A stretch of DNA of 64,000 nt from Desulfovibrio psychrotolerans (lineage in GTDB: Bacteria; Desulfobacterota; Desulfovibrionia; Desulfovibrionales; Desulfovibrionaceae). The notes under the pieces were generated by a model. It saw nothing but the letters and a program-made list of their open reading frames with translations, searched no databases and was not told where the DNA came from. Shown piece after piece: positions 1 through 64,000 of the stretch; the stretch's first letter is position 1, and every line of letters starts with the position of its first letter. The stretch spans positions 124,001-188,000 of the forward strand of contig NZ_BLVP01000043.1 of NCBI RefSeq assembly GCF_013340305.1. Direction: 5' to 3'. Position numbers and translations under genes: made by a program.

Positions 1-1505
1 CCAACCCCAACATGGTGACGGGCGAGGTGGAAGTGTATGTTTCTGAATGGAAGCTGCTGAACACCGCGCGTACCACGCCTTTTCAGATTGAAGACCGGGT
101 GGATGCCTCCGAAAACCTGCGTCTGGAATACCGCTATCTTGACCTGCGCCGTCCCAAGCTGGCCCGCAACTTCATCCTGCGCAACCGCGCCGCGCAGGCG
201 GTGCGCCGGTATCTGGACGAACTGAATTTCCTTGAGGTGGAAACGCCGTGCCTTACCAAGTCCACGCCGGAAGGTGCGCGCGACTTTCTGGTGCCCAGCC
301 GCGTCAATCAGGGCATGTTCTACGCGTTGCCGCAGTCGCCCCAGATTTTCAAGCAGTTGCTGATGGTGGCGGGCATGGACCGCTATTATCAGATTGTGCG
401 CTGCTTCCGCGATGAAGACCTGCGTGCGGACCGCCAGCCGGAATTCACCCAGATTGATATCGAAATGAGCTTTGTGGACGAGGCGCAGGTGCAGACCATG
501 GCCGAAGGGCTGGTTGCCCGCGTGTTCAAGGAGTGTCTGGACGTGGAGCTTACGGCTCCCTTCCCGCGTATGACCTATGAAGACGCCATGCGCGACTACG
601 GCGTGGACAAGCCGGATACCCGGTTTGACCTGAAGCTGAAGGAAGTGAGCGGCATCTTCCGTGAGTCCGAGTTCAAGGTGTTTGCCAAGGCTGAGATGGT
701 GAAGGCCATGCGCATTCCGGGCGGGGGAGAGCTTTCCCGCAAGGAAATTGATGTGTTCACCGACTTTGTGAAGATATACGGCGCACAGGGGCTTGCGTGG
801 ATCAAGATCAAGGCGGACGAGTGGCAGTCGCCCTTTGCCAAGTTCCTTTCCGACGGCGAAAAGCAGAACCTGACCGAGGCACTGGGGCTTGAGGTGGGTG
901 ATATTGTGTTCTTTCAGGCGGGTGCGCCGGATATGTGCAACAGCGCGCTGGGCAATCTGCGGCTGGAAGTGGCGCGCCGGTTCGGGCTTATTCCGGAGAA
1001 CACCTTCAATTTCCTGTGGGTGACAGATTTCCCGCTGTTTGAGTACGATGCGGAAGAAAAGCGCTATGTGGCCTGCCACCATCCCTTCACCGCCGTGCAG
1101 GTGGGACAGGAGGAGCTGATGGTTTCTGACCCCGGCAAGGCCAAAGCCCGCGCCTATGACCTTGTGCTGAACGGCAGCGAGGTGGGCGGCGGTTCCATAC
1201 GCATACACAACCGGGCGCAGCAGGAACACATGTTTGACGCGCTGGGCTTCAGCCGCGAGGAAGCGCAGAAGCAGTTCGGGTTCCTTATGGACGCCTTTGA
1301 ATTTGGCGCGCCGCCCCACGGCGGTATTGCCTTTGGCATGGACCGGCTGGTGATGCTGCTCACGGGGTCGCCGTCCATACGCGATGTTATTGCCTTCCCC
1401 AAGACGCAGAAGGCCACCTGCCTGATGACGGACGCGCCTTCTGAGGTTTCCGCACGTCAGTTGCGCGAGCTTGGTCTGCGGCTGCGTGAGGCCAAGACGG
1501 AGTAA
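1..1505 (+). CDS. aspS: Aspartyl-tRNA synthetase, 3' part (5' end outside window)
   Basis: This enzyme charges tRNA-Asp with aspartate in the cytoplasm. The frame is open from base 3 and runs into the left edge; the ATG at base 12 is an internal methionine. Only about 100 N-terminal residues, most of the OB-fold anticodon-binding domain, are missing. Class II synthetase features are visible: motif 2 with RCFRDEDLRADRQPEFTQID, the bacterial insertion domain in the middle, the GSEVGGGSIRIH segment, and motif 3 with PPHGGIAFGMDRLVMLL near the C-terminus. It ends in TAA. The next gene starts about 110 bp later on the same strand. Whether it is the discriminating or the Asp/Asn non-discriminating form cannot be told from this fragment. 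Confidence 0.97.
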   Translation, partial: NPNMVTGEVEVYVSEWKLLNTARTTPFQIEDRVDASENLRLEYRYLDLRRPKLARNFILRNRAAQAVRRYLDELNFLEVETPCLTKSTPEGARDFLVPSRVNQGMFYALPQSPQIFKQLLMVAGMDRYYQIVRCFRDEDLRADRQPEFTQIDIEMSFVDEAQVQTMAEGLVARVFKECLDVELTAPFPRMTYEDAMRDYGVDKPDTRFDLKLKEVSGIFRESEFKVFAKAEMVKAMRIPGGGELSRKEIDVFTDFVKIYGAQGLAWIKIKADEWQSPFAKFLSDGEKQNLTEALGLEVGDIVFFQAGAPDMCNSALGNLRLEVARRFGLIPENTFNFLWVTDFPLFEYDAEEKRYVACHHPFTAVQVGQEELMVSDPGKAKARAYDLVLNGSEVGGGSIRIHNRAQQEHMFDALGFSREEAQKQFGFLMDAFEFGAPPHGGIAFGMDRLVMLLTGSPSIRDVIAFPKTQKATCLMTDAPSEVSARQLRELGLRLREAKTE

Positions 1506-1613
1506 GGTTTTCTAAACCACCGTCCGGGACGGAACAATTCGGGAAGACGGCCGCGCCGCCACGGGGGAGTCCGGGCGGAAGACCGTCTTCTCGCATATGC
1601 ACGGGAGGATGGG

Positions 1614-3191
1614 ATGCTTGTTATTCTGGTCAGTTTTGCCTTTGCCTTCGGGCTTGTGCTCTCGCGGGTGGGGCTGCCGCCCATGGTGGGCTTTTTGGTG
1701 GCCGGTTTCGCCTATAACATGGCGGGGCTGACCCCGCCCCCCGGGCTGGACTTTGTGGCGGATCTGGGCATTACGCTGCTCCTGTTCTCCATAGGGCTGA
1801 AGCTGGATGTGCGCGGGCTGCTGAAGGCGGAAATATGGGCAAGCACGACGGTCCAGATGATCGTCACCACCGTGTTTATGTGCGGCGTTCTGCTGCTGCT
1901 TCAGTTCGGGCTGGGCGCGCCGTTCATGGAAATGTCGCTGGCCACGGTGGTCATACTCGGCTTTGCGCTGTCCTTTTCCAGCACGGTGTTCGCGGTGAAG
2001 GTGCTGGAAGACAAGGGCGACCTGACCGCCTTTTACGGGCGCATCGCCATAGGCATTTTGATCATGCAGGACCTCTTTGCGGTGCTGTTTCTCAGTGCCT
2101 CGGAGGGCAAGATTCCCAGCCCGTGGGCGGTGTGCGTGCTTGCGCTGCCGCTGTTGCGGCCGGTGTTCTACAGGCTGCTGGACGTGGCGGGCAGGGGCGA
2201 GCTGTTTATACTGTGCGGACTGTTCATTGCGCTGGGCGTAGGGGCTGAAGGATTTTCGCTGGTGGGGCTGAAGCCCGACCTGGGAGCTCTGGTTGTAGGC
2301 GTGCTCATTGCCGGACACCGCAGGGCGTCTGAACTTTCCAAGGCACTGTTCGGGTTCAAGGAACTGATGCTGGTGGGCTTTTTCCTGTCTGTGGGCATGG
2401 GCGGGCTGCCCACAGGGGAGATGCTGCTGGTGGCGGTGCTGCTGTGCCTTGTGCTGCCCGTGAAGACGGGAATCTATCACGCCATTGTGAGCTGGTTCGG
2501 CATTCGTGCGCGTACCAGCCTGTTCTCTTCGCTCTCGCTGACCAACTATTCCGAATTCGGCCTCATCGTCACCGCCATTGCGGCAGGGCAGGGGATACTC
2601 TCGCAGGACTGGCTGCTGGTAATGGCCATGACCGTGAGCCTGAGTTTTGCGGTATCTTCTCCGCTCAGCACCCATTCCGAAAAAGTGTACCGCAGCATGT
2701 TCGGCTGGTTGCGCCGCTTTGAACGGGGCTTCTGCCATCCGCACGATGCCCCTATTGATCTGGGGTCCGTGCGCGCGGTTGTCTTCGGCATGGGACGCAT
2801 AGGCGCGGGTGCCTACGACGGGCTGGTGCCCACCTTCGGGAAAAGCATCTGCGGCGTGGACCACACGCCGGAACGCGTGGACTTTAACCGCAGCCAGGGG
2901 CGCAACGTGCTGCTGGGCGATGCCTGCGACACAGAATTCTGGCTGAAGCTGCGCAGCGACACCGGGCTTGAACTGGTGATTCTGGCTATGCCCAACCATC
3001 AGGGCAACATGTACGCAGCCCATCAGCTGAAGAATCTGGGCTTTGAGTGTCAGGTTGCCGCCATAGCCCGCTATCCGGAAGAAGTGGAAGAACTTTCGGC
3101 AATAGGAGTGTGCACCGCCTTTAACATGTACGAGCAGGCGGGCGAGGGGCTTGCCCGCAAGGCTATGGAAGGCTGTTTCCTCACCGCATGA
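1614..3191 (+). CDS. Kef/CPA2-type cation:proton antiporter with C-terminal RCK (TrkA-N) domain
   Basis: Predicted inner-membrane monovalent cation/proton antiporter of the CPA2 family, 525 aa. Roughly the first 370 residues are about a dozen hydrophobic helices typical of the Na+/H+ exchanger fold. The C-terminal 150 residues are a nucleotide-binding RCK domain with the Rossmann motif GMGRIG, which in KefB/KefC-like proteins gates transport. The ATG follows a GGAGG ribosome-binding site by a short spacer. It is downstream of aspS on the same strand and ends just before a block of 154-bp repeats whose palindromic arms could also end its transcript. YbaL-like and KefC-like members look alike at this level, so the transported ion (K+ or Na+) is not assigned. 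Confidence 0.88.
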   Translation: MLVILVSFAFAFGLVLSRVGLPPMVGFLVAGFAYNMAGLTPPPGLDFVADLGITLLLFSIGLKLDVRGLLKAEIWASTTVQMIVTTVFMCGVLLLLQFGLGAPFMEMSLATVVILGFALSFSSTVFAVKVLEDKGDLTAFYGRIAIGILIMQDLFAVLFLSASEGKIPSPWAVCVLALPLLRPVFYRLLDVAGRGELFILCGLFIALGVGAEGFSLVGLKPDLGALVVGVLIAGHRRASELSKALFGFKELMLVGFFLSVGMGGLPTGEMLLVAVLLCLVLPVKTGIYHAIVSWFGIRARTSLFSSLSLTNYSEFGLIVTAIAAGQGILSQDWLLVMAMTVSLSFAVSSPLSTHSEKVYRSMFGWLRRFERGFCHPHDAPIDLGSVRAVVFGMGRIGAGAYDGLVPTFGKSICGVDHTPERVDFNRSQGRNVLLGDACDTEFWLKLRSDTGLELVILAMPNHQGNMYAAHQLKNLGFECQVAAIARYPEEVEELSAIGVCTAFNMYEQAGEGLARKAMEGCFLTA

Positions 3192-3197
3192 CAGGCC

Positions 3198-3598
3198 GTT
3201 GAAAAAGGGCGGTCTGCTGCGTTGCCGCGAACGGTGCAGACCCTTACGTATGTCTGTATACGCAGCGGCCCTGCACCGTTCTTGCGCCTTACATCCCGCC
3301 CTTTTTGAACGGCCTGTGCATGTTGATGGATGTTGATGGATGTTACAGGATGTTGAAAAAGGGCGGTCTGCTGTGTTGCCGCGAACGGTGCAGACCCTTA
3401 CGTATGTCTGTATAGGCAGCGGCCCTGCACCGTTCTTGCGCCTTACATCCCGCCCTTTTTGAACGGCCTGTGCATGTTGATGGATGTTGAGGGATGTTAC
3501 AGGATGTTGAAAAAGGGCGGTCTGCTGTGTTGCCGCGAACGGTGCAGACCCTTCGTATGTCTGTATACGCAGCGGTCCTGCACCGTTCTTGCGCCTTG
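3198..3598. repeat. 154-bp tandem repeat, 2.6 copies, each a nested palindrome
   Basis: Near-identical units start at 3198, 3352 and 3506, exactly 154 bp apart. The third copy is cut short at about 3598. Each unit holds three nested inverted repeats: outer arms with aaaaagggcgg and ccgccctttttgaac, middle arms with gaacggtgcag and ctgcaccgttc, and an inner cgtat/atacg hairpin. The 3' outer arm ends in a run of T, so each unit could fold into a long RNA hairpin and act as a terminator for the antiporter gene. It fills most of the 563-bp gap 3192-3754. No transposase or other gene is seen in it. Confidence 0.93.
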
Positions 3599-3754
3599 CA
3601 GACCCAGAACGGAAACGGCGGCTGTTGCCCTTCGTGTCATCAGGGACTATAGTCCCCCTGCGTAGAGACAACCCCGCGCCATTACGCGTGGAACAACCCG
3701 CCGCACCCGGCGCGCCGCCCTGCGGCAGCCGCCTGTGCAGGCATTCGGACCATA

Positions 3755-4753
3755 ATGCAGCATCCATCATGCGCCCCCCGCACCGACTGGCTTGAACTGG
3801 GTCAGGACGTGCTGAATATTGAAATAGAAGGCCTGAAGGCTGTGCGCGACCGCCTGAACGGGCCGTTTGTGGACGCCGTGACCCTGCTGGCGCAGTGCGC
3901 CGGAAGGGTGGTGGTGACGGGCCTGGGCAAGTCCGGCCTTGTGGGACGCAAGCTTGCCGCCACCTTTTCTTCCACAGGCACGCCCTCGTTTTTTCTGCAT
4001 CCGGTGGAAGGTGCCCACGGCGATCTGGGCATGATCCGCAATGAGGACGTGGTGCTCGCCATATCGAACAGCGGCGAGACGGACGAACTGAACGCCGTGC
4101 TGCCGACCATGCGGTCGCTGGGGGTTTCCATCGTCAGCCTGACAGGGAGGCCGGATTCCACCATGGGCAGGCTTTCCGATGTGGTGATAGACACCGGCGT
4201 GCCCCGCGAGGCGTGCCCTCTGGACCTTGCGCCCACGGCATCCACCACGGCGGCACTGGCAGTGGGCGATGCCCTTGCCGTGTGTCTTATCCACTGGAAG
4301 TCGTTCACGGCGGACGATTTTCGTAAGTATCATCCCGGCGGTTCGCTGGGGCAGCGGCTCTCACTGCGGGTGAGCAGCCTCATGCATGCCGATGCGCCCT
4401 GCGCCCCGGAGAGCGTTTCCATACGGCAGGCTCTTGAGGTGCTGGACGCGGGCAGGCTGGGCGCGGTGATTCTGACCGATGCTGCGGGCAGGCTCTCCGG
4501 CATTATTACCGACGGCGATGTGCGCCGCATGCTGTGCCGGGGAATCATGGACATGGATGCCCCCGCGCATACCCTGATGGTACGCAGCCCGCTGCATGCC
4601 ACGCCCGCGCAGTCCGTGGCGGAGCTTCTGGACGTGATGGAGGCGCGGGCCATAACCGTGCTGCCCGTGGTGCAGCCGGATATGTCGCTTGCGGGCGTCA
4701 TCCACCTGCACGACCTGCTGGGCAAGGGCGGCGTGAAGTTCAGCGGGCGGTAA
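3755..4753 (+). CDS. kdsD: Arabinose-5-phosphate isomerase (KpsF/GutQ family)
   Basis: Interconverts ribulose-5-phosphate and arabinose-5-phosphate, the first committed step toward KDO for lipopolysaccharide. The 332-aa protein has an N-terminal SIS sugar-isomerase domain (VTGLGKSGLVGRKLAATFSS, then AISNSGETDEL, about residues 40-190) followed by two CBS domains (about 205-325). This is the standard KdsD layout and length. The ATG at 3755 has no clear Shine-Dalgarno sequence, so the start is less certain than the frame. kdsB, a later step of the pathway, is in this window at 37.9 kb. The GutQ paralogue has the same domains, but a single housekeeping copy is most likely KdsD. Confidence 0.92.
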   Translation: MQHPSCAPRTDWLELGQDVLNIEIEGLKAVRDRLNGPFVDAVTLLAQCAGRVVVTGLGKSGLVGRKLAATFSSTGTPSFFLHPVEGAHGDLGMIRNEDVVLAISNSGETDELNAVLPTMRSLGVSIVSLTGRPDSTMGRLSDVVIDTGVPREACPLDLAPTASTTAALAVGDALAVCLIHWKSFTADDFRKYHPGGSLGQRLSLRVSSLMHADAPCAPESVSIRQALEVLDAGRLGAVILTDAAGRLSGIITDGDVRRMLCRGIMDMDAPAHTLMVRSPLHATPAQSVAELLDVMEARAITVLPVVQPDMSLAGVIHLHDLLGKGGVKFSGR

Positions 4754-4755
4754 CG

Positions 4756-4770
4756 GCCCCTTTGCGGGGC
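4756..4770. terminator. Weak terminator-like hairpin between convergent genes
   Basis: A gcccc/ggggc hairpin lies directly after the kdsD stop codon, followed only by aatttcc, so the U-tract is poor. It sits in the 30-bp gap between the convergent kdsD and peptidase genes. Confidence 0.35.
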
Positions 4771-4783
4771 AATTTCCGCGCCG

Positions 4784-5863
4784 CTACAGCACCTCCACGC
4801 CGTCTTCCGTGACCAGGACCATGTATTCCCAGCGGATGCCGCCCCATTGGGGGTAATAGAGGCCCGGTTCCACGGTGACCACCATGCCGGGGCGGAGTTC
4901 GGCATCCACGCGGGGGCTCAGGCCCGGTGCTTCATGCGTTTCCAGCCCTATGCCGTGGCCGAGGGAGTGGGTGAAGTGCGGTGCCTCGCCTGCATCGGCA
5001 AACACCTTGTGCGCGCAGGCATGGACTTCCGCCACCTTCATGCCGGGCCGCATGGCGCGTATGGCCGCGACTTGCGCCCTGCGTACGAGGTCCATGGTTC
5101 GGCGGAAGGCATCGGTGGGCCTGTCGCCCACCCAGAGGGTGCGGGTCTGGTCCGAGCAGTAGTCGTCCACGCGGCAGCCCACGTCTATGAGCACGGGGCA
5201 GTTGTCGGTGATGACGGTTGAACCGGGGATGGCGTGCGGCAGCGCGGCGTTGGGCCCCACGGCGACGATGGAATCGAAAGACAGGGCCGAGGCGCCGTTT
5301 TCGCGGAAGAATTTTTCTATATCCCACGCCACGGCAGCTTCCGTGCGTCCCGGGCGGCACACTGAGGGCACCCACTCCATGAGCTGGTGGTTCAGCGCGC
5401 AGGCGCGGCGCAGGCGTTCTATCTCTTCCGGTTCCTTGATGATGCGCAACTGCTCCGCAAGCCCGTCCGCCCGCGTCATGGAAAGCCCGTCCGAAAGCTG
5501 TTCGAAAAAGGCCACGCTCAGCGACTTGGCCTCGAATCCCACCACGCCCTCTGCCTTGGGAAGCGTTTCCCTGATGAGCTGGTTCATCTCTGCGGCGGTG
5601 CGCCCGGTGTAGATGAAGATGCGATCGCGGTCCCACAGGCGGGCGGCGGCGTCTTTGTAGCGGGCGTCTGTGCACAGCCAGTCTTTACCGTCTGCCGTGA
5701 GGAGAAGGTAGCCGCTGGTCTCATTCTTCTGCGGGTCGTGCAGTTCGAAACCGGAAAGATAGTATCTGTTTGCCTCGTGGCTTATGAGCAGGGCGTCCAG
5801 GTCTTTTTCGCGCATGAGGGCGCGCAGGCGTTCGCGGCGTTCTGTATAGCGGGCAGTGTTCAT
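4784..5863 (-). CDS. M24 family Xaa-Pro aminopeptidase/dipeptidase
   Basis: Cytoplasmic metallopeptidase that cleaves the bond before proline in peptides, 359 aa. The N-terminal creatinase-like domain covers about residues 1-130 and the pita-bread catalytic domain the rest. Dinuclear metal ligands are visible: two Asp in IDVGCRVDDYCSDQTRT, His in THSLGHGIGLETHE, and Glu in VTVEPGLYY and in the C-terminal segment. The open frame extends upstream to about 6193, but the start at 5863 (MNTARYTERR) has a good AGGAG site five bases ahead, and the extra N-terminus would overlap the leader of the divergent cardiolipin synthase. PepP and PepQ types cannot be separated by sequence reading alone. Confidence 0.92.
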   Translation of the reverse strand: MNTARYTERRERLRALMREKDLDALLISHEANRYYLSGFELHDPQKNETSGYLLLTADGKDWLCTDARYKDAAARLWDRDRIFIYTGRTAAEMNQLIRETLPKAEGVVGFEAKSLSVAFFEQLSDGLSMTRADGLAEQLRIIKEPEEIERLRRACALNHQLMEWVPSVCRPGRTEAAVAWDIEKFFRENGASALSFDSIVAVGPNAALPHAIPGSTVITDNCPVLIDVGCRVDDYCSDQTRTLWVGDRPTDAFRRTMDLVRRAQVAAIRAMRPGMKVAEVHACAHKVFADAGEAPHFTHSLGHGIGLETHEAPGLSPRVDAELRPGMVVTVEPGLYYPQWGGIRWEYMVLVTEDGVEVL

Positions 5864-5900
5864 GGCGGCTCCTGTATGCAGCGGGCGCGTGGCCCGGAGG

Positions 5901-5931
5901 TTGCGATTAAGGACGAACCTTCCCCTATATT
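5901..5931 (+). promoter_or_regulatory. Possible sigma-70 promoter of the cardiolipin synthase gene
   Basis: ttgcga and tatatt hexamers with a long 19-bp spacer lie in the divergent gap between the peptidase gene and the synthase gene. The spacing is not ideal, so this is a weak call. Confidence 0.3.
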
Positions 5932-6059
5932 GGTCCGTCTTGCAAGAAGGATGGATTTTGTACCCGAATGCCGTTAGCATGGAGGCACAAATCTGGAAGG
6001 TGCACGGCGGGTTGCGTGTGCTTCCGGCAAACCCTGACGGGGCGATTTGGTACCCACGC

Positions 6060-7502
6060 ATGAACACTTTGGTCTGGCTGCTCATACCCCTTACATTCAT
6101 TATGGCTGCCGCCGTGGCAGGGCACGCGCTGGTGCACAAGCGCGAACCACGCGCCGCGCTGGGCTGGGTGGCGGTGTGCCTGACCTTTCCCATAGCCGGA
6201 CCGCTGCTCTATTATGTGTTCGGCATAAACCGGGTGCGCCGCAGCGCGCTGAAGCTGCGGGAAGAGGCACTGGCACAGCATGTGGGCAGGGAATGGCTGC
6301 ATGGCGGACCGGAACCGCTGGTGCCCGTGGGCGCGCTGGACGAGTTTCATATTCCCCCGCGTTACCGTGAATTTGAGCGGGTGGGCCGCTCGGCAACGGG
6401 CATGCCGCTGTGCGGGGGCAACTGCATGGAGCCGCTCTTTAACGGCGAACAGGCGTTTCCCCGCATGTTGCAGGCCATAGAACAGGCGCAGACATGCGTG
6501 TATCTTTCTACCTACATCATGGAAACAGGGCCGCAGGGCCGGGCGTTTGTGGATGCCCTTGCCCGCGCCGTGCGACGTGGCGTGGACGTGCGGGTGCTTA
6601 TTGACGGCGTGGGCGAGAAATACAGTTGGCCCCGTGCCTCGACCCTGCTGCGGCGGCAGGGGGTTCCGGTGGCCATATTCCTGCCGCCGCGCCTCATCCC
6701 CCCGCAGTTAAGCATTAACCTGCGCAACCACCGCAAGGTGCTGGTGACGGACGGTTTGGTGGGCTTTACCGGGGGCATGAACATAGGCAGGCGACATCTG
6801 GCGGATAATGATAATCCCCGACGCGTTACGGATGTGCACTTCCGGTTCATGGGACCTGTTGTGGCGCAGTTGCAGGGCGCGTTTCTGGAAGACTGGGGGG
6901 TTGCCACCGGCAGATACACCGCCCCGCTGCCCATACACGAACAGTGCGAGGGCGACTGCCTGTGCAGAGTGATAACCGACGGGCCGGATAATCCGCTGGA
7001 CCCGATGGCCTCTGTCATCATTGCGGTTATTTCCACGGCGCGGCGGTCTGTGCGCATAATGACGCCCTACTTCCTGCCCTCGCGCGACCTGATGAGCGCG
7101 CTGCAATCTGCCGTGCTGCGCGGGGTGGACGTGCGCATCGTGCTGCCCGGCAAGAACAATCTGCCCTTTGTGCACTGGGCCACGCGCAACATGCTCTGGG
7201 AACTGCTGCAACGCGGGGTGCGCGTGTTCTACCAGCCGCCGCCGTTCTGTCATACCAAGTTGCTCATCGTGGACGGCAGCTACCTGCATGTGGGGTCCGC
7301 CAACATGGACCCGCGCAGCCTGCGGCTGAATTTTGAGCTTACGGTGGAAGTGCTGGATGTGAACATGGGCCGCCAGATGAGCCGCCACTTTGACAGGATT
7401 CAGCGCGCATCCCGCGAGGTGACGCTGGAGGAGGTGGACAGTCGCTCTCTGCCTGTACGGTTGCGGGACGCCTTTTTCTGGCTTTTTTCTCCCTACATGT
7501 AG
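6060..7502 (+). CDS. cls: Cardiolipin synthase, phospholipase D family
   Basis: Membrane enzyme that joins two phosphatidylglycerol molecules into cardiolipin and glycerol. With the start at 6060 it has 480 aa, the usual ClsA length. Two transmembrane helices come first (MNTLVWLLIPLTF and a second near residues 38-58), then two phospholipase D domains with HKD motifs: HRKVLVTD followed by GFTGGMNIG, and HTKLLIVDGSYLHVGSANMD. The frame is open further upstream. An ATG at 5979 is the main alternative and would add 27 residues not typical of the family; neither start has a strong ribosome-binding site. It is divergent from the M24 peptidase. Confidence 0.93.
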   Translation: MNTLVWLLIPLTFIMAAAVAGHALVHKREPRAALGWVAVCLTFPIAGPLLYYVFGINRVRRSALKLREEALAQHVGREWLHGGPEPLVPVGALDEFHIPPRYREFERVGRSATGMPLCGGNCMEPLFNGEQAFPRMLQAIEQAQTCVYLSTYIMETGPQGRAFVDALARAVRRGVDVRVLIDGVGEKYSWPRASTLLRRQGVPVAIFLPPRLIPPQLSINLRNHRKVLVTDGLVGFTGGMNIGRRHLADNDNPRRVTDVHFRFMGPVVAQLQGAFLEDWGVATGRYTAPLPIHEQCEGDCLCRVITDGPDNPLDPMASVIIAVISTARRSVRIMTPYFLPSRDLMSALQSAVLRGVDVRIVLPGKNNLPFVHWATRNMLWELLQRGVRVFYQPPPFCHTKLLIVDGSYLHVGSANMDPRSLRLNFELTVEVLDVNMGRQMSRHFDRIQRASREVTLEEVDSRSLPVRLRDAFFWLFSPYM

Positions 7503-7682
7503 CCGCAACGATCCATTTTGTCCTTTTTTTGCCGACATACGGGAAAAGAGCGAGACAGGGGCTGCGGGCGCGGCAGGCGCAATCTGGCTTAACTATTGGT
7601 CTTTTTGCACGCCCGCGGGAGGCGGGCAGGCGTGTCTGCGTAACATGCTGAAATGTTGTATGTTGTGGCGTGCGGAATGGTG

Positions 7683-7710
7683 TTGACACGGCGCGCTGGA
7701 GTATTACTAT
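7683..7710 (+). promoter_or_regulatory. Sigma-70-type promoter for the phospholipase C-like gene
   Basis: A perfect TTGACA at 7683-7688 is followed by a 16-bp spacer and tactat at 7705-7710 (4 of 6 matches to the -10 consensus). The predicted transcript would start near 7717, leaving a leader of about 70 nt before the ATG. Confidence 0.55.
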
Positions 7711-7786
7711 CCTGCCTCGCGCACCGCATGATGGCTTGCGCAAACCACAGGGAACGCTACGCGGGTTCCCCGGAGAATGTTCAGAG

Positions 7787-8704
7787 ATGACACACCCCTC
7801 CCGCGCACGAGGCCTGTTCTTCTGCGCCATTGCCTGCATGGCTGCCGTGCTTGCCCTTGTTCCCGCTGATGCCTTCGCATGGGGGCCGGGCGTGCATATG
7901 GCCACCGCCAACTGGCTGTTTGCCAACACCGGAGTGCTGCCCGCCCTGACGGGACAGCTCATCGCATCCCACAGGGAAGCCTTTTTGTACGGCTGCCTTT
8001 CTGCCGATATCTTCATCGGCAAGGGCTGCGCCTTTAAGCCGGGCCACAGCCACAACTGGGAAACGGGCCGCAAGCTGCTGGACAGCGCACGCGCACCGCG
8101 CCTGAAGGCGTATGCGCTGGGCTACCTTTCGCACCTTGCGGCAGACATTGTGGCGCATAACAACTATGTGCCCGCCATGCTCAGTGCCACGCCGGGCTCC
8201 GGCAAGCTGAGCCATGTGTACATTGAGGCACAGGCAGACCGGCTGGTGCGCTGGGATACCCGCATTGCCCTGCGTCTGTTTGAAAATGCCCACGCCAAGG
8301 ATGCCGATACCACCCTGTGCAGCGCCACCAGCGCGGGCAGGGTGCCGTTTATGCTCAAGAAGCAGGTGTTCAAGCACAGCGTGGCACTGGCGGGCGGCAT
8401 GCCGTGGCGCACCTCGCTGAGACTGTTCCGCCGCATTGCCCCGGAGGCGCAGGATACGGAACTGTTCGGTTCCATGATGGACGCCAGCCTGCGGGCAGTG
8501 GTCTCCGTGCTTTCCGACCCGTATGATTCGCCCGTTACCGGGCTGGACCCCATTGGGGAGCAGTCGCTGCGCGATGCCAAGGCCCTGTGCTGCGGGCGCG
8601 CCCCCCTTGCCTTTCGCAAACCGTTTCCGCTGCGGTTTCCCCTGCATCCCGCCCTTGCGGGACTGGCGGCGTTGCCGCGTTCGCCTCTGGGAATGCGCAT
8701 CTAG
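7787..8704 (+). CDS. Secreted zinc-dependent phospholipase C-like protein
   Basis: 305-aa exported protein of the zinc-dependent phospholipase C / S1-P1 nuclease superfamily. The N-terminus is a signal peptide (positive start, hydrophobic core, likely cleavage after PADAFA). The mature protein then begins WGPGVH, in keeping with the family, where an N-terminal Trp and nearby His bind zinc. The HLAADIVAHNNYVP segment supplies the typical His/Asp/His ligands. The chosen ATG has a GGAG site upstream and gives a sensible signal peptide; the frame stays open upstream to 7670. A consensus promoter lies about 80 bp ahead. Substrate unknown; enzymes of this fold cleave phospholipids or nucleic acids. 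Confidence 0.8.
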   Translation: MTHPSRARGLFFCAIACMAAVLALVPADAFAWGPGVHMATANWLFANTGVLPALTGQLIASHREAFLYGCLSADIFIGKGCAFKPGHSHNWETGRKLLDSARAPRLKAYALGYLSHLAADIVAHNNYVPAMLSATPGSGKLSHVYIEAQADRLVRWDTRIALRLFENAHAKDADTTLCSATSAGRVPFMLKKQVFKHSVALAGGMPWRTSLRLFRRIAPEAQDTELFGSMMDASLRAVVSVLSDPYDSPVTGLDPIGEQSLRDAKALCCGRAPLAFRKPFPLRFPLHPALAGLAALPRSPLGMRI

Positions 8705-8722
8705 CCGCACGGGGCCTTGCAA

Positions 8723-8839
8723 AACTGGGCAGTACTGAGCAGAACTGGGGAGAACTGGGCCGAGTTGGGGTGAGCCGGGGGGAGCCGACGCACCCGGAAG
8801 CACTCGGAAGCGCCCGGAAACACTCGGACGCACCCGGTT
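8723..8839. repeat. 10-bp degenerate tandem repeat tract upstream of dctP
   Basis: Two adjoining arrays with a 10-bp period. The first has the consensus aactgggcag (six units, 8723-8782). After a 7-nt break the second has the consensus gcacccggaa (five units, 8790-8839). The first consensus returns in the array before dctQ at 10.2 kb. The gap 8705-9009 holds no gene: only this tract, a hairpin at 8899-8923 and the dctP leader. Confidence 0.85.
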
Positions 8840-8859
8840 TGCATCTTCCGTTTTTGTAA

Positions 8860-10029
<1,170 letters not shown>

Positions 10030-10047
10030 CCCCGTGTGAAGACATAT

Positions 10048-10101
10048 GCCGTCCGCCCCGGCGAACCCCCTGCGGTTGCGCCGGGGCGGACACGGCTTTT
10101 T
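10048..10101 (+). terminator. Strong intrinsic terminator after dctP
   Basis: A long GC-rich stem (gccgt-ccgccccggc paired with gccggggcgg-acacggc) with a 15-20 nt loop is followed directly by ttttt. It begins 19 nt after the dctP stop and precedes the dctQM genes. Confidence 0.85.
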
Positions 10102-10170
10102 ATAACCCCGCGCCCGCTGGCGGCGCGCGCACCGTGCCACATTATGACCGCATGAGGCCCCCGACCCGAA

Positions 10171-10345
10171 TCTGAACCGAACCTGAGCCAAACCGGGCAG
10201 AACCGGGCAGAACCGGGCAGAATTGGGCAGAATTGGGCAGGACTGGCTAAAACTGGACAGGAATGACCAGAGCTGGAAAGAAGTGGCCCACGCAATCAGA
10301 TGCGGCGGGAAGAAAGCCGGAAGAATGCCGGAAGAAACCGGAAGA
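10171..10345. repeat. 10-bp tandem repeat array upstream of dctQ
   Basis: About 12 consecutive 10-bp units (10171-10290), consensus aactgggcag, the central five nearly identical. They are followed at 10298-10345 by a 10/11-bp array of aagaa-n-ccgg units that runs up to the dctQ ribosome-binding region. The gap 10030-10352 contains only the dctP terminator and these arrays. Confidence 0.88.
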
Positions 10346-10352
10346 CGAGAGT

Positions 10353-10853
10353 ATGAAACATTCCCTGCTGGGTTTTATGGACAGGACAGGCGCGCGTATC
10401 TCGCACGTGCTGGCGATTTTTGCGGGGCTTACCCTTACCGCCATGATGCTGCTTGCCTGCTGGAACATGGTAGGCAGGGCCTTTGGCGCGCCCCTGAAGG
10501 GCACCTTTGAGCTCATAGGCTTTATGGGGGCGGTGGTGGCTGCTTTTTCACTGGCCTATGCGCAGCAGTCGCGCAGCCACATCTTTGTGGCCTTTTTCAT
10601 AGCCCGGTTCAGCCGCAGGGTGCGGCTGGCCCTTGATGCCGCCGTGCATCTGGCCTCTGCGGCGTTTTTCCTCTATGCGGCTGTGGAATTGGAAGGGCTT
10701 GCGGCGTTTATTGTGGATATGGGTGAACTCTCGGAAACGCTCCAGATAGTCTATTATCCCTTTGTGCAGGCCGTGGCGCTGGGGTGCCTGGCCATGGGGT
10801 ATGTGCTGGTGGTGGCCTTCTGCAAAACTGTTTTTCTTGCAGAGGAGGTGTAG
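10353..10853 (+). CDS. dctQ: TRAP transporter small permease, DctQ family
   Basis: Small membrane subunit, 166 aa, with four predicted transmembrane helices, as is usual for DctQ. The ATG at 10353 is preceded by a purine-rich ggaagacgagag stretch. The frame is open back to 10263, but that part translates the tandem repeats into a basic, non-family extension. The stop lies three bases before the dctM start, so the two membrane subunits are translationally linked. It works with DctM (transport channel) and the DctP receptor encoded upstream. Confidence 0.9.
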   Translation: MKHSLLGFMDRTGARISHVLAIFAGLTLTAMMLLACWNMVGRAFGAPLKGTFELIGFMGAVVAAFSLAYAQQSRSHIFVAFFIARFSRRVRLALDAAVHLASAAFFLYAAVELEGLAAFIVDMGELSETLQIVYYPFVQAVALGCLAMGYVLVVAFCKTVFLAEEV

Positions 10854-10856
10854 GCT

Positions 10857-12158
10857 GTGGAGCCCGTAACCGCTGGCCTGCTTTCCGTTGTTGTTCTGCT
10901 GGGGGCTATTCTCATCTCGCGCATTCCTGTGGGCTTTGCCATGGCTGTTATCGGCCTTGGCGGCTACGCCATGGTCATGGGGCGCGGTCCCGCCATGAGC
11001 ATGCTGGGCGGAGAGGTGTGGAGCGTTTTTTCCAGCTACGGCCTGACCGTGATTCCCTTCTTTATCCTCATGGGGCAGATATGCTTCCACTCCGGGGTGA
11101 ACGAGCGGCTGTACAAGGCCGTGTATGCGTGGTTCGGGCATATTCAGGGCGGTATAGCCATTGCCACGGTGCTGGCCTGTGCGGGCTTTTCCGCCATTTG
11201 CGGGTCTAACACCGCAACAGCGGCGACCATGTCTACGGTGGCCCTGCCGGAAATGCGCAAGTATGGCTACAACGCCATCCTTTCCACAGGCACGGTGGCG
11301 GCCGGAGCAACGCTGGGGGTGCTTATTCCGCCCAGCGTGGTGCTTATTGTCATCGGGCTGCAGACGGGTGAATCCATTGCCAAGCTGTTCATGGGCGGGC
11401 TGCTGCCCGGTATGCTGCTCATGTGCCTGTTTGTGTTTACCATCATGTTTTTGTGCAAGCGTCATCCCTCGTGGGGGCCTGCCGGTCCGACCGCCACGTG
11501 GCGTGAACGATTTGCCTCGCTGCCCGGTTCCGCAGAAATAGTGGTGCTGTTTCTGCTGGTTATGGGCGGGCTGTTCTTCGGCCTGTTTACCCCCACGGAG
11601 GCGGGGGCGGCAGGGGCCGCGCTGGCCCTGCTCATAAGCGCCGTTTCCGGCCACATGAGCGTGCGCAAGTTCATCAACTCCGTGAGTGACACCCTGCGCA
11701 TATCCTCCATGATCATGGTTATTCTGTTGGGCGCGGTCATCTACGGCAAGTTTCTGGCCGTTACGCATCTTCCGTTTGCCGTGGCGGAGTGGATTGCCGG
11801 ACTTGCCCTGCCGCCTGTGGTCATCATCCTGCTTATCTGCGGCATCTATACGGTGGGCGGCATGATTATGGACGCCCTGGCCCTGCTGCTGGTGACCATT
11901 CCCATTTTCTTTCCCGTGGTGGAGGCCATGCAGTACGACCCCATATGGTTCAGCGTGCTTATCACCGTGGTGACGACCATGGGGGCCATTACGCCGCCCG
12001 TGGGCGTGACGGCTTTTGTGGTGGCGTCTGCCGCGCCGGAAGTGCCCATAGACCGCGTGTTCCGGGGCGTGGGATACTTTATCGCCGCCTATGTGTTCTG
12101 CGTGGCGTTGCTGCTGGTGTTCCCCGGTCTGGCCACGTGGCTGCCTTCCATGATGTAG
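10857..12158 (+). CDS. dctM: TRAP transporter large permease, DctM family
   Basis: Large channel subunit of the TRAP transporter, 433 aa with about twelve transmembrane helices, a member of the ion transporter superfamily driven by the sodium or proton gradient. Family motifs include ICGSNTATAATMS and a glycine/proline-rich VLIPPSVVLIVIG segment. Translation starts at GTG 10857, eight bases after a GGAGG site inside the 3' end of dctQ. A terminator follows 40 bp after the stop. Confidence 0.95.
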   Translation: MEPVTAGLLSVVVLLGAILISRIPVGFAMAVIGLGGYAMVMGRGPAMSMLGGEVWSVFSSYGLTVIPFFILMGQICFHSGVNERLYKAVYAWFGHIQGGIAIATVLACAGFSAICGSNTATAATMSTVALPEMRKYGYNAILSTGTVAAGATLGVLIPPSVVLIVIGLQTGESIAKLFMGGLLPGMLLMCLFVFTIMFLCKRHPSWGPAGPTATWRERFASLPGSAEIVVLFLLVMGGLFFGLFTPTEAGAAGAALALLISAVSGHMSVRKFINSVSDTLRISSMIMVILLGAVIYGKFLAVTHLPFAVAEWIAGLALPPVVIILLICGIYTVGGMIMDALALLLVTIPIFFPVVEAMQYDPIWFSVLITVVTTMGAITPPVGVTAFVVASAAPEVPIDRVFRGVGYFIAAYVFCVALLLVFPGLATWLPSMM

Positions 12159-12197
12159 GGGGGATACAGGAAGAAAACATCCTGCTCACGAATGAAG

Positions 12198-12238
12198 AAA
12201 GGCCCGCCGCGTGGTTGCGCAGCGGGCCTTTTCTGTTT
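12198..12238. terminator. Bidirectional terminator between dctM and the tRNA thiolase gene
   Basis: aaaggcccgc and gcgggccttttctgttt form an 8-9 bp stem with a T-rich tail; the A-run on the other side lets it serve the opposite strand as well. It lies between convergent genes. Confidence 0.8.
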
Positions 12239-12255
12239 GCAGGAGCGGTATACGA

Positions 12256-13161
12256 CTAATCTTGCTGGGCCACGGCATCGCGGATGCGGCACACGCCGCA
12301 GACCTCTGCCGAGGTGGGGTAGCCGCAGGAGGTGCAGGGGGCGAGGGTGTCGCCTGTTACGGCTTCCTGCCGCACAAAGGGTGCCTTGCCGCGTTCCAGA
12401 AAGCCCAGATAGAAGGCCAGCTTGCGGCCGGGCATCTCTTCTTCCAGATCGGCCCACAGCTTTTTGTAGGAGGTGAAGCTGGCCCCCTGCGAATAGGGGC
12501 AGGGCGCGTAATGGTAGGGAATGCCCTGCAGGTAGGACCAGTTGGCCGTTTCATACTCCGAGAGGCGGAACAGGGGCTTGACCTTGCGGGCAAAGCCGCT
12601 GTCGGCTTCCAGCAGGGGACCCTGATCGCTGAGGTAGCCCACGTCCCAGCGCAGCACATTGGAGAAAAGGCGGGCTATTTCGTCATCCAGATTGTGTCCG
12701 GTGGCGAGCACGGTGAAGTTTTCGTCCAGCGCGGTTTTGTTGAAGTAGTAGCGTTTGATCTTGCCGCAGGCGGAACATATGGGCCGGTTCAGCCGCTTCT
12801 TCACATCGGGGATGGCAAGCCCTTCCTGCGCCATCTCTTTGACGATGAGGGGAATGCCGTTCTCCGAGCAGAAGCTCTCTACGGTGCCGCGCGCGGCCTG
12901 CGAGCTGTTGGGGATGGACAGGTCTATGTGCAGGCCGGTCACATTGTAGCCGAGCCTTTTGAGCACAAGGGCGCAGGCGAGCGAATCCTTGCCGCCGGAA
13001 AGGGCGATGAGGATGCGGTCTTCATGCGTGAAGAGTTTTTCGGAATGTATGCCCCGCTCCACCTGCCGGGTGAAGAACAGGTCGAAGCAGTCGGGGCAGA
13101 AGCCCGTGTTGTGGCTGGGCAGCGCGACCACGGCCGGGGCTTTGCAGCGTTTGCATTTCAT
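12256..13161 (-). CDS. ttuA: TtuA/TtcA-type tRNA 2-thiolation enzyme with Fe-S cluster and zinc motifs
   Basis: Predicted tRNA thiouridine synthetase, 301 aa, of the TtuA branch of ATP pyrophosphatases, which activates a uridine with ATP and inserts sulfur. The N-terminal zinc ribbon has C3xxC6 and C22xxC25. The PP-loop SGGKDS is at about residues 55-60. C129xxC132 and C221 match the three cysteines that hold the [4Fe-4S] cluster in characterised TtuA. A second CxxC pair of motifs lies at the C-terminus. A ThiS/MoaD-like small protein, the kind that carries sulfur as a C-terminal thiocarboxylate for TtuA, is encoded just upstream. The modified base is not known here; T54 is the TtuA target in thermophiles. 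Confidence 0.82.
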   Translation of the reverse strand: MKCKRCKAPAVVALPSHNTGFCPDCFDLFFTRQVERGIHSEKLFTHEDRILIALSGGKDSLACALVLKRLGYNVTGLHIDLSIPNSSQAARGTVESFCSENGIPLIVKEMAQEGLAIPDVKKRLNRPICSACGKIKRYYFNKTALDENFTVLATGHNLDDEIARLFSNVLRWDVGYLSDQGPLLEADSGFARKVKPLFRLSEYETANWSYLQGIPYHYAPCPYSQGASFTSYKKLWADLEEEMPGRKLAFYLGFLERGKAPFVRQEAVTGDTLAPCTSCGYPTSAEVCGVCRIRDAVAQQD

Positions 13162-13226
13162 GGGGGGTATCCTTGTTGCTTGTGTGCGGCTCCCGTTTTG
13201 AAGGGAAGCCGGGCCGGTGAAGGGGG

Positions 13227-13460
13227 TTAGCCGCTGGAAACCACGGTGCGCACGATGATGCTGTCGCCGTTTTTCAAGGCTGTGTCCGGGGTGAGCAGGC
13301 CGCCTTCACGGATGACCAGCACCGTGGTGGGGCGAATGTTCAGCTGCGCCAGCACCACATGCACGGGCTTGGGAGGCACCACGCAGGTTTTGCCTGAAGG
13401 CTGGAGGAGCACCGTTACGCCGCGCGGCGCAGGGGACTGGTGTTCTGGTGGATGGGTCAT
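13227..13460 (-). CDS. ThiS/MoaD/TtuB-like ubiquitin-fold sulfur carrier (ends SSG)
   Basis: 77-aa protein with the small beta-grasp pattern of ThiS/MoaD sulfur carriers: a hydrophobic strand (GVTVLLQPSG), a helix containing VLAQLNI, then TTVLVIREGGLLTPD, the typical ThiS-like core, and IIVRTVVSSG at the C-terminus. It lies about 65 bp upstream of the ttuA-like gene on the same strand, so it is probably its sulfur donor. Family members normally end in Gly-Gly; here the last two residues are Ser-Gly. The start at 13460 has only a weak GGAA site; the open frame continues far upstream into non-coding-looking sequence. Confidence 0.7.
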   Translation of the reverse strand: MTHPPEHQSPAPRGVTVLLQPSGKTCVVPPKPVHVVLAQLNIRPTTVLVIREGGLLTPDTALKNGDSIIVRTVVSSG

Positions 13461-13623
13461 GCGAATTTCCGGTGAGTTTGAGGTTGTGCCATACCGCATT
13501 GCGAAGCGGGATGGGCTTTGCCGGTTTCTGCCTGAGGGGGAACTTACGCGAATCTGGGTGATTGGCAAGGCGGGTGATGCCGTGCCCTGCGGGGGAGAAT
13601 TTCCCCTTTTCGCGTGCGGTTGC

Positions 13624-13652
13624 TTGTCACGCACGCGCTCCTGTAATACTAT
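13624..13652 (+). promoter_or_regulatory. Sigma-70-type promoter of the response regulator gene
   Basis: ttgtca at 13624-13629, a 17-bp spacer and tactat at 13647-13652, followed by more A/T bases. It lies about 125 bp upstream of the ATG. Confidence 0.6.
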
Positions 13653-13777
13653 AAGGATATTACCTGAAAATAATTGCCCGGAGTATCTCCGGCGGGTGAG
13701 ATATACTGTGCGCGCATCGCCCGTGAACCCCAAGAGCGCCGAGAACCCAGAGAGACGGCTTTCCCGTGGAGGTTTCC

Positions 13778-14149
13778 ATGTCCAGCAATAAGATTCTCGT
13801 TGTCGATGACGAAAAGCACATCCGTATGCTCTATCAGGAAGAGTTGGAAGCGGACGGCTACGTCGTCGCCACGTCGGACGGGCAGGAGTCCATCCTTGCG
13901 GTGATAGAGCGGGAAAAGCCCCGCGTGGTCATACTGGACATCAAGCTCGGCCCCGACATTTCCGGGCTGGACCTGCTGCAGCAGATACGCGGCAAGGATC
14001 AGGAGCTGCCCGTCATACTCAGCACGGCATACGACAGTTTTCAGCACGATCTTAAATCCATTGCGGCGGACTATTATGTGGTTAAGTCTGTAGACCTTTC
14101 GGAGCTTAAGCTCAGGGTGGCGCAATCTGTGAAAAAGAACGGCATGTAA
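13778..14149 (+). CDS. Single-domain response regulator (CheY-like receiver)
   Basis: 123-aa stand-alone receiver domain. The acidic pair is in ILVVDDEKH, the phospho-acceptor Asp in VVILDIKLGPD, the conserved Ser/Thr in VILSTAYDS, and the Lys in YYVVKSVD. No output domain is present, so it acts by protein-protein contact in a phosphorelay. The ATG at 13778 is five bases after a GGAGG site; a GTG at 13766 in frame would place that site inside the gene. No cognate kinase is adjacent; two orphan hybrid kinases lie elsewhere in the window. Confidence 0.9.
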   Translation: MSSNKILVVDDEKHIRMLYQEELEADGYVVATSDGQESILAVIEREKPRVVILDIKLGPDISGLDLLQQIRGKDQELPVILSTAYDSFQHDLKSIAADYYVVKSVDLSELKLRVAQSVKKNGM

Positions 14150-14195
14150 GGAATTTTGCGGCATTTAGAGGGGAGCCTGAACGCCGGCATCTGGC

Positions 14196-14233
14196 GGCAT
14201 CCCGCAGCACTGCGGGGTGCCGTTCTTTTTTTT
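14196..14233 (+). terminator. Intrinsic terminator after the response regulator gene
   Basis: ggcatcccgca pairs with tgcggggtgcc (one wobble) around a short loop and is followed by gttctttttttt. It lies between the convergent receiver and comEC genes. Confidence 0.85.
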
Positions 14234-14249
14234 CCTGCGTGCGGCGCGG

Positions 14250-17200
14250 CTACGGCAGGGGAGGCGCGCCTGTGACCGTGGTGAGGCGCGGCGGGGGGGT
14301 ATTCCCTTGTTGCGCGGAGTCTTTTCCGGCCAAATGTGCGGGCATGGTGTCCGCCTTTGCCTGCGTTTTTGCTTCCGGCTGTCCAGCGGGTGTTCCCGGT
14401 GGCAGGTTTGCAGTCTGTTCCCGCAGGGGCAGGGAGCCCGAAGGCCAGTGCACGCGGATTTGTCCGTGGCGGGCCGTATCGTACAGGGGGATGCCCATGT
14501 CCGCCAGAGCCGCACGTACCGCCGGGGAGGGGAAGTTCCACTGGTTAAGCTGCCCCGTGGAACTTATGGCGTAGTGCGGGCGCACTGCCGCGTAGAGTTC
14601 CGGCATGAGGCTGGAACGCGCCCCGTGATGCGGCAGCACCAGCACCTCGGCGGAGAGATCTGCCCCGGAGCCCAGCAGGGTCCGCAGGCCCTGCCGTTCA
14701 AGGTCGCCCATGAGCAGCGCAAGACCGCGCCCGTGATGCACAAGGCGCAGCACCAGTGCGGCGTTGTTGGCGGAGAGGGGTTTCTCCTGTCCGGCAGCGT
14801 TGCGCGCCTGCCCACTGCGGCGCGGGGGGTGCAGCACTTCCAGCCGCAAGCCGTTGTCTTCCCACAGCACATCGCCTGCATACAAGGCCTCATGCGACAA
14901 CCCTGCCGAAGCCAGAGCGGAGCTGAGCAGGCCTTCATTGGCATGGGAGCCGGGCTGCCCGTTCCCTGCGTAACGCTGCACGCGGGCGTGGCGCAGCGGA
15001 TAGATGAGGCCTTGCAGGTGGTCGGTATCCGGATGGGAGTTGGCGATGCCATGCAGCGCGGGTGGCATGCGCCATGTAAGCGTGGGTACCACCAGTGATT
15101 TGCCTGTGTCGAACCCGGAAAGGCCGAAGCCGCCGCCGTCTACGAGGATGCGTTGTTCATGGGGCAGGGTGATGAGGGCGGCCTGCCCCTGGCCCACGTC
15201 CAGCAGGGTAAGGGAGACGCCGCCCGTGCCGCCGTTCAGGGGGCCGGTGGCGTCTGAAAGGCGCGTTGCAAGCGGGGCGCAGAGCAGGCACAGGCCCAGC
15301 AGCATGCCCGCTGCCGCAGTCCGGCTGTGGCGGGTGAAGGCCGTAGCCACAAAGAGCAGCACGCACCAGTAGCCGGTTATGGAAAGCCAGTGCGGGCGCA
15401 GGGACAGATGCGGGCGCAGCCATCCGGCCTGCTGGAGCGCATCCAGCCCGTCAAAGAGCAGGGTGACGGGCTGGGCGGCGAGCCGGAAGCTCCATGCCGC
15501 CATGGCCTGCGTGGCATCTGCCAGCGGCAGGGCAGCCATCTGGCTGAAGGCGAACCCCGCGAGGCTGGCGGGAAGCGTGATCATGCCCAGCACGGGCAGC
15601 CAGAGCAGGTTGAGCAGGAACCATGGGCTGACGGTGTTGAAATTCCAGACCACCACGGGCAGCATGCCGAGCTGTATGCACAGGTTGGCGGCCAGCAGCC
15701 CGGCTGTGCCGTTGCGCAGCAGGTGGCCAAGCCCCGAAACGCGGCCTGAAATGCTTGCTGAAGTATGGAACAGCCCCCGTTGTGCGCCGGAAAGGGAGCC
15801 TGCGGGAAGACCGTGCGGGGCCTGTACCCTTTTGTCAGTGTGTATAGTGCGGAACGGGGGCAGGCGGCGCAGCGCTGCGTTGACGGGGTTGAGAAGCAGG
15901 GCCAGCGAGAGCACGGCAAGGGCGGAAAGCTGCAACCGCAGGTCGAACAGAGCGAGGGGGTTGTGCAGGGTGATGAGGGCCACGGCCATGAACACGCCGT
16001 CCAGCAGCACGCGCGGGCGGTTGCGCCACAGCAGCAGGCCCCAGCACGCAAACATGAGGGCGGCACGCAGGAGCGAGGGGGTTGCGCCGCCGAGCCATAC
16101 GTATCCCGCCACAAGCGGTGCCGCAAAGAGCACCGCGAGTTTGGGGCGGGGCAGGCGCAGCAGAATGGCGGGGCAAAGGCGGCCCGCAAGCCACGCAAGG
16201 CACCAGCCCAGACCGGAGAGTACGCCGAGGTGCATTCCCGAAAGGGCGAGGGAGTGGGACACGGAGGCCAGCGAGAGCTGTTCCATGCGGTCATAGGTGA
16301 TGTGGAAGCGGTCGCCGAACAGCAGGGCGGGCACAACGCTCAGGGGGGTGTCGGTCAGTTGCTTGTCTGCCGTAAGGTGCGGCGCGAGGTCCGGTGCCAT
16401 ATCCGGTTCAGGTGCCGGGTTATGTGTCGGTCCAGGCGTCGGGCCTGATGTCATGTCAGACGTCACGCCAGATTTTACGTCAGAGATCGGGCCAGGCGTC
16501 GCGCCAGATGCCAAGTCAGATGCCTTACCGGATACCTGACCAGTTACCAGACCGGACACCAGTCCGGATGCCATATCAGATTCCGGGGCCGCTGCCGCAC
16601 CGGAGATTGGTTTATGCGGGCCTGCGCCCTGCGCCAGAACATTCAGGGTACGCGTACGCAGGGTTTCGCGCAGTTGCCACAGGGCGGAAGGCGTGCAGGA
16701 GATGGCAAGATCATAGCCGCTGCCCCGCGACCATACCCGCCAGAGCACGCCCTGATCGCGCCAGTATTGGCCGCTGTCCCACGTGCCGGGGTTCAGGAAG
16801 CCGCGCACGGGCTTGATGCGCTGGGTAAGCGAGACCTGCTGTCCCGGCCCTATGCGCGGCATGGTGGCGGGCATGGGCGAATCCCATGTCCACACGGTGC
16901 GGCCCGGCAGGGAAACGGTTTCTCCGTTGTCGCGCTGGCAGCGCACATCATCCAGAATAACCTGCAAACGCTCCGCCATGGCAGGCTGCACGGCATACAC
17001 GGTGCCGGTGATGCGTACCTTTTCGCGCGCGTCCATGAAACCGGGCGTGGGGAGTGGGGCGTTCAGGGCAAGGTGTGCCGCGCCTATACCTGTGCACAGT
17101 GCCAGAAGCATGGCGGCAGCCGTGGGGAGGACGGTGCGGGGGGATGCAGGGGCTGGCGGAGGGGCGGGCAGGAGGCGGCTGACCCGGTGGAGCCGGTGGA

Positions 17201-17465
17201 AAAGATGCTGGCGGAGAGCGGACGTGCCATACCGGGGCCGCAGGCAGGCTCCGAAAAGCAGCGTGCCCGCCACAAGGGCGGGCACGGGAAATCGCACGGA
17301 CCATATGCCGCACAGCCATGCCAGCACTGCGAACTGCCACGGAAGCAGGGACGGCAGGTTTGGCGTGGCGTCCGGTGTGGCGTCCGGCATGACATCCGGC
17401 ATGACATCCGGTTTGACATCCGGCCGGATTGCCGGACGGTGCCGGGGGGTATCTGCTGGCTGCAC
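14250..17465 (-). CDS. comEC: ComEC/Rec2-family DNA internalisation protein with repetitive insertions
   Basis: Large inner-membrane channel protein that in competent bacteria passes single-stranded DNA into the cytoplasm; 1071 aa, longer than the usual 750-800. After an N-terminal membrane and DUF4131-type region comes the multi-helix Competence domain (about residues 380-720). A C-terminal metallo-beta-lactamase-like domain follows, with NSHPDTDHLQG, LLMGDLE and VLPHHGARSS. Extra length comes from a Pro/Asp repeat at the N-terminus (PDVM/PDAT units), a Ser/Gly/Asp-rich tetrapeptide-repeat insertion at about residues 293-345, and a tail of about 50 residues. The GTG start at 17465 lies 13 bp after murA with no strong ribosome-binding site, so the exact N-terminus is uncertain. 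Confidence 0.88.
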   Translation of the reverse strand: MQPADTPRHRPAIRPDVKPDVMPDVMPDATPDATPNLPSLLPWQFAVLAWLCGIWSVRFPVPALVAGTLLFGACLRPRYGTSALRQHLFHRLHRVSRLLPAPPPAPASPRTVLPTAAAMLLALCTGIGAAHLALNAPLPTPGFMDAREKVRITGTVYAVQPAMAERLQVILDDVRCQRDNGETVSLPGRTVWTWDSPMPATMPRIGPGQQVSLTQRIKPVRGFLNPGTWDSGQYWRDQGVLWRVWSRGSGYDLAISCTPSALWQLRETLRTRTLNVLAQGAGPHKPISGAAAAPESDMASGLVSGLVTGQVSGKASDLASGATPGPISDVKSGVTSDMTSGPTPGPTHNPAPEPDMAPDLAPHLTADKQLTDTPLSVVPALLFGDRFHITYDRMEQLSLASVSHSLALSGMHLGVLSGLGWCLAWLAGRLCPAILLRLPRPKLAVLFAAPLVAGYVWLGGATPSLLRAALMFACWGLLLWRNRPRVLLDGVFMAVALITLHNPLALFDLRLQLSALAVLSLALLLNPVNAALRRLPPFRTIHTDKRVQAPHGLPAGSLSGAQRGLFHTSASISGRVSGLGHLLRNGTAGLLAANLCIQLGMLPVVVWNFNTVSPWFLLNLLWLPVLGMITLPASLAGFAFSQMAALPLADATQAMAAWSFRLAAQPVTLLFDGLDALQQAGWLRPHLSLRPHWLSITGYWCVLLFVATAFTRHSRTAAAGMLLGLCLLCAPLATRLSDATGPLNGGTGGVSLTLLDVGQGQAALITLPHEQRILVDGGGFGLSGFDTGKSLVVPTLTWRMPPALHGIANSHPDTDHLQGLIYPLRHARVQRYAGNGQPGSHANEGLLSSALASAGLSHEALYAGDVLWEDNGLRLEVLHPPRRSGQARNAAGQEKPLSANNAALVLRLVHHGRGLALLMGDLERQGLRTLLGSGADLSAEVLVLPHHGARSSLMPELYAAVRPHYAISSTGQLNQWNFPSPAVRAALADMGIPLYDTARHGQIRVHWPSGSLPLREQTANLPPGTPAGQPEAKTQAKADTMPAHLAGKDSAQQGNTPPPRLTTVTGAPPLP
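16434..16589. repeat. 12-bp tandem repeat inside comEC (13 units)
   Basis: Thirteen consecutive degenerate 12-bp units of the type agatgccaagtc encode tetrapeptides such as SGLV, SDMA and SGVT in an insertion between the N-terminal region and the Competence domain. Further related units extend the tract toward 16390. Confidence 0.88.
17364..17435. repeat. 12-bp tandem repeat at the 5' end of comEC (6 units)
   Basis: Six 12-bp units, each ending in ccgg (for example catgacatccgg twice in a row), encode a PDVM/PDAT-type tetrapeptide repeat before the first membrane helix of ComEC. Confidence 0.87.
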
Positions 17466-17478
17466 GGGGCGGCCCGGA

Positions 17479-18738
17479 TTATTCTTCCGTTTCCTGCATG
17501 CGCTCTATGCGGGCACCCACGGGGTTGAGCTTTTCTTCAATGCGCTCATAGCCGCGGTCCAGATGGTAGATGCGCTGCACATGGGTTTCGCCGGAGGCGG
17601 CAAGGCCCGCCAGCACAAGCGAGGCACTGGCGCGAAGGTCGGATGCCATGACCGGGGCTCCGGTGAGTGCCCGACCGCCCTTGATGCGGGCGGTGCGGCC
17701 CACAAGGCGCACGTCCGCACCCATGCGCACCAGTTCCAGCACGTGCATGAAGCGGTTTTCGAAAATGGTTTCCTCTACCATGCCGGCACCTTCTGCAACG
17801 CACATCAGGGCCATGAACTGGGCCTGCATATCCGTGGGAAAACCGGGGTAGGGCTGGGTGGTTATATCCACCGAGCGCAGGTCGCCTGTGTGGCGCACGC
17901 GCAGTCCGCCTTCTTCGCGGCTGACGTGAACGCCCATCTCGCGCAGTTTGGAAATAACGGCGTCCAGCGCCTCCACGGGGCAGTTTTCCAGCAGCAGGTC
18001 GCCGCGGGTGATGGCGGCGGCAACCATGAAGGTGCCTGCCTCGATACGGTCGGGCATGATGGGGTATTCGCAGCCGTGCAGCCGCTGCACGCCCTGAATG
18101 CGGATGACGTTGGTGCCGTGGCCTTCTATCTTTGCGCCGCAGGCGATGAGGAAGTTGGCAAGGTCCACCACTTCCGGTTCGCGGGCGGAGTTTTCGAGAA
18201 CGGTTTCGCCTTCGGCAAGGGCGGCGGCCATGAGCAGGTTTTCTGTGCCGCCCACGGTGATCTTGTCGAACACGATGTGCGCGCCGCGCAGTTTGTCCAC
18301 CTTGCCGATGATGTAGCCGGAATCAAGGTCGAAGGTAACGCCCATCTGTTCCAGCGCCGCGAGGTGCAGGTTTACGGGGCGCGCGCCTATGGCGCAGCCG
18401 CCGGGGTAGGCAACCTTGGCGTAGCCCAGCCGTGCCAGCAGCGGGCCGAGGCACAGCACCGAGGCGCGCATGGTCTTGACCAGATCGTAAGGCGCCTCCG
18501 GCTTGGGTTCGCAGGGGCGGGTGCGTACCACGCCGTCCGTGAAGGTGGCGGGGCAGCCAAGGATTTCCAGCAGCTTGATGGTGGTGCGGATATCCTTGAG
18601 GTTGGGCACGTTGGTGAAGACGGTGGGGTCCTCCAGCAGGATGGAGGCCATGAGGATGGGTAGTGCGGCGTTTTTTGCACCGCTTATGCGGATCGTACCC
18701 TTGAGCGGCACGCCGCCCTTGATGACGAGTTTTTCCAT
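17479..18738 (-). CDS. murA: UDP-N-acetylglucosamine 1-carboxyvinyltransferase
   Basis: First committed enzyme of peptidoglycan synthesis; transfers enolpyruvate from PEP to UDP-GlcNAc in the cytoplasm. 419 aa, the standard length. The substrate lysine is in GAKNAALPI near residue 22, and the fosfomycin-target cysteine is present in [14 protein letters not shown]; species with Asp here are naturally resistant, so sensitivity of the enzyme is expected. The start at 18738 has a GGGAG site; the frame is open upstream to 19005, but that stretch crosses the tRNA-His gene. comEC follows 13 bp downstream and may be co-transcribed. Confidence 0.97.
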
Positions 18739-18902
18739 GTTGCTCCCTTGTGGGTAGAAGTAGGTATGTCTGCGGCAGATTGCACGCGGGCTGCACCGGG
18801 GTGTATCCGACATCCGTCGGGGGGGGGCGTTCCGGGCGGCAATCCCTTGTACGCCGCCGTTTGACAGGGAGCAAATCATTTTTAGGCGCGGGGAAAATGT
18901 AC

Positions 18903-18931
18903 TTGACCACGGCATGCGCTCCATGTATAAG
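18903..18931 (+). promoter_or_regulatory. Promoter of tRNA-His
   Basis: ttgacc at 18903-18908, a 17-bp spacer and tataag at 18926-18931. The predicted start site lies a few bases before the tRNA. Confidence 0.75.
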
Positions 18932-18946
18932 CCCCTTCTTGTCTGT

Positions 18947-19023
18947 GGCGGATGTAGCTCAGTTGGCAGAGCACACGGTTGTGGCCCGTGTTGTCGTGGG
19001 TTCAATCCCCATCATTCGCCCCA
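18947..19023 (+). tRNA. tRNA-His (GTG anticodon)
   Basis: Cloverleaf is readable by eye. The acceptor stem GCGGATG pairs with CATTCGC (one G-U). T8-A9 and a D-arm with GCTCAGTTGGCAGAGC follow. The anticodon loop carries GTG (ggttGTGgccc) and the T-arm is GTGGGTTCAATCCCCAT. An extra G at position -1 (18947) faces C73, the hallmark of histidine tRNA, and CCA is encoded. A promoter precedes and a terminator follows, so it is a single-gene unit. Confidence 0.96.
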
Positions 19024-19036
19024 TTCAGATGAAAAT

Positions 19037-19062
19037 GCCCCGCGCGAGCGGGGCTTTTTTTT
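19037..19062 (+). terminator. Terminator of tRNA-His
   Basis: gccccgc and gcggggc form a 7-bp stem with a 4-nt loop, followed by eight T. Confidence 0.9.
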
Positions 19063-19106
19063 GTGGTTATGCGTTCTGCCAGTTCTGAACTGTTCTGAAA
19101 AGTTCC

Positions 19107-22106
19107 TCAGTGCTCTTTAGGCGCGGCCTGCGGGCATAGTTCCAGCAGGTGGCGCATGGAATCGCAAGCGATGCGCAGTTCGCTTTCCAGCTCGTCCAGC
19201 AGGGGGGGGACGGCGTCAAAGTTTTTACGTGTGGTCTGCTCCACATCCAGCGCAACCAGACGCAGGGCATTGGCGGAAACATTGCCTGCCGCACCCGCCA
19301 CGGTGTGCGCCTTGCGGCTGAGGGATTCTGCATCGCCCTGTCTGTGGAGGGCGCGCATGTCTTCTGCCGCATGGGCATAGGCACCCAAAAATCCTTCCAG
19401 AATTTTCATGTACAGCCATTCCTTGCCGCTTACCCGCTGCACGCCTTCTGTCACATCCAGACCGGGCATGAGGTCGGGCAGGGGGTGGGTGCAGGCAGTA
19501 TCTTCCGGAACTTGCTGCCGGTCGGGGGACGGGAGCGGTTGCGGGGGAACGCCAGCCTGGGGCGGAGAAGGAAAAACGGAGCGTTCTCGGGCCGGAGTGC
19601 CCGGATTGCTGCCCTGACTATTCTGATTGCCCTGATTGTCCTGATTGTTCGGGTGGGATGTGTGGCCCGCATTGTCCGGGAACGTCACGTTGTCCAGAAA
19701 GTTTTTGTTGCCCGCGTTGCCCGTTTCAGCGTTGCCGTCCGTACCTCCCGCCCCGTTCTGCCTGACCGTTGCGTCGGCGTTCTGCTGGCTGCTGCCCGCG
19801 CCGAGCCATTTGCGCAGAACGCTGAACAGCACCCGGCGCTCTATGGGCTTGGTAACGTAGTCGTTCATGCCCGTTTTCAGGGCAAGGTGCCTGTCCTCAT
19901 CCATGACGTGCGCGGTCATGGCGATAATGGGCAGATGGTCGTATTCAGGCGATTTGCGGATGATGCGCGTGGCTTCGAATCCATCCATCTCCGGCATCTG
20001 CAGGTCCATGAGCACCACATCGAAGGTGGCAGAGGCAAGGTGCTCCAGCGCCTTGCGCCCATTATCCGCAATGGTGACGTGTATTCCTTCGCTGGCGAGT
20101 ACCTCGCGCGCCACATGCTGGTTGATGAGGTTGTCTTCTACCAGCAGGGCGCGCACACCCACGAAGTTGCCTTCCGGCACGGCGGCTTCCTCTACGGGAG
20201 GCTGCACGGCGTGGCCGAAGGTTTCCAGTATTACGCGGTGCAGCGAGGCAATTTTGACAGGCTTGAGCAAGAAGGCGCGGATGCCCAGTTTTTCTGCCCG
20301 TTCCACCTCGTTTTCCCGCCCGAAGGCTGTCATGAGCATAACGGGGGGCAGTGCAACCTTGCGCGCCAGCAAGGTTTCCACCAACTGCAGCCCGTCCATG
20401 CCGGGGAGCCGCCAGTCCAGCAGCAGCAGGCCGAAATCGCCCGCCCGGTGTTCCAGCACTTCCAGCGCGGCAGGACCGTCCGCAAGGGACTGGCACCGCA
20501 TGCCCATGGAAGAAAGCATTTTTTCTATGACGTTGCGGTTGCTGACGTTGTCTTCCACAAGCAGCACGGGGCGCGCGCACACGTCTTGCGGGAGTGCATA
20601 CTGCCCCCGCAACTGGTTTTCTGCCAACGGCAACTCCACCGAGAACCGGAACGTGCTGCCCTTGCCCTCTTCGCTCTCCACGGAAATGCTGCCGCCCATG
20701 AGCTGAACCAGTTCGCGGGCAATGGCCAGCCCAAGGCCCGTGCCGCCGTATTTGCGGGTGGTGGAGCCATCTGCCTGCGTGAACATGTCGAACACATGGG
20801 CCTGCCGGTCTGCACGGATGCCGATGCCCGTGTCGCGTACCGAAATGTCAAGCCGGGCATGCTGGCCTGTCTGCTGCCGGGAGGAGATGGCGATGCACAC
20901 CTCGCCCTGCTCCGTAAACTTGAAGGCGTTTGTTACCAGATTGATGAGCACCTGCTTTATGCGCAAAGGATCGCCCAGAAAGCAGAAGGGCACGTCTGCA
21001 TCGACATCTGCCACCAGTTCCACGCCTTTTTCCGCCACCCGGTCGCCGAAGAGGTCTGTTACCTCTTCCAGCACGGTGCGCAGGTCGAAGGGGATGATTT
21101 CCAGCTCGAGCCGCTGAGCCTCTATTTTGGAAAAATCCAGAATGTCGTTGACAATGCCCAGCAGCGACCGCGAGGAGGTCTTGATAATTTTAAGGTATTC
21201 CAGTTGTTTGGCGGATAGTCCGGAGCGCTCTGCAATATCTGCCATGCCGATGATGGAGTTCATGGGGGTGCGCAGTTCATGGCTCATGTTGGCCACAAAT
21301 TCGCTTTTTGCCCTGTTGGCATCTTCTGCCCGCTGCCGGGCTTCTTCCAGTTCCACCGTGCGCTCTGTCACGAGGGCTTCCAGATGCTTGCGGCGGTTGT
21401 TCAGCATCTGGTCGCGCGCTTCTATACGCTCCAGCATGTCGTTAAAGCTGTCGATGAGCGAGCCTATCTCGTCATCGTGCACCTTTTCTGCCCGTACGGA
21501 GTATATTTTATCTTCGGTTATGGAGCGGGCGGTGTCTGAGAGGTGCTGCAAGGGGCGGATTACCACGCGCCGTGCCGCAAGCAGGATGATACAGCCCAGC
21601 AGGGAAACAAGGGCAATGGTGCGTGCCCCGGTGGCAACCAGCTGGTCGTAAAGCTCCTTGCGCACGGTGTCTGACGACACCATGACCAGCACGCTGCCCA
21701 CGAAGCGGTCTTCCATGCGCAGTTCTTCGGAATAGAGCAGCATGTTTCCGGTATGCTGCGCCGGAACGGTGAACAGGCGGGTGCCATCGTTCTGCATGCC
21801 GAAGAAGACGTTGCGGCCATCCTCTTCCAGCACCAGCAGGGCATGGATGCGCGGGTCTGTCAGTTCTGAGAGCATGATGGATTCTACCGCGCGCACGTCC
21901 ACGTTCCATACCGGGCGCAGCAGAATGCTGGCACTGCGCTCTGCCAGCCGCCGGGTGAACTCTTCCAGTTCACTGTATTTCTGCCTGCTGACGGAGAGGT
22001 AGTCCCACGCGCTGAACAGCAGCAGAACCAGCGTGGAGGATGCGACCACAAGAAAGGCCAGTTTTGCCTGCAGGCTGCTCAGTCCGTAATGTCGGGTGTT
22101 CTTCAT
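19107..22106 (-). CDS. Hybrid sensor histidine kinase (HAMP-HisKA-HATPase-REC-REC-Hpt)
   Basis: Inner-membrane phosphorelay kinase, 999 aa. Two transmembrane helices (about residues 15-35 and 162-180) flank a periplasmic sensor of unknown ligand. A HAMP domain and coiled coil follow, then HisKA with His276 in [11 protein letters not shown] and an ATPase domain with [13 protein letters not shown]. The first receiver has Asp in [12 protein letters not shown], the second in [15 protein letters not shown]-terminal Hpt domain has its His in [12 protein letters not shown]. Between REC2 and Hpt lies a low-complexity linker rich in Asn, Gly and Gln, encoded partly by a 9-bp repeat. No partner regulator is adjacent, so it is an orphan kinase. 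Confidence 0.93.
19614..19649. repeat. 9-bp tandem repeat in the kinase linker (4 units)
   Basis: ctgattgcc-type units repeat four times with a 9-bp period and encode NxQ-type tripeptides in the linker between the second receiver and the Hpt domain. Confidence 0.8.
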
Positions 22107-22271
22107 GCGTAAGCCCCGTTCGGGCGGTTTGCCGGAATACGTGGCTTTCCGGCGGTGGAGTGGTGTGCACCGCGACAGAGTGTCTTCAGCGTGTTCATAT
22201 CACGAAAGAAAGCCCGGCGCACCATGTGACATGCTTTTTTTTATGCATGCCCGCGCGTCTGGCGTTTCGGA

Positions 22272-23951
22272 TTATCCGTTACGTCCCCGCAGGGCCTGAC
22301 GCAGGAAAAAGATATCAGGACTATGGAACCATAGTGCCGTAACCATGTAGCATGCAATGATAATCGGAATGGCGGCCAAGGCCCACGATCCGGCGAGCAG
22401 GACGCATGCCCGGGAGAGGACGAACACTCCCGCGCTCATGGCGGCGTAGAGGCATGGCAGGCGGTATTCCATAGAGCGGTAGGTGGGGGGCGCGTTGTCC
22501 GGGAAGGGCGCCGTGGCAGCGTTATCCGGGGAGGGTGCCGTGGCAACGTTATCTCGAAAGGGCACGGGGGCAGGGGGTGTGTGCGCGGGGTTTGCCAACG
22601 CGCTGTCTGCTCTTGCGTCTGCGGCGGCGAACAGGGCTTGTTCCCGCCTTGCAAGCAAGTGGTGAAGCAGGAGTACATTGGCCCAGGACCCCAGTGTTAC
22701 CGCCACGGCAAGGCCTGTGTGCCCCATGGGCTGCATGAGCGCAAGGCCGGAAGCGGTGGTGACAAACAGGCCGCCCACGGCGGCGGCAACGGGGGTGCGG
22801 GCATCGCGCCGGGCGTGGAAGGCCGCAAGCAGCGGGCGCGCGGCGGCAAAGGCCGGCAGCCCCGCCGCATAGCCCCACAGCGCAAGCACCGTGCCGTGCA
22901 CATCTGCCGGGCCGAAGGCACCGCGGCCGAACAGCACGTTTACGATGGGTTCTGCCATGCCCGCCAGTCCCGCAGCGGCGGGAAGGCTGATGAACAGGGT
23001 CAGGCGCATTGAGGTGGCAAGGGTGGACCGGAAGGCCGCATGGTCGCCCTTGGCTGCCAGCGAGGCAAGGGCGGGCAGGGCTGCTGTGCCCACGGCAAGG
23101 CCGAACACGCCGAGGGGAAACTGCACAAGCCTGTCTGCGTAGTACAGATGCGAGATGCTGCCTTCCGGCAGCAGTGAGGCGAGCATGGTGGTGACCACGA
23201 TGCTGACCTGATAGACTGCCGCGCCGAACACGGCGGGGAGCATGCGGCTGCCCACCCTGCGCGCGCCTTCATCGCTCAGGGAGCAGGTGCCGCGCGGGGA
23301 AAAGCCCCTGCGGCGCAACGCGGGCAGTTGCATGGCCACCTGCAGGACACCCGCCGCAAGCAGGCAGACGCCCAGTGTTTCCGGTACGGGCAGGTCTGCC
23401 GCCAGCGCCGTGAACGCCCCGGCGATGAGGGCCACATTCAGCACGCAGGGCACAAGGGCGGGCACAAGAAAATGCCCCTGCGCCTGCAGTATGCCGGAAA
23501 ACACGGCAGCGACGCAGATGAGCGGGGCATAGGGAAAGCACAGGCGTACAAGGTCTGCCGTGCGGGCGAACAGCTCCGGCGCGGCAAGGAAGCCGGGGGC
23601 GAGAACGGCGGTTATGGAGGCGGCTCCCGCATGGGCGGCAAGGCTTACGGCACCGAGGATGAGCACCAGCCACGCAAGGCAGGCGCGCACCATGGCGTAG
23701 GCCCGGTCTGTGCCCGATGCCTGGCGTACGTGGGAAAATTCGCTGACCAGCGAAAGGGAGAGCGAGCCTTCTCCGAACAGGCGGCGCATGAGGTTGGGGA
23801 GCCGCAGGGCGATGAAAAAGGCATCTGCAAGGGGGCCTGCGCCCAGCACGGCGGCCACGGCGCAGTCGCGCGCGAATCCCAGCACGCGGGAAACGAGGGT
23901 GGCTCCGCCCACAATGGCGGCATTGCGTGCCAGGGTCTGCTCGTGCGTCAT
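22272..23951 (-). CDS. murJ: Lipid II flippase MurJ (MviN family)
   Basis: Moves lipid-linked peptidoglycan precursor across the inner membrane. 559 aa with about 14 transmembrane helices of the MOP exporter superfamily. The family N-terminus is clear (SRVLGFARDCAVAAVLG and ADAFFIALRLPNLMRRLFGE). The start at 23951 overlaps the stop of the thioesterase gene by one base (TGATG), so the two are translationally coupled. Near the C-terminus (about residues 460-486) a threefold 27-bp repeat encodes a PDNAATAP-type insertion just before the last pair of membrane helices. Confidence 0.95.
   Translation of the reverse strand: MTHEQTLARNAAIVGGATLVSRVLGFARDCAVAAVLGAGPLADAFFIALRLPNLMRRLFGEGSLSLSLVSEFSHVRQASGTDRAYAMVRACLAWLVLILGAVSLAAHAGAASITAVLAPGFLAAPELFARTADLVRLCFPYAPLICVAAVFSGILQAQGHFLVPALVPCVLNVALIAGAFTALAADLPVPETLGVCLLAAGVLQVAMQLPALRRRGFSPRGTCSLSDEGARRVGSRMLPAVFGAAVYQVSIVVTTMLASLLPEGSISHLYYADRLVQFPLGVFGLAVGTAALPALASLAAKGDHAAFRSTLATSMRLTLFISLPAAAGLAGMAEPIVNVLFGRGAFGPADVHGTVLALWGYAAGLPAFAAARPLLAAFHARRDARTPVAAAVGGLFVTTASGLALMQPMGHTGLAVAVTLGSWANVLLLHHLLARREQALFAAADARADSALANPAHTPPAPVPFRDNVATAPSPDNAATAPFPDNAPPTYRSMEYRLPCLYAAMSAGVFVLSRACVLLAGSWALAAIPIIIACYMVTALWFHSPDIFFLRQALRGRNG
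22492..22572. repeat. 27-bp tandem repeat in murJ (3 units)
   Basis: Three 27-bp units (22492, 22519, 22546) encode a ninefold-residue repeat of the type PDNAATAPF in a loop before the last two membrane helices of MurJ. Confidence 0.85.
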
Positions 23952-24499
23952 CAGTACAGATATTTGGGTTTGAGCGTGCTCTCCGCCGCCGTTGCCGTCT
24001 CCTGCGCCATGGATTCCTGCGCCTGCCGTTCGCGCAGGCGTTCCTCCTGCCGCAGGGCGCGGCGGCGTTTGGCTTCCTCGTTGCGGCGGGCGTGGGTGGG
24101 AGTTTCCAGAATCAGCGGCGGCGCGGGCGTGGGTTTGCGTTGTTCGTCCATGGAAACGAAGGTGAGATAGGCCGAGGCGATATGGCGCACGTCGCCGGTG
24201 AGCAGGTTTTCCGCCTCCACGCGTACGCCTACTTCCATGGATTTGGAGCTTACCATGTTTACGCTTGCCCGCAGAATGAGCAGTTCGCCCACATGGGCGG
24301 GGGCCTTGAACTCCATGCGGTCTATGGAGGCCGTGACCACCGTGCAGCCACGGGCGTGACGCATGGCGCAGACGGCTCCGGCAAGGTCTATCTGCTTGAG
24401 AATGACACCGCCGTGCACGTTGCCCGCCGGGTTGGCATCTTCCGGCAGTGCCCGGTGCGTGGTGGTGGTTTCGCTTTCGCTGACTTTGCGTCCTTCCAT
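23951..24499 (-). CDS. Acyl-CoA thioesterase, hotdog fold
   Basis: 182-aa hotdog-fold thioesterase of the YciA/BACH type that hydrolyses acyl-CoA to free acid and CoA in the cytoplasm. Family signatures are NPAGNVHGGVILKQIDLAG near the N-terminus and ASAYLTFVSMD in the later strand. After about residue 130 comes an unusual highly charged Arg/Glu-rich extension of about 45 residues, predicted helical, ending in KPKYLY. The start at 24499 has a GGAG site. The stop overlaps the murJ start, so it is the first gene of a two-gene unit; no functional link to MurJ is known. Confidence 0.88.
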   Translation of the reverse strand: MEGRKVSESETTTTHRALPEDANPAGNVHGGVILKQIDLAGAVCAMRHARGCTVVTASIDRMEFKAPAHVGELLILRASVNMVSSKSMEVGVRVEAENLLTGDVRHIASAYLTFVSMDEQRKPTPAPPLILETPTHARRNEEAKRRRALRQEERLRERQAQESMAQETATAAESTLKPKYLY

Positions 24500-24757
24500 G
24501 GTGTCTCCGTTCTTGGCGATTCGCGGCAAAATTTCCGGAAACAACGCTCCGGCAGGCAACGATACTGCGCTTTTGGCACTGCGGCAAGCCGGGGTTGCGG
24601 TGCGATGCGGGAGGGTGACGGCGGCAGCCGTTCCGAGTATACAGGGCGGGGGGGGCGGCAGCATGGATGGTCCGGATGCGGATTGTCATGGGCATGCGCT
24701 TCTTGACGATGTGGTACCTGCGGCGTAGCACGATAATACGAAAGAAGGGCAAGGTGC

Positions 24758-26968
24758 ATGGACAGCCAGACCGGCACGGTGAAGACAGGCAGAGAGAGCC
24801 GTTTACGCGAAGGAACAGGGTTTCTGCGGGTACGCATAGCCGTGCGGGACATTGCCGGACGGCTGAGTAACCACCCTGTGCTGCTTTCCATGCAGCGGGG
24901 GCTTGCTCTTGTGCTGCCGCTGGTCATGGTGGGCGCCCTTGCGCTGACCATTCGGGATTTTCCTGCCGCAGCCCTTCCCCGGCTGCTTGATTCCCTGTTC
25001 GGCGGCGTGTGGCGCGAAGTGTGCGATGCAATTATCGCCGGGTCGTTCGGCATAGCCGCGCTGGGGGTGTTATGCGCCTACAGCGCCGCCACCGCAGCTA
25101 TTCACAACCAGCGGCGGGCCGACCTTGCGGTGAGCCCGGCCATGACCACGGTGGTTGTGCTCTCCTGTTTTTTTGTGCTGGCCGCGCCTCCGAGTGATGT
25201 GGCGTGGAATGCGCTGTTGTCCATGAATCCCGGCCTGCCGCTTGCCATCATCGTGGCTGCGGCGGGCAGTGCTGTTTTTCTGCGCCTGTGCCGGGTGCGC
25301 GGCCTGCAACTGCCCATGGGCACGGTGGGCAGCGATCCCGTTGTGCGCGACGTGCTGACGCTTACTCCCGCAGCCATGCTGACCATTCTGCTGTTTGCCG
25401 CAGGGCGTGTACTGTTTGCGTCCGCCGGGGTGACTGATCCGGGCACGTCGCTGGGGTTGCTGTTTGTGGACGTGTTCCGCAACGCAGGCGACGGTCTGGG
25501 CTACGGGCTGGCCTATGTGGGCTTTACTCAGGTCTTGTGGCTGTTCGGGGCGCACGGGCCGAACATGCTTCCTTCTCTGGAGGCAGGTCTGCACATTCCT
25601 GCCGCGCTGGCCAATGTGCAAGCCCTTGCCATGGGGCAGGAGCCTGCCTTCGTTTTTACCAAATCCTTTTTTGACGCCTTTACCCGCATGGGCGGGTCCG
25701 GCTGCACGTTGTGCCTTATCGCGGCGATTCTGCTGCGGGGCAAGAACAGCGGCAACGCACGGCTGTGCCTCTTTGCCCTGCTGCCTGCGCTGTGCAATGT
25801 GAACGAGCCGGTTCTGTTCGGCATTCCGCTGGTGCTGAACCCGGTATACGCCATTCCGTTTGTGGTTACGCCGCTGGCGCAGACCCTGCTGGCGTATTGG
25901 GGGACGATACTGGGTCTTGTGCCGCACACGGTGCCGGGGGGCGCGTGGACAACGCCTGTCTTTTTCAGCGGCTTCATGGCCACAGGCTCATGGGCGGGTG
26001 TAGCCATGCAGGCGGTTAACCTTGTGCTGGGCGTGCTGCTGTATCTGCCCTTTGTGCGGTTTGCGGACGCGCTGTGCGAGAGGCAGGGCAGGCGGGTGAT
26101 GCACGAGTTGGCGGAGGCGGCGGAAAGCCGCGTGCCCGGTCCCAACGGGTATAAGTGCCTTGACCGCCCCGGAGATGCGGGGCGCGTTGCCAAGGTGCTT
26201 GCCAACGATCTGGAGCGGGCGCTGGCGACCAACACCCAGCTCTTTCTGGAATATCAGCCGCAGGTGGACAGCAAGAACATTCGAGTGGTCGGGGTGGAGG
26301 CACTGCTGCGCTGGCGGCATCCCGTGTACGGCATGATTCCGCCCTGCATAACCGTTGCGCTGGCAGAAGATACCGCAACCATAGGCAGGTTGGGGCTGTT
26401 TGTGCTGAGTGAAGCCTGCGCGCAACGGCAGGCGTGGCTCGGGTGGGTTCCCGAAGGGCTTGTCATGTCTGTGAACGTGAGCCCGCCGCAGCTCAGGGAC
26501 CCGGAATTTGCCCGCAGGGTGCTGGCTGTGCTGGCAACACATGACCTGCCGACAGAGCTTCTGGAACTGGAGATAACGGAGACATCGATTCTCTCGCCTG
26601 GGTCCGGGGAGATGGAACGGCTGCGCCTTTTGCGTAGTAAGGGGGTGCGCGTGGCCATTGACGACTTTGGCATGGGGCACACTTCGCTGCGGTATTTACA
26701 GGAGTTTCCCGTGGATACGGTGAAGATTGACCGTTCCCTGACCGTTTCCGGGCCGGACGGGGTGAGCGGCCATATTGTGCACAGCATTGTGGATTTGGCA
26801 GGCAGGCTGAATATTGCCACCGTGGTGGAAGGGGTGGAAACGCTGGAGCAGCTGGAGCGGTTCGGTGCGTTGGGGTGCACGCTTTTTCAGGGCTACCTGT
26901 TCAGCCGCCCGCTTTCCGGCGAGGAGTGCCTGAGCTTTATCCGTAGGCAGCAGAAGCCGCGCAAATAA
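24758..26968 (+). CDS. PTS EIIC-like sugar permease fused to an EAL c-di-GMP phosphodiesterase
   Basis: 736-aa membrane protein. Residues about 35-445 match the lactose/cellobiose-type EIIC membrane domain, with the conserved His in GAHGPNMLP (H266) and the NEPVLFGIPLVLNP motif (E350). Residues about 480-730 are an EAL domain with all catalytic and metal-binding positions visible: VEALLRW (E514), NVSPPQL (N573), LELEITETS (E605), AIDDFGMG (D635, D636), VKIDRS (K656), EGVET (E691, E694) and QGYLFSRPL. It is thus expected to hydrolyse c-di-GMP. No EIIA, EIIB, EI or HPr gene is nearby, so the EIIC part is more likely a sugar sensor than a transporter. Start supported by AAGGTGC before the ATG. 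Convergent with the ABC permease pair. Confidence 0.88.
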   Translation: MDSQTGTVKTGRESRLREGTGFLRVRIAVRDIAGRLSNHPVLLSMQRGLALVLPLVMVGALALTIRDFPAAALPRLLDSLFGGVWREVCDAIIAGSFGIAALGVLCAYSAATAAIHNQRRADLAVSPAMTTVVVLSCFFVLAAPPSDVAWNALLSMNPGLPLAIIVAAAGSAVFLRLCRVRGLQLPMGTVGSDPVVRDVLTLTPAAMLTILLFAAGRVLFASAGVTDPGTSLGLLFVDVFRNAGDGLGYGLAYVGFTQVLWLFGAHGPNMLPSLEAGLHIPAALANVQALAMGQEPAFVFTKSFFDAFTRMGGSGCTLCLIAAILLRGKNSGNARLCLFALLPALCNVNEPVLFGIPLVLNPVYAIPFVVTPLAQTLLAYWGTILGLVPHTVPGGAWTTPVFFSGFMATGSWAGVAMQAVNLVLGVLLYLPFVRFADALCERQGRRVMHELAEAAESRVPGPNGYKCLDRPGDAGRVAKVLANDLERALATNTQLFLEYQPQVDSKNIRVVGVEALLRWRHPVYGMIPPCITVALAEDTATIGRLGLFVLSEACAQRQAWLGWVPEGLVMSVNVSPPQLRDPEFARRVLAVLATHDLPTELLELEITETSILSPGSGEMERLRLLRSKGVRVAIDDFGMGHTSLRYLQEFPVDTVKIDRSLTVSGPDGVSGHIVHSIVDLAGRLNIATVVEGVETLEQLERFGALGCTLFQGYLFSRPLSGEECLSFIRRQQKPRK

Positions 26969-27032
26969 GCGTCTCCTCCGCGTCAGCCCGTTTTCTCCCC
27001 TGCCGGTACCCGCCGATATCTGCCGATACCTG

Positions 27033-27839
27033 TCAGTACATTCCCCGTTTGCGGTAGGCGCGGGTGACAGAGATTTCCACCACCACGAAGAGCAGCACCG
27101 GAACCGCCAGAAAGAGCAGCGTGAGCAGGCTTGCCACGGAGCGGTTGGCATCGCCCAGATGGGGAAACAGGTAGCCCGTGTACGAGGGCACCACCCCGCC
27201 GCCGATGAGAAAGACCAGAAAATACTCGGAAAAGGCCACCAGAAACACCACGCTGCCGCCTGCAATGATGGCGGGCACCAGCAGGGGCAGTTCCACCCGC
27301 ACCAGCCGTATCCACCAGTTGGCACCCAGGTGCTGCGCATACTGCCCGTATTCCGGCCCGAAGGACTGGAACCCCGTTATCAGCGCGCGCAGCATGTAGG
27401 GATAGCTGAAGGTGGCAAGGGCAAGTACCACGCCGGGCAGCGAATCTGCAAGGCCCACCCGGATGAAAAGATAATGGATGCCCATGGAAAAGGTCATGGC
27501 GGGCACCAGCGCGGGGGCGAGGAGCAGGCCTTCCAGCAGGGTTTTACCCCTGAACGTGTGGCGGGCGAAGTGGTGGGCGGGGGCAAGGCACAGGACAAGG
27601 GTGAGAGCGGTGGTGAGCAGCGAATAGAGCACGGAAAAGCCCAGATGCCGCGCGATGTCTGCCTGCCTGTGCGTGAGGAAGGCCGCCCCCTGCCCGGACC
27701 ATTGCGCGGGAAGCAGGTCCGGCCATTGCCAGCCGGGAGCGGCGGCGTAGAGTATGAGCACCACCAGCGGCCCCGCGAACAGGACAAAGAAAAGGCACAG
27801 CAGCAGTGCCTTGGCGGGCAGGTTGACTGTGCGGCTCAC
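27033..27839 (-). CDS. ABC transporter permease (PotC-like), second of a pair
   Basis: 268-aa inner-membrane subunit with six predicted helices and the binding-protein-dependent permease domain; the cytoplasmic EAA-like loop is the region around QHLGANWWIRLVRVELPLLVP. Its start overlaps the stop of the upstream permease by four bases (ATGA), so the two are co-translated. The gene ends about 65 bp before the convergent EIIC-EAL gene. No ATPase or binding protein lies on either side. Substrate unknown; PotC/ThiP/phosphonate-type systems all look similar. Confidence 0.85.
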   Translation of the reverse strand: MSRTVNLPAKALLLCLFFVLFAGPLVVLILYAAAPGWQWPDLLPAQWSGQGAAFLTHRQADIARHLGFSVLYSLLTTALTLVLCLAPAHHFARHTFRGKTLLEGLLLAPALVPAMTFSMGIHYLFIRVGLADSLPGVVLALATFSYPYMLRALITGFQSFGPEYGQYAQHLGANWWIRLVRVELPLLVPAIIAGGSVVFLVAFSEYFLVFLIGGGVVPSYTGYLFPHLGDANRSVASLLTLLFLAVPVLLFVVVEISVTRAYRKRGMY

Positions 27840-28780
27840 AGTTTGCGCTCCGTGAGGGGGATGTGCGGTGCGGCATTATGGACGGAAGGCGGGCCACCCT
27901 TGGCGGCAGCCGGAGCATAGGGTCTTCCCCGGACGGAAAACCGCCGGGCGGCGCGGGTGTAGAAGACGATGAAGGCCAGCGAGAACAGGAACATGCACAC
28001 CAGAATGGCCATGGCGGCGGGGCGGTGGCTGAGGTCGCGCTGGAAGTAGAGGGAGTATGCCTCTATGCCGGGCATGGCGGGGCGGCTTTCGCCCAGCATG
28101 AACGGGATTTCAAACGCCCCGAAGGCGTGCAGGAACAGTATGATGAACGAGGTGTGCAGCACCGGTGCAAGGTGCGGCAGCAGGACGCGCCGCCACTGCA
28201 TGCCCATGCCTGCACCCAGCATGCGCGCGGTTTCCAGCATGCGCGGGTCCAGCCGCTTGAGCGAGGCGTAGGCCATGAGGATGACGAACGGCGTCTGCTT
28301 GTACACATAGGCCATGATCATGCCCGAACCGCTGCCCCCGAAAAGTATGGAAGGAAACTCCTCCTGCCCGGAAATAAGCCCTGCATGGTAGGCGGCGGCG
28401 GAAAGCACGCCGGACCGGGCGAAGAACACCAGCACGATAAAGGCCACGGCAATGTGCGGCAGGATGAGCGGAATTTTGTATACCACGCCCATCTGCTGCA
28501 TGCGGGACGGCATGCGCCAGAGTCCCACGGCAAGCAGGGTGCCCAGTGCCACCGATGCGGCGGCGGACACAAAGCCTACCCGCAGCGAGAGAAGGAATGA
28601 GGCCGCCATGTGCGGGGTGAGCAACTGCCGATAGGCATCGCCCGCAGAACCCTGATGGGGGAAGGGCAGCCACCACCCCAGCGATTGTGCCACAGCCAGT
28701 GCGAGTCCTCCGGCAAAGAGCAGCAGGAAGGGCAGCAGGACCGGAGCGAGCTTGAGGATGGTGTGCAGGGCGGGGCGCAT
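27836..28780 (-). CDS. ABC transporter permease (PotB-like), first of a pair
   Basis: 314-aa inner-membrane permease with six predicted helices. The EAA-type loop is in ARMLGAGMGMQWRRVLLPHL. A good AGGAG site precedes the ATG. The C-terminal 30 residues are a polar tail. It forms an operon with the following permease gene by a 4-bp overlap. In this family two different permeases usually pair with one ATPase and one periplasmic receptor; neither is present within several kb on either side. Confidence 0.86.
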   Translation of the reverse strand: MRPALHTILKLAPVLLPFLLLFAGGLALAVAQSLGWWLPFPHQGSAGDAYRQLLTPHMAASFLLSLRVGFVSAAASVALGTLLAVGLWRMPSRMQQMGVVYKIPLILPHIAVAFIVLVFFARSGVLSAAAYHAGLISGQEEFPSILFGGSGSGMIMAYVYKQTPFVILMAYASLKRLDPRMLETARMLGAGMGMQWRRVLLPHLAPVLHTSFIILFLHAFGAFEIPFMLGESRPAMPGIEAYSLYFQRDLSHRPAAMAILVCMFLFSLAFIVFYTRAARRFSVRGRPYAPAAAKGGPPSVHNAAPHIPLTERKL

Positions 28781-28940
28781 GGTGCTCCTTGGGGCGTGGG
28801 CTGTAGGCCAGCAATGTCGCGACGGAAAGGTCGCCGGGGCCGCTGCCGGGGCATTGAAGGCCGCTAAAGGCCATTAACGGCCTGTCCGGGCTGGTAAATG
28901 GCGGCAGCCGCATGCCATGATAGCCTTGCGGCGGGACAAT

Positions 28941-28988
28941 GGCAACGCCGTACGCTGGCAACGCTGTACGCTGGCAACGCCGCGCGCT
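28941..28988. repeat. 16-bp tandem repeat (3 units)
   Basis: ggcaacgccgtacgct repeats three times at exact 16-bp spacing (28941, 28957, 28973) in the divergent gap between the permease operon and the methyltransferase gene. Confidence 0.88.
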
Positions 28989-29059
28989 TGCCAGCCGCTC
29001 CCGCGTGGGGTACAGGCAGGGCGCGCCGCCCGCTTACGGGCGCGCCGGAGGATGGCACC

Positions 29060-29965
29060 ATGCAGCTGGAAGGAACCACCATATATCTTGCTCCGCGCGG
29101 ATTTGAGGAAGATCTGGGCAGGGAACTGCGCAACGTTGTCGAGCAGCGGGGCAGACTGTTCATTGCTGAGGGACCGCCGCAGAACCCGGTGTGGGCGCAG
29201 AACACGTGGCTTGCCCCCGTGTCTGTTCCCGTGGAATCCATTGCGGACGGTGCGCGCAGGCTTAAAGCCATGCAGCGCAACTGGTGGCTGCACAGCACGG
29301 GGTTTCATCGCCGCGCGCGGCTCATACAGGACAAGCTGCCACATGTTTCCGCCAAGCCTCTGGTCTTTGGGACCCGACCGCCGGAGGCACCGCTGGGGTC
29401 GTGGACCCTGTGGGAAGAGAATCTCATCATCGCCTCGCCCGCCTGCACCAGCACCTTTCCCGACGGCGAGGTGGTGTTTGAGGAAAATAAAACCGTGCCG
29501 CCCACCCGTGCCTATCTGAAGTTGTGGGAGCTGTTCACCCTGCTGACCGTGCGCCCGCAGCCGGGAGAATTGTGCCTTGATCTGGGCAGCAGCCCCGGCG
29601 GCTGGTCATGGGTGCTGGCGGAAATGGGTGCGCGGGTGTTCAGCATAGACAAATCTCCGCTTGCGGACCACATTGCCGCTCATCCCAACATCAACTGGTG
29701 CGCGGGCAGTGCCTTCGGGCTGGACCCGCGCCATGCCGGGGCGGTGGACTGGTTGTTCTCTGATGTCATCTGCTACCCGGAACGGCTGCTGGAAATGGTG
29801 CGCCGATGGCTGGAGCACGGCACCTGCCGTAACTTTGTCTGCACCATCAAGCTGCAGGGTCAGGGGGATATGGAGGTGGTGCGCCAGTTTGCCGCCATTG
29901 CCGGTTCCCGGGTGATGCACCTTTCTGCCAACAAGCATGAGCTTACGTGGGTGAAGCTGGGCTAG
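29060..29965 (+). CDS. RlmM-like SAM-dependent 2'-O-ribose RNA methyltransferase
   Basis: 301-aa protein resembling RlmM, which methylates C2498 of 23S rRNA. An N-terminal THUMP-like part is followed by an FtsJ-type domain with the SAM-binding loop CLDLGSSPGGWSWVLAEMGA. The four catalytic residues of the K-D-K-E tetrad can be placed: Lys in the VFEENKTVPP to RAYLKLWE region, Asp in WLFSDVICYPE, Lys in CTIKLQGQGD and Glu in NKHELTWVKL. The ATG has a GGAGG site nine bases upstream; the open frame extends to 28898 through tandem repeats and is not used. It is shorter than E. coli RlmM (366 aa), so target identity is inferred. Confidence 0.8.
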   Translation: MQLEGTTIYLAPRGFEEDLGRELRNVVEQRGRLFIAEGPPQNPVWAQNTWLAPVSVPVESIADGARRLKAMQRNWWLHSTGFHRRARLIQDKLPHVSAKPLVFGTRPPEAPLGSWTLWEENLIIASPACTSTFPDGEVVFEENKTVPPTRAYLKLWELFTLLTVRPQPGELCLDLGSSPGGWSWVLAEMGARVFSIDKSPLADHIAAHPNINWCAGSAFGLDPRHAGAVDWLFSDVICYPERLLEMVRRWLEHGTCRNFVCTIKLQGQGDMEVVRQFAAIAGSRVMHLSANKHELTWVKLG

Positions 29966-30242
29966 CCGGTCTGCGTGAACGGGGCGACAGCGGGTTCCGC
30001 GACTGTTGACCCGTTGCCCGGCCCTATGCCCGGCCCGTTACCCCCGTTACCCCCGTTACCTGTTGATAAGACGTTCGCCGGGCAGTTGCCTGAAGGTCTG
30101 ATGCCTGCTGATCAGGTGGTTGCCCGTCAGGAGTTCGTCAGGTGCCCGCCAGTCAGGAGTTCATTGGCCGGGAACGGACGGGATATGCGCGTGCTGCCGC
30201 CATGGGAGTGCGCCGCCTTTCGTGATTTGTTGCGCCATCCTA
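29966..30242. other. Non-coding region with 9-bp repeats
   Basis: The 530-bp gap between the methyltransferase and the universal stress protein holds no convincing gene. Its first part is low-complexity, including three 9-bp units ccgttaccc at 30035-30061 and further degenerate copies. A forward open frame here (29975-30253) only translates this repeat and has no ribosome-binding site. Confidence 0.6.
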
Positions 30243-30271
30243 TTGTACCATAACGCAATCGTTGCTATATT
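30243..30271 (+). promoter_or_regulatory. Promoter of the universal stress protein gene
   Basis: ttgtac at 30243-30248, a 17-bp spacer and tatatt at 30266-30271, in an AT-rich patch. This predicts a leader of roughly 220 nt before the ATG. Confidence 0.65.
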
Positions 30272-30495
30272 TATCCCAAACAGTGTGGAATGAGAGCCGT
30301 TCCGCACCCCCTTTGCGTCCCGGACGGGCAGACATCCTTTTCGCTGCCAGATGTTATTATCACCGGACGCTACGGTCCCGGACGCCATTGTCGCCGGACG
30401 CGGGGGAAGGAGCGGCACACGCGGCGCAGCGGATGCGCAACGGGGTGGCGGAACGAACGCAGGCAGCGCACATGTCCAGCAGACGGAGGTATCTC

Positions 30496-30921
30496 ATGAT
30501 GAACTTCAAGAAGATTCTCGTACCGGTTGACGGCTCCAAGTATTCGCAGCTTGCGAAACGCAAAGCCATGGGCATGGCTTCCTCCACGGGAGCCGAGATC
30601 ATTCTGCTGTATGCCATGGGCAAGGTGCCCAGCCTTATCGGTGGGCTTGCCCGCGAGGAACTGGTCACCGAGCTGACGCGGCAGGGCAAGGCGTTGCTGG
30701 AGCCCTACCGCAAGGTGCTGGACGAAAAGGGCATCCGTTATCAGGAGATGCTGGAGCCCGGCGACCCCGGCGATGTGATCTGCGAAGTGGCAAAGCGTGA
30801 AGGGTGCGACCTTATTGTCATCGGCTCGCGCGGGCTGAACGATCTGGGCAGCATGGTGCTGGGCAGCGTGACCCACCGTGTGCTGCATATGTCGGACCTG
30901 CCCGTGCTGGTGGTGCGGTAG
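30496..30921 (+). CDS. Universal stress protein, UspA family
   Basis: 141-aa single-domain UspA-type protein. The N-terminal strand ILVPVDGSKYSQLAKRKA and the ATP-binding pattern G-x2-G-x9-G-S/T near the C-terminus (VIGSRGLNDLGSMVLGSVTHRV) are present, so it is probably of the nucleotide-binding kind. The ATG at 30496 is six bases after a GGAGG site. It has its own promoter and a terminator shared with the convergent regulator gene. Confidence 0.93.
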   Translation: MMNFKKILVPVDGSKYSQLAKRKAMGMASSTGAEIILLYAMGKVPSLIGGLAREELVTELTRQGKALLEPYRKVLDEKGIRYQEMLEPGDPGDVICEVAKREGCDLIVIGSRGLNDLGSMVLGSVTHRVLHMSDLPVLVVR

Positions 30922-31016
30922 CGGCATCCGCTGCGACAGACAGAGCCATTGGCGGAACAATTGATGGAACAACTGGCGGGAGTGACCGTGTCATTCCCAT
31001 CCGGAAATAGAAACAA

Positions 31017-31047
31017 CCCCGGCGGTTTGTTCCGCCGGGGTCTTGTT
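31017..31047. terminator. Bidirectional terminator
   Basis: A 9-bp stem ccccggcgg / ccgccgggg with loop tttgtt and a T-rich tail on the + strand; the minus strand tail is ttgttt. It separates the convergent stress-protein and sigma-54 activator genes. Confidence 0.85.
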
Positions 31048-32404
31048 ATTCCATGCCGTAGCGTCTGAGTTTGTTGTGCAGGGTGGCGCGGGTTATGCCC
31101 AGCCTGCGCGCGGCCTCGCTCTTGTTGTCTCCGCATTCCTTAAGGGTGGCCATGATGGCCCGCCGTTCCAGTTCGTCCAGTGAAAGACCCGCAAGGGCAG
31201 GCTCGCCCGTGGCGGAAATGGGCACATCGGTAAGGGGGGCATCGCTGAGATTGCGGGGCAGTTCGCGCAGGGTGATGTATTCTCCGGTGGTCATGATCAC
31301 GGCGCGCTCCATGGCGTTTTCCAGTTCGCGCACGTTGCCGGGCCAGTCGTGCCGCACTAGGGCGTCCATGGCCTGCGGGGTGGCTCCCTTGACCATCTTG
31401 CGGTTCTTTTCCGCGAACCGGCGCAGGAAGAAATCTGCCAGCAGGGGGATGTCGTCCCGCCGTTCGCGCAGGGGCGGCACACGCAGACCGATGACGTTGA
31501 GCCGGTAGTAGAGGTCTTCACGGAAAGTACCCGCCTGCACTTCTTCGAACAGGTCGCGGTTGGTGGCGGCAATGACCCGCACGTTTACATTGAGCACGGT
31601 ATCGCTGCCCACCCGCTGCACCTCGCCCTGCTGCAGGGCCCGCAGCAGCTTGGATTGCAGCAGCAGGGGAATTTCTCCTATCTCGTCCAGAAACAGGGTG
31701 CCGCCGTCGGCCTGCATGAAGCGGCCCTCGCGTCGCTTGTCCGCGCCGGTAAACGCGCCGCGCTCGTGGCCGAAGAGTTCCGATTCCAGCAGGGTATCCG
31801 TCAGTGCCGCGCAGTTTACGGCCACAAAGGGCTTTTCTGCCCGCGCGCTTGCCGCGTGGATGGCGTGGGCCACCAGCTCCTTGCCGGTGCCCGATTCGCC
31901 GCTGATGAGCACGGTGGCGTCTGTGGGGGCCACGGTGTGGATCATTTCCGCCAGTTCCAGCATGGCTGCGCTTTTGCCCACAATATCCGTGTGCCCGCGC
32001 CCTTCCAGACGTTCGCGCAGGGTGCGGTTTTCGCTGGCAAGGCGGGTATGGTCCAGCATTCTTTCCAGCGTTAGGCGCAGCACGTCAAAGTCCAGCGGCT
32101 TGGTCAGGTAGTCGTAGGCCCCTATTTTCAGAGCCTCCACGGCGGTTTCCACAGAGGAAAAGGCGGTCATGATGAGCACGGGGATGGCGGGGTTGAATGC
32201 CTTCATGCCCCGTAACGCCTCTATGCCGCCCATGCGTACCATGCGGATGTCCATGAGCACGGCGTCATAGGGGCGGGTGTGCACCTTTTCCACGGCCACC
32301 GAGCCGTCATCTGCCTCGTCAACCTCGTACGTCCAGCCCTTGAGCAGGGTGCGCAGCATGGTTCTGTGGGCGGTGTCGTCATCCACAACCAGAATGATGC
32401 TCAT
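31046..32404 (-). CDS. zraR: Sigma-54-dependent response regulator, ZraR/NtrC family
   Basis: 452-aa bacterial enhancer-binding protein. Receiver domain at residues 1-120 with the phospho-acceptor in AVLMDIRMVRMGG. AAA+ domain at about 140-375 with Walker A GESGTGKE, the sigma-54 contact loop GAFTGA and Walker B GGTLFLDEIGE. Fis-type helix-turn-helix at the C-terminus (NKSEAARRLGITRATLHNKL). The start at 32404 has AAGGAGAT upstream. It follows the sensor kinase gene by 55 bp, and the divergent ZraP-like gene has a consensus sigma-54 promoter, its likely target. The zra name is by architecture and context. Confidence 0.88.
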   Translation of the reverse strand: MSIILVVDDDTAHRTMLRTLLKGWTYEVDEADDGSVAVEKVHTRPYDAVLMDIRMVRMGGIEALRGMKAFNPAIPVLIMTAFSSVETAVEALKIGAYDYLTKPLDFDVLRLTLERMLDHTRLASENRTLRERLEGRGHTDIVGKSAAMLELAEMIHTVAPTDATVLISGESGTGKELVAHAIHAASARAEKPFVAVNCAALTDTLLESELFGHERGAFTGADKRREGRFMQADGGTLFLDEIGEIPLLLQSKLLRALQQGEVQRVGSDTVLNVNVRVIAATNRDLFEEVQAGTFREDLYYRLNVIGLRVPPLRERRDDIPLLADFFLRRFAEKNRKMVKGATPQAMDALVRHDWPGNVRELENAMERAVIMTTGEYITLRELPRNLSDAPLTDVPISATGEPALAGLSLDELERRAIMATLKECGDNKSEAARRLGITRATLHNKLRRYGME

Positions 32405-32459
32405 ATCCGTATCTCCTTGCACGGGGGCGGCACAGGGACACCGTATTCCGTGCGGCGGT

Positions 32460-34388
32460 TCATGGGGTTGTTTCCGGCTGCGCGGGGGGCAGCAGGATGG
32501 TGAAGGTGGTTCCCCTGCCTTCCGTGCCGTCTGCGGGCACTTCGCCTTGAGGCTGTTGCGGGCCGGGTGCCGCATGCACCGTTCCCCCGTGGGCTTCCAC
32601 TATCTTGTGTACGATGGCCAGCCCCAGCCCGGTGCCCTGACTCTTGGTGGTGAAGTAGGGGTCGAAGATGCGGTCGCGCGCCTCCGGCGAGATGCCGTGC
32701 CCCGTATCGGAGACGCGCACCCGGAGCATGCCTGCCTCGTCCGTATCTATGCGCAGGGAAAGGCTGCCACCGTCGGGCATTGCTTCCATGCCGTTGAGGC
32801 AGACATTCAGCAGTGCCTGCGCGAAACGGTCCGGGTCCAGATTCACGAAGGGAAGGTGCGGTGCGTTTTCCAGCGAAAGGGAAACTCCCTGCGCTGCCGC
32901 GTCCGGGCCGAGCAGCCGCAGGCAATGGTTGGCCAGCCCTGCCACGTCTGTGGGGACGCGGTTCAGGTCAGAGGGGCGGGCAAGGCCGATAAGGTCGGTG
33001 ATGACGCGGTTCAGGCGGTCCACCTCCTGCACCAGAATGCCTGCGGCGGCGCGGTCTTCGCTGTCTTCCGGGAAGCGGGTGCCGAAATAGGTGGCGTAGC
33101 CTTTGATGGAGCTGAGCGGATTGCGTATTTCGTGCGCCACGCCTGCCGCCAGTGAGCCGATGGCGGCCAGCTTTTCCTTGCGGCGGACCTCTTGCTGCAG
33201 GCGGCGTACCTCGCTGAGGTCGCGCAGGATGATGATATCGCCCACATGACCTACCATGGAGCCGTTGCGGGCGGTTTCTCCCGGCGCATCGTCCGTCAGC
33301 ACCCGTGCTCCGCTTATGCCCACGGGCACGTCCGAGCCGCCCGCAAGCCTGCATTCCGCCTCGGTTTCATGCAGGCGTCCGTGGGTGTTCAGCGCGGCCA
33401 ACGCCCCGGTGACGGCGGCGGGCAGCACGTCCTGCGGACGCTTGCCCCGCACGGAATCCAGCGTTACGCCGAGCAGCCCTTCTGCCTTGTCATTCAGAAA
33501 GGCGATGCGGCCTGTTGCATCCACCAGCACCAGCCCGTCCGGCAGGCTGGCGATGATTTCTGCGGAAAAAGCCTGAGAATCCTTGAGCATGCGGCGTGAG
33601 CGGCGCACATTCTGCGCCCAGATGAGCGAGGTGAAGCCCGCGAATCCGAGCAGCAGCAGAATGGCAGCCATGACAATGGTGTGCCGCCTGTCATCGGCGC
33701 GTGCCTGTTCAAAGGGGGTGACGTCCATGCCCACATAGATGACCGGGGGCGGGCTGTCCGGCGAGGTGAAGAAGCTCATCAGCCCGCGCTGGGCATTGCG
33801 CATGGGGCCCATGCCGCCCTGTCCCGGAAGAGGGGCATCTCCCAAAAGGTCAGGGAAAGCATCATCCCCGTGCCTGTTCCCGCCGTTTCTGCCCCGCAGG
33901 GATTCGCGTCCCTGAAGGGGGGTGAACCGGCGGTAGACCACAAACGCCCGGGTGTTTTCCTTTGCCATGATGCGCCACGAAACAGCCTCGTCCGGCTGCA
34001 GTTGGGACATATCTTCCGGCGAGAAGACCACCGCCCCCTGCTTGTCCGGCTCGCTGTGCGCCAGCACCCTTCCGGCGTGGTCTGTGACCATGATGAAAAG
34101 GATATCGGGCTGTGCCGCCATCTCTTCCACCAGTACCTGCATGCGCATCTCTGTTCCCAGCCGGTGGCGCATGCCTGTGCGTGCGCCCGCTTCCAGAGCC
34201 TTGATGAGCGCCGCCCCCTTTTCTTCCAGAATGCGGGCCATCTGCTTGCCGTCCCTGTCCAGATTGCGCAGCGTCATGGCAAGGATGATGACACCCAGTA
34301 TTACGGCACCACCGATGACCAGCCATGGCGAGGCAAAGGGGCCGGGCAGGCGTTGTTCCCTGTGCAGTTTCATTGCGTTCAGTTCCAT
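32460..34388 (-). CDS. zraS: Sensor histidine kinase, ZraS/NtrB-like
   Basis: 642-aa membrane kinase. Two transmembrane helices (about residues 21-42 and 258-280) border a periplasmic sensor with a glycine/histidine-containing loop. A PAS domain, HisKA with His in GVAHEIRNPLSSIKG and an ATPase domain with [18 protein letters not shown] follow. It lies upstream of and in line with the sigma-54 activator gene. The start at 34388 gives a normal N-terminal membrane anchor but has only a distant GGAG; MKLHREQ 15 bases later is an alternative. In E. coli ZraS senses zinc and envelope stress; the signal here is inferred from the neighbouring ZraP-like protein. Confidence 0.85.
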   Translation of the reverse strand: MELNAMKLHREQRLPGPFASPWLVIGGAVILGVIILAMTLRNLDRDGKQMARILEEKGAALIKALEAGARTGMRHRLGTEMRMQVLVEEMAAQPDILFIMVTDHAGRVLAHSEPDKQGAVVFSPEDMSQLQPDEAVSWRIMAKENTRAFVVYRRFTPLQGRESLRGRNGGNRHGDDAFPDLLGDAPLPGQGGMGPMRNAQRGLMSFFTSPDSPPPVIYVGMDVTPFEQARADDRRHTIVMAAILLLLGFAGFTSLIWAQNVRRSRRMLKDSQAFSAEIIASLPDGLVLVDATGRIAFLNDKAEGLLGVTLDSVRGKRPQDVLPAAVTGALAALNTHGRLHETEAECRLAGGSDVPVGISGARVLTDDAPGETARNGSMVGHVGDIIILRDLSEVRRLQQEVRRKEKLAAIGSLAAGVAHEIRNPLSSIKGYATYFGTRFPEDSEDRAAAGILVQEVDRLNRVITDLIGLARPSDLNRVPTDVAGLANHCLRLLGPDAAAQGVSLSLENAPHLPFVNLDPDRFAQALLNVCLNGMEAMPDGGSLSLRIDTDEAGMLRVRVSDTGHGISPEARDRIFDPYFTTKSQGTGLGLAIVHKIVEAHGGTVHAAPGPQQPQGEVPADGTEGRGTTFTILLPPAQPETTP

Positions 34389-34421
34389 AGTGGCGGCGGC
34401 TCCGTTTGGGGGTGGACAACC

Positions 34422-34482
34422 CTTATACAGGTGTTCGTTTTTTATACACCCTGTTTCGGTGCGCTGTACAGTTCTTATACAC
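34422..34482. promoter_or_regulatory. Candidate enhancer sites for the sigma-54 activator
   Basis: Three ttatacan-type elements (ttatacaggtgt, ttatacaccctg, ttatacactgca) lie between the divergent kinase and zraP-like genes, and the first two form an imperfect palindrome (acaggtgt / acaccctgt). They lie about 90-145 bp upstream of the sigma-54 promoter, a usual distance for enhancer-binding proteins. Confidence 0.5.
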
Positions 34483-34566
34483 TGCAGCATGCCCTGCAGG
34501 GCTGCGCGTTGCCGGCCACGTTGTTTTTTACATAGTGTTTCAGTGTGTTGCGACAGTGTTTGCGTG

Positions 34567-34583
34567 TTGGCACGCCCGTTGCT
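34567..34583 (+). promoter_or_regulatory. Consensus sigma-54 promoter of the zraP-like gene
   Basis: ttggcacgcccgttgct matches the sigma-54 consensus TTGGCAC-N5-TTGCW at every defined position. GG (-24) and GC (-12) are at 34569-34570 and 34581-34582. The ATG is about 65 bp beyond the predicted start site. Confidence 0.88.
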
Positions 34584-34658
34584 CTATACGAAGCAAGCAA
34601 AACGCGAACCACTGAAATTTTTCAGATACACTACAGTAGACAGAATTGGAGGATACTC

Positions 34659-35222
34659 ATGAAAATCACTCACGTAATGATAGCCCTGATGACGGTTGCC
34701 CTGCTGGGCACGGCGGCTGTTTCTTTTGCGGGCATGCGCGGCGGCATGGGCTGCGGATGCGGCAGCATGATGGGCCAGTCTATGGATGGCGGTCACGCCG
34801 GCATGATGATGGGCAAGGGCCACGGCAAAGGACATGGCAAGATGCAGGGTGGAAAGGGCTTCATGCAGAACCTGACCCCGGAGCAGCAGGAGAAGTTTGG
34901 CGCACTGAGCGATGCCTTTGGCAAGAAGACCGAAGCCCTGCGCGCGGACATGTGGGCCAAGCACACCGAACTGCAGGCACTGACCAACAACCCCAAGGTT
35001 GAGCCCAAGTATATTACCAAGCTGGTGCAGGAACTCAAGGAACTGAACCTTGCCATGCAGGCGGAACGCACCGCGTTTCACGCACAGGTTGAAAAGGAAG
35101 TGGGCATAAAGAATTTTGGTCGCGGCTTCGGTGCCGGATGCATGCCTGCGGGTAATGCGGTTGACGCAGGCGCGGAAGGCGCGGACGCTCAGGCTCCCGC
35201 AGCAGGACATGACGGTCATTAA
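34659..35222 (+). CDS. zraP: ZraP-like periplasmic stress/zinc-binding protein
   Basis: 187-aa exported protein. A signal peptide (cleavage likely after VSFA) is followed by a Met/Gly/His/Cys-rich stretch (residues about 27-68), then the LTPEQQEKF motif typical of the ZraP/Spy/CpxP group and a long helical region. The C-terminus is Ala-rich and ends in HDGH. Many His, Met and Cys residues fit metal binding. The ATG follows GGAGG. It is behind a sigma-54 promoter and divergent from a kinase plus sigma-54 activator, the same arrangement as zraP-zraSR of enteric bacteria, where ZraP is a zinc-dependent chaperone and represses signalling. Confidence 0.85.
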   Translation: MKITHVMIALMTVALLGTAAVSFAGMRGGMGCGCGSMMGQSMDGGHAGMMMGKGHGKGHGKMQGGKGFMQNLTPEQQEKFGALSDAFGKKTEALRADMWAKHTELQALTNNPKVEPKYITKLVQELKELNLAMQAERTAFHAQVEKEVGIKNFGRGFGAGCMPAGNAVDAGAEGADAQAPAAGHDGH

Positions 35223-35269
35223 GATCAGTACAGGACGCAAATACCTCCTTCACGCCTCCTCATGATACA

Positions 35270-35304
35270 CCCCCGGCCAGACGGTTTTACCGTCCGGCCG
35301 GGGG
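35270..35304 (+). terminator. Strong hairpin after the zraP-like gene
   Basis: cccccggccagacgg pairs with ccgtccggccggggg (one mismatch) around a tttta loop. There is no long U-tract, but stem strength and position suggest a transcript end. Confidence 0.65.
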
Positions 35305-35518
35305 CGAATCATTTGTACCGGGCGGCGGGGTGAAGGTGCATCTATCCCCCGGAACAATAAGCATCTTCCTGCATCGGGCTTGCAACCTTGCAGAAAATGG
35401 GGCACTACTGTCCGCAGTTGCTGTGAGGACGCAGCCTCGCCTTTTTCCCGAATCAGGAGCATCCTTTGTGCTCTTTTTTCCGGCGCGGACGTCTGCCGAA
35501 CAACCTGCAGGAGAAACC

Positions 35519-35746
35519 ATGCCCACTTCTCCCCCCGTGAATTCCGCCTTGCAGCGCAAGCTTGCCGCCCTGCTGGAGCATCTGAAGGAGCGCGGTGTTT
35601 CCGGCACTGCGGTTCTTGAGGCCACCTGCGACCTGCTGCGGGCAAAGAAGGGCAGCCGCCCCGGAGGCGGAGCAGAAAATATTGCCCGTACACCCGGCCT
35701 TTCCACCCGGCACTGCCCCGATGCGGGCACCCCCGGCACCGACTGA
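35519..35746 (+). CDS. Small protein of unknown function
   Basis: 75-aa frame not recognised as any family. A good AGGAG site lies five bases before the ATG. Residues about 8-45 are predicted to form one or two amphipathic helices (LQRKLAALLEHLKERG, VLEATCDLLRAKKG), followed by a Gly/Pro-rich tail. It stands alone between the terminator of the zraP-like gene and flgE on the same strand. The ribosome-binding site and helical region make it a plausible real gene, but no conserved neighbour or domain supports a role. Confidence 0.5.
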   Translation: MPTSPPVNSALQRKLAALLEHLKERGVSGTAVLEATCDLLRAKKGSRPGGGAENIARTPGLSTRHCPDAGTPGTD

Positions 35747-35888
35747 TTCTGGTTCGGCCTTTCCCCTCTTTTTATCATTTATTTCAGTGTTGTGGCGCGT
35801 TGATTTGTGCGCAACATCCTCTGCTGCGCCGTGTACACCGAGGCTGATTCCTGTGCGGAACACTCTAAAGGACGCGGCGATCTTTGTT

Positions 35889-35905
35889 TTGGCACACCCT
35901 GTGCT
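35889..35905 (+). promoter_or_regulatory. Sigma-54 promoter of flgE
   Basis: ttggcacaccctgtgct matches the sigma-54 consensus with correct GG/GC spacing and one mismatch (gTGC for TTGC) in the -12 element. It lies about 140 bp upstream of flgE; hook genes are sigma-54 dependent in many polarly flagellated bacteria. Confidence 0.7.
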
Positions 35906-36045
35906 TTCTTAAGAACCGTAAGGAAATCTTTGCCGCGCGCAAGGCTCTGTTCATGGAAACGGTTTCGGGCACCGTGTTTCCGTGAGGGCGGAGGTACATC
36001 GCGCGAGGAACACTCTGCGGGCTGGCGCCCGCGAGGGGGGCGATC

Positions 36046-37593
36046 ATGGGTCTGACGGCACTGTATACCGGCGCAAACGGCATGAAGACGCTGTCCACGG
36101 GGATGCAGGTTGTGGGTAACAACCTTGCCAACGTGAACACGGTGGGCTTCAAGCAGCAGATGGCCATTTATCAGGATATGCTGAGTACCGGCGTGTCTTC
36201 TGCCTCGGTCAACGGGGCGGGGCGTGCGGACGGCGCGGCTGTGGGGTACGCCCAGCTGGGCATGGGTGTTTCCATGGCCGAGGTGCGCACCATACACAGG
36301 CAGGGCTCATTTGACATAGCCAACGAGGTGACTGACCTTGGCATTGGCGGTATAGGCTTTTTCGGCGTCAGCCGGAACGGTGTGACGCACTATACCCGTG
36401 CGGGGAACTTCCGGTTCGACAAGTCGGGCTACCTGACTGACCCTTCCGGCTTCCGGCTGCAGGGCAAACCCATTGTCAACGGCGTTGCCGGAGGCACAGG
36501 CGACCTGCGGCTGGATATAAACCAGAACGGCAAGGTGGTGCTGCCCGCCAGTCCCACCCAGAGCGTGCGGCTTATAAGCAATCTCGGCTCGGTGGATGAC
36601 CTTGCGTCCGATACCTCTGATCCCTTCTTCTCGCTTGCAAAGACGTGGGACGGCACGCAGGAGCCCCCGCTGGGCAACGGCGCCTTCTCCCACAGTTCTA
36701 CCATGCGCGTGTATGACGCGGACGGCAATGCCCGCGATCTGACCATATACTTTGACGCCGTGAACGGGGTGAGCAACGCCGGGGGGAACAGGTATTTCGA
36801 GTATATCGTCACCATGCCTCCCTCGGATGACGGGCGTTCTTTCTCCGGCGCGGGCAAGGGGCTGCTGCTGGCGGGCACGCTGACCTTCGGTTCCGGCAAT
36901 ACCCTGACCGACATGACAGCCTTTGTGCCGGGGCAGGATACGTCCAACCTGAGCAGCTGGGCACCTGCATCGTTCAGCGCGGGCGGGCTGCCGCAGTTTG
37001 ACGTTTCGTTCCTGGGTCAGGGCGGGGGCGCAGGCGGAACGCAGACCATTTCTCTGGACTTGGGGGTGAGCAACCCCGGCGGCGCGTGGACCAGCACCGC
37101 CACCAGCGCGGGTGCCGTGGGCAATAACGCCGCCAATCTTCCCGGCATGGCGCAGGCTACCCCCGGTGCTTCCAACACCACTGCGTACAATGGCGCTTCT
37201 TCCACCCTGCTGCAGCGTCAGGATGGCTACGGAGAAGGGTATTTGCAGAATCTGTCCATCGGGCGCGATGGCGTGATGACCGGCAAGTTCAGCAACGGTG
37301 AAAGCGCGGACCTGTTCCAGATATCCATCTACCGTTTTACCAGCGAATTCGGGCTGAAGCGGGAGGGCGGCAACCATTTTTCCGCCACCAACGCCTCGGG
37401 CGCAGCGCAGGAAGGTGTGCCGGCTTCCGAGAACTACGGCTACATTGCTGCCAAATCCCTTGAGCAGTCCAATGTGGATATGGCCACCGAGTTTGTGAAC
37501 ATGATTGTCACCCAGCGCGGTTTCCAGTCCAACAGCAAGATCATTACCACACAGGACCAGATGATTCAGCACGCCTTGCAGATGAAGCGGTAG
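36046..37593 (+). CDS. flgE: Flagellar hook protein FlgE
   Basis: 515-aa structural subunit of the flagellar hook, exported by the flagellar type III system, so it has no signal peptide. The N-terminal rod/hook motif GNNLANVNTVGFKQQ and the C-terminal heptad region (SLEQSNVDMATEFVNMIVTQ to the end) are the paired coiled-coil ends typical of axial proteins. The middle is the variable FlgE D1/D2 region. The start has a GAGGGGGG site. It is preceded by a sigma-54 promoter and stands alone, with no hook cap (flgD) or other flagellar gene beside it in this window. Confidence 0.93.
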   Translation: MGLTALYTGANGMKTLSTGMQVVGNNLANVNTVGFKQQMAIYQDMLSTGVSSASVNGAGRADGAAVGYAQLGMGVSMAEVRTIHRQGSFDIANEVTDLGIGGIGFFGVSRNGVTHYTRAGNFRFDKSGYLTDPSGFRLQGKPIVNGVAGGTGDLRLDINQNGKVVLPASPTQSVRLISNLGSVDDLASDTSDPFFSLAKTWDGTQEPPLGNGAFSHSSTMRVYDADGNARDLTIYFDAVNGVSNAGGNRYFEYIVTMPPSDDGRSFSGAGKGLLLAGTLTFGSGNTLTDMTAFVPGQDTSNLSSWAPASFSAGGLPQFDVSFLGQGGGAGGTQTISLDLGVSNPGGAWTSTATSAGAVGNNAANLPGMAQATPGASNTTAYNGASSTLLQRQDGYGEGYLQNLSIGRDGVMTGKFSNGESADLFQISIYRFTSEFGLKREGGNHFSATNASGAAQEGVPASENYGYIAAKSLEQSNVDMATEFVNMIVTQRGFQSNSKIITTQDQMIQHALQMKR

Positions 37594-37682
37594 CCGCACT
37601 CCAGGGCAGCGGCATGCATGGCCTGTAATTCCGATCTATTATCCGGGTCGGATATGCCCCGGAACGGGGCCGGAATTTCATA

Positions 37683-37711
37683 TTTCCAACCGGACGATTT
37701 CCGGCTATAGT
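37683..37711 (+). promoter_or_regulatory. Possible sigma-70 promoter of kdsB-carA
   Basis: tttcca (4 of 6 to TTGACA), a 17-bp spacer and tatagt (5 of 6 to TATAAT). It lies about 160 bp upstream of kdsB. Confidence 0.4.
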
Positions 37712-37869
37712 CTCTCGATTTCGGGTCGGGAGTCTTTGGCGTGCCCTGTGGCTTCCGGCGCGGCGGCTCCGTAAGCAGCCCTTTTCCGTGTGCGCAGGCG
37801 GCCCATGGAGTGGCCGGCCGCAGAACCGCAGGCACGCGGCATATACTTTTTGGAGGGCGAACGCGCACA

Positions 37870-38631
37870 ATGGCATCTGCCACCCCTGTTTTCGGCATTA
37901 TTCCCGCCCGGTACGAGTCTTCCCGGTTTCCGGGCAAGCCCCTTGCAGACATTCTCGGCAAGCCCATGTTCTGGCATGTGTATACCCGTGCCCGGCAGTG
38001 CCCGCTGCTCACGCGCGTGGTACTTGCTACAGATGACCTGCGTATAGCCGATGCCGCGCGGGAGCACGGCGTGGAGTGCGTGATGACCCGGACGGATCAT
38101 CCCAGCGGCACCGACCGTGTGTACGAGGCAGCCTGCCTGCTGGGCGTGCCGGAAGACGCTGTGGTGGTGAACATTCAGGGCGATGAGCCTGCGCTGAACC
38201 CGCAGATGCTCACCCAGCTAGTCAGCCCCTTTACGCAGGATGCGGCGGTGCAGGTGAGCACGCTGGCGCAGTCCGTCTCTGTACAGGGGGCGCACAGCCC
38301 GGATGTGGTGAAGGTGGTGTGCTCCGCCAACGGTGACGCCCTGTATTTTTCGCGCGCGCCCATTCCCTTCTGCCGCGATGCGGACGCGGAAGGTCAGGCT
38401 GCTGGAGCCTATCACGGCCATATCGGGCTGTATGCCTTCCGCCTTGCGGCCCTGCGGCGGTTCACCGAGCTTGCACCCTCGCGGCTGGAGCAGACGGAAA
38501 AGCTGGAGCAGCTGCGGCTTTTAGAAAACAACATTTCCATCCGGGTGGTCATGACACAGCACAAGACGCATGGCGTTGACCGGCCGGAAGATATTGCCAC
38601 AATCCTCAACATGCTACGGGAGACACCCTGA
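37870..38631 (+). CDS. kdsB: 3-deoxy-manno-octulosonate cytidylyltransferase (CMP-KDO synthetase)
   Basis: Activates KDO as CMP-KDO for lipopolysaccharide core synthesis, in the cytoplasm. 253 aa, the usual length. The nucleotide-binding start [17 protein letters not shown], the [11 protein letters not shown] motif and [12 protein letters not shown] are all family signatures. A GGAGG lies a little far (about 13 bases) from the ATG at 37870. The stop overlaps the carA start by one base, so the two genes are translationally coupled. Confidence 0.96.
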
Positions 38632-39755
38632 TGAAAGCCCTTTTGGCCCTTGAAGACGGCTTCGTACTGGAAGGCCGCTCGTTTACCGGGCCCGGTGAGG
38701 CGGGCGGCGAGGTTATCTTCAATACCGGCATGACCGGCTATCAGGAGATTCTGACCGACCCTTCCTACGCGGGACAGATGGTCTGCATGACGTATCCGCT
38801 CATCGGCAACTACGGCATCACCAAGGAAGATATGGAGTCGGGCAAGGTGCACTGCGCTGCGCTCATCGTCAAGGAGTGCTGCAAAACGCCCTCCAACTGG
38901 CGTTCTGTGGAGAGCCTGCCGGAGTATCTCAAACGCCACGGCGTGCTGGGTGTGGAAGGTATAGACACCCGCGCCCTGACCCGCCATATCCGCATTAACG
39001 GTGCCATGCGCGGGCTCATTTCCACGCAGGAACTGGACCCTGCCAAGCTGGTGGAACGCGCGCGCCAGCTGCCCTCCATGGAAGGGCAGAATCTGGTGGA
39101 GGGCGTGGCTCCCCAAAGCCCCTACGCGTGGGACGGCGAAAAGCCCGTGCCCGTGACGCTGACGGACGGAGAATACGCATGGCCCGGAACGGGGCCGCGC
39201 GTTGTTGTCTATGACTTCGGCATAAAGTGGAACATTCTGCGCCTGCTGAGCGAGCAGGGGTTTGACCTGCTGGTTGTGCCGCCCTTGTTTACGGCGGAAC
39301 AGGTGGCCAAGGTCAAGGCGGACGGCGTGTTCCTTTCCAACGGTCCCGGCGACCCGGCCACGCTGAAGGAAGAAATTGCCCAGATAACCAAGCTGGTGGA
39401 CATGCTGCCCGTGGCGGGCATCTGCCTTGGGCACCAGTTGCTCGGGCATGCCCTTGGCGGCACGACCAGCAAGCTGAAGTTCGGGCATCACGGGTGCAAT
39501 CATCCGGTCAAGGACCTTACCACCGGGCGCATTGAGATTTCTTCGCAGAACCACGGATTCTGTGTGGAATTGCAGAGCGACGATGTGGAAATAACGCACA
39601 TGAACCTGAATGATAATACGGTGGAAGGGATAGCGCACAAGACGAAAAAGGTCATTTCTGTGCAGCACCACCCGGAAGCCTGCCCCGGTCCCAACGATAG
39701 CCACTATTTCTTCCGCAGATTCCGTGATATGATGCAGGAAGGCGCGGGAGCCTAG
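38631..39755 (+). CDS. carA: Carbamoyl-phosphate synthase small (glutaminase) subunit
   Basis: 374-aa glutamine amidotransferase subunit that supplies ammonia to CarB for carbamoyl phosphate, used for arginine and pyrimidines. The N-terminal CarA-specific domain ([16 protein letters not shown]) is followed by a class I GATase with the nucleophile Cys in [17 protein letters not shown] and the His/Glu pair in [12 protein letters not shown]. It starts inside the stop codon of kdsB. carB is not adjacent. Confidence 0.97.
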
Positions 39756-39986
39756 CGACTGCCGGATTTTATTCCGCAGGCCGCTCAGAATGGTGGTGCA
39801 AGACGCGGGATATGTTCAGGTCCGGTTTATCCGGTTTTACCCTGTGGAGCAGAGATAACTGTGTGCAGGGGTGAACATTCCGCAGCAGTATGCCGCCGCT
39901 TCAGCGGTTCGTCAGCCCCGCCGTACTCGGGTGCCGCGCAGAAAGCCCGCGCGGTACCCGGAAGAACAGACCTTCTTGGAGCACCT

Positions 39987-40790
39987 ATGTCCGCGCAACT
40001 GACCAAGGCCCGACAACAACTCAATCAGATACGCACGCTCCTCAAGCAGGGGAAATATCAGCCTGCGGCGCAGGCGTATCATGATGCGCTGCTGACTTTT
40101 CTTAAAAATCCCCTGATGAAGGCGGAGAAGGAAGAGTTTCAGCGGCTGCTGGAAGACAATGCGCATAACCTGAACAACGACAAGGAGCTGCGTAAGGTTT
40201 TTCCGCTTATGATCCAGTACGAACCGGGCAAGGAACGGGAAGTGCTGGAGATTTTGAAGGAACTGCTTCAGGAGCTCATGAACGCTGCCGCCTCCGAGGC
40301 GCAGCTGATGATGAGCATGATGGAACAGCGCAGGCAGGCGGAGCTTGAACGCGGGCAGAAACTGCTGGACGAACGGCAGTATGATCAGGCCAACGCGGTG
40401 TTCAAGACGCTGGTGAACGAGTTTTCCAAAGACCCGGAGCTGAAGGCTGACATAGGTGACAGGTTTATCAAGGCCGGCCGCTATGAAGAGGCGTACGAAT
40501 ACCTTGCTGCAGCCATTGATGAAAGCCCGGAATCCATACACTTTTACAACCGTATAGGCATAGCCCTGCGCAAGCTGGGCAAGTTTGACGTGGCGGAAAA
40601 GTATTTTGCGCGGGCCGTGAAGTTTGCGGGCAGGGACCCCCACCTGTTCTTCAACCTGGGCCGCCTGTACGTGGACTGGCAACGCTGGGACAAGTGTGCC
40701 AAGGCTGCGTCCATGGCACTGAAGCTGAACCCGGACTTTGAGGAAGCCCGCAAGATGCTTACCTTTGCCACCAAGCGCATAGGGAAGTAG
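39987..40790 (+). CDS. TPR-repeat protein
   Basis: 267-aa soluble protein. The N-terminal half (about residues 1-130) is highly helical with LLKQGKYQPAAQAYHDALL and a long charged helix. The C-terminal half has at least three tetratricopeptide-like units (AGRYEEAYEYLAAAIDESPE, LGKFDVAEKYFARAVKFA, WQRWDKCAKAASMALKLNPD). No signal peptide. The start at 39987 has GGAG five bases upstream. It stands alone before a terminator. TPRs mediate protein contacts; the partner is unknown. Confidence 0.85.
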   Translation: MSAQLTKARQQLNQIRTLLKQGKYQPAAQAYHDALLTFLKNPLMKAEKEEFQRLLEDNAHNLNNDKELRKVFPLMIQYEPGKEREVLEILKELLQELMNAAASEAQLMMSMMEQRRQAELERGQKLLDERQYDQANAVFKTLVNEFSKDPELKADIGDRFIKAGRYEEAYEYLAAAIDESPESIHFYNRIGIALRKLGKFDVAEKYFARAVKFAGRDPHLFFNLGRLYVDWQRWDKCAKAASMALKLNPDFEEARKMLTFATKRIGK

Positions 40791-40828
40791 GGATCACGAA
40801 ACAACCCTGCTTTGCACCCGAAGAAAGC

Positions 40829-40865
40829 AAGGCCCCTGCCGGGAAATCCGGCAGGGGCCTTGTTT
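40829..40865. terminator. Strong bidirectional terminator
   Basis: aaggcccctgccgg / ccggcaggggcctt forms a perfect 14-bp stem with a 5-nt loop; T-rich tails lie on both sides. It serves the TPR gene and the convergent ilvD. Confidence 0.92.
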
Positions 40866-40890
40866 ATGTGTTCCGGTTCAGTCGTGCGGG

Positions 40891-42555
40891 CTACTTGTAC
40901 ACCGCTCCGCTTGCGGCGCTGCTGACCATGCGGCTGTAGCGGCGTAGCAGCGGGGAGGTTATTTCCTTCTCCAGCGGCTTCCACCCGGCGCGGCGTCTGG
41001 CAAGCTCGTCTTCATCCACCAGCAGGTTCAGCGTGCGTTCCGGGATGTTAATTTCTATGCGGTCGCCCTCGCGCACAAAGGCAATGGGGCCGCCGTCTGC
41101 TGCTTCGGGCGAAACATGGCCTATGGCCGCGCCGCGCGTGCCGCCGGAGAAGCGGCCGTCGGTGATGAGCGCCACGTCCGCACCAAGGCCGATACCCGCA
41201 ATGGCTGCGGTGGGCGAAAGCATCTCGCGCATGCCGGGGCCGCCGCGCGGGCCTTCGTAGCGGATGATGATGGCGTCGCCCTTATTGATTTTTCTGGCCA
41301 TAATGGCGTCGAAGGCGTCCTTTTCAGACTCGAACACCCGTGCCGTGGCGGTGCGGACCATCATTTCGGGCGCAACGGCAGACTGCTTGACCACTGCCCC
41401 TTCCGGCGCAAGGCTGCCGCGCAGGATGGCAATGCCGCCCTTCGGCGAGTAGGGCGAATCCACAGGACGGATGACCGTGGGATCAAGGTTTGCGGCACGG
41501 CACTCCGCAAGGTTTTCTGCCACGGTTTTACCGGTCACGGTGAGCGCGTCCAGATGGATGTGGTCTGCACGGCTGAGTTCGGCCATAATGGCGGGAATGC
41601 CGCCCGCGCGGTGCAGGTCCTGTATGTGCTGGTCGCCTGCAGGCGAGAGCTTGCACAGGTTGGGGGTGCGCCCGCTCACCTCGTTGAACATGTCCAGAGA
41701 AATGGGCAGGCCCGCTTCGCGGAACACGGCGGGCAGGTGCAGCACAGTGTTGGTGGAGCAGCCAAGTGCCATGTCTACTGCCATGGCATTTGCCACGGCC
41801 TTTTCGGTAACGATGTCGCGGGGACGGATGTTGCGTTCCAGCAGTTCCATCACCTTCATGCCTGCTGTTTTGGCAAGGCGCACGCGCGCCGCACTGGTGG
41901 CGGGGGTGGTGCCGTTGCCCGGCAGGGCAAGGCCGATCGTCTCGGAAAGACAGTTCATGGAGTTGGCCGTGAACATGCCCGCGCAGGAGCCGCAGCCGGG
42001 GCAGGCGGTTTCTGTCAGGTCTTCCAGTTCTGCCTCGGACATGGTGCCCTGCTTGACGCGCCCCACGGCCTCGAAAACGGTGATAAGGTCTGAGCGCACG
42101 CCCGATTTTTCCCCCGCGTACATGGGGCCGCCGCTGACCATGATGGAAGGGATGTTCAGTCGCAGCATGGCCATGAGCATGCCGGGTACGGACTTGTCGC
42201 AGTTGGGGATGAAGACCAGCGCGTCAAAGGGATGGGCGGTGGCCATAATCTCTATGGAATCGGCGATGAGTTCGCGGCTGGGCAGCGAAAAATACATGCC
42301 CTCGTGGTTCATGGCCAGCCCGTCGCATACGGCAATGGCCGGAAACGCCACGGGGGTGCCGCCTGCCATGCGCACGCCGGCCTTTACCGCATCGGCAATG
42401 GTGTTCAGGTGGATGTGGCCTGGAACGATTTCGTTGGCCGAGTTCACCACGCCCACGAGGGGGCGGTTCATCTCTTCTCGGGTCATCCCCAGGGCGTAAA
42501 GCAGCGAGCGGTGCGGCGCTTTTTCCAGCCCGTGGGTCATTTTTTTGCTACGCAT
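40891..42555 (-). CDS. ilvD: Dihydroxy-acid dehydratase
   Basis: Third shared step of isoleucine, leucine and valine synthesis; dehydrates dihydroxy acids to keto acids. 554 aa, standard length. Iron-sulfur cluster cysteines are visible in [11 protein letters not shown] and [18 protein letters not shown]-terminal [20 protein letters not shown] and the C-terminal [19 protein letters not shown] are typical. Located downstream of ftsX on the same strand after a 205-bp gap in which no gene is seen. Confidence 0.97.
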
Positions 42556-42760
42556 TCGCGGTGCCCCTGCGGTACCTATGTACCCTGTCTTGCGGCGTTG
42601 TGCCTGTTTGCATGCTGTTCACACGGGTGTGCTGTATGCCGCCGTATGCCGCAGCCCCATCGGTAAATCCGTTCCGGGCCTGCATGGCTTATGCATGCTG
42701 CGCTGTGCCGTGTATGAACAGCCTGCGGAAATAAACGTTCCTACATCTGTCTGCGTCAAC

Positions 42761-43663
42761 CTAGTTCCGTACAGCCAGCCAACTGCTGACAAAGCCCACC
42801 AGCGCGGGCACCGCCACCAGCAGCACGCTCTGTTCGAAGGGCAGAAAACTCAGCTCCACGAACAACGGGGAAAAATTGAGTACATCTTTCAGGGCGTACC
42901 ATGCAACCCACAGCAGGCACAGAGCGCATATGCCGCCCACAGCCCCCTGCAGCGCTCCGCTGATGAGCAGTGGCAGGCGTATGAACCAGTTGCGCGCGCC
43001 CACCAGTTGCAGGATGTCTATCTCGTCCCTGCGGCTGATGAGGGAAAGCTTGATGGTGTTGCCCACCACCAGTGCAAGGACGAACCCCAAAAAGCCGATA
43101 ACCGGCCACATGATAACCCCTGCAAAGGCGTTCCATGCGCGGGCAAGGTCGTCGCGCAGCGGATTGGCGCGCACGTTTTCCACGCTGGGGAGGTTTTCCA
43201 GATATTCGCGTGTCTCGCGCATCCATGTTTCCGTGTCCGGGTCACGCGGGGCAAAACGCAGCATGGCGGTGGGGGGCAGGGGGTTGCGCTCCTTGAGCCA
43301 GCCGGAGTGGGAGGTAAGTTGCCTGCCGCCTTTGCCTTCTGCGGCGCGGGCGTGCTCCATGAGGGATTTGAGGGCTTCTTCCGGTGTGTAGGTGCGCATT
43401 TCCACCAGCCACGGCAGGTGGCGCATCTCATCCCAGCGCGAGCGCACAAGGTCCATGCCCGTGTCTGCACGCCAGAAGACCTGATAGACCACATCGCCGC
43501 GCACCACGTTCAGTTCCTTGTTCAGGTTGCTGAAGCCCAGCAGGAACAGGCCGGAAAGAAAGGTGACCAGCGTAACGGCTGCCAGCGTGAGCAACTGCGC
43601 CCACGGGTGCTGCCCGAAGTCGCGGAACCCGCGCCCGATGAGTTTGAGGATAACGGCCATCAT
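42761..43663 (-). CDS. ftsX: Cell division protein FtsX
   Basis: 300-aa membrane partner of FtsE, of the FtsX/MacB permease family. One N-terminal transmembrane helix, an extracytoplasmic domain (about residues 55-165), and three further helices in the C-terminal half. FtsEX regulates peptidoglycan hydrolases at the septum. The ATG at 43663 follows GGGAGG by eight bases and overlaps the ftsE stop by four bases. Confidence 0.93.
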   Translation of the reverse strand: MMAVILKLIGRGFRDFGQHPWAQLLTLAAVTLVTFLSGLFLLGFSNLNKELNVVRGDVVYQVFWRADTGMDLVRSRWDEMRHLPWLVEMRTYTPEEALKSLMEHARAAEGKGGRQLTSHSGWLKERNPLPPTAMLRFAPRDPDTETWMRETREYLENLPSVENVRANPLRDDLARAWNAFAGVIMWPVIGFLGFVLALVVGNTIKLSLISRRDEIDILQLVGARNWFIRLPLLISGALQGAVGGICALCLLWVAWYALKDVLNFSPLFVELSFLPFEQSVLLVAVPALVGFVSSWLAVRN

Positions 43664-44433
43664 CGCCTGCGCCTCCCGTGGGCTGTGCGGCCATCTGGCA
43701 TGGTGAGCGGGCCTATGGCGCAGGTGTCATCGTCGTCCGTACAGTTTTCTATGATGGCGCCGGGCCAGTTGGCCTCGGTAATCTTGCCATCGTCCAGCCG
43801 CAGCAGCTTTGCCTTGGGGTGGCGTGCCAGCAGGTCGCGGCTGTGGGTGGCAAGCACCACGGTGGTGCCGTAGGAATGGAACTGTTTGAAGATATCCATC
43901 ATGCGCATGGAAAGTTCGGGGTCCAGGTTGCCTGTGGGTTCATCCGCCAGCAGAATCTGCGGGTTGACCACGATGGACCGCGCCACGGCCACGCGCTGCT
44001 GTTCGCCGCCGGAAAGTTCACCGCAGGGGGTGTCTATGCGGTTTTCCAGCCCCAGCCCGCGCACCACGGCGCGCACTCTGCGGTCTATGTGCTGGGCGGG
44101 CAGGCAGCGCACTTCCAGCGCTATGGCAATGTTCTGGTACACGCTGCGGTGCGGCAGAATCTTGAAGTCCTGAAAGACCACGCTCACCTGCCGACGCAGC
44201 AGCGGCACTTGGCGGGGTTTGAGCTTGTTCAGGTTGAATCCCGCCACCTCCACGCTGCCGCGTTGCACGGGCAGCGAGGCATACAGCAGGCGCAGCAGTG
44301 TTGTCTTGCCCGCCCCGGAAGGGCCGGAAAGAAACAGAAAATCGCCCTTTTCCAGTTCAAAGGAGCAGTTCTTCAGCGCCCAGTGCGAACCGAAGTTGTG
44401 CGAGAGATGGTGTACCTTGAGCATGCTTTCCAT
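43660..44433 (-). CDS. ftsE: Cell division ATP-binding protein FtsE
   Basis: 257-aa ABC ATPase. Walker A GPSGAGKTT, Q-loop VVFQDFKILP, signature LSGGEQQRVAVARS, Walker B QILLADEPTG and the H-loop in LATHSRD are intact. Compared with the usual 220-230 aa it has a C-terminal extension of about 30 residues ending in an arginine run. A second ATG nine bases downstream of 44433 (MLKVHHL) is an alternative start. Forms the ftsEX pair with a 4-bp overlap. Confidence 0.95.
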   Translation of the reverse strand: MESMLKVHHLSHNFGSHWALKNCSFELEKGDFLFLSGPSGAGKTTLLRLLYASLPVQRGSVEVAGFNLNKLKPRQVPLLRRQVSVVFQDFKILPHRSVYQNIAIALEVRCLPAQHIDRRVRAVVRGLGLENRIDTPCGELSGGEQQRVAVARSIVVNPQILLADEPTGNLDPELSMRMMDIFKQFHSYGTTVVLATHSRDLLARHPKAKLLRLDDGKITEANWPGAIIENCTDDDDTCAIGPLTMPDGRTAHGRRRR

Positions 44434-44493
44434 GACATTCCGCTTGGGCAGTGGCCTTGTGGTCCGTTACGGTTGCTTTACGCAACGTGAAAC

Positions 44494-44518
44494 GGGAGCC
44501 TGCACGGTACAGGCTCCC
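44494..44518. terminator. Hairpin between nrdJ and ftsE
   Basis: gggagcctg / caggctccc is a perfect 9-bp stem with a 7-nt loop, about 90 bp downstream of the nrdJ stop. On the minus strand it is followed by gtttc, so it may be a weak terminator for nrdJ. Confidence 0.5.
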
Positions 44519-44609
44519 GGCCGGGATTTCAAGCAGAGTCGGCCATCTCTTTGCGGCAGCATGGCAACCTGCTGCGTCGCATCGGGGTGCCGTTATCAGT
44601 GACGGTCTG

Positions 44610-46865
44610 TTAGCCGCACTTGGTAAACCCGCAGGCATAGCACTTATGGCAGCCTTCCTCGAATACCAGTTCCTGCCCGCAGTCCGGGCAGAGCTGTTTG
44701 GAAAGCCCGTTGGCACTGTGCACCGGAACGCGGGATTTGAGGTAGCGGTTTTCCAGCACCCATGCAATGGCGTCCGGAATGGAGAGCAGCAGGCCTTTTT
44801 TCTGGAACACGGGGTGTTCGCCGCCAATGCCCTTAAGCTGCTGCACAATGTCTTCCGGCTCCACGCCCACCCGCAGGCACAACGAAACCAGCCTGCCTAT
44901 GGCCTCCGCCTTGGCGGTGATGGACCTGCCGGATTTGCCGATGGTGGCGAACAGCTCAAAGGGTTTTCCTTCCACCTCGTTGACGGTGACATACAGCACG
45001 CCAAGGCCCGTGGGCACCTTTTGGGTGAAGCCGTAAACAATGTCCGGACGGTCGCGCTTGGGACCGCCGGGGGCATGCGGCTTGCCGTCTCTGGGTTCAT
45101 CGTCCTTTTTGCTGGAATCGCCCGTGCACAGCACCTGCGAGGAGAGGCAGCCGTCGCGGTAGACGGTAACGCCCTTGCAGCCCTGCTCGTAGGCCATCCA
45201 GTAGATATTGCGGATATCGTCCACCGTGGCGTCGTGCGGCAGGTTCACGGTCTTGGAAACGGCGTTGTCCGTGTATTGTTGAAAGGCGGCCTGCATCTTG
45301 AGATGGTACACGGGTTCTATGTCCATGGCGGTGACAAAGACCTTGCGCAGGGAGTCGGGCAGTATGTCCGCCATCTGGCGAACAGACCCCTTGGCGGCAA
45401 TGGATTCCATGAGCTTCTGCGACCAGCAGCCTTCTTCGCGCAGGGCGGCTTCGAAATAGGGGTTGGTTTCCACGAGCCGTTCGCCGTCCATGACGTTGCG
45501 CGCGAAGGAGAGCGCGAACAGCGGCTCAATGCCGGAGGAGCATCCGGCGATGATGGAAAGCGTTCCCGTGGGGGCTATGGTGGTGATGGTGGCGTTGCGG
45601 AAGGGCCCGAGGCCGCGTTCTGCGTAGACGGATTCTGCATAGGCGGGAAATTCGCCGCGCTCTTTGGCAAGCTGGCGGGAGGCCGCGCGGCCTTCTTCCA
45701 GCACAAATTCCATAACCCGTTCGGCAAGGTGCACGGCTTCCTGACTGTTGTAGGGAATGCGCAGCTGATACAACAGGTCGGCCCAGCCCATGACGCCGAG
45801 GCCGATCTTGCGGTTCATGCGCACCATTTCGGTGATGCGTTCCAGCGGGAACTGCGAGGCGTCGATGACGTTATCCAGAAACCGCACCGCGAGGTGGATG
45901 ATGCGGCGCAGCTCGTCCCAGTCAACGCCTGCGTCCTTTTCCGGGGCAAAGACCTTGGCGAGGTTTACGGAGCCGAGGTTGCATGCCTCGTACGGGAGCA
46001 GCGGCTGTTCTCCGCAGGGGTTGGTGGATTCTATCTCGCCCAGCGTGGGGGTGGGGTTGTCGCGGTTTATGCGGTCCAGAAACACAATGCCGGGGTCGCC
46101 GCTTTCCCACGCCTTGCGCACCAGCAGTTCAAAGACCTCGCGGGCGTTCAGCCTGCCGCGTTCGCGCTTGGTATGCGGAGCGATGAGGGGGTATTCCTCG
46201 TTCTTCTCCACAGCCTTCATAAAGTCTTCGGTTAGTGCCACGGAAAAGTTGAAGTTGTTGAATTCGCCCTCGCGTTCTTTGGCGCGGATGAATTCCAGAA
46301 TGTCCGGATGGTCCACGCGCAGAATGCCCATGTTGGCCCCGCGCCGGGTGCCGCCCTGTTTAATCTGTTCCGTGGCGGTGTTGAAAATGCGCAAAAAGGA
46401 GACGGGGCCGGAGGCAACGCCGCCCGTGGAGCCTACGCGGGCTTCCTTGGGGCGCAGGCGGGAAAAGGAGAATCCGGTGCCGCCGCCGGACTTGTGGATC
46501 ATGGCGGCAAACTTTACGGCATCAAAAATCTCTTCGATGGAGTCGCCCACGGGCAGCACGAAGCAGGCGGAAAGCTGGCCCAGATCGGTGCCTGCGTTCA
46601 TCAGCGTGGGAGAATTGGGCAGAAACTTCCATTCGGTCATCAGATCGTAGAACTGGCGGGCCAGAGTCTCTGCGGGCACAGTGCTCTTGGGGTATTTGTT
46701 CTCTTCCTCCGCAATGGAGGAGGCAACGCGCCAGAACATCTGCGTGGAGTTTTCCACGGGCTTGCCGTCTCCGCCCTTGCGGTAATAGCGCTTGGAAAGA
46801 ACAATCTCCGCGTTGGTGTTTATTTCCACGGGTTTCAGATCTGCCGGAAGTGTCGGTTCTGCCAT
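44610..46865 (-). CDS. nrdJ: Adenosylcobalamin-dependent (class II) ribonucleoside-diphosphate reductase
   Basis: Makes deoxyribonucleotides with a B12-derived radical, independent of oxygen. 751 aa. Catalytic and substrate-binding segments are visible: NSPTLMNAG, ACFVLPVGDSIEEI, STNPCGEQPLLPYEACNLGS (NPCGE redox/catalytic motif), and APTGTLSIIAGCSSGIEP. The C-terminus has a zinc-ribbon-like CPDCG and CHKCYACGF, with cysteines that in this family re-reduce the active site. The start at 46865 (MAEPTLP) has AGGA nine bases ahead; the frame begins at 46883. The upstream region is unusually AT-rich, fitting a promoter, but no clear NrdR box was seen. Confidence 0.96.
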   Translation of the reverse strand: MAEPTLPADLKPVEINTNAEIVLSKRYYRKGGDGKPVENSTQMFWRVASSIAEEENKYPKSTVPAETLARQFYDLMTEWKFLPNSPTLMNAGTDLGQLSACFVLPVGDSIEEIFDAVKFAAMIHKSGGGTGFSFSRLRPKEARVGSTGGVASGPVSFLRIFNTATEQIKQGGTRRGANMGILRVDHPDILEFIRAKEREGEFNNFNFSVALTEDFMKAVEKNEEYPLIAPHTKRERGRLNAREVFELLVRKAWESGDPGIVFLDRINRDNPTPTLGEIESTNPCGEQPLLPYEACNLGSVNLAKVFAPEKDAGVDWDELRRIIHLAVRFLDNVIDASQFPLERITEMVRMNRKIGLGVMGWADLLYQLRIPYNSQEAVHLAERVMEFVLEEGRAASRQLAKERGEFPAYAESVYAERGLGPFRNATITTIAPTGTLSIIAGCSSGIEPLFALSFARNVMDGERLVETNPYFEAALREEGCWSQKLMESIAAKGSVRQMADILPDSLRKVFVTAMDIEPVYHLKMQAAFQQYTDNAVSKTVNLPHDATVDDIRNIYWMAYEQGCKGVTVYRDGCLSSQVLCTGDSSKKDDEPRDGKPHAPGGPKRDRPDIVYGFTQKVPTGLGVLYVTVNEVEGKPFELFATIGKSGRSITAKAEAIGRLVSLCLRVGVEPEDIVQQLKGIGGEHPVFQKKGLLLSIPDAIAWVLENRYLKSRVPVHSANGLSKQLCPDCGQELVFEEGCHKCYACGFTKCG

Positions 46866-47172
46866 GGGGTGATATCCTAACATATTAAAATAGTTTATTA
46901 TTATTTCAGGCCCTTGTGCCCTGTACTAGGAAACATTCTTATCCCAACCACACCTGAAAATCTACACTCTTTTTAGATAATGTGTATCTCCTGCCACGGC
47001 GGCGGGTTAGGTGAGCGAGCGCAGCCGCCCTGCGCGCTAGCGAGAGGACTCTGTTTTTTGACTTCAGTCCCGGCTTTGCAGGTATGCGGTTTGTCAGAAA
47101 GCGAGGGGGCAGCGGTCTGAGCCGTGCTAACGCGGTATTTTCAATCCCAGTAGGGAACCCTGAAGGCACAGC
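46866..47172. other. Intergenic region with dispersed repeat element
   Basis: No gene seen in the 377-bp gap between nrdJ and hipB. It holds the AT-rich nrdJ leader (46870-46915) and a 61-bp element at 47037-47097 that recurs in altered form at 52302-52379. Confidence 0.6.
47037..47097. repeat. Dispersed repeat element, copy A
   Basis: Shares with 52302-52379, in the same order and orientation, tagcgaga, then gttttttgacttcag (15 of 15), cggcttt and cggtttgtcag (11 of 11), with different spacer lengths. The two copies flank the hipBA-cooC-cooS segment. Confidence 0.7.
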
Positions 47173-47201
47173 TTGACCAGACCATGTTTTATGCCTACTA
47201 T
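47173..47201 (+). promoter_or_regulatory. Promoter of hipBA
   Basis: ttgacc at 47173-47178, a 17-bp spacer and tactat at 47196-47201, about 40 bp upstream of the hipB ATG. Confidence 0.7.
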
Positions 47202-47219
47202 TCTGGTCACAATAATAGT
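47197..47219. promoter_or_regulatory. Candidate HipB operator
   Basis: actatt-N11-aatagt inverted repeat overlapping the -10 element and start site of the hipBA promoter, where an autorepressing antitoxin would bind. Confidence 0.55.
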
Positions 47220-47242
47220 TACAGACAATAAAAGTTGGCGTT

Positions 47243-47569
47243 ATGGCAAACAGACCCCCCATTTCAGTAAGGCGCGGACTCATTCGTTTGGGTGCAGACA
47301 TTAAGGCAGCCCGCCTGAGGCGTGGCCTGAAAATGGAGATTGTTGCCGAACGGGCAGGGATAAGCCGCGAGACCTTGGCGAAGATTCAAAAGGGAGATCC
47401 GGGTGTGGCTATTGGGAACTACGCCTCGGTCATTTTTGCCCTTGGGCTCGGAACTTCGTGGATGAACTTGGCAAGTATAGGGGAAGATGCGGTGGGTCAA
47501 AGCCTGGACGAACAGCGCATCCCCAAACGCGCTCGTTCGAAAACCATCGGGCAGGTGACACGTGCCTAA
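47243..47569 (+). CDS. hipB: HipB-like antitoxin, XRE family
   Basis: 108-aa DNA-binding protein with a helix-turn-helix at about residues 20-75 (GADIKAARLRRGLKMEIVAE, AGISRETLAKIQKGDPGVAIG). The C-terminal 30 residues are basic. It overlaps the hipA start by eight bases. In this family HipB binds and neutralises the kinase HipA and represses the operon. Base composition is visibly lower in GC than its neighbours, as is that of hipA, which fits acquisition by transfer. Confidence 0.85.
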   Translation: MANRPPISVRRGLIRLGADIKAARLRRGLKMEIVAERAGISRETLAKIQKGDPGVAIGNYASVIFALGLGTSWMNLASIGEDAVGQSLDEQRIPKRARSKTIGQVTRA

Positions 47570-48860
47570 GGAAGTTTTTGTCTACGTGGACCTTCAAGGA
47601 GCGCCGCATTTTGTTGGCCGTTTGTGGGCTCACGATGGTCGGAACGGGGAGACTGCCTCTTTTCAATACGCGGAAGAATGGCACAACTCGATGCTGAAGT
47701 TCAGCCTGGAACCCTATTTGAAGGTGGGAGAAGGGACATTTGCATCCCCTCAGGGCAAAGCTCTTTTCGGGTCCATTGGGGATTCCGCTCCGGACCGCTG
47801 GGGCCGTGTGCTCATGGAGCGCCGGGAGGCGCGTCAGGCCAGACTGGAAAACCGTGCTCCCCGGCATCTGCTCGACTCAGACTATCTGCTCTTGGTATCT
47901 GATACCGCCCGGCAGGGGGCGCTTCGCTTTTCGTTGACCAAGGAGGGACCCTTTTTAGCTTCAGATGCCGACACAGCCATTCCGCCTATCATCAACCTTG
48001 GCAGACTGCTAGAAGCATCAACACGAGTCCTGAATCGTCAGGAAGTGGATGAGGATATCCGGGATCTGGTCAACCCGGGCGCTTCGCTTGGAGGAGCACG
48101 CCCAAAGGCATCGGTATTTGGAACCGATGGACGTTTGCGCATCGCCAAATTTTCCAGTCCGCATGACAGGTGGAATGTTGTCGTATGGGAATATGTATGC
48201 CTGCAGATGGCGGCACAGGCTGGCATCACAACCTCTGGCCACCGGCTTGAAAAGGTAGGGGAGGCGAACGTGTTGATTCTTGAACGGTTTGACAGAACCG
48301 GCGGGGGGCATCGAATTCCTTATCTTTCAGCAATGAGCATGCTGAATTACTCGGATGGGGAGCATGGTTCCTATCTTGAACTTGCTGAAATACTGAGAGA
48401 GAACGGCGCTGCCGCAGAGGCGGATTTAAAGGAACTTTGGCGACGCCTTGTGTTCAACATCATGGTTTCCAACGTGGACGACCATCTGCGGAACCACGGA
48501 TTCCTTTACGCTGGGTCTGACGGGTGGAGGCTTTCTCCCGTATTCGACCTTGAAGCAACTCCGACCAGCGAAAAAGCAAGAACTTTGCACACCACCATTG
48601 ACATGTACGATGGAACGGCCTCGCTTGAGCTGGCCCTGGAGGTTGCTCAAGATTTCGGACTTGATCTGAACACTGCCCGGGGAATTGCCAAAGAGGTAGC
48701 CAAGGCAACATCCCGCTGGAATGTCTTGGCATCCAGATGCGGGATAACGCCTAACGAGATTGAGTTCATGCGTTCTGCTTTTGTGCACGATGATCTGCGT
48801 CTGGGACTCGCGGGCGGAAAAAGCTCCCCGGCCCCATGTTCTACCCCTCCTGCGGTCTGA
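47562..48860 (+). CDS. hipA: HipA-family serine/threonine kinase toxin
   Basis: 432-aa protein. In HipA proteins the kinase phosphorylates a target such as glutamyl-tRNA synthetase and arrests growth. Family motifs are visible: N-terminal GSIGDSAPDRWGR, the loop GASLGGARPKASV, LILERFDRTGG, catalytic NIMVSNVDDHLRNHGFLY, and metal-binding LSPVFDLEATP. All key acidic and Asn residues are present, so it is probably active. Translation starts at GTG 47562 with AGGTG upstream, inside hipB. The last 20 bp overlap the 3' end of the convergent cooC, and the C-terminal tail (SSPAPCSTPPAV) is encoded partly by cooC's antisense strand. Confidence 0.87.
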   Translation: MPKEVFVYVDLQGAPHFVGRLWAHDGRNGETASFQYAEEWHNSMLKFSLEPYLKVGEGTFASPQGKALFGSIGDSAPDRWGRVLMERREARQARLENRAPRHLLDSDYLLLVSDTARQGALRFSLTKEGPFLASDADTAIPPIINLGRLLEASTRVLNRQEVDEDIRDLVNPGASLGGARPKASVFGTDGRLRIAKFSSPHDRWNVVVWEYVCLQMAAQAGITTSGHRLEKVGEANVLILERFDRTGGGHRIPYLSAMSMLNYSDGEHGSYLELAEILRENGAAAEADLKELWRRLVFNIMVSNVDDHLRNHGFLYAGSDGWRLSPVFDLEATPTSEKARTLHTTIDMYDGTASLELALEVAQDFGLDLNTARGIAKEVAKATSRWNVLASRCGITPNEIEFMRSAFVHDDLRLGLAGGKSSPAPCSTPPAV

Positions 48861-49839
48861 AGTGAGCGAGGATGCGGGCCAGTATCGCGTCCACATCCGT
48901 AGGCGCGCCCGCATGCCCGCCTGAGCCTGAATCGGGGCCTGCTCCGGCGTGCTCATTCCGGTACGGCGCACCAGTCTCCAGCCCCAGAACGCAGGGGGTC
49001 TGCAACTGCCGTGCGACAAGGGCGGGCACCACGGGCAGGGCCACATGTGATTGTGGGAGGCCGGGGATGCCGGGAAGCCCGGGAATAGCGGGAAGGCTGT
49101 GCAGATTCTGCCGGCCGTGCAGACTGTCCTGCCCGTGCAAGTTGTTCTGCCTGTGTAAGCTGTTCTGCCCGTCTGGATTGCCCGGAGAGGACGGCGGTGC
49201 CGCATCATGCTCATCCAGAAACGCCGCCGGTGCCCTGTTCAGCACCAGCAGCTGCTGTTCAAGCCCCAGCCCGGCGGCCATGCGGCCCACCTCGGCGGCG
49301 GTTTCCAGTCCGCGGTAGCTCGGCTCGGAAACAACAATCACACCATCGGCATGGGCCACGGTGCCGCGTCCCAGATGTTCCACTCCGGCCTCAAGGTCCA
49401 CCAGCACCCATTCCCTGCGTTCCAGCACCAGATGCGCCAGCAGTGCCTTGAGCAGGGCGTTTGCCTCGCACGCGCATCCGCCGCCCGCTGCCGTAAGGCC
49501 CCCCATGACCAGAAGCCGCTTTTCGCCCGCCGTGCAGCCGGGAAGCGCGGGGCCTCCCAGCGGCACGGGAACAAACAGTGATTCAGGCAGGTCGCCCACG
49601 TCCGGATTCAGGTTCAGCATGGTGCCGCCCGCGCGTATGCGCTGCTCAATCAGATCGCGGCGGCCCGCCAGCGGCTCCGGCAACTGGTCGCGTGAAAGGC
49701 CGGAAGCCTGCCCCAGCGACAGGGCCGTATCCGCATCCACCATCCAGACCGTCTGCCCGGAGCGGGCCAGATAATCTGCCAGCCACGCCGTCAGGGTGGT
49801 CTTGCCCACGCCGCCTTTGCCCGCCACTGCCAATTTCAT
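48841..49839 (-). CDS. cooC: CODH nickel-insertion ATPase CooC, with His-repeat insertion
   Basis: 332-aa MinD-type ATPase needed for nickel insertion into the C-cluster of carbon monoxide dehydrogenase. The deviant Walker A GKGGVGKTT is at residues 8-16, and the CxC metal-binding pair is at C122/C124 (GGGCACEANALL). It is longer than the usual 250-260 aa because of an insertion at about residues 212-268, made of six-residue repeats (QNSLHR, QNNLHG, QDSLHG) and a Pro/Gly/Ile repeat, plus a Gly/Ser-rich stretch near the C-terminus. The start at 49839 has AGGAG six bases upstream. It is about 230 bp downstream of cooS. Its 3' end overlaps hipA. Confidence 0.93.
   Translation of the reverse strand: MKLAVAGKGGVGKTTLTAWLADYLARSGQTVWMVDADTALSLGQASGLSRDQLPEPLAGRRDLIEQRIRAGGTMLNLNPDVGDLPESLFVPVPLGGPALPGCTAGEKRLLVMGGLTAAGGGCACEANALLKALLAHLVLERREWVLVDLEAGVEHLGRGTVAHADGVIVVSEPSYRGLETAAEVGRMAAGLGLEQQLLVLNRAPAAFLDEHDAAPPSSPGNPDGQNSLHRQNNLHGQDSLHGRQNLHSLPAIPGLPGIPGLPQSHVALPVVPALVARQLQTPCVLGLETGAPYRNEHAGAGPDSGSGGHAGAPTDVDAILARILAHFRPQEG
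49095..49184. repeat. 18-bp tandem repeat inside cooC (5 units)
   Basis: Five successive 18-bp units starting at 49095, 49113, 49131, 49149 and 49167 encode the hexapeptide repeat with a histidine in most units. Confidence 0.88.
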
Positions 49840-49880
49840 GAGATACTCCTTGTCCGGTTCGTCTGGCTGCCCAGATACTT

Positions 49881-49925
49881 CGGTCACCTCGGTCACCTCG
49901 GTCACCCCGGTCACCCCGGTCGCCC
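49881..49925. repeat. 9-bp tandem repeat between cooS and cooC (5 units)
   Basis: cggtcacct-type units repeat five times at 9-bp spacing, about 40 bp upstream of the cooC start, in the 232-bp gap between cooS and cooC. Confidence 0.88.
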
Positions 49926-50071
49926 CGGATGCCGGGATTCTGCGGCGCAACGCGGAATGTTCAGTTATCGCGCGTGGTTCTCTGCGCGTCCCCGGTGGCG
50001 GGGCCTGAACATTTCCTGCGCTGCGCCGCGTATGGTGCAGATTGACCCGCAAAAACAGGCAGAACAGCCGG

Positions 50072-51967
50072 TTACGGCTTCAACCCCAGCGCTTCACGCT
50101 TGGCGCGGATACGGGCATCCAGCAGGTCTGCCGCTTTGAGCGGGTCCGGTTCCACCGCAAAGCTTGCGCCCACAAGTCCTTCCAGTCCGTTGAGGGCAAG
50201 GTCGGTGACGGTCTGGGAGCCGAGAATGTTGGGCGGCAGGCCCAGATGCGTGTACACGCCGCTGGCCACGGCGTACATGCCTATGGCCGCAGCCTTTTCA
50301 GAATACCATTCCGGCGAGGAGGCACCCACGGGCAGGTCAGAGATATCCACCCCCAGCTCGTTGGCGATGAGGCCGCACAGGTGCATGATGCGCGAATTGT
50401 CCACGCAGCTGCCCATGTGCAGCACGGGCGGAATGCCCAGCGCGGTGCACACGGCCTTAAGCCCCGGTCCGGCCATGGAGGCGGCTTCCGGCACCAGCAG
50501 GCCCGCCTTGCCTGCGGCGGTGGTGACGCAGCCGGTTGCCAGCACCATGATGTCGCGTTCAATAAGGGCCTTGGCCAGCCCCACGTTGGCGGAGTCCTGC
50601 TGGATTTTTGGGTTGTTGCAGCCCACAATGGCCACAAACCCCCGGATGGACCCCGCCTTCACGGCGTCCAGCAGCGGGGTAAGGCTGCCGCCCAGTGCGT
50701 TGAGGATGGCCTCGTTGGAGAAGCCGGTCATGATGCGCACAGGCTCCACGGGGATTTCCACGCGCTTGGGGTCGCGTTCCGCAAAGGCGTCCACAGCCAT
50801 CTGCACAATCTTGCGCGCCTCTTCCATGGCGTTGTGCGGGTGGATGTCAAAGTGGATGGCACCGGTAAAGCGTGCCTTGCCGGCAGTGGTTATGAACCGG
50901 GTATGGTAGCAGCCCGCTATCTGCACAAGGCTGGGCATGATGCACTGGTAATCCACCACCACGGCTTCCACCGCGCCCGTGACAATGGCCAGTTCCGTCA
51001 TGAGATGGTTGCCCGCCATGGGAATGCCCTGCCGCATGAGCAGTTCGTTGCCCGTGCAGCACAGCCCGCCCACAGTAATGCCGGAAGCGCCGTGCGCCTT
51101 GGCGGCGGCAATAAGCTGCGGCTCGCGCGCGGCGGCAAGAATCATCTCCGAGACCACGGGATTATGCCCGTGTACGAGTATGTTCACGGTGTCCTTTTTC
51201 AGGATGCCAAGATTGGCGGTGGACATGGAGGGCGTGGGCACGCCGAAGATGATGTCGGAAAGCTCCGTGCCGATCATGGAGCCGGACCAGCCGTCCGCCA
51301 GCGCACAACGGGCGGCGTGGATGAGGGTGTTCGGGGCATCGTTGTCGCAGCCCATGTGGGTGCGGTGCATCATCTCTGCAATTTCGCGGTCCACACCGCG
51401 GGGAGTCATGCCCAGCTTTTCCCACAGGGCGCGCCGCTTTTCCGGGGCGCGGGCAAGAAAGCCCACAGATTTGCGGCGGCTGCCGAAGTCGCTGTAGCAC
51501 TCGTCCACAAGGTCGCGGGCCACATCCATGAGCGGACGCTCCGCCGCGTCTATGCCCAGTTCGGCGGCAATGCGGCGCAGCTTGGCTTCGTCGCGGATGG
51601 CGTAGTCTGTGGTTTCGCCCTCCACAATGGCCTCTAGCACCTCTATGAGGTCGCGCCCGTGGTCGGAATGCCCTGCGGAGCCGCCCGCGATGAACCGCCC
51701 GAAATTGCGCGCCACAATCACATCGGCATCTGCCCCACACACGCCGCGCTGCAACTTGCCGCTCTTGGTCGCCTTGGGGCTTATGCGGCAGGGGCCCATG
51801 ACACAGTTGCGGCAGGTGGTGCCCAGTTCACAGAAGGTGCAGTGGGGGGTCTGCTGCTCCAGCCTGTCCCACGCGGTTTCCACGCCTTCTGCCCGCGCCT
51901 TGCGGAGCATGCTCCGGGCGTCTTCCCAAATCGAAAGTTCTTCTACGCTACGCTGTTCTCTGGTCAT
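50072..51967 (-). CDS. cooS: Anaerobic Ni-Fe carbon monoxide dehydrogenase catalytic subunit
   Basis: 631-aa enzyme that oxidises CO to CO2 with a NiFe4S4 C-cluster. N-terminal cysteines are C43xxC46 (D-cluster) and C52, C55, C60 (B-cluster). C-cluster ligands can be placed: His in VHGHNPVVSEM, Cys in GGLCCTGNELL, VDYQCIMPS, AIVGCNNPK, ATGCVTTAAGK and MGSCVDNSR. The CX2C spacing of the D-cluster, rather than CX7C, is as in the D. vulgaris enzyme, where that cluster is [2Fe-2S]. The start at 51967 (MTREQRS) has AGGAG six bases upstream; the frame opens at 52006. A CooA-type site lies about 155 bp upstream. cooC follows; no cooF or hydrogenase genes are adjacent. Confidence 0.97.
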   Translation of the reverse strand: MTREQRSVEELSIWEDARSMLRKARAEGVETAWDRLEQQTPHCTFCELGTTCRNCVMGPCRISPKATKSGKLQRGVCGADADVIVARNFGRFIAGGSAGHSDHGRDLIEVLEAIVEGETTDYAIRDEAKLRRIAAELGIDAAERPLMDVARDLVDECYSDFGSRRKSVGFLARAPEKRRALWEKLGMTPRGVDREIAEMMHRTHMGCDNDAPNTLIHAARCALADGWSGSMIGTELSDIIFGVPTPSMSTANLGILKKDTVNILVHGHNPVVSEMILAAAREPQLIAAAKAHGASGITVGGLCCTGNELLMRQGIPMAGNHLMTELAIVTGAVEAVVVDYQCIMPSLVQIAGCYHTRFITTAGKARFTGAIHFDIHPHNAMEEARKIVQMAVDAFAERDPKRVEIPVEPVRIMTGFSNEAILNALGGSLTPLLDAVKAGSIRGFVAIVGCNNPKIQQDSANVGLAKALIERDIMVLATGCVTTAAGKAGLLVPEAASMAGPGLKAVCTALGIPPVLHMGSCVDNSRIMHLCGLIANELGVDISDLPVGASSPEWYSEKAAAIGMYAVASGVYTHLGLPPNILGSQTVTDLALNGLEGLVGASFAVEPDPLKAADLLDARIRAKREALGLKP

Positions 51968-51984
51968 CGCTGTCTCCTGTCTGA

Positions 51985-52009
51985 CCGTTGAAAAGGCATT
52001 TTCCAACGG
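51985..52009. promoter_or_regulatory. Inverted repeat in the cooS leader
   Basis: ccgttgaaaagg and ttttccaacgg form an imperfect hairpin about 18 bp upstream of the cooS start codon, next to the ribosome-binding site. It could affect translation or bind a protein. Confidence 0.45.
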
Positions 52010-52094
52010 CCGCTATGCTTGGCTTGGTCTTTCGCACCCCCTGCGCCACACGGGCACCACACTCGTCTTTTCCGCAGAACGTGCTCCTGCATGC

Positions 52095-52137
52095 AGCGTA
52101 GGCGGCATTTGCGGTTGTGTCTGTCGGCTGGACGACA
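52095..52137 (-). promoter_or_regulatory. CooA-binding site and promoter of cooS
   Basis: TGTCG-GCTGGA-CGACA at 52122-52137 is a perfect 5-6-5 palindrome of the CooA type (R. rubrum sites are TGTCA/CGACA-like). On the minus strand a TACGCT element at 52100-52095 would serve as -10, putting the start site near 52088, so the palindrome is centred at about -41, the classic class II activator position. Confidence 0.7.
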
Positions 52138-52140
52138 AAA

Positions 52141-52176
52141 CTGAACGCCGTACCAATGATTTGGTACGGCGTTCAG
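52141..52176. repeat. 36-bp perfect palindrome, copy 1
   Basis: ctgaacgccgtaccaa and ttggtacggcgttcag are exact reverse complements around tgat. It is identical over all 36 bp to copy 2 at 52388-52423. On the minus strand it is followed by ttttgtcg, so copy 1 could end transcripts coming from cooA. It adjoins the CooA site. Confidence 0.95.
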
Positions 52177-52301
52177 CCAGCATGATGACAAAGAGTTCTT
52201 TGAGTTTTTTTCGCCTCCGGCGGGCAGGGAGCTGAGCCCGCTCTGCTCTCTTCATCCGTAAAGCTCAAAGATTCGCCAACGGCTGAAGGCCTGCACCCCG
52301 C

Positions 52302-52379
52302 CTTAGCGAGATAAATCCGTTTTTTGACTTCAGACTCGGCTTTACGAAAATCCGTTTTCGAAAAAACACGGTTTGTCAG
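52302..52379. repeat. Dispersed repeat element, copy B
   Basis: Related to 47037-47097 by shared blocks in the same order (see copy A). The 537-bp gap between cooS and cooA has no gene. It contains the CooA site, the two 36-bp palindromes and this element, with a further small acga aaatccg / cggattt-type inverted repeat inside it. Confidence 0.7.
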
Positions 52380-52387
52380 CTATCTGA

Positions 52388-52423
52388 CTGAACGCCGTAC
52401 CAATGATTTGGTACGGCGTTCAG
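52388..52423. repeat. 36-bp perfect palindrome, copy 2
   Basis: Exact copy of the palindrome at 52141-52176, located about 80 bp downstream of the cooA stop codon, with no T-run on either side. Confidence 0.95.
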
Positions 52424-52504
52424 CAAGGAGTTCTGTCCGGTGTTCTGCGCGGGATGTACCCGGTGCCATGCCCGGTTTTTTTATTGATTTGTTCGCGCTG
52501 GTAG

Positions 52505-53293
52505 TCAGCCGGTAAGCTCGCGCAGCCGCTCTTCGTCGAGAATGTGATACACGCCCCGCCGCTCACGGTGGAGAATGCCGGAGCGGGTGAAGTCGTTCAG
52601 CAGGGTGGAAACGGTCTGCCGTGTGGTGCCCAGATGCTGGGCGAGCAGCTCGCCTGTCATGTTCAGCGTTACCGTGCGCGGTGCGGGTGCAGGGGCACCC
52701 GGCAAGCCGGGAACTTCCGCCGTGGCGGCAGGCTCCGCCGAATCGAGCAGAAAGGCGGCAAGCCGTGCGGTTGCATCGCGGAACACCAGCCCGTCTATGA
52801 TGCCGAAGGCGTTTTTGAGAATGCCGCCCAGCACCCGGACCATGGTCTTGGTAAACTGCGGCACGTCCATCATGCGGCGGTGGAAGGTGGCAATATCCGT
52901 GAGCAGCACGGTGCAGTCATCCAGTGCCTGCACAAAAGTGTTGGTGTGGCTGGTGTAGATGTCGCCGGGTTGCAGAATGGCAATGGTGAATTCCTTGTCG
53001 TCATAGGCAAGGTACACCCGCACCCTGCCCTTGCGGACAATGAACACGTAGTTGTGCAGCGGCGTTGCCCTGCCTGCCGCCTCTCCCGTGCCATGCGCCT
53101 GATGGGGCAGAGAGGGGCGGGCGTCGTGGGGGGCATGCGTGTGCCCGGGTGCGGCGGGCTGGCTTTCATCATCATATTCCGGCTGAAAGATGATGGTGTT
53201 GCGCGCGAATGTGCGCTCCCGGAACGCGGAGAGCAGCTCGGCGAATTCCGGTCGGGCCAGTTCCTCCAGCAGATTCATGCTGGTAAATTTCAT
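52505..53293 (-). CDS. cooA: CooA-like CO-sensing transcription activator (CRP/FNR family)
   Basis: 262-aa heme-based CO sensor by homology and context. The cyclic-nucleotide-binding-type beta-roll is followed by a long dimer helix and a CRP helix-turn-helix (LLAQHLGTTRQTVSTLLNDF). In GDIYTSHTNTF the His (H116) lines up with the heme ligand His77 of R. rubrum CooA; Cys75 of that protein is Thr here. A His-rich insertion at about residues 41-79 (five His in 17 residues) and a Pro/Ala-rich insertion before the DNA-binding domain make it longer than the usual 220 aa. The ATG at 53293 is eight bases after AGGAG; an in-frame GTG at 53314 would put that site inside the gene. It lies upstream of cooS-cooC, which has a CooA site. 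Confidence 0.85.
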   Translation of the reverse strand: MKFTSMNLLEELARPEFAELLSAFRERTFARNTIIFQPEYDDESQPAAPGHTHAPHDARPSLPHQAHGTGEAAGRATPLHNYVFIVRKGRVRVYLAYDDKEFTIAILQPGDIYTSHTNTFVQALDDCTVLLTDIATFHRRMMDVPQFTKTMVRVLGGILKNAFGIIDGLVFRDATARLAAFLLDSAEPAATAEVPGLPGAPAPAPRTVTLNMTGELLAQHLGTTRQTVSTLLNDFTRSGILHRERRGVYHILDEERLRELTG

Positions 53294-53435
53294 GCGTGTG
53301 GCTCCTGATTGCACGCATCATACATGAGTCGGCAGGGAGAGCAACGGCTCACCTCGCGCCGGAGTCCGGGCGTAAGGGGAAAGATTCGTCAGCCCCAGAA
53401 GGAACCCCGGAAGGAGCATGGAAGGGGGCGGACGA

Positions 53436-53484
53436 AAAGGGGCGGCTCCGCCCGGCGGGATGCGGGTGTGCGCCGGGCGGAGCC
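53436..53484 (-). terminator. Terminator of the acyltransferase gene
   Basis: ggctccgcccggcg / cgccgggcggagcc is a perfect 14-bp stem with a 13-nt loop. On the minus strand it is followed by gccccttttcg. It lies 40 bp downstream of the acyltransferase stop and upstream of cooA, so it insulates cooA. Confidence 0.65.
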
Positions 53485-53522
53485 TGTGCCGGGTGGGTGA
53501 AGCCCGGTCCGGGAGGAAATGG

Positions 53523-55529
53523 TCAGCGAAGAGGGGCCTGTTCAGCGTCCGGGGTGGCTGTTTGCGGGCGGTTAAAGGCCGCCGCGCCTTCCTTGCCGAG
53601 ATAGCGCACCAGCATTTTTTCCGGCGCGTCCATGAGGTCTATGAGCAGAAAGGCGTCCAGCGTGCCGAAGGCCGAGTCCACGTGAAACGCGCCAATTCTG
53701 CCGCCCAGCTTGAGGTAGTGCTTGAAGAGGATGGGCAGGCTGCGCCCGTCTTCCATGTCCTTGATGAGCCCGTTCAGCCCGCCGAAGCTGAGCCGGGCGA
53801 TATCTATGTCTTCCGTTACGCCCTTGGGGGTTTTCAGCTTTGGCTGCTTGCGCCCCGTGACCATGGCGGCAAGCTCCGGGTCCGTGTGGTGTGCCTGTAA
53901 GTAGCGCACCGTGGTTGCCAGCGTGTACGGGTTGAACACCAGCGGCAGGCTGCACGGGCCGAACAGATACCGCAGGCCGGGACGCCGCAGAATGTAGCGC
54001 CCTATGCCCTTCCAGAGCAGCATAAGAGGATTGTAGTCGCGCTGGTAGTCGGGGTGCACAATGGCGCGTCCCAGTTCCACGGACTGGCCGAATGCGCTGA
54101 AAAAGTCCTTCTTCAGTTTGAACAGAGTGGAGCAGTACAGCCCCTTGGAACCGGCCGTGGCGGTTATTTTGTCCACCTGTCCCAGCCTGTAGGCGCCGGC
54201 AATCTGCCTGTCTGCGTCGTTCCACAGGATAAGGTGGTCATATTCGTAGTCGTAGGGGTCTAGATCAAGGTCGCGGCCCGTACCTTCTCCCACCGGACGG
54301 AAGGTGGCCTCGCGCAGTCTGCCCAGTTCGTGGAGCATGTTGGGCATCTGAAAGGCCCGGGCCTCAAACGCGGTGTAGCCGTTTTCGCGCAGCAGCACCT
54401 GCTCTGCGGGCAGTTCGTCCAGTTCTATCAGCAGGCTGGCCGCAGGGCGGGGCATGGCAATGGGCATGGGTTGTGCGGGCTTGGGCAGCAGTGCCTTGGG
54501 CAGCAGCGACACAGGGAACAGGCTGCGTTTTTCTTCCTGCCGCAGGCTGTAGCTGCGCACCCGCAGGTAGTTGATCACGTCCTCTTCGCTGGCAAGTCCG
54601 TTGGCCCCGCTCAGCATGGCGGCGGGAATAATTCTGCCCACGCTCAGCTTTACGGACTGCCCGCGTTTCTTCAGCAGTTCGCGCGGCAAGAGCGCCGTGC
54701 GGGCCAGAGGATGCATAAGCCCCATGAGGTTGAACATAAGGCTGTTACGCCCGTGGAAATAGAGGGGCAGCACATCCGCCCCGGTTTTGCGGATGATGCG
54801 GGCCACGTTGCGGTTCCATTGCGGGTCCATGATGCCGCGATGGGCGGGCTGCAGGTGCGAGACCTCGCCGGAGGGAAACACCGCAAGGCTGCCCCCTTCT
54901 TCTACATGGGCAATGGCCGTGCGCAGGCCGCGTATGTTCTTGTTGCGGGCTTCGCGTGAGTCGAAGGGGTCTACGTCGATAACCACGTTTTTCAGTTCAG
55001 GAATGATGCCGAGCAGAAAGTTGGCAAGAAAGCGCATGTCCGGCCGCACGGGCAGCAGGGTTGCCATGAGCACCAGCCCTTCCAGTGCGCCGAAGGGATG
55101 GTTGGAAACCACGACCAGCGGGCCGGAACGGGGAATATTTTCAAAGCCCTGCCCTTTAAGCTTTACGCGGACATCCAGAATGTCCAGCGCCTCGCGGGCG
55201 AAGTCCAGCGGGTTGGAACGCTGCGTCATGCCATTGTACAGGGTGAAAAGCCTGTGCAGGCGCGAAAGGTGCATCAGCGGCGTTTTGATGGGCGCAAGTA
55301 CGCGCCGCATGCCGGGTGGGATGAAATCCAGCGAGAGTCCTCCCGTTTGCATGTGTGCCATGCTGTGCGCCATGTCGCTCTGCTGGATGCCCGTGGAGAA
55401 GGCAGCGGGACAGTCCGTGGAATATTCCGTGGAAAATTCCGGGGGCATGGGGGTCTGCATGGGGTGCAGTTCTTCGGACGAAGCGGGGGCGTTCTCCGTG
55501 GTGTTCCGCCGGAAAGCCTGATGCAGCAT
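53523..55529 (-). CDS. Two-domain acyltransferase, OlsF-like (PlsC domain plus OlsB-like domain)
   Basis: 668-aa protein. The N-terminal half (about residues 100-330) is a PlsC-type lysophospholipid acyltransferase with NHPFGALEG (the HX4D-like motif has E in place of D, as in OlsF/hemolysin relatives) and AVFPSGEVSHLQ. The C-terminal half (about 375-650) resembles the GNAT-like N-acyltransferase OlsB, with GRDLDLDPYDYEYDHLI, ELGRAIVHPDYQRDYN and LWKGIGRYI. The same order occurs in OlsF, which makes ornithine lipids alone. A start at 55529 is supported by GAGG; the first 65 residues look disordered. Ornithine lipids are reported from Desulfovibrio gigas, which fits, but the substrate is inferred. 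Confidence 0.78.
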   Translation of the reverse strand: MLHQAFRRNTTENAPASSEELHPMQTPMPPEFSTEYSTDCPAAFSTGIQQSDMAHSMAHMQTGGLSLDFIPPGMRRVLAPIKTPLMHLSRLHRLFTLYNGMTQRSNPLDFAREALDILDVRVKLKGQGFENIPRSGPLVVVSNHPFGALEGLVLMATLLPVRPDMRFLANFLLGIIPELKNVVIDVDPFDSREARNKNIRGLRTAIAHVEEGGSLAVFPSGEVSHLQPAHRGIMDPQWNRNVARIIRKTGADVLPLYFHGRNSLMFNLMGLMHPLARTALLPRELLKKRGQSVKLSVGRIIPAAMLSGANGLASEEDVINYLRVRSYSLRQEEKRSLFPVSLLPKALLPKPAQPMPIAMPRPAASLLIELDELPAEQVLLRENGYTAFEARAFQMPNMLHELGRLREATFRPVGEGTGRDLDLDPYDYEYDHLILWNDADRQIAGAYRLGQVDKITATAGSKGLYCSTLFKLKKDFFSAFGQSVELGRAIVHPDYQRDYNPLMLLWKGIGRYILRRPGLRYLFGPCSLPLVFNPYTLATTVRYLQAHHTDPELAAMVTGRKQPKLKTPKGVTEDIDIARLSFGGLNGLIKDMEDGRSLPILFKHYLKLGGRIGAFHVDSAFGTLDAFLLIDLMDAPEKMLVRYLGKEGAAAFNRPQTATPDAEQAPLR

Positions 55530-55792
55530 ACACGTTCCTCGCAGTGACAGGGTGGTGCGGCGGCCGGAAAATCCGTGCGCCGTTCCCTTTCTGTATGGGC
55601 GGAATGTGGTTGCCGCGTGAACAACCTGTTACAGTTACGCGGCAAAGGGGCGGGGGGTGCAAATGTAACGCAACCGTCCGAGATGCGTCACCCGTATGCC
55701 ATGCCGCAGGGTGCGCGGCGTGGCATATGCCGGGAACACCGGAAACCGTAGTCCGTTTCAGCAACCGTTCCCACCCATGCAAGGAGTCTGTC

Positions 55793-56170
55793 ATGACTGA
55801 GAGCCAACGCCGGGAAATTGAACGTCATCTGGAAGACACACTCGCCGCGCTGCGGGTGCAGGCTCATATGGATTCAACAGGTGATCTGTGCTGCGCCGAC
55901 GAAAACGAATTCGCCTCGCGGCTGAGCGAAATGCGGCTCAGCGTGGCCCTGCAGGCGCGCGTCAACGTCCAGATACGGGAAACAGAAGAAGCCCTGCGCC
56001 GCCTGGATGTGGCCGATTTCGGAACCTGCCGCGAGTGCGGCGAGGATATCCCCTTGCAGCGGCTGAAGGCCAATCCCACCACGACGCTGTGCGTGCACTG
56101 CCGTCAGGAACGGGACAATGCGCCGCGCCATATGGGAATGCCTGTGGCACAGGCGGGACTCAGAGCGTAG
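55793..56170 (+). CDS. DksA/TraR-family zinc-finger protein
   Basis: 125-aa protein with an N-terminal coiled coil and a C-terminal four-cysteine zinc finger (CRECG and CVHCRQERD, 17 residues between the pairs). Length and finger match the short DksA/TraR proteins that reach into the RNA polymerase secondary channel and modify promoter response with or without ppGpp. In the coiled-coil tip region no DxxDxA is evident (RLDVADFGTC follows), so it is not a canonical DksA. AAGGAG lies six bases before the ATG. It is monocistronic, divergent from the acyltransferase. Confidence 0.87.
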   Translation: MTESQRREIERHLEDTLAALRVQAHMDSTGDLCCADENEFASRLSEMRLSVALQARVNVQIRETEEALRRLDVADFGTCRECGEDIPLQRLKANPTTTLCVHCRQERDNAPRHMGMPVAQAGLRA

Positions 56171-56611
56171 GGACTGTTGCGCCTGCATTGTCCGTCCTGC
56201 CGGTGTAACTGCCCAAATGGGCAGAACGGGAGAAAGGGCGTTTGTGGGCGCGCTGCATGCCGGTCGTGCCTGTCAAGCCTGTAGAGGCTGTTGTGCTGTT
56301 GCGCCTGACGCTGCGGTCACATCAGGCGTATCAGGTGTATTAGGTGTATTAATCGGACCATACGTACCATCCGCATCAGGCGCATAGGCGTATCAGGCTT
56401 GCCCATCATGCCTGTCATGCCGGTCATGTCAGTCATGCCGGTCAGGCCAGTCTGTTATGACAGGTGCCGCTCCTGTATGCTTTTGGTGATGCTTTGGGCG
56501 CGTGCCACCATGGACGCATAGAGCAATTCTCCGGCATATCCGGGCAAGCCCAGCCTGTCGTTACGCCCGCCATGCCACACGCCGTAAGAGCATTAGACGC
56601 AGTATTTTTCG
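56171..56611. other. Non-coding region with 9-bp repeats
   Basis: The 567-bp gap before the binding-protein gene holds two 9-bp repeat tracts and a terminator but no supported gene. Tract 1, 56321-56356, has four units of the type atcaggtgt. Tract 2, 56407-56451, has five units of the type catgccggt. Confidence 0.7.
56321..56451. repeat. Two 9-bp tandem repeat tracts
   Basis: Units atcaggcgt, atcaggtgt, attaggtgt at 56321-56356, and catgcctgt, catgccggt, catgtcagt, catgccggt, caggccagt at 56407-56451, all at exact 9-bp spacing. Confidence 0.85.
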
Positions 56612-56640
56612 CCCGCCTTGCAGGAAAGGTGGGCTTTTTC
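56612..56640 (+). terminator. Intrinsic terminator
   Basis: gcccgcctt / aaggtgggc (one G-T) forms a 9-bp stem followed by five T. It lies 440 bp after the DksA-like gene and 100 bp before the binding-protein gene, so it may shield the latter from read-through. Confidence 0.75.
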
Positions 56641-56737
56641 ATTTGGTGATGAATACCGTATTATGGTAGGGAAAAGCCGTAGGCGTAGTGAGTGTTTATT
56701 TCAGTATATCCGGCACTGCTGTTTCAGGGGTGTGGGC

Positions 56738-57805
56738 ATGAAGTCCGGTTGCGCAAGTTCTGTCGGCCTGCTGGCGCTGTGTACAGTGCTGGCATGCTTT
56801 TTTGCCTTTGCGTCCCGCGTGGCGGCGGGCGAGAAAAAGGTTTTTATCCTGCACAGCTACGAGCTGGGGCACGTATGCGGCGGGCCGCAGCACGACGGTG
56901 CGTTGCGTGCGTTGCGCGAGGCGGGATTTGAGCCGGGCAGAAACCTTGCTGTGCAGGCCTTTGCCATGGACACGCGCAGGGTGAACACCACCCCGGAACG
57001 TATGCGCACGCAGGCGCGTCTGGCGCTTGAAGATATTGCGCGCTTCTCCCCCGATGTACTCATCACGCTGGATGACGATGCCTTCCGCACCGTGGGGCTG
57101 CAGGTGGCCAATACGCCGCTTCCGGTCGTTTTTTCCGGCCTGAACGGGCGTCCGGAGTCCTATTCGCAGCAGGTGCCGTGGCTGGAGAGCCGCAACCGCC
57201 CCGGGCACAATATCACCGGCGTGCTGGAAAAGCTGCATACCCTTACCGCCCTGAAGGTGCACCGCAAGATTCTGGGGCAACTGACCACGGTATACGTTAT
57301 CGCTGACTCCACCATTACAGGAGCAGCCTCGGTGGAGCAGGTGCGGGAAGAGTTGCAGGCGGAACCCAACGATTTTCTCTGGACTCTTTCTGTCACGGAC
57401 AGCTGGGAAGACTATCAGCGGCATATTCGCGGCGCATGTGCCAATCCCCGCGTGGATCTGCTGTATCCGCTGGCGTTGCAGCTTAAGGACGCCGCAGGCA
57501 GGGTGTACACCGCCCCGGAGATTTTGCGCTGGACAACGCAGGTGTGCCGCAAGCCCGACCTTGCCGTGAACTACTCCTTTGTGGAGCACGGGCTGATGGG
57601 TGGCGTGGGGGTGGATTTTGAATATATGGGCTGGCAGGCGGGCAGCATGGCTGCGCGTATTCTGAGCGGGGAATCGGCGGGCGAAATGCCCATGCAGGAA
57701 GCGCAACGCTACGCGCTGGTGTTCAATATGGCCCGGGTGCGCGAACTGGGCATAGAAATTCCGCAGGATATTCTGCTGGCCGCTGACCATGTGTACAATG
57801 AGTAG
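56738..57805 (+). CDS. Periplasmic ABC-type substrate-binding protein (TrpX-like family) paired with a sensor kinase
   Basis: 355-aa exported protein of the ABC-transporter substrate-binding family with the periplasmic-binding-protein-I-like fold (VFILHSYELGH at the start of the first domain, DVLITLDDDAF, VVFSGLNG, LADHVYNE-like end). A signal peptide with cleavage likely after RVAA. The frame is open upstream to 56618, but the ATG at 56738 gives the signal peptide and follows a GGGGTG stretch. No permease or ATPase follows; instead, 20 bp downstream begins a hybrid histidine kinase. The likely role is ligand capture for signalling, as LuxP does for LuxQ. Ligand unknown. Confidence 0.85.
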   Translation: MKSGCASSVGLLALCTVLACFFAFASRVAAGEKKVFILHSYELGHVCGGPQHDGALRALREAGFEPGRNLAVQAFAMDTRRVNTTPERMRTQARLALEDIARFSPDVLITLDDDAFRTVGLQVANTPLPVVFSGLNGRPESYSQQVPWLESRNRPGHNITGVLEKLHTLTALKVHRKILGQLTTVYVIADSTITGAASVEQVREELQAEPNDFLWTLSVTDSWEDYQRHIRGACANPRVDLLYPLALQLKDAAGRVYTAPEILRWTTQVCRKPDLAVNYSFVEHGLMGGVGVDFEYMGWQAGSMAARILSGESAGEMPMQEAQRYALVFNMARVRELGIEIPQDILLAADHVYNE

Positions 57806-57825
57806 ACAGTAAGACGATCATCACG

Positions 57826-60800
57826 ATGCCGCTCAGAAATACATTTCGTATTACGGACCGGTCCGTAACCTCCGTGCTGGTGGCGTCCACACTGGGCGTG
57901 GTGCTGCTGTGCACCATTGGCGTTCTTGCTGTGCAGCACTTCTCCTACTCCGCATCACTGCAGAGGCAGTTCCGCGACAGGGTGGAGGCGGAAGCCCGCG
58001 AAATGGGCCTGCATTACCGGCGCATGATCGGCGAGGCGCAAAGCCAGCTCATGGCGATGACAGAAGACAACGCCATCCGCGTAACCTTGCAGCTGGAGGT
58101 AGAATACCAGTTGCAGGAGCGCATGGCTCATTTTTCTGCCCACGCGCCGCACCTCGGCTTTTACATCCGCTCCGCCGAAAAGGAACGCCTGTATAGTGCC
58201 AGCCCGGAACCCGTGCCTGTGGAGGCGTTTGAGCTGTTCGCCCTTCCCGCCCCGCACGTGGGCAAGCTTTCTCTCGCTCCCGATGGCAGGTTCTATGTGG
58301 CCCTTACGCGCTACATCCGCAGCCGCACAGGTATTCTGGGTACGGCCGTGGCCATCTGCTATCTGGGCAAGGCTGCGGAAAGCCCCTACCAGCCGGATCG
58401 CTCCGGCACGGTGCTTGTGAACCATTACGGCGTGTTCCGGGAGCTCAGCACAGGCAACCCGGTTTCCCTGGAACTGCGCACCGCCATGCCGGACAGCAGC
58501 GGTCCCGCACTTTCCTCCGTTGCCGGGCAGGCGGGACTGCTGACTGAAACAGGCTTTCCCGACATGCTGTACCTTGCCCCCCTCAGCCCCCTGGAAGACG
58601 CGCGGCGCACCAGCCTGTATGTGAGCGCGGCGTTGCTGCTCACCACGGCGCTGCTCTGCGTTTTGCTGGCCTATTTTCTGGGGCGCAGAATAACCAGACC
58701 TCTCAGGGAGCTTGCCGAATCTGCCCGGAAGATAACGCTGGGCGAAAACCCGCCCCTGCTGCAGGGGGCCTCTTCCCTGCGGGAGGTGAACGATGTTCTG
58801 CATGCCATGGATGCCATGCTGGACAACCTGCGCAAGGCGGAGGAGCTAACGCGCTACCGTACCCTGTTTGAGGAGGTGGTGGACGCCATCTATATCTTTG
58901 ATATGGACGGGCGCCTGCTGGAATGCAACTCGCAGGCGCTGGCGCAGGTGGGCTGCGACAGGGAACGGCTGATGAAAATGGGTATTCTGGACCTGACAGG
59001 GCCGGAGTACCGCCGCAAAGTCTTGCAGGTGCTGGATGCCATGCGCAAGGCCCCTGCGGGCACCCGGCTGGCAAGCCGGCGGTTCGAGATACGCATACTC
59101 CCCGTGCAGGGTGCCCCCTTTCCGGCCGAGATACACAACCGCAAGATGCTCTATATGGGGCAGGAGGCCGTGCTGAGCGTGGTGCGCGATATATCCACGC
59201 GGCTGGCGGTGGAAGAAACCCTGCACAAGGCGCGCAAGGCGGCGGAAGATGCCAGCCGGGCCAAAAGCGGGTTTCTGGCTTCCATGAGCCATGAGATACG
59301 CACGCCCATGCACTCCGTGCTGGGGTTTGTGGACATGCTGGAGGCGACGCAGCTTACTGAAGAGCAGTCCGGCTATCTGGAGATGCTGCGCAATTCCGGC
59401 TTGCTGCTCATGGACCTTATCAACGATATTCTGGACTTTTCCAAGATTGAGGCGGGGCATCTGGAACTGGAGCATATCGAGTTCAGCCCCGAAGCCCTGC
59501 TGGAGCGCGTGCACGGTATGGTGGGCACGCAGGCTTCCCGCAAGGGGCTGGAGGTGATTCTCTATATTGCGCCGGATGTTCCCCGGAGAGTGGTGGGCGA
59601 CCCGACCCGGCTGCAACAGATTCTGGTGAACCTGCTCAGCAATGCGCTTAAGTTCACCGCGCTGGGGCATGTGGTAACGCAGGTGCTTGTCCGTTCCAGA
59701 ACAGAGCGCGAGGTTGTGTTGGAAATTTCTGTCAAAGACACGGGTGTGGGTATCCCGGAAACCAAACAGGATGTTATTTTTGACATCTTTACGCAGGCTG
59801 ATGTGTCTACGTCGCGCCAGTACGGCGGCACGGGGCTGGGCCTTGCCATTACCAGGCGGTTGGTGGAGCACCTTGGCGGCAGCATAGGGGTGGACAGCAA
59901 GCCGGGGCAGGGGGCCACCTTTACCTTTACCGTGGTGCTGCCCCTGCCGGGTGGACACCGTGCTTTTCTTGATACGCTGGATGGGTCGCGTGAGCTGGCG
60001 GAGCATCGTGAACTGGCGGCACCGGAGGGGTTGACGGAATCGGGTGAACAGCCCGAATCACCCGAATCACCCGAATCACCCGAAGAAGCATGTACCCTGC
60101 CGCTGGCGGGTCTGCATTTCCTGCTGGTGGACGGCAACGCCGTGACTCTGCGTTATCTGGCCCAGACCGTTTCAGATATGGGCGGCAGCAGTGCTTGTGC
60201 CTCGTCCATGGAGCAGGCCTACCGCCTGCTGGAAGACCATGTGCGGTATGCCAGAGTTCAGCATGATGCGGAACGCCCCGGAGTCAGGGACGAGGCCGCC
60301 ATGCCGGACAGGTACGCTTCCCCTCCGCAGCAAATGCACCCCGTGCCGGAGCGCTTTGACGTGTTGGTCATGGGAACCAACATGCCGGAACTGGATGCAC
60401 TCTCCGCCCTGCGGCACCTTGCCAGAATGGCGGGAGAGCACCTGCCGCCCGCCCTGCATCTGGCAGACCCCGGCGGCGATGCGCCGGGTGGAAACGCATT
60501 CCCTGCCACGCTGCCGGTGCTTATCAAGCCCGTCACACCGGGTCGGCTTGCCGCCACGGTGGAGGCGCTTTTCGCAAAATCCTCTGCGGAAGATGAGGAC
60601 GCCGTCTGCGCAGCAGCGGAACCGGAAGACGCAACGCGGCGCAGGGTGCTTGTGGCTGAAGATTCTCAGGCCAACCGTATGCTCATGGGCTTTTTCCTCA
60701 AAGACTCCCCCTTCATCCCGGACTATGCGGAAGACGGCAGGCAGGCCGTGCGTATGTTCCGCAGCCGCAGCTATGATGCTGTGATCATGGATATTCAGAT

Positions 60801-61029
60801 GCCGGGCATGGACGGCTATGCGGCAACGCAGGCCATCCGGGCGTATGAGAAGGAGCGGGGGCGTGCTCCGGTGCCCGTTATCGCCCTTACCGCCAACGCC
60901 TATGCGGAAGATAAGGAAAAAAGCCTTGCGGCAGGCTGCACAGACTATCTGGCCAAGCCCGCCAAGAAGCGGCAGGTGCTGGATTTGCTGAACAGGCATC
61001 TGGCGGGAACAGGCGCAGGCGCAGCATAG
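57826..61029 (+). CDS. Hybrid sensor histidine kinase with one degenerate and one intact receiver
   Basis: 1067-aa membrane kinase. Transmembrane helices at about residues 17-38 and 263-285 enclose a periplasmic sensor of about 225 residues. A HAMP domain, a PAS domain (about 343-455), HisKA with His489 in MSHEIRTPMHS, and an ATPase domain with [13 protein letters not shown] follow. The first receiver lacks the phospho-acceptor: the usual Asp position reads VLVMGTNMPELDA. The second is intact (VIMDIQMPGMDGY, then ALTANAYAED and KPAKK). The two are separated from the kinase core by a linker with a PESPESPE repeat. It is co-transcribed with the binding protein gene and has no partner regulator beside it. 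Confidence 0.92.
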   Translation: MPLRNTFRITDRSVTSVLVASTLGVVLLCTIGVLAVQHFSYSASLQRQFRDRVEAEAREMGLHYRRMIGEAQSQLMAMTEDNAIRVTLQLEVEYQLQERMAHFSAHAPHLGFYIRSAEKERLYSASPEPVPVEAFELFALPAPHVGKLSLAPDGRFYVALTRYIRSRTGILGTAVAICYLGKAAESPYQPDRSGTVLVNHYGVFRELSTGNPVSLELRTAMPDSSGPALSSVAGQAGLLTETGFPDMLYLAPLSPLEDARRTSLYVSAALLLTTALLCVLLAYFLGRRITRPLRELAESARKITLGENPPLLQGASSLREVNDVLHAMDAMLDNLRKAEELTRYRTLFEEVVDAIYIFDMDGRLLECNSQALAQVGCDRERLMKMGILDLTGPEYRRKVLQVLDAMRKAPAGTRLASRRFEIRILPVQGAPFPAEIHNRKMLYMGQEAVLSVVRDISTRLAVEETLHKARKAAEDASRAKSGFLASMSHEIRTPMHSVLGFVDMLEATQLTEEQSGYLEMLRNSGLLLMDLINDILDFSKIEAGHLELEHIEFSPEALLERVHGMVGTQASRKGLEVILYIAPDVPRRVVGDPTRLQQILVNLLSNALKFTALGHVVTQVLVRSRTEREVVLEISVKDTGVGIPETKQDVIFDIFTQADVSTSRQYGGTGLGLAITRRLVEHLGGSIGVDSKPGQGATFTFTVVLPLPGGHRAFLDTLDGSRELAEHRELAAPEGLTESGEQPESPESPESPEEACTLPLAGLHFLLVDGNAVTLRYLAQTVSDMGGSSACASSMEQAYRLLEDHVRYARVQHDAERPGVRDEAAMPDRYASPPQQMHPVPERFDVLVMGTNMPELDALSALRHLARMAGEHLPPALHLADPGGDAPGGNAFPATLPVLIKPVTPGRLAATVEALFAKSSAEDEDAVCAAAEPEDATRRRVLVAEDSQANRMLMGFFLKDSPFIPDYAEDGRQAVRMFRSRSYDAVIMDIQMPGMDGYAATQAIRAYEKERGRAPVPVIALTANAYAEDKEKSLAAGCTDYLAKPAKKRQVLDLLNRHLAGTGAGAA
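60052..60087. repeat. 9-bp tandem repeat in the kinase linker (4 units)
   Basis: cccgaatca three times plus cccgaagaa, encoding the PES tripeptide repeat between the ATPase and the first receiver. Confidence 0.88.
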
Positions 61030-61062
61030 CTGGCTGCCGTTTCTCACGGCCCGTTCACGGCG

Positions 61063-61578
61063 TTAGCGGAGTATCCGGCGGCAGGTATACAGGCGCGACT
61101 GCCAGTACTGCTTGTCCAGCGACTCTTCCCGGACCACCGAGCCGGATTTGGGGCTGTGCACAAAGTGCCCATTGCCGGAATAGATGCCCGCGTGCAGTCC
61201 GAGCCCTTTGTCCGCAATGCGGAAAACGACCACATCGCCCAGTCTTGGGGCATTGCAGTTCACGCTTGTGCCCATGGCGGCCTGTTCACGTGTAGTACGG
61301 GGAATATCGTGCCCGTGCGTGCTGTAGGCCCACCAGATGAGCCCGGAGCAGTCAAACCCCTGCGCGGGGTCGCATCCGCCGTATCTGTATGGTGTGCCTA
61401 TGACGGTGCGGGCGGTGTTCACCACGGCGGCCTCCTGTCTGGTAGGCGGCGGGTCGGCCCTGCGGGGGGCATAGCCGCCCGTGTGCGCACTGCCGCAGCC
61501 TGCCAGCAGAACGGCAAGGCACAGCAGCAACCCTAATCGGCGTCCTGTTGCAACGGATATGCGAATGTGGTTGTGCAC
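61063..61578 (-). CDS. NlpC/P60-family lipoprotein peptidase
   Basis: 171-aa cell-wall hydrolase-like protein. A signal peptide with lipobox LLAGC (likely lipidated Cys at about residue 28) is followed by an NlpC/P60 domain with catalytic Cys in FDCSGLIWWAY, His in LGLHAGIYSG and a third polar residue in HFVHSPKSG. Such enzymes cut peptide cross-links in peptidoglycan from the outer or inner membrane. Translation seems to begin at GTG 61578 with only a G-rich stretch upstream; no ATG in frame gives a signal peptide. Divergent from cysQ. Confidence 0.9.
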   Translation of the reverse strand: MHNHIRISVATGRRLGLLLCLAVLLAGCGSAHTGGYAPRRADPPPTRQEAAVVNTARTVIGTPYRYGGCDPAQGFDCSGLIWWAYSTHGHDIPRTTREQAAMGTSVNCNAPRLGDVVVFRIADKGLGLHAGIYSGNGHFVHSPKSGSVVREESLDKQYWQSRLYTCRRILR

Positions 61579-61814
61579 TGAAGAACCCCCGGTGGTTTGG
61601 CCCCTGCCCTGCCGGATTTGTGCGCGGGTGTATGCAGGGGCTTAACAGACTCCCGCGATAGGCGTACAGGTATGCAAGGCCATGTCGTTTGTCGTTTCGG
61701 CTTACGATGAGCGTCTGCGGTTCTGCAATTCCCGCTGCGCAGCAGCAACGGAGTCCGCCACAGTATGCCTGAGAATACACCATAACCCTGCTGACCGCAA
61801 AGGGGATACCCCGC

Positions 61815-62678
61815 ATGGCCCGTGGCCGAACCCGCTCCCGTCTTCCGGCTCAGGAAAAGAACCGCGCCGCGTCTGTCTTCCGCCTGCCGGATTCCATGCA
61901 GGCAACACTGCCGTCCATGCTTGCGGAGGTGTTTCCGCAACTGCTTGCGCTTGCGGTTTCGGCCGGAGACACCATTCTGCAATGGTATGGTACCCCGATG
62001 CCTGTACAGATGAAGGAAGATGAAACCCCTGTCACCCCGGCGGACGAAGCCGCCCACGCGTTGCTGGCGGAAGGGCTGGCGCGTCTGCTGCCGGGCATTC
62101 CCGTCATTTCGGAAGAAGGCGGGCTGCCCCCGGCCCAAGAGCGTGCCGCGTGGAGCAGGTATCTTCTGGTAGACCCGCTGGACGGCACCAAGGGCTTTCT
62201 GCGGCAGAACGGGCAGTTTACCGTAAACGTGGCCTATATGGATAACCATGTGCCTGTGGCGGGCATTGTCCATGTTCCTTTGCAGGGGTGTACTTACTGC
62301 GGCGTGGCAGACGGCGGCGGGGCGTTCCGGTATGAGGGTGGCCGGGCGGAACCGCAGCGTATACATACAAACCGCAGCGTGCCCGCAACCGGGCCGGTGG
62401 TGTTGCAGAGCAATGTGGATAAAACTCCGCGGCTGGACGCCTATCTGCACGGCACGCCGCACACGCGGCTGCGGGCGGGCAGTGCGTACAAGTTTTGCCT
62501 GCTGGCAGAAGGGGCGGCCCAGCTTTTTCCCTGCCTGCACCCCACATGGGAATGGGATACCGCCGCAGGGCATGTTCTTGTGGCGGCGGCAGGTGGAACG
62601 GTAACAGGTATGCGCGGCGCACCGCTTGTCTACGGCAAGCCCACGCTGCTTAACGACTGGTTTCTCGCAAAAGCGTGA
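61815..62678 (+). CDS. cysQ: 3'(2'),5'-bisphosphate nucleotidase CysQ-like
   Basis: 287-aa member of the lithium-sensitive inositol monophosphatase family. In CysQ it hydrolyses PAP, a by-product of sulfate assimilation. Metal-binding motifs are in VISEEGG, LLVDPLDGTKGF and WEWDTAAGHVL. The start at 61815 has AAGGGGAT upstream but gives a basic 27-residue N-terminal extension; a later methionine (MQATLPSM, 61896) is possible. The stop is 14 bp before the aminotransferase start, and translation is probably linked. Inositol monophosphatase activity cannot be excluded. Confidence 0.88.
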   Translation: MARGRTRSRLPAQEKNRAASVFRLPDSMQATLPSMLAEVFPQLLALAVSAGDTILQWYGTPMPVQMKEDETPVTPADEAAHALLAEGLARLLPGIPVISEEGGLPPAQERAAWSRYLLVDPLDGTKGFLRQNGQFTVNVAYMDNHVPVAGIVHVPLQGCTYCGVADGGGAFRYEGGRAEPQRIHTNRSVPATGPVVLQSNVDKTPRLDAYLHGTPHTRLRAGSAYKFCLLAEGAAQLFPCLHPTWEWDTAAGHVLVAAAGGTVTGMRGAPLVYGKPTLLNDWFLAKA

Positions 62679-62692
62679 CAGGAGAGGCACAC

Positions 62693-63940
62693 ATGCCGCA
62701 ACAGGCCGTATTTGATTTTGATACCGTGCTGGACCGCCGCAATACCCATTGCGAGAAATGGGACGGCATGCGTGAGCATTTTGGCGTTTCACTGGAAAAC
62801 GGTATTGCGCTGTGGGTGGCGGACATGGAGTTCGCCCCGCCGCCCGCGGTGCGCGCGGCATTGCGCACCATGCTGGACGGGGTGCTGGGATACCCCGCTG
62901 ACTACGGCGACTATCACGCCGCCATAACGGAATGGATGCGGCGCAGGCACGGATGGCATGTGCAGCCGGAATGGATATCCGCCACCCACGGCATAGTGGT
63001 GGCGCTGAATATCATCGTGCAGGCGTTCTGCCGCCCCGGTGACACGGTGGTGGTGCAGCCCCCTGTGTACTATCCGTTCTTCGGGGCGGTGCGCAACAAC
63101 GGCTGCCGGGTTGCCGCCAACCGGCTGGTGCGTGGTGCCGACGGGCTGTACGCCATGGATTTTGATGCGCTGGAGGAGCAGCTGGATGACAGCGTGCGCA
63201 TGTTCATTCTGTGCAGCCCGCATAACCCCGGCGGCAGGGTGTGGTCGCGTGCCGAACTGGAACGGCTGGCGGAGTTATGCCTTGCGCGTGACGTGCTCAT
63301 TGTGGCGGATGAAATCCATCACGACCTCGTGTACCCGGATGCGCCGCACCCGCATACCGTGCTCGCCTCCATCGCACCGGAGGTGGCAGCCCGCACCATC
63401 ACCTGCACATCTGCCACCAAGACCTTCAATCTGGCGGGCACGCTGACCGGGAATGTCATCATCTCCGACCCGCACCTGCGGCGGCAGTTTGAGCGGCAGA
63501 TGTACCGGGCGGGCATGTATCTGCCCAATGCCTTCGGCATGGCTGCCGCCACGGCGGCATACACCCACGGCGAGCCGTGGCTTGAGGCGCTTCTGCCCTA
63601 TCTTGCGTCAAACCGAGACCGGGTGGCGGAGGTGGTTGGCACCCTGTCCGGAGTGGAAGGTACGCCCTTGCAGGGAACCTATCTGGCGTGGCTGGATTTT
63701 TCCGGGTTTTGCACCGCATGGGCTGCGGAACACGGTACTGTGCAGGAAAAGGGCGGCACCGTGACCGGAGCGGTAGCCATGGACGAGGTGGTGCGCCGCA
63801 TAGAGCAGCAGGCGCGGCTTGCCCTGAACCACGGGCATACCTTCGGTCCCGGCGGAGAGCGGTTCATGCGGCTGAACTTTGCCTGCGCCCGTCCACAGTT
63901 GGAGGAGGCTCTTGCAAGGCTTGCGGGAGCATTCGGATAA
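62693..63940 (+). CDS. PLP-dependent aminotransferase / C-S lyase, PatB/MalY type
   Basis: 415-aa fold-type I PLP enzyme of the MalY/PatB group, usually a cystathionine beta-lyase (cystathionine to homocysteine, pyruvate and ammonia). N-terminal DFDTVLDRRNTHCEKWD and WVADMEF are characteristic. PLP contacts are in QPPVYYPFF, SPHNPGGRVW, VADEIHHDLVYPD and the Schiff-base Lys in TSATKTFNLAG. The C-terminal Arg in ERFMRLNFAC binds the substrate carboxylate. The ATG at 62693 is five bases after AGGAGAGG; a GTG at 62675 overlapping cysQ is less likely. The gene forms a two-gene unit with cysQ, both linked to sulfur metabolism. Confidence 0.92.
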   Translation: MPQQAVFDFDTVLDRRNTHCEKWDGMREHFGVSLENGIALWVADMEFAPPPAVRAALRTMLDGVLGYPADYGDYHAAITEWMRRRHGWHVQPEWISATHGIVVALNIIVQAFCRPGDTVVVQPPVYYPFFGAVRNNGCRVAANRLVRGADGLYAMDFDALEEQLDDSVRMFILCSPHNPGGRVWSRAELERLAELCLARDVLIVADEIHHDLVYPDAPHPHTVLASIAPEVAARTITCTSATKTFNLAGTLTGNVIISDPHLRRQFERQMYRAGMYLPNAFGMAAATAAYTHGEPWLEALLPYLASNRDRVAEVVGTLSGVEGTPLQGTYLAWLDFSGFCTAWAAEHGTVQEKGGTVTGAVAMDEVVRRIEQQARLALNHGHTFGPGGERFMRLNFACARPQLEEALARLAGAFG

Positions 63941-64000
63941 CGCTGCACAGGCTGCCCGCAGCGTACGGGTATGGCACATGTGGGCTCCCGGATGTCCCTG

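Follow-up and report, generated by a model that had tools for sequence, protein, structure and literature searches.

The window, a 64,000-nucleotide stretch of the Desulfovibrio psychrotolerans genome, encodes on its plus strand a protein of 736 aa (24758..26968, ATG start) in which a phosphotransferase system (PTS) permease domain, EIIC, is fused to an EAL domain. The fusion gene is divergent from a gene of the thioesterase superfamily and convergent with two ABC permease genes (PF00528; 27033-28780, minus strand); on the other side of the permease pair lies a plus-strand gene for an FtsJ-type methyltransferase, and neither an ATPase gene nor one for a binding protein was seen to adjoin the pair directly. 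The window also encodes, on the minus strand at 19107-22106, a hybrid histidine kinase with HAMP, HisKA and HATPase domains, two receiver stretches and an Hpt domain. A promoter scan of positions 24300-27200 found no sigma-70-like site, and six terminator-like sites were counted in the same interval, compared with 3.3 in shuffled sequences.

Both parts of the frame recognised in the initial annotation, a lactose/cellobiose-type EIIC and an EAL domain, were recovered above cut-off by domain search: Pfam PTS_EIIC at residues 48-372 (E 3.2e-21; 76.2 bits, cut-off 30.7) and Pfam EAL at residues 483-718 (E 7.5e-63; 212.5 bits, cut-off 31.3). The EIIC domain was delimited as residues 32-439 (24851..26074, plus strand) by PF02378, TIGR00410 and an alignment with ChbC. 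The score of TIGR00410 (lacE) on the fusion, 200.1 bits, is under the curated cut-off of 236, which four sister fusions pass (L045, 248.5; L059, 302.3; L061, 307.3; L032, 236.4), and among NCBIfam models the lactose/cellobiose IIC families are nearest to the EIIC part, with scores under their curated cut-offs. Compared by sequence with the PDB, the EIIC part matches a single entry at E<=0.001, ChbC (3qnq; E 6.7e-41). The two residues previously singled out as key, H266 (codon at 25553..25555, plus strand) and E350 of the NxNE motif (25805..25807, plus strand), align with ChbC residues 250 and 334, and from the roles assigned in ChbC-type EIIC we take them to be sugar-site residues.

The EAL domain (residues 483-718; 26204..26911, plus strand) has E514, N573, E605, D635, D636, K656, E691 and Q711, the eight positions that we take to be catalytic-type; the full set reported earlier is thus confirmed, and the domain is a predicted c-di-GMP phosphodiesterase with every catalytic-type residue in place. 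These positions are intact in 93 of the 93 fusions that cover them (94 of 94 for E514 and N573), and position 694 is E in 91 fusions, D in one and N in one. Two fusions gave no EAL region in this check, L076, which ends inside the domain, and L192, for which the longest-frame rule is suspected of having chosen a wrong frame; a third, L173, is cut off. An AlphaFold2 model built on a 34-row alignment of fusions (mean pLDDT 86.1, pTM 0.77) predicts a single helix at residues 412-456 (25991..26125, plus strand) that comprises the last membrane helix and a cytoplasmic extension, followed by a second helix at residues 472-491 that runs into the EAL domain. The linker element at residues 471-488 (PGDAGRVAKVLANDLERA; 26168..26221, plus strand) resembles the linker of fusions that end in a histidine kinase. 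Foldseek matched the EAL part to BifA and the EIIC part to ChbC, although the overall pose of the EIIC part differs from that of ChbC (10.9 A rmsd over 437 columns).

The EIIC query matched 27 of 149 genomes of the family; 26 of these matches are full length, with all 26 frames aligning through the EAL domain, and the remaining one is a fragment whose frame has 84 residues. The fusion is rare and patchy: none of the eight other genomes of the same genus that were listed has a match. Of 395 genomes searched across the phylum, 8 matched at 1e-20, and their frames are 734 to 802 residues long (counted without an EAL scan). Wider searches matched 60 of 344 genomes in the phylum of L059 (Treponema), 32 of 185 in the phylum of L068 (Synergistaceae) and 45 of 391 in the class of L062 (a Clostridia member), with fused and stand-alone EIICs mixed. 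A contig scan for relatives with the single pattern [FC]N[VI]NE.. yielded at least 589 confirmed loci, the best 80 of which comprise 35 EIIC-EAL fusions (among them L076, which leaves its contig after 34 EAL residues), 4 EIIC-kinase fusions and 41 stand-alone EIICs. The comparisons below concern 102 fused EIICs (96 with EAL and 6 with a histidine kinase) and 84 stand-alone transporter EIICs. According to organism titles and NCBI ranks, the fused rows belong to Thermodesulfobacteriota (Desulfobacterota), Pseudomonadota, Bacillota, Spirochaetota and Synergistota. The Pseudomonadota rows bear out the statement in the initial annotation that such fusions exist in other proteobacteria, and the architecture is not special to sulfate reducers.

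A viral origin was rejected: among viral contigs there were 59 pattern matches, none of which was confirmed as a relative. A C. difficile copy in a record labelled as a plasmid lies between a gene for an MBL-fold hydrolase and rlmH, in surroundings that look chromosomal; and the match on a Caballeronia plasmid is a PAS-GGDEF-EAL protein without EIIC. The EIIC parts of the marine proteobacterial fusions L034, L218, L219 and L221 are divergent. For the marine fusions (Photobacterium, Pseudoalteromonas, Vibrio and Tritonibacter) a sensor profile beats a transporter profile by 3.7 to 26 bits, a margin too small for placement on either side. VPP is present in the EIIC part of none of the four, and in the Photobacterium fusion the sugar-site histidine is replaced by N.

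The D. psychrotolerans genome (3.79 Mb, 99.86% complete) was examined for PTS partners of the fused EIIC. The fusion gene is its single match to PF02378. No EIIB of PF02302 scored over the cut-off (best E 0.63) and no EIIA of PF02255 was found, these two models constituting the EIIA/EIIB search. HPr and EI are encoded on contig C8, adjoining a mannose-family EIID. A mannose-type PTS is thus present at least in part, whereas the fused EIIC has no Lac-type partners in this genome. The earlier statement that genes for EIIA, EIIB, EI and HPr are missing from the vicinity is correct, but EI and HPr exist elsewhere in the genome, and given their presence PTS input may reach the fusion through an unusual EIIB.

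The surroundings of the fusions elsewhere are similarly poor in partners. Among the best 80 of the at least 589 confirmed loci, EIIA or EIIB is encoded beside 0 of 39 fused and 39 of 41 stand-alone EIICs (35 with both; Fisher p 8e-21, with related rows), as judged by phmmer (E<=0.01) with a single C. difficile EIIB and a single C. difficile EIIA as queries; the flanks extended to at most 6 kb and were shorter where a contig ended. At later loci, with flanks of about 1.5 kb, partners were found at 0 of 43 fused loci, where some genes are repeated from the earlier set, and at 24 of 37 others, which include two cut-off loci that could be fused (L178 and L197). Non-fused loci without EIIA or EIIB amount to 8 of 21 and 5 of 16 among those with short flanks, and at such loci a lack of neighbouring partners is therefore less informative. 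In the C. difficile record an EIIB/EIIA pair is located about 7 kb from the fusion, followed by an EIIC gene. A transport operon was rejected as a reading of the fusion locus, its partners being absent from the genome of D. psychrotolerans (PF02302, PF02255) and from the 39 fusion loci among the best 80. No recurrent partner that might name a ligand was noticed by eye in the frames of 12 loci. The Cohaesibacter fusion (L051, 74-5738) adjoins genes that by eye resemble those of an ABC transporter for sugar and of a regulator of the LacI type, a possible hint of a ligand.

Lac-family EIIA (PF02255) is absent from 54 of the 56 fusion genomes searched, a subset of all fusion genomes that consists of 26 from the family (D. 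psychrotolerans included) and 30 others; one genome may have entered the count twice, since L011 (G032) and L048 (G151) have identical EIICs, and completeness is 54-74% for three of the 56 and without a figure for 30. The same model matched 3 of 14 control genomes, those of E. coli, B. subtilis and L. lactis. One exception is a Sporomusa (L136), in which the EIIA frame is flanked on one side by a stand-alone EIIC-like frame and on the other by a further frame; in the other exception (L135) the largest frames listed included no stand-alone EIIC-like frame. Fusion genomes outside the family have PF02302 in 14 of 30 cases, in several long frames and several short single-domain frames (about 95-130 residues), and in 8 of the 149 family genomes, two of which (G048 and G129; 2 of the 26) also carry the fusion. 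In these two genomes a frame of about 580 residues contains two copies of PF02302; it is probably a fructose permease since it adjoins a frame that by eye resembles 1-phosphofructokinase.

Phosphoryl groups of the PTS are carried by EIIA and EIIB and not by EIIC. This, together with the lack of Lac-type EIIA in nearly all of the fusion genomes searched, makes it very improbable that the fused domain reads the phosphorylation state of the PTS, even though EI and HPr are present in the D. psychrotolerans genome and a Pfam census of c-di-GMP proteins (PMC8846402), in the portion of its text available, includes PTS_EIIC as a rare entry among its receiver domains and classes it as a phosphoreceiver.

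The presumed sugar site is kept in the fused EIICs. H266 and E350 are each present in 101 of 102 mutually related rows, a single row (L149) lacking both. The contig-scan pattern fixes N347, N349 and E350 largely by construction in the rows obtained with it (39 fused, 45 stand-alone), and the 60 fused and 39 stand-alone rows from whole-genome searches, which involved no motif pattern, were therefore counted separately: among these, H266 and E350 are each found in 59 of 60 fused rows, and N347 in 60 of 60 fused compared with 35 of 39 stand-alone rows. Positions with a weighted conservation of at least 90% on both sides include W261, G264, H266, G267, G312, G313, G315, N347, N349, E350, W397 and P400, among others.

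The P-x-x-V-P motif behaves differently from the sugar site. At the aligned place P189, V192 and P193 occur together in 84 of 84 stand-alone EIICs and 0 of 102 fused EIICs, and an unaligned search found the motif in 84 of 84 and 1 of 102, respectively; in the window protein the place of the motif is occupied by PMGTVGSD (residues 186-193; 25313..25336, plus strand). As a mark of the transporter family, P-x-x-V-P is a result of the present comparison and not a published criterion. The loop concerned would be cytoplasmic, judging from the helix count of the AlphaFold2 model and from its positive charges, and in transporters the motif may serve EIIB.

The fused EIIC could conceivably still move sugar, by facilitated diffusion or as a PTS permease with a borrowed EIIB, and report its transport state to the EAL domain. 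The retained fold and sugar-site residues would suit such an activity, as would EI and HPr in the D. psychrotolerans genome and the PF02302 proteins of some fusion genomes. We nevertheless regard it as unlikely, given a genome with neither PF02302 nor PF02255, the absence of EIIA and EIIB at all 39 fusion loci among the best 80 of the at least 589 confirmed, and the loss from every fused EIIC of a motif that every transporter in the comparison has kept at that place.

Phylogenetic analysis separates the two kinds of EIIC. In an unrooted tree of 186 rows, the 102 fused and 84 stand-alone EIICs lie on opposite sides of a single branch (SH-aLRT 100), and in a tree of 105 rows thinned by identity the same branch has support of 100/100 and appears in 200 of 200 bootstrap trees. 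The 186-row tree was built without seven loci that repeat earlier genes, three cut or split loci (L178, L179, L197), one with a short EIIC match (L203) and one on a very long branch (L034); L149 and L202, whose long branches had met, are additionally missing from the thinned tree. The fused EIICs are a coherent group apart from the transporter EIICs, parted by one fully supported split, and the trees, being unrooted, give no direction as to which side is ancestral. Pairwise distances of EIIC and EAL are strongly correlated (Mantel r 0.907, n=94, with none of 999 permutations as high), as expected for a pair of domains that have long been joined.

Six fusions carry a histidine kinase in place of the EAL domain: two of Treponema (L059, 5953-8925; L071, 3767-5854), one of Spirochaetia (L061, 4697-7774) and one from the same phylum as the latter (L138), one of Synergistaceae (L080, 5932-8814) and one from its phylum (L168). 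All six contain HisKA, five have HATPase in the same frame and four have REC (L059, L061, L080 and L138, the last cut off). The frame of L071 stops after HisKA and the next frame looks like the remainder of the kinase, which is thus split over two frames; the L168 stretch ends upstream of any REC position. A PAS model scores over its cut-off in four of the six and weakly in L061 and L071. In the 105-row tree the six form one group (100/92) nested within the EAL fusions, next to an EAL fusion of Synergistaceae (100/98). All six retain a recognisable linker as well as the helix ahead of the EAL strands, an indication that the kinase has taken the place of an EAL domain. These sequence comparisons suggest that the EIIC domain has been wired to different signalling outputs, c-di-GMP hydrolysis or a histidine kinase.

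EAL enzymes often act as dimers, and the EIIC part might serve merely to hold the EAL domain at the membrane as a dimer, with no sensing. This would accord with the listing of ChbC and MalT as dimeric elevator-type proteins in the available portion of PMC7329351. It is improbable in view of the near-invariance of the sugar-site residues in 102 fused EIICs, despite an identity to the window protein of 30-57% for 33 fusions, of the greater constancy of N347 in fused than in transporter rows of the unbiased set, and of the service of a single EIIC type to two outputs.

We consider it probable, on the evidence of sequence, that the fusion is a transporter-derived receptor for a sugar or oligosaccharide, in which the EIIC has left phosphoryl-coupled transport and relays to the EAL domain. 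The EIIC would still bind sugar, probably a beta-linked disaccharide or oligosaccharide; an elevator-like movement or a locked state would be passed through the long last helix and the conserved linker to the EAL domain, and c-di-GMP hydrolysis would change with the state of the EIIC. Sugar binding, the identity of the ligand, the side from which it enters, the sign of its effect and coupling within the dimer are what we infer. The initial annotation's proposal, in which the EIIC binds sugar as an input to the EAL domain and does not import it, gains indirect support from the absence of Lac-type EIIA and EIIB, the coherence of the fused group, the kept sugar site, the lost motif and the swapped output. 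A broader reading, in which our confidence falls slightly short of even, is that the fused EIICs of five phyla form a receptor family that parted once from the PTS transporters, abandoning EIIB coupling and keeping the pocket, and that a frozen or futile elevator reads external or self-made oligosaccharides, the EIIC being an input module that can be exchanged between c-di-GMP hydrolysis and histidine kinases.

To our knowledge, the signal sensed by most c-di-GMP enzymes is unknown. The EIIC fusions would offer a specific receptor class with a predicted type of ligand, two key residues and a comparison between two outputs. If the receptor reading is true, the published classification of EIIC among phosphoreceivers would be corrected, and a PTS permease would join the transporter folds known as sensors.

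ChbC works together with EIIA and EIIB. The ChbC of B. cereus (3qnq), a Lac-family EIIC, matches the fusion EIIC both in sequence and in structure, and in addition to H266 and E350 the fusion residues W261 and W397 have counterparts in it (245 and 382); unlike the fusion it has no output domain, and it has P-x-x-V-P. The EAL part is matched best, both in structure and in PDB sequence searches, by the EAL domain of BifA (8arv), the structure of which comprises that domain alone, without EIIC.

A 2011 census of C. difficile by Bordeleau is said possibly to list an EIIC-EAL protein. A full-text literature search for PTS_EIIC with EAL as a protein architecture returned only PMC8846402, in which the domain pairing is the same as here and the available text contains no analysis of clade, motif, partner genes or output swap. 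The EIIC-EAL fusion was not found in the available portions of PMC10513181, PMC2453333, PMC10100716, PMC3754575, PMC6123363 and PMC12900739, and no EIIC-histidine kinase fusion was recognised in a literature search that covered listings and abstract openings, with most subscription papers outside its scope. The EIIC-EAL pairing was known already, and what is new here is the evidence for a single putative sensor family, with its kept sugar site, lost transport features and swapped output.

Among c-di-GMP phosphodiesterases under the control of sugar, the nearest case is V. cholerae PdeS, on which sugar status acts by way of EIIA-Glc, as described in the available portion of PMC6877527; unlike the fusion, that system consists of two proteins, acts through EIIA phosphorylation and has no fused EIIC. 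In the EIIC fusions, as in known fused sensors derived from transporters, a transporter fold is covalently joined to a signalling output. Of the demonstrated cases in which a transporter domain has become a sensor, the nearest, according to the available portion of PMC5764959, is Ks-Amt5, an ammonium transporter domain fused to a histidine kinase. It differs from the fusion in fold and in ligand, and was shown biochemically, whereas EIIC-EAL is known here from sequence; in both, a transport protein appears to have been turned into a sensory module covalently joined to its signalling output.
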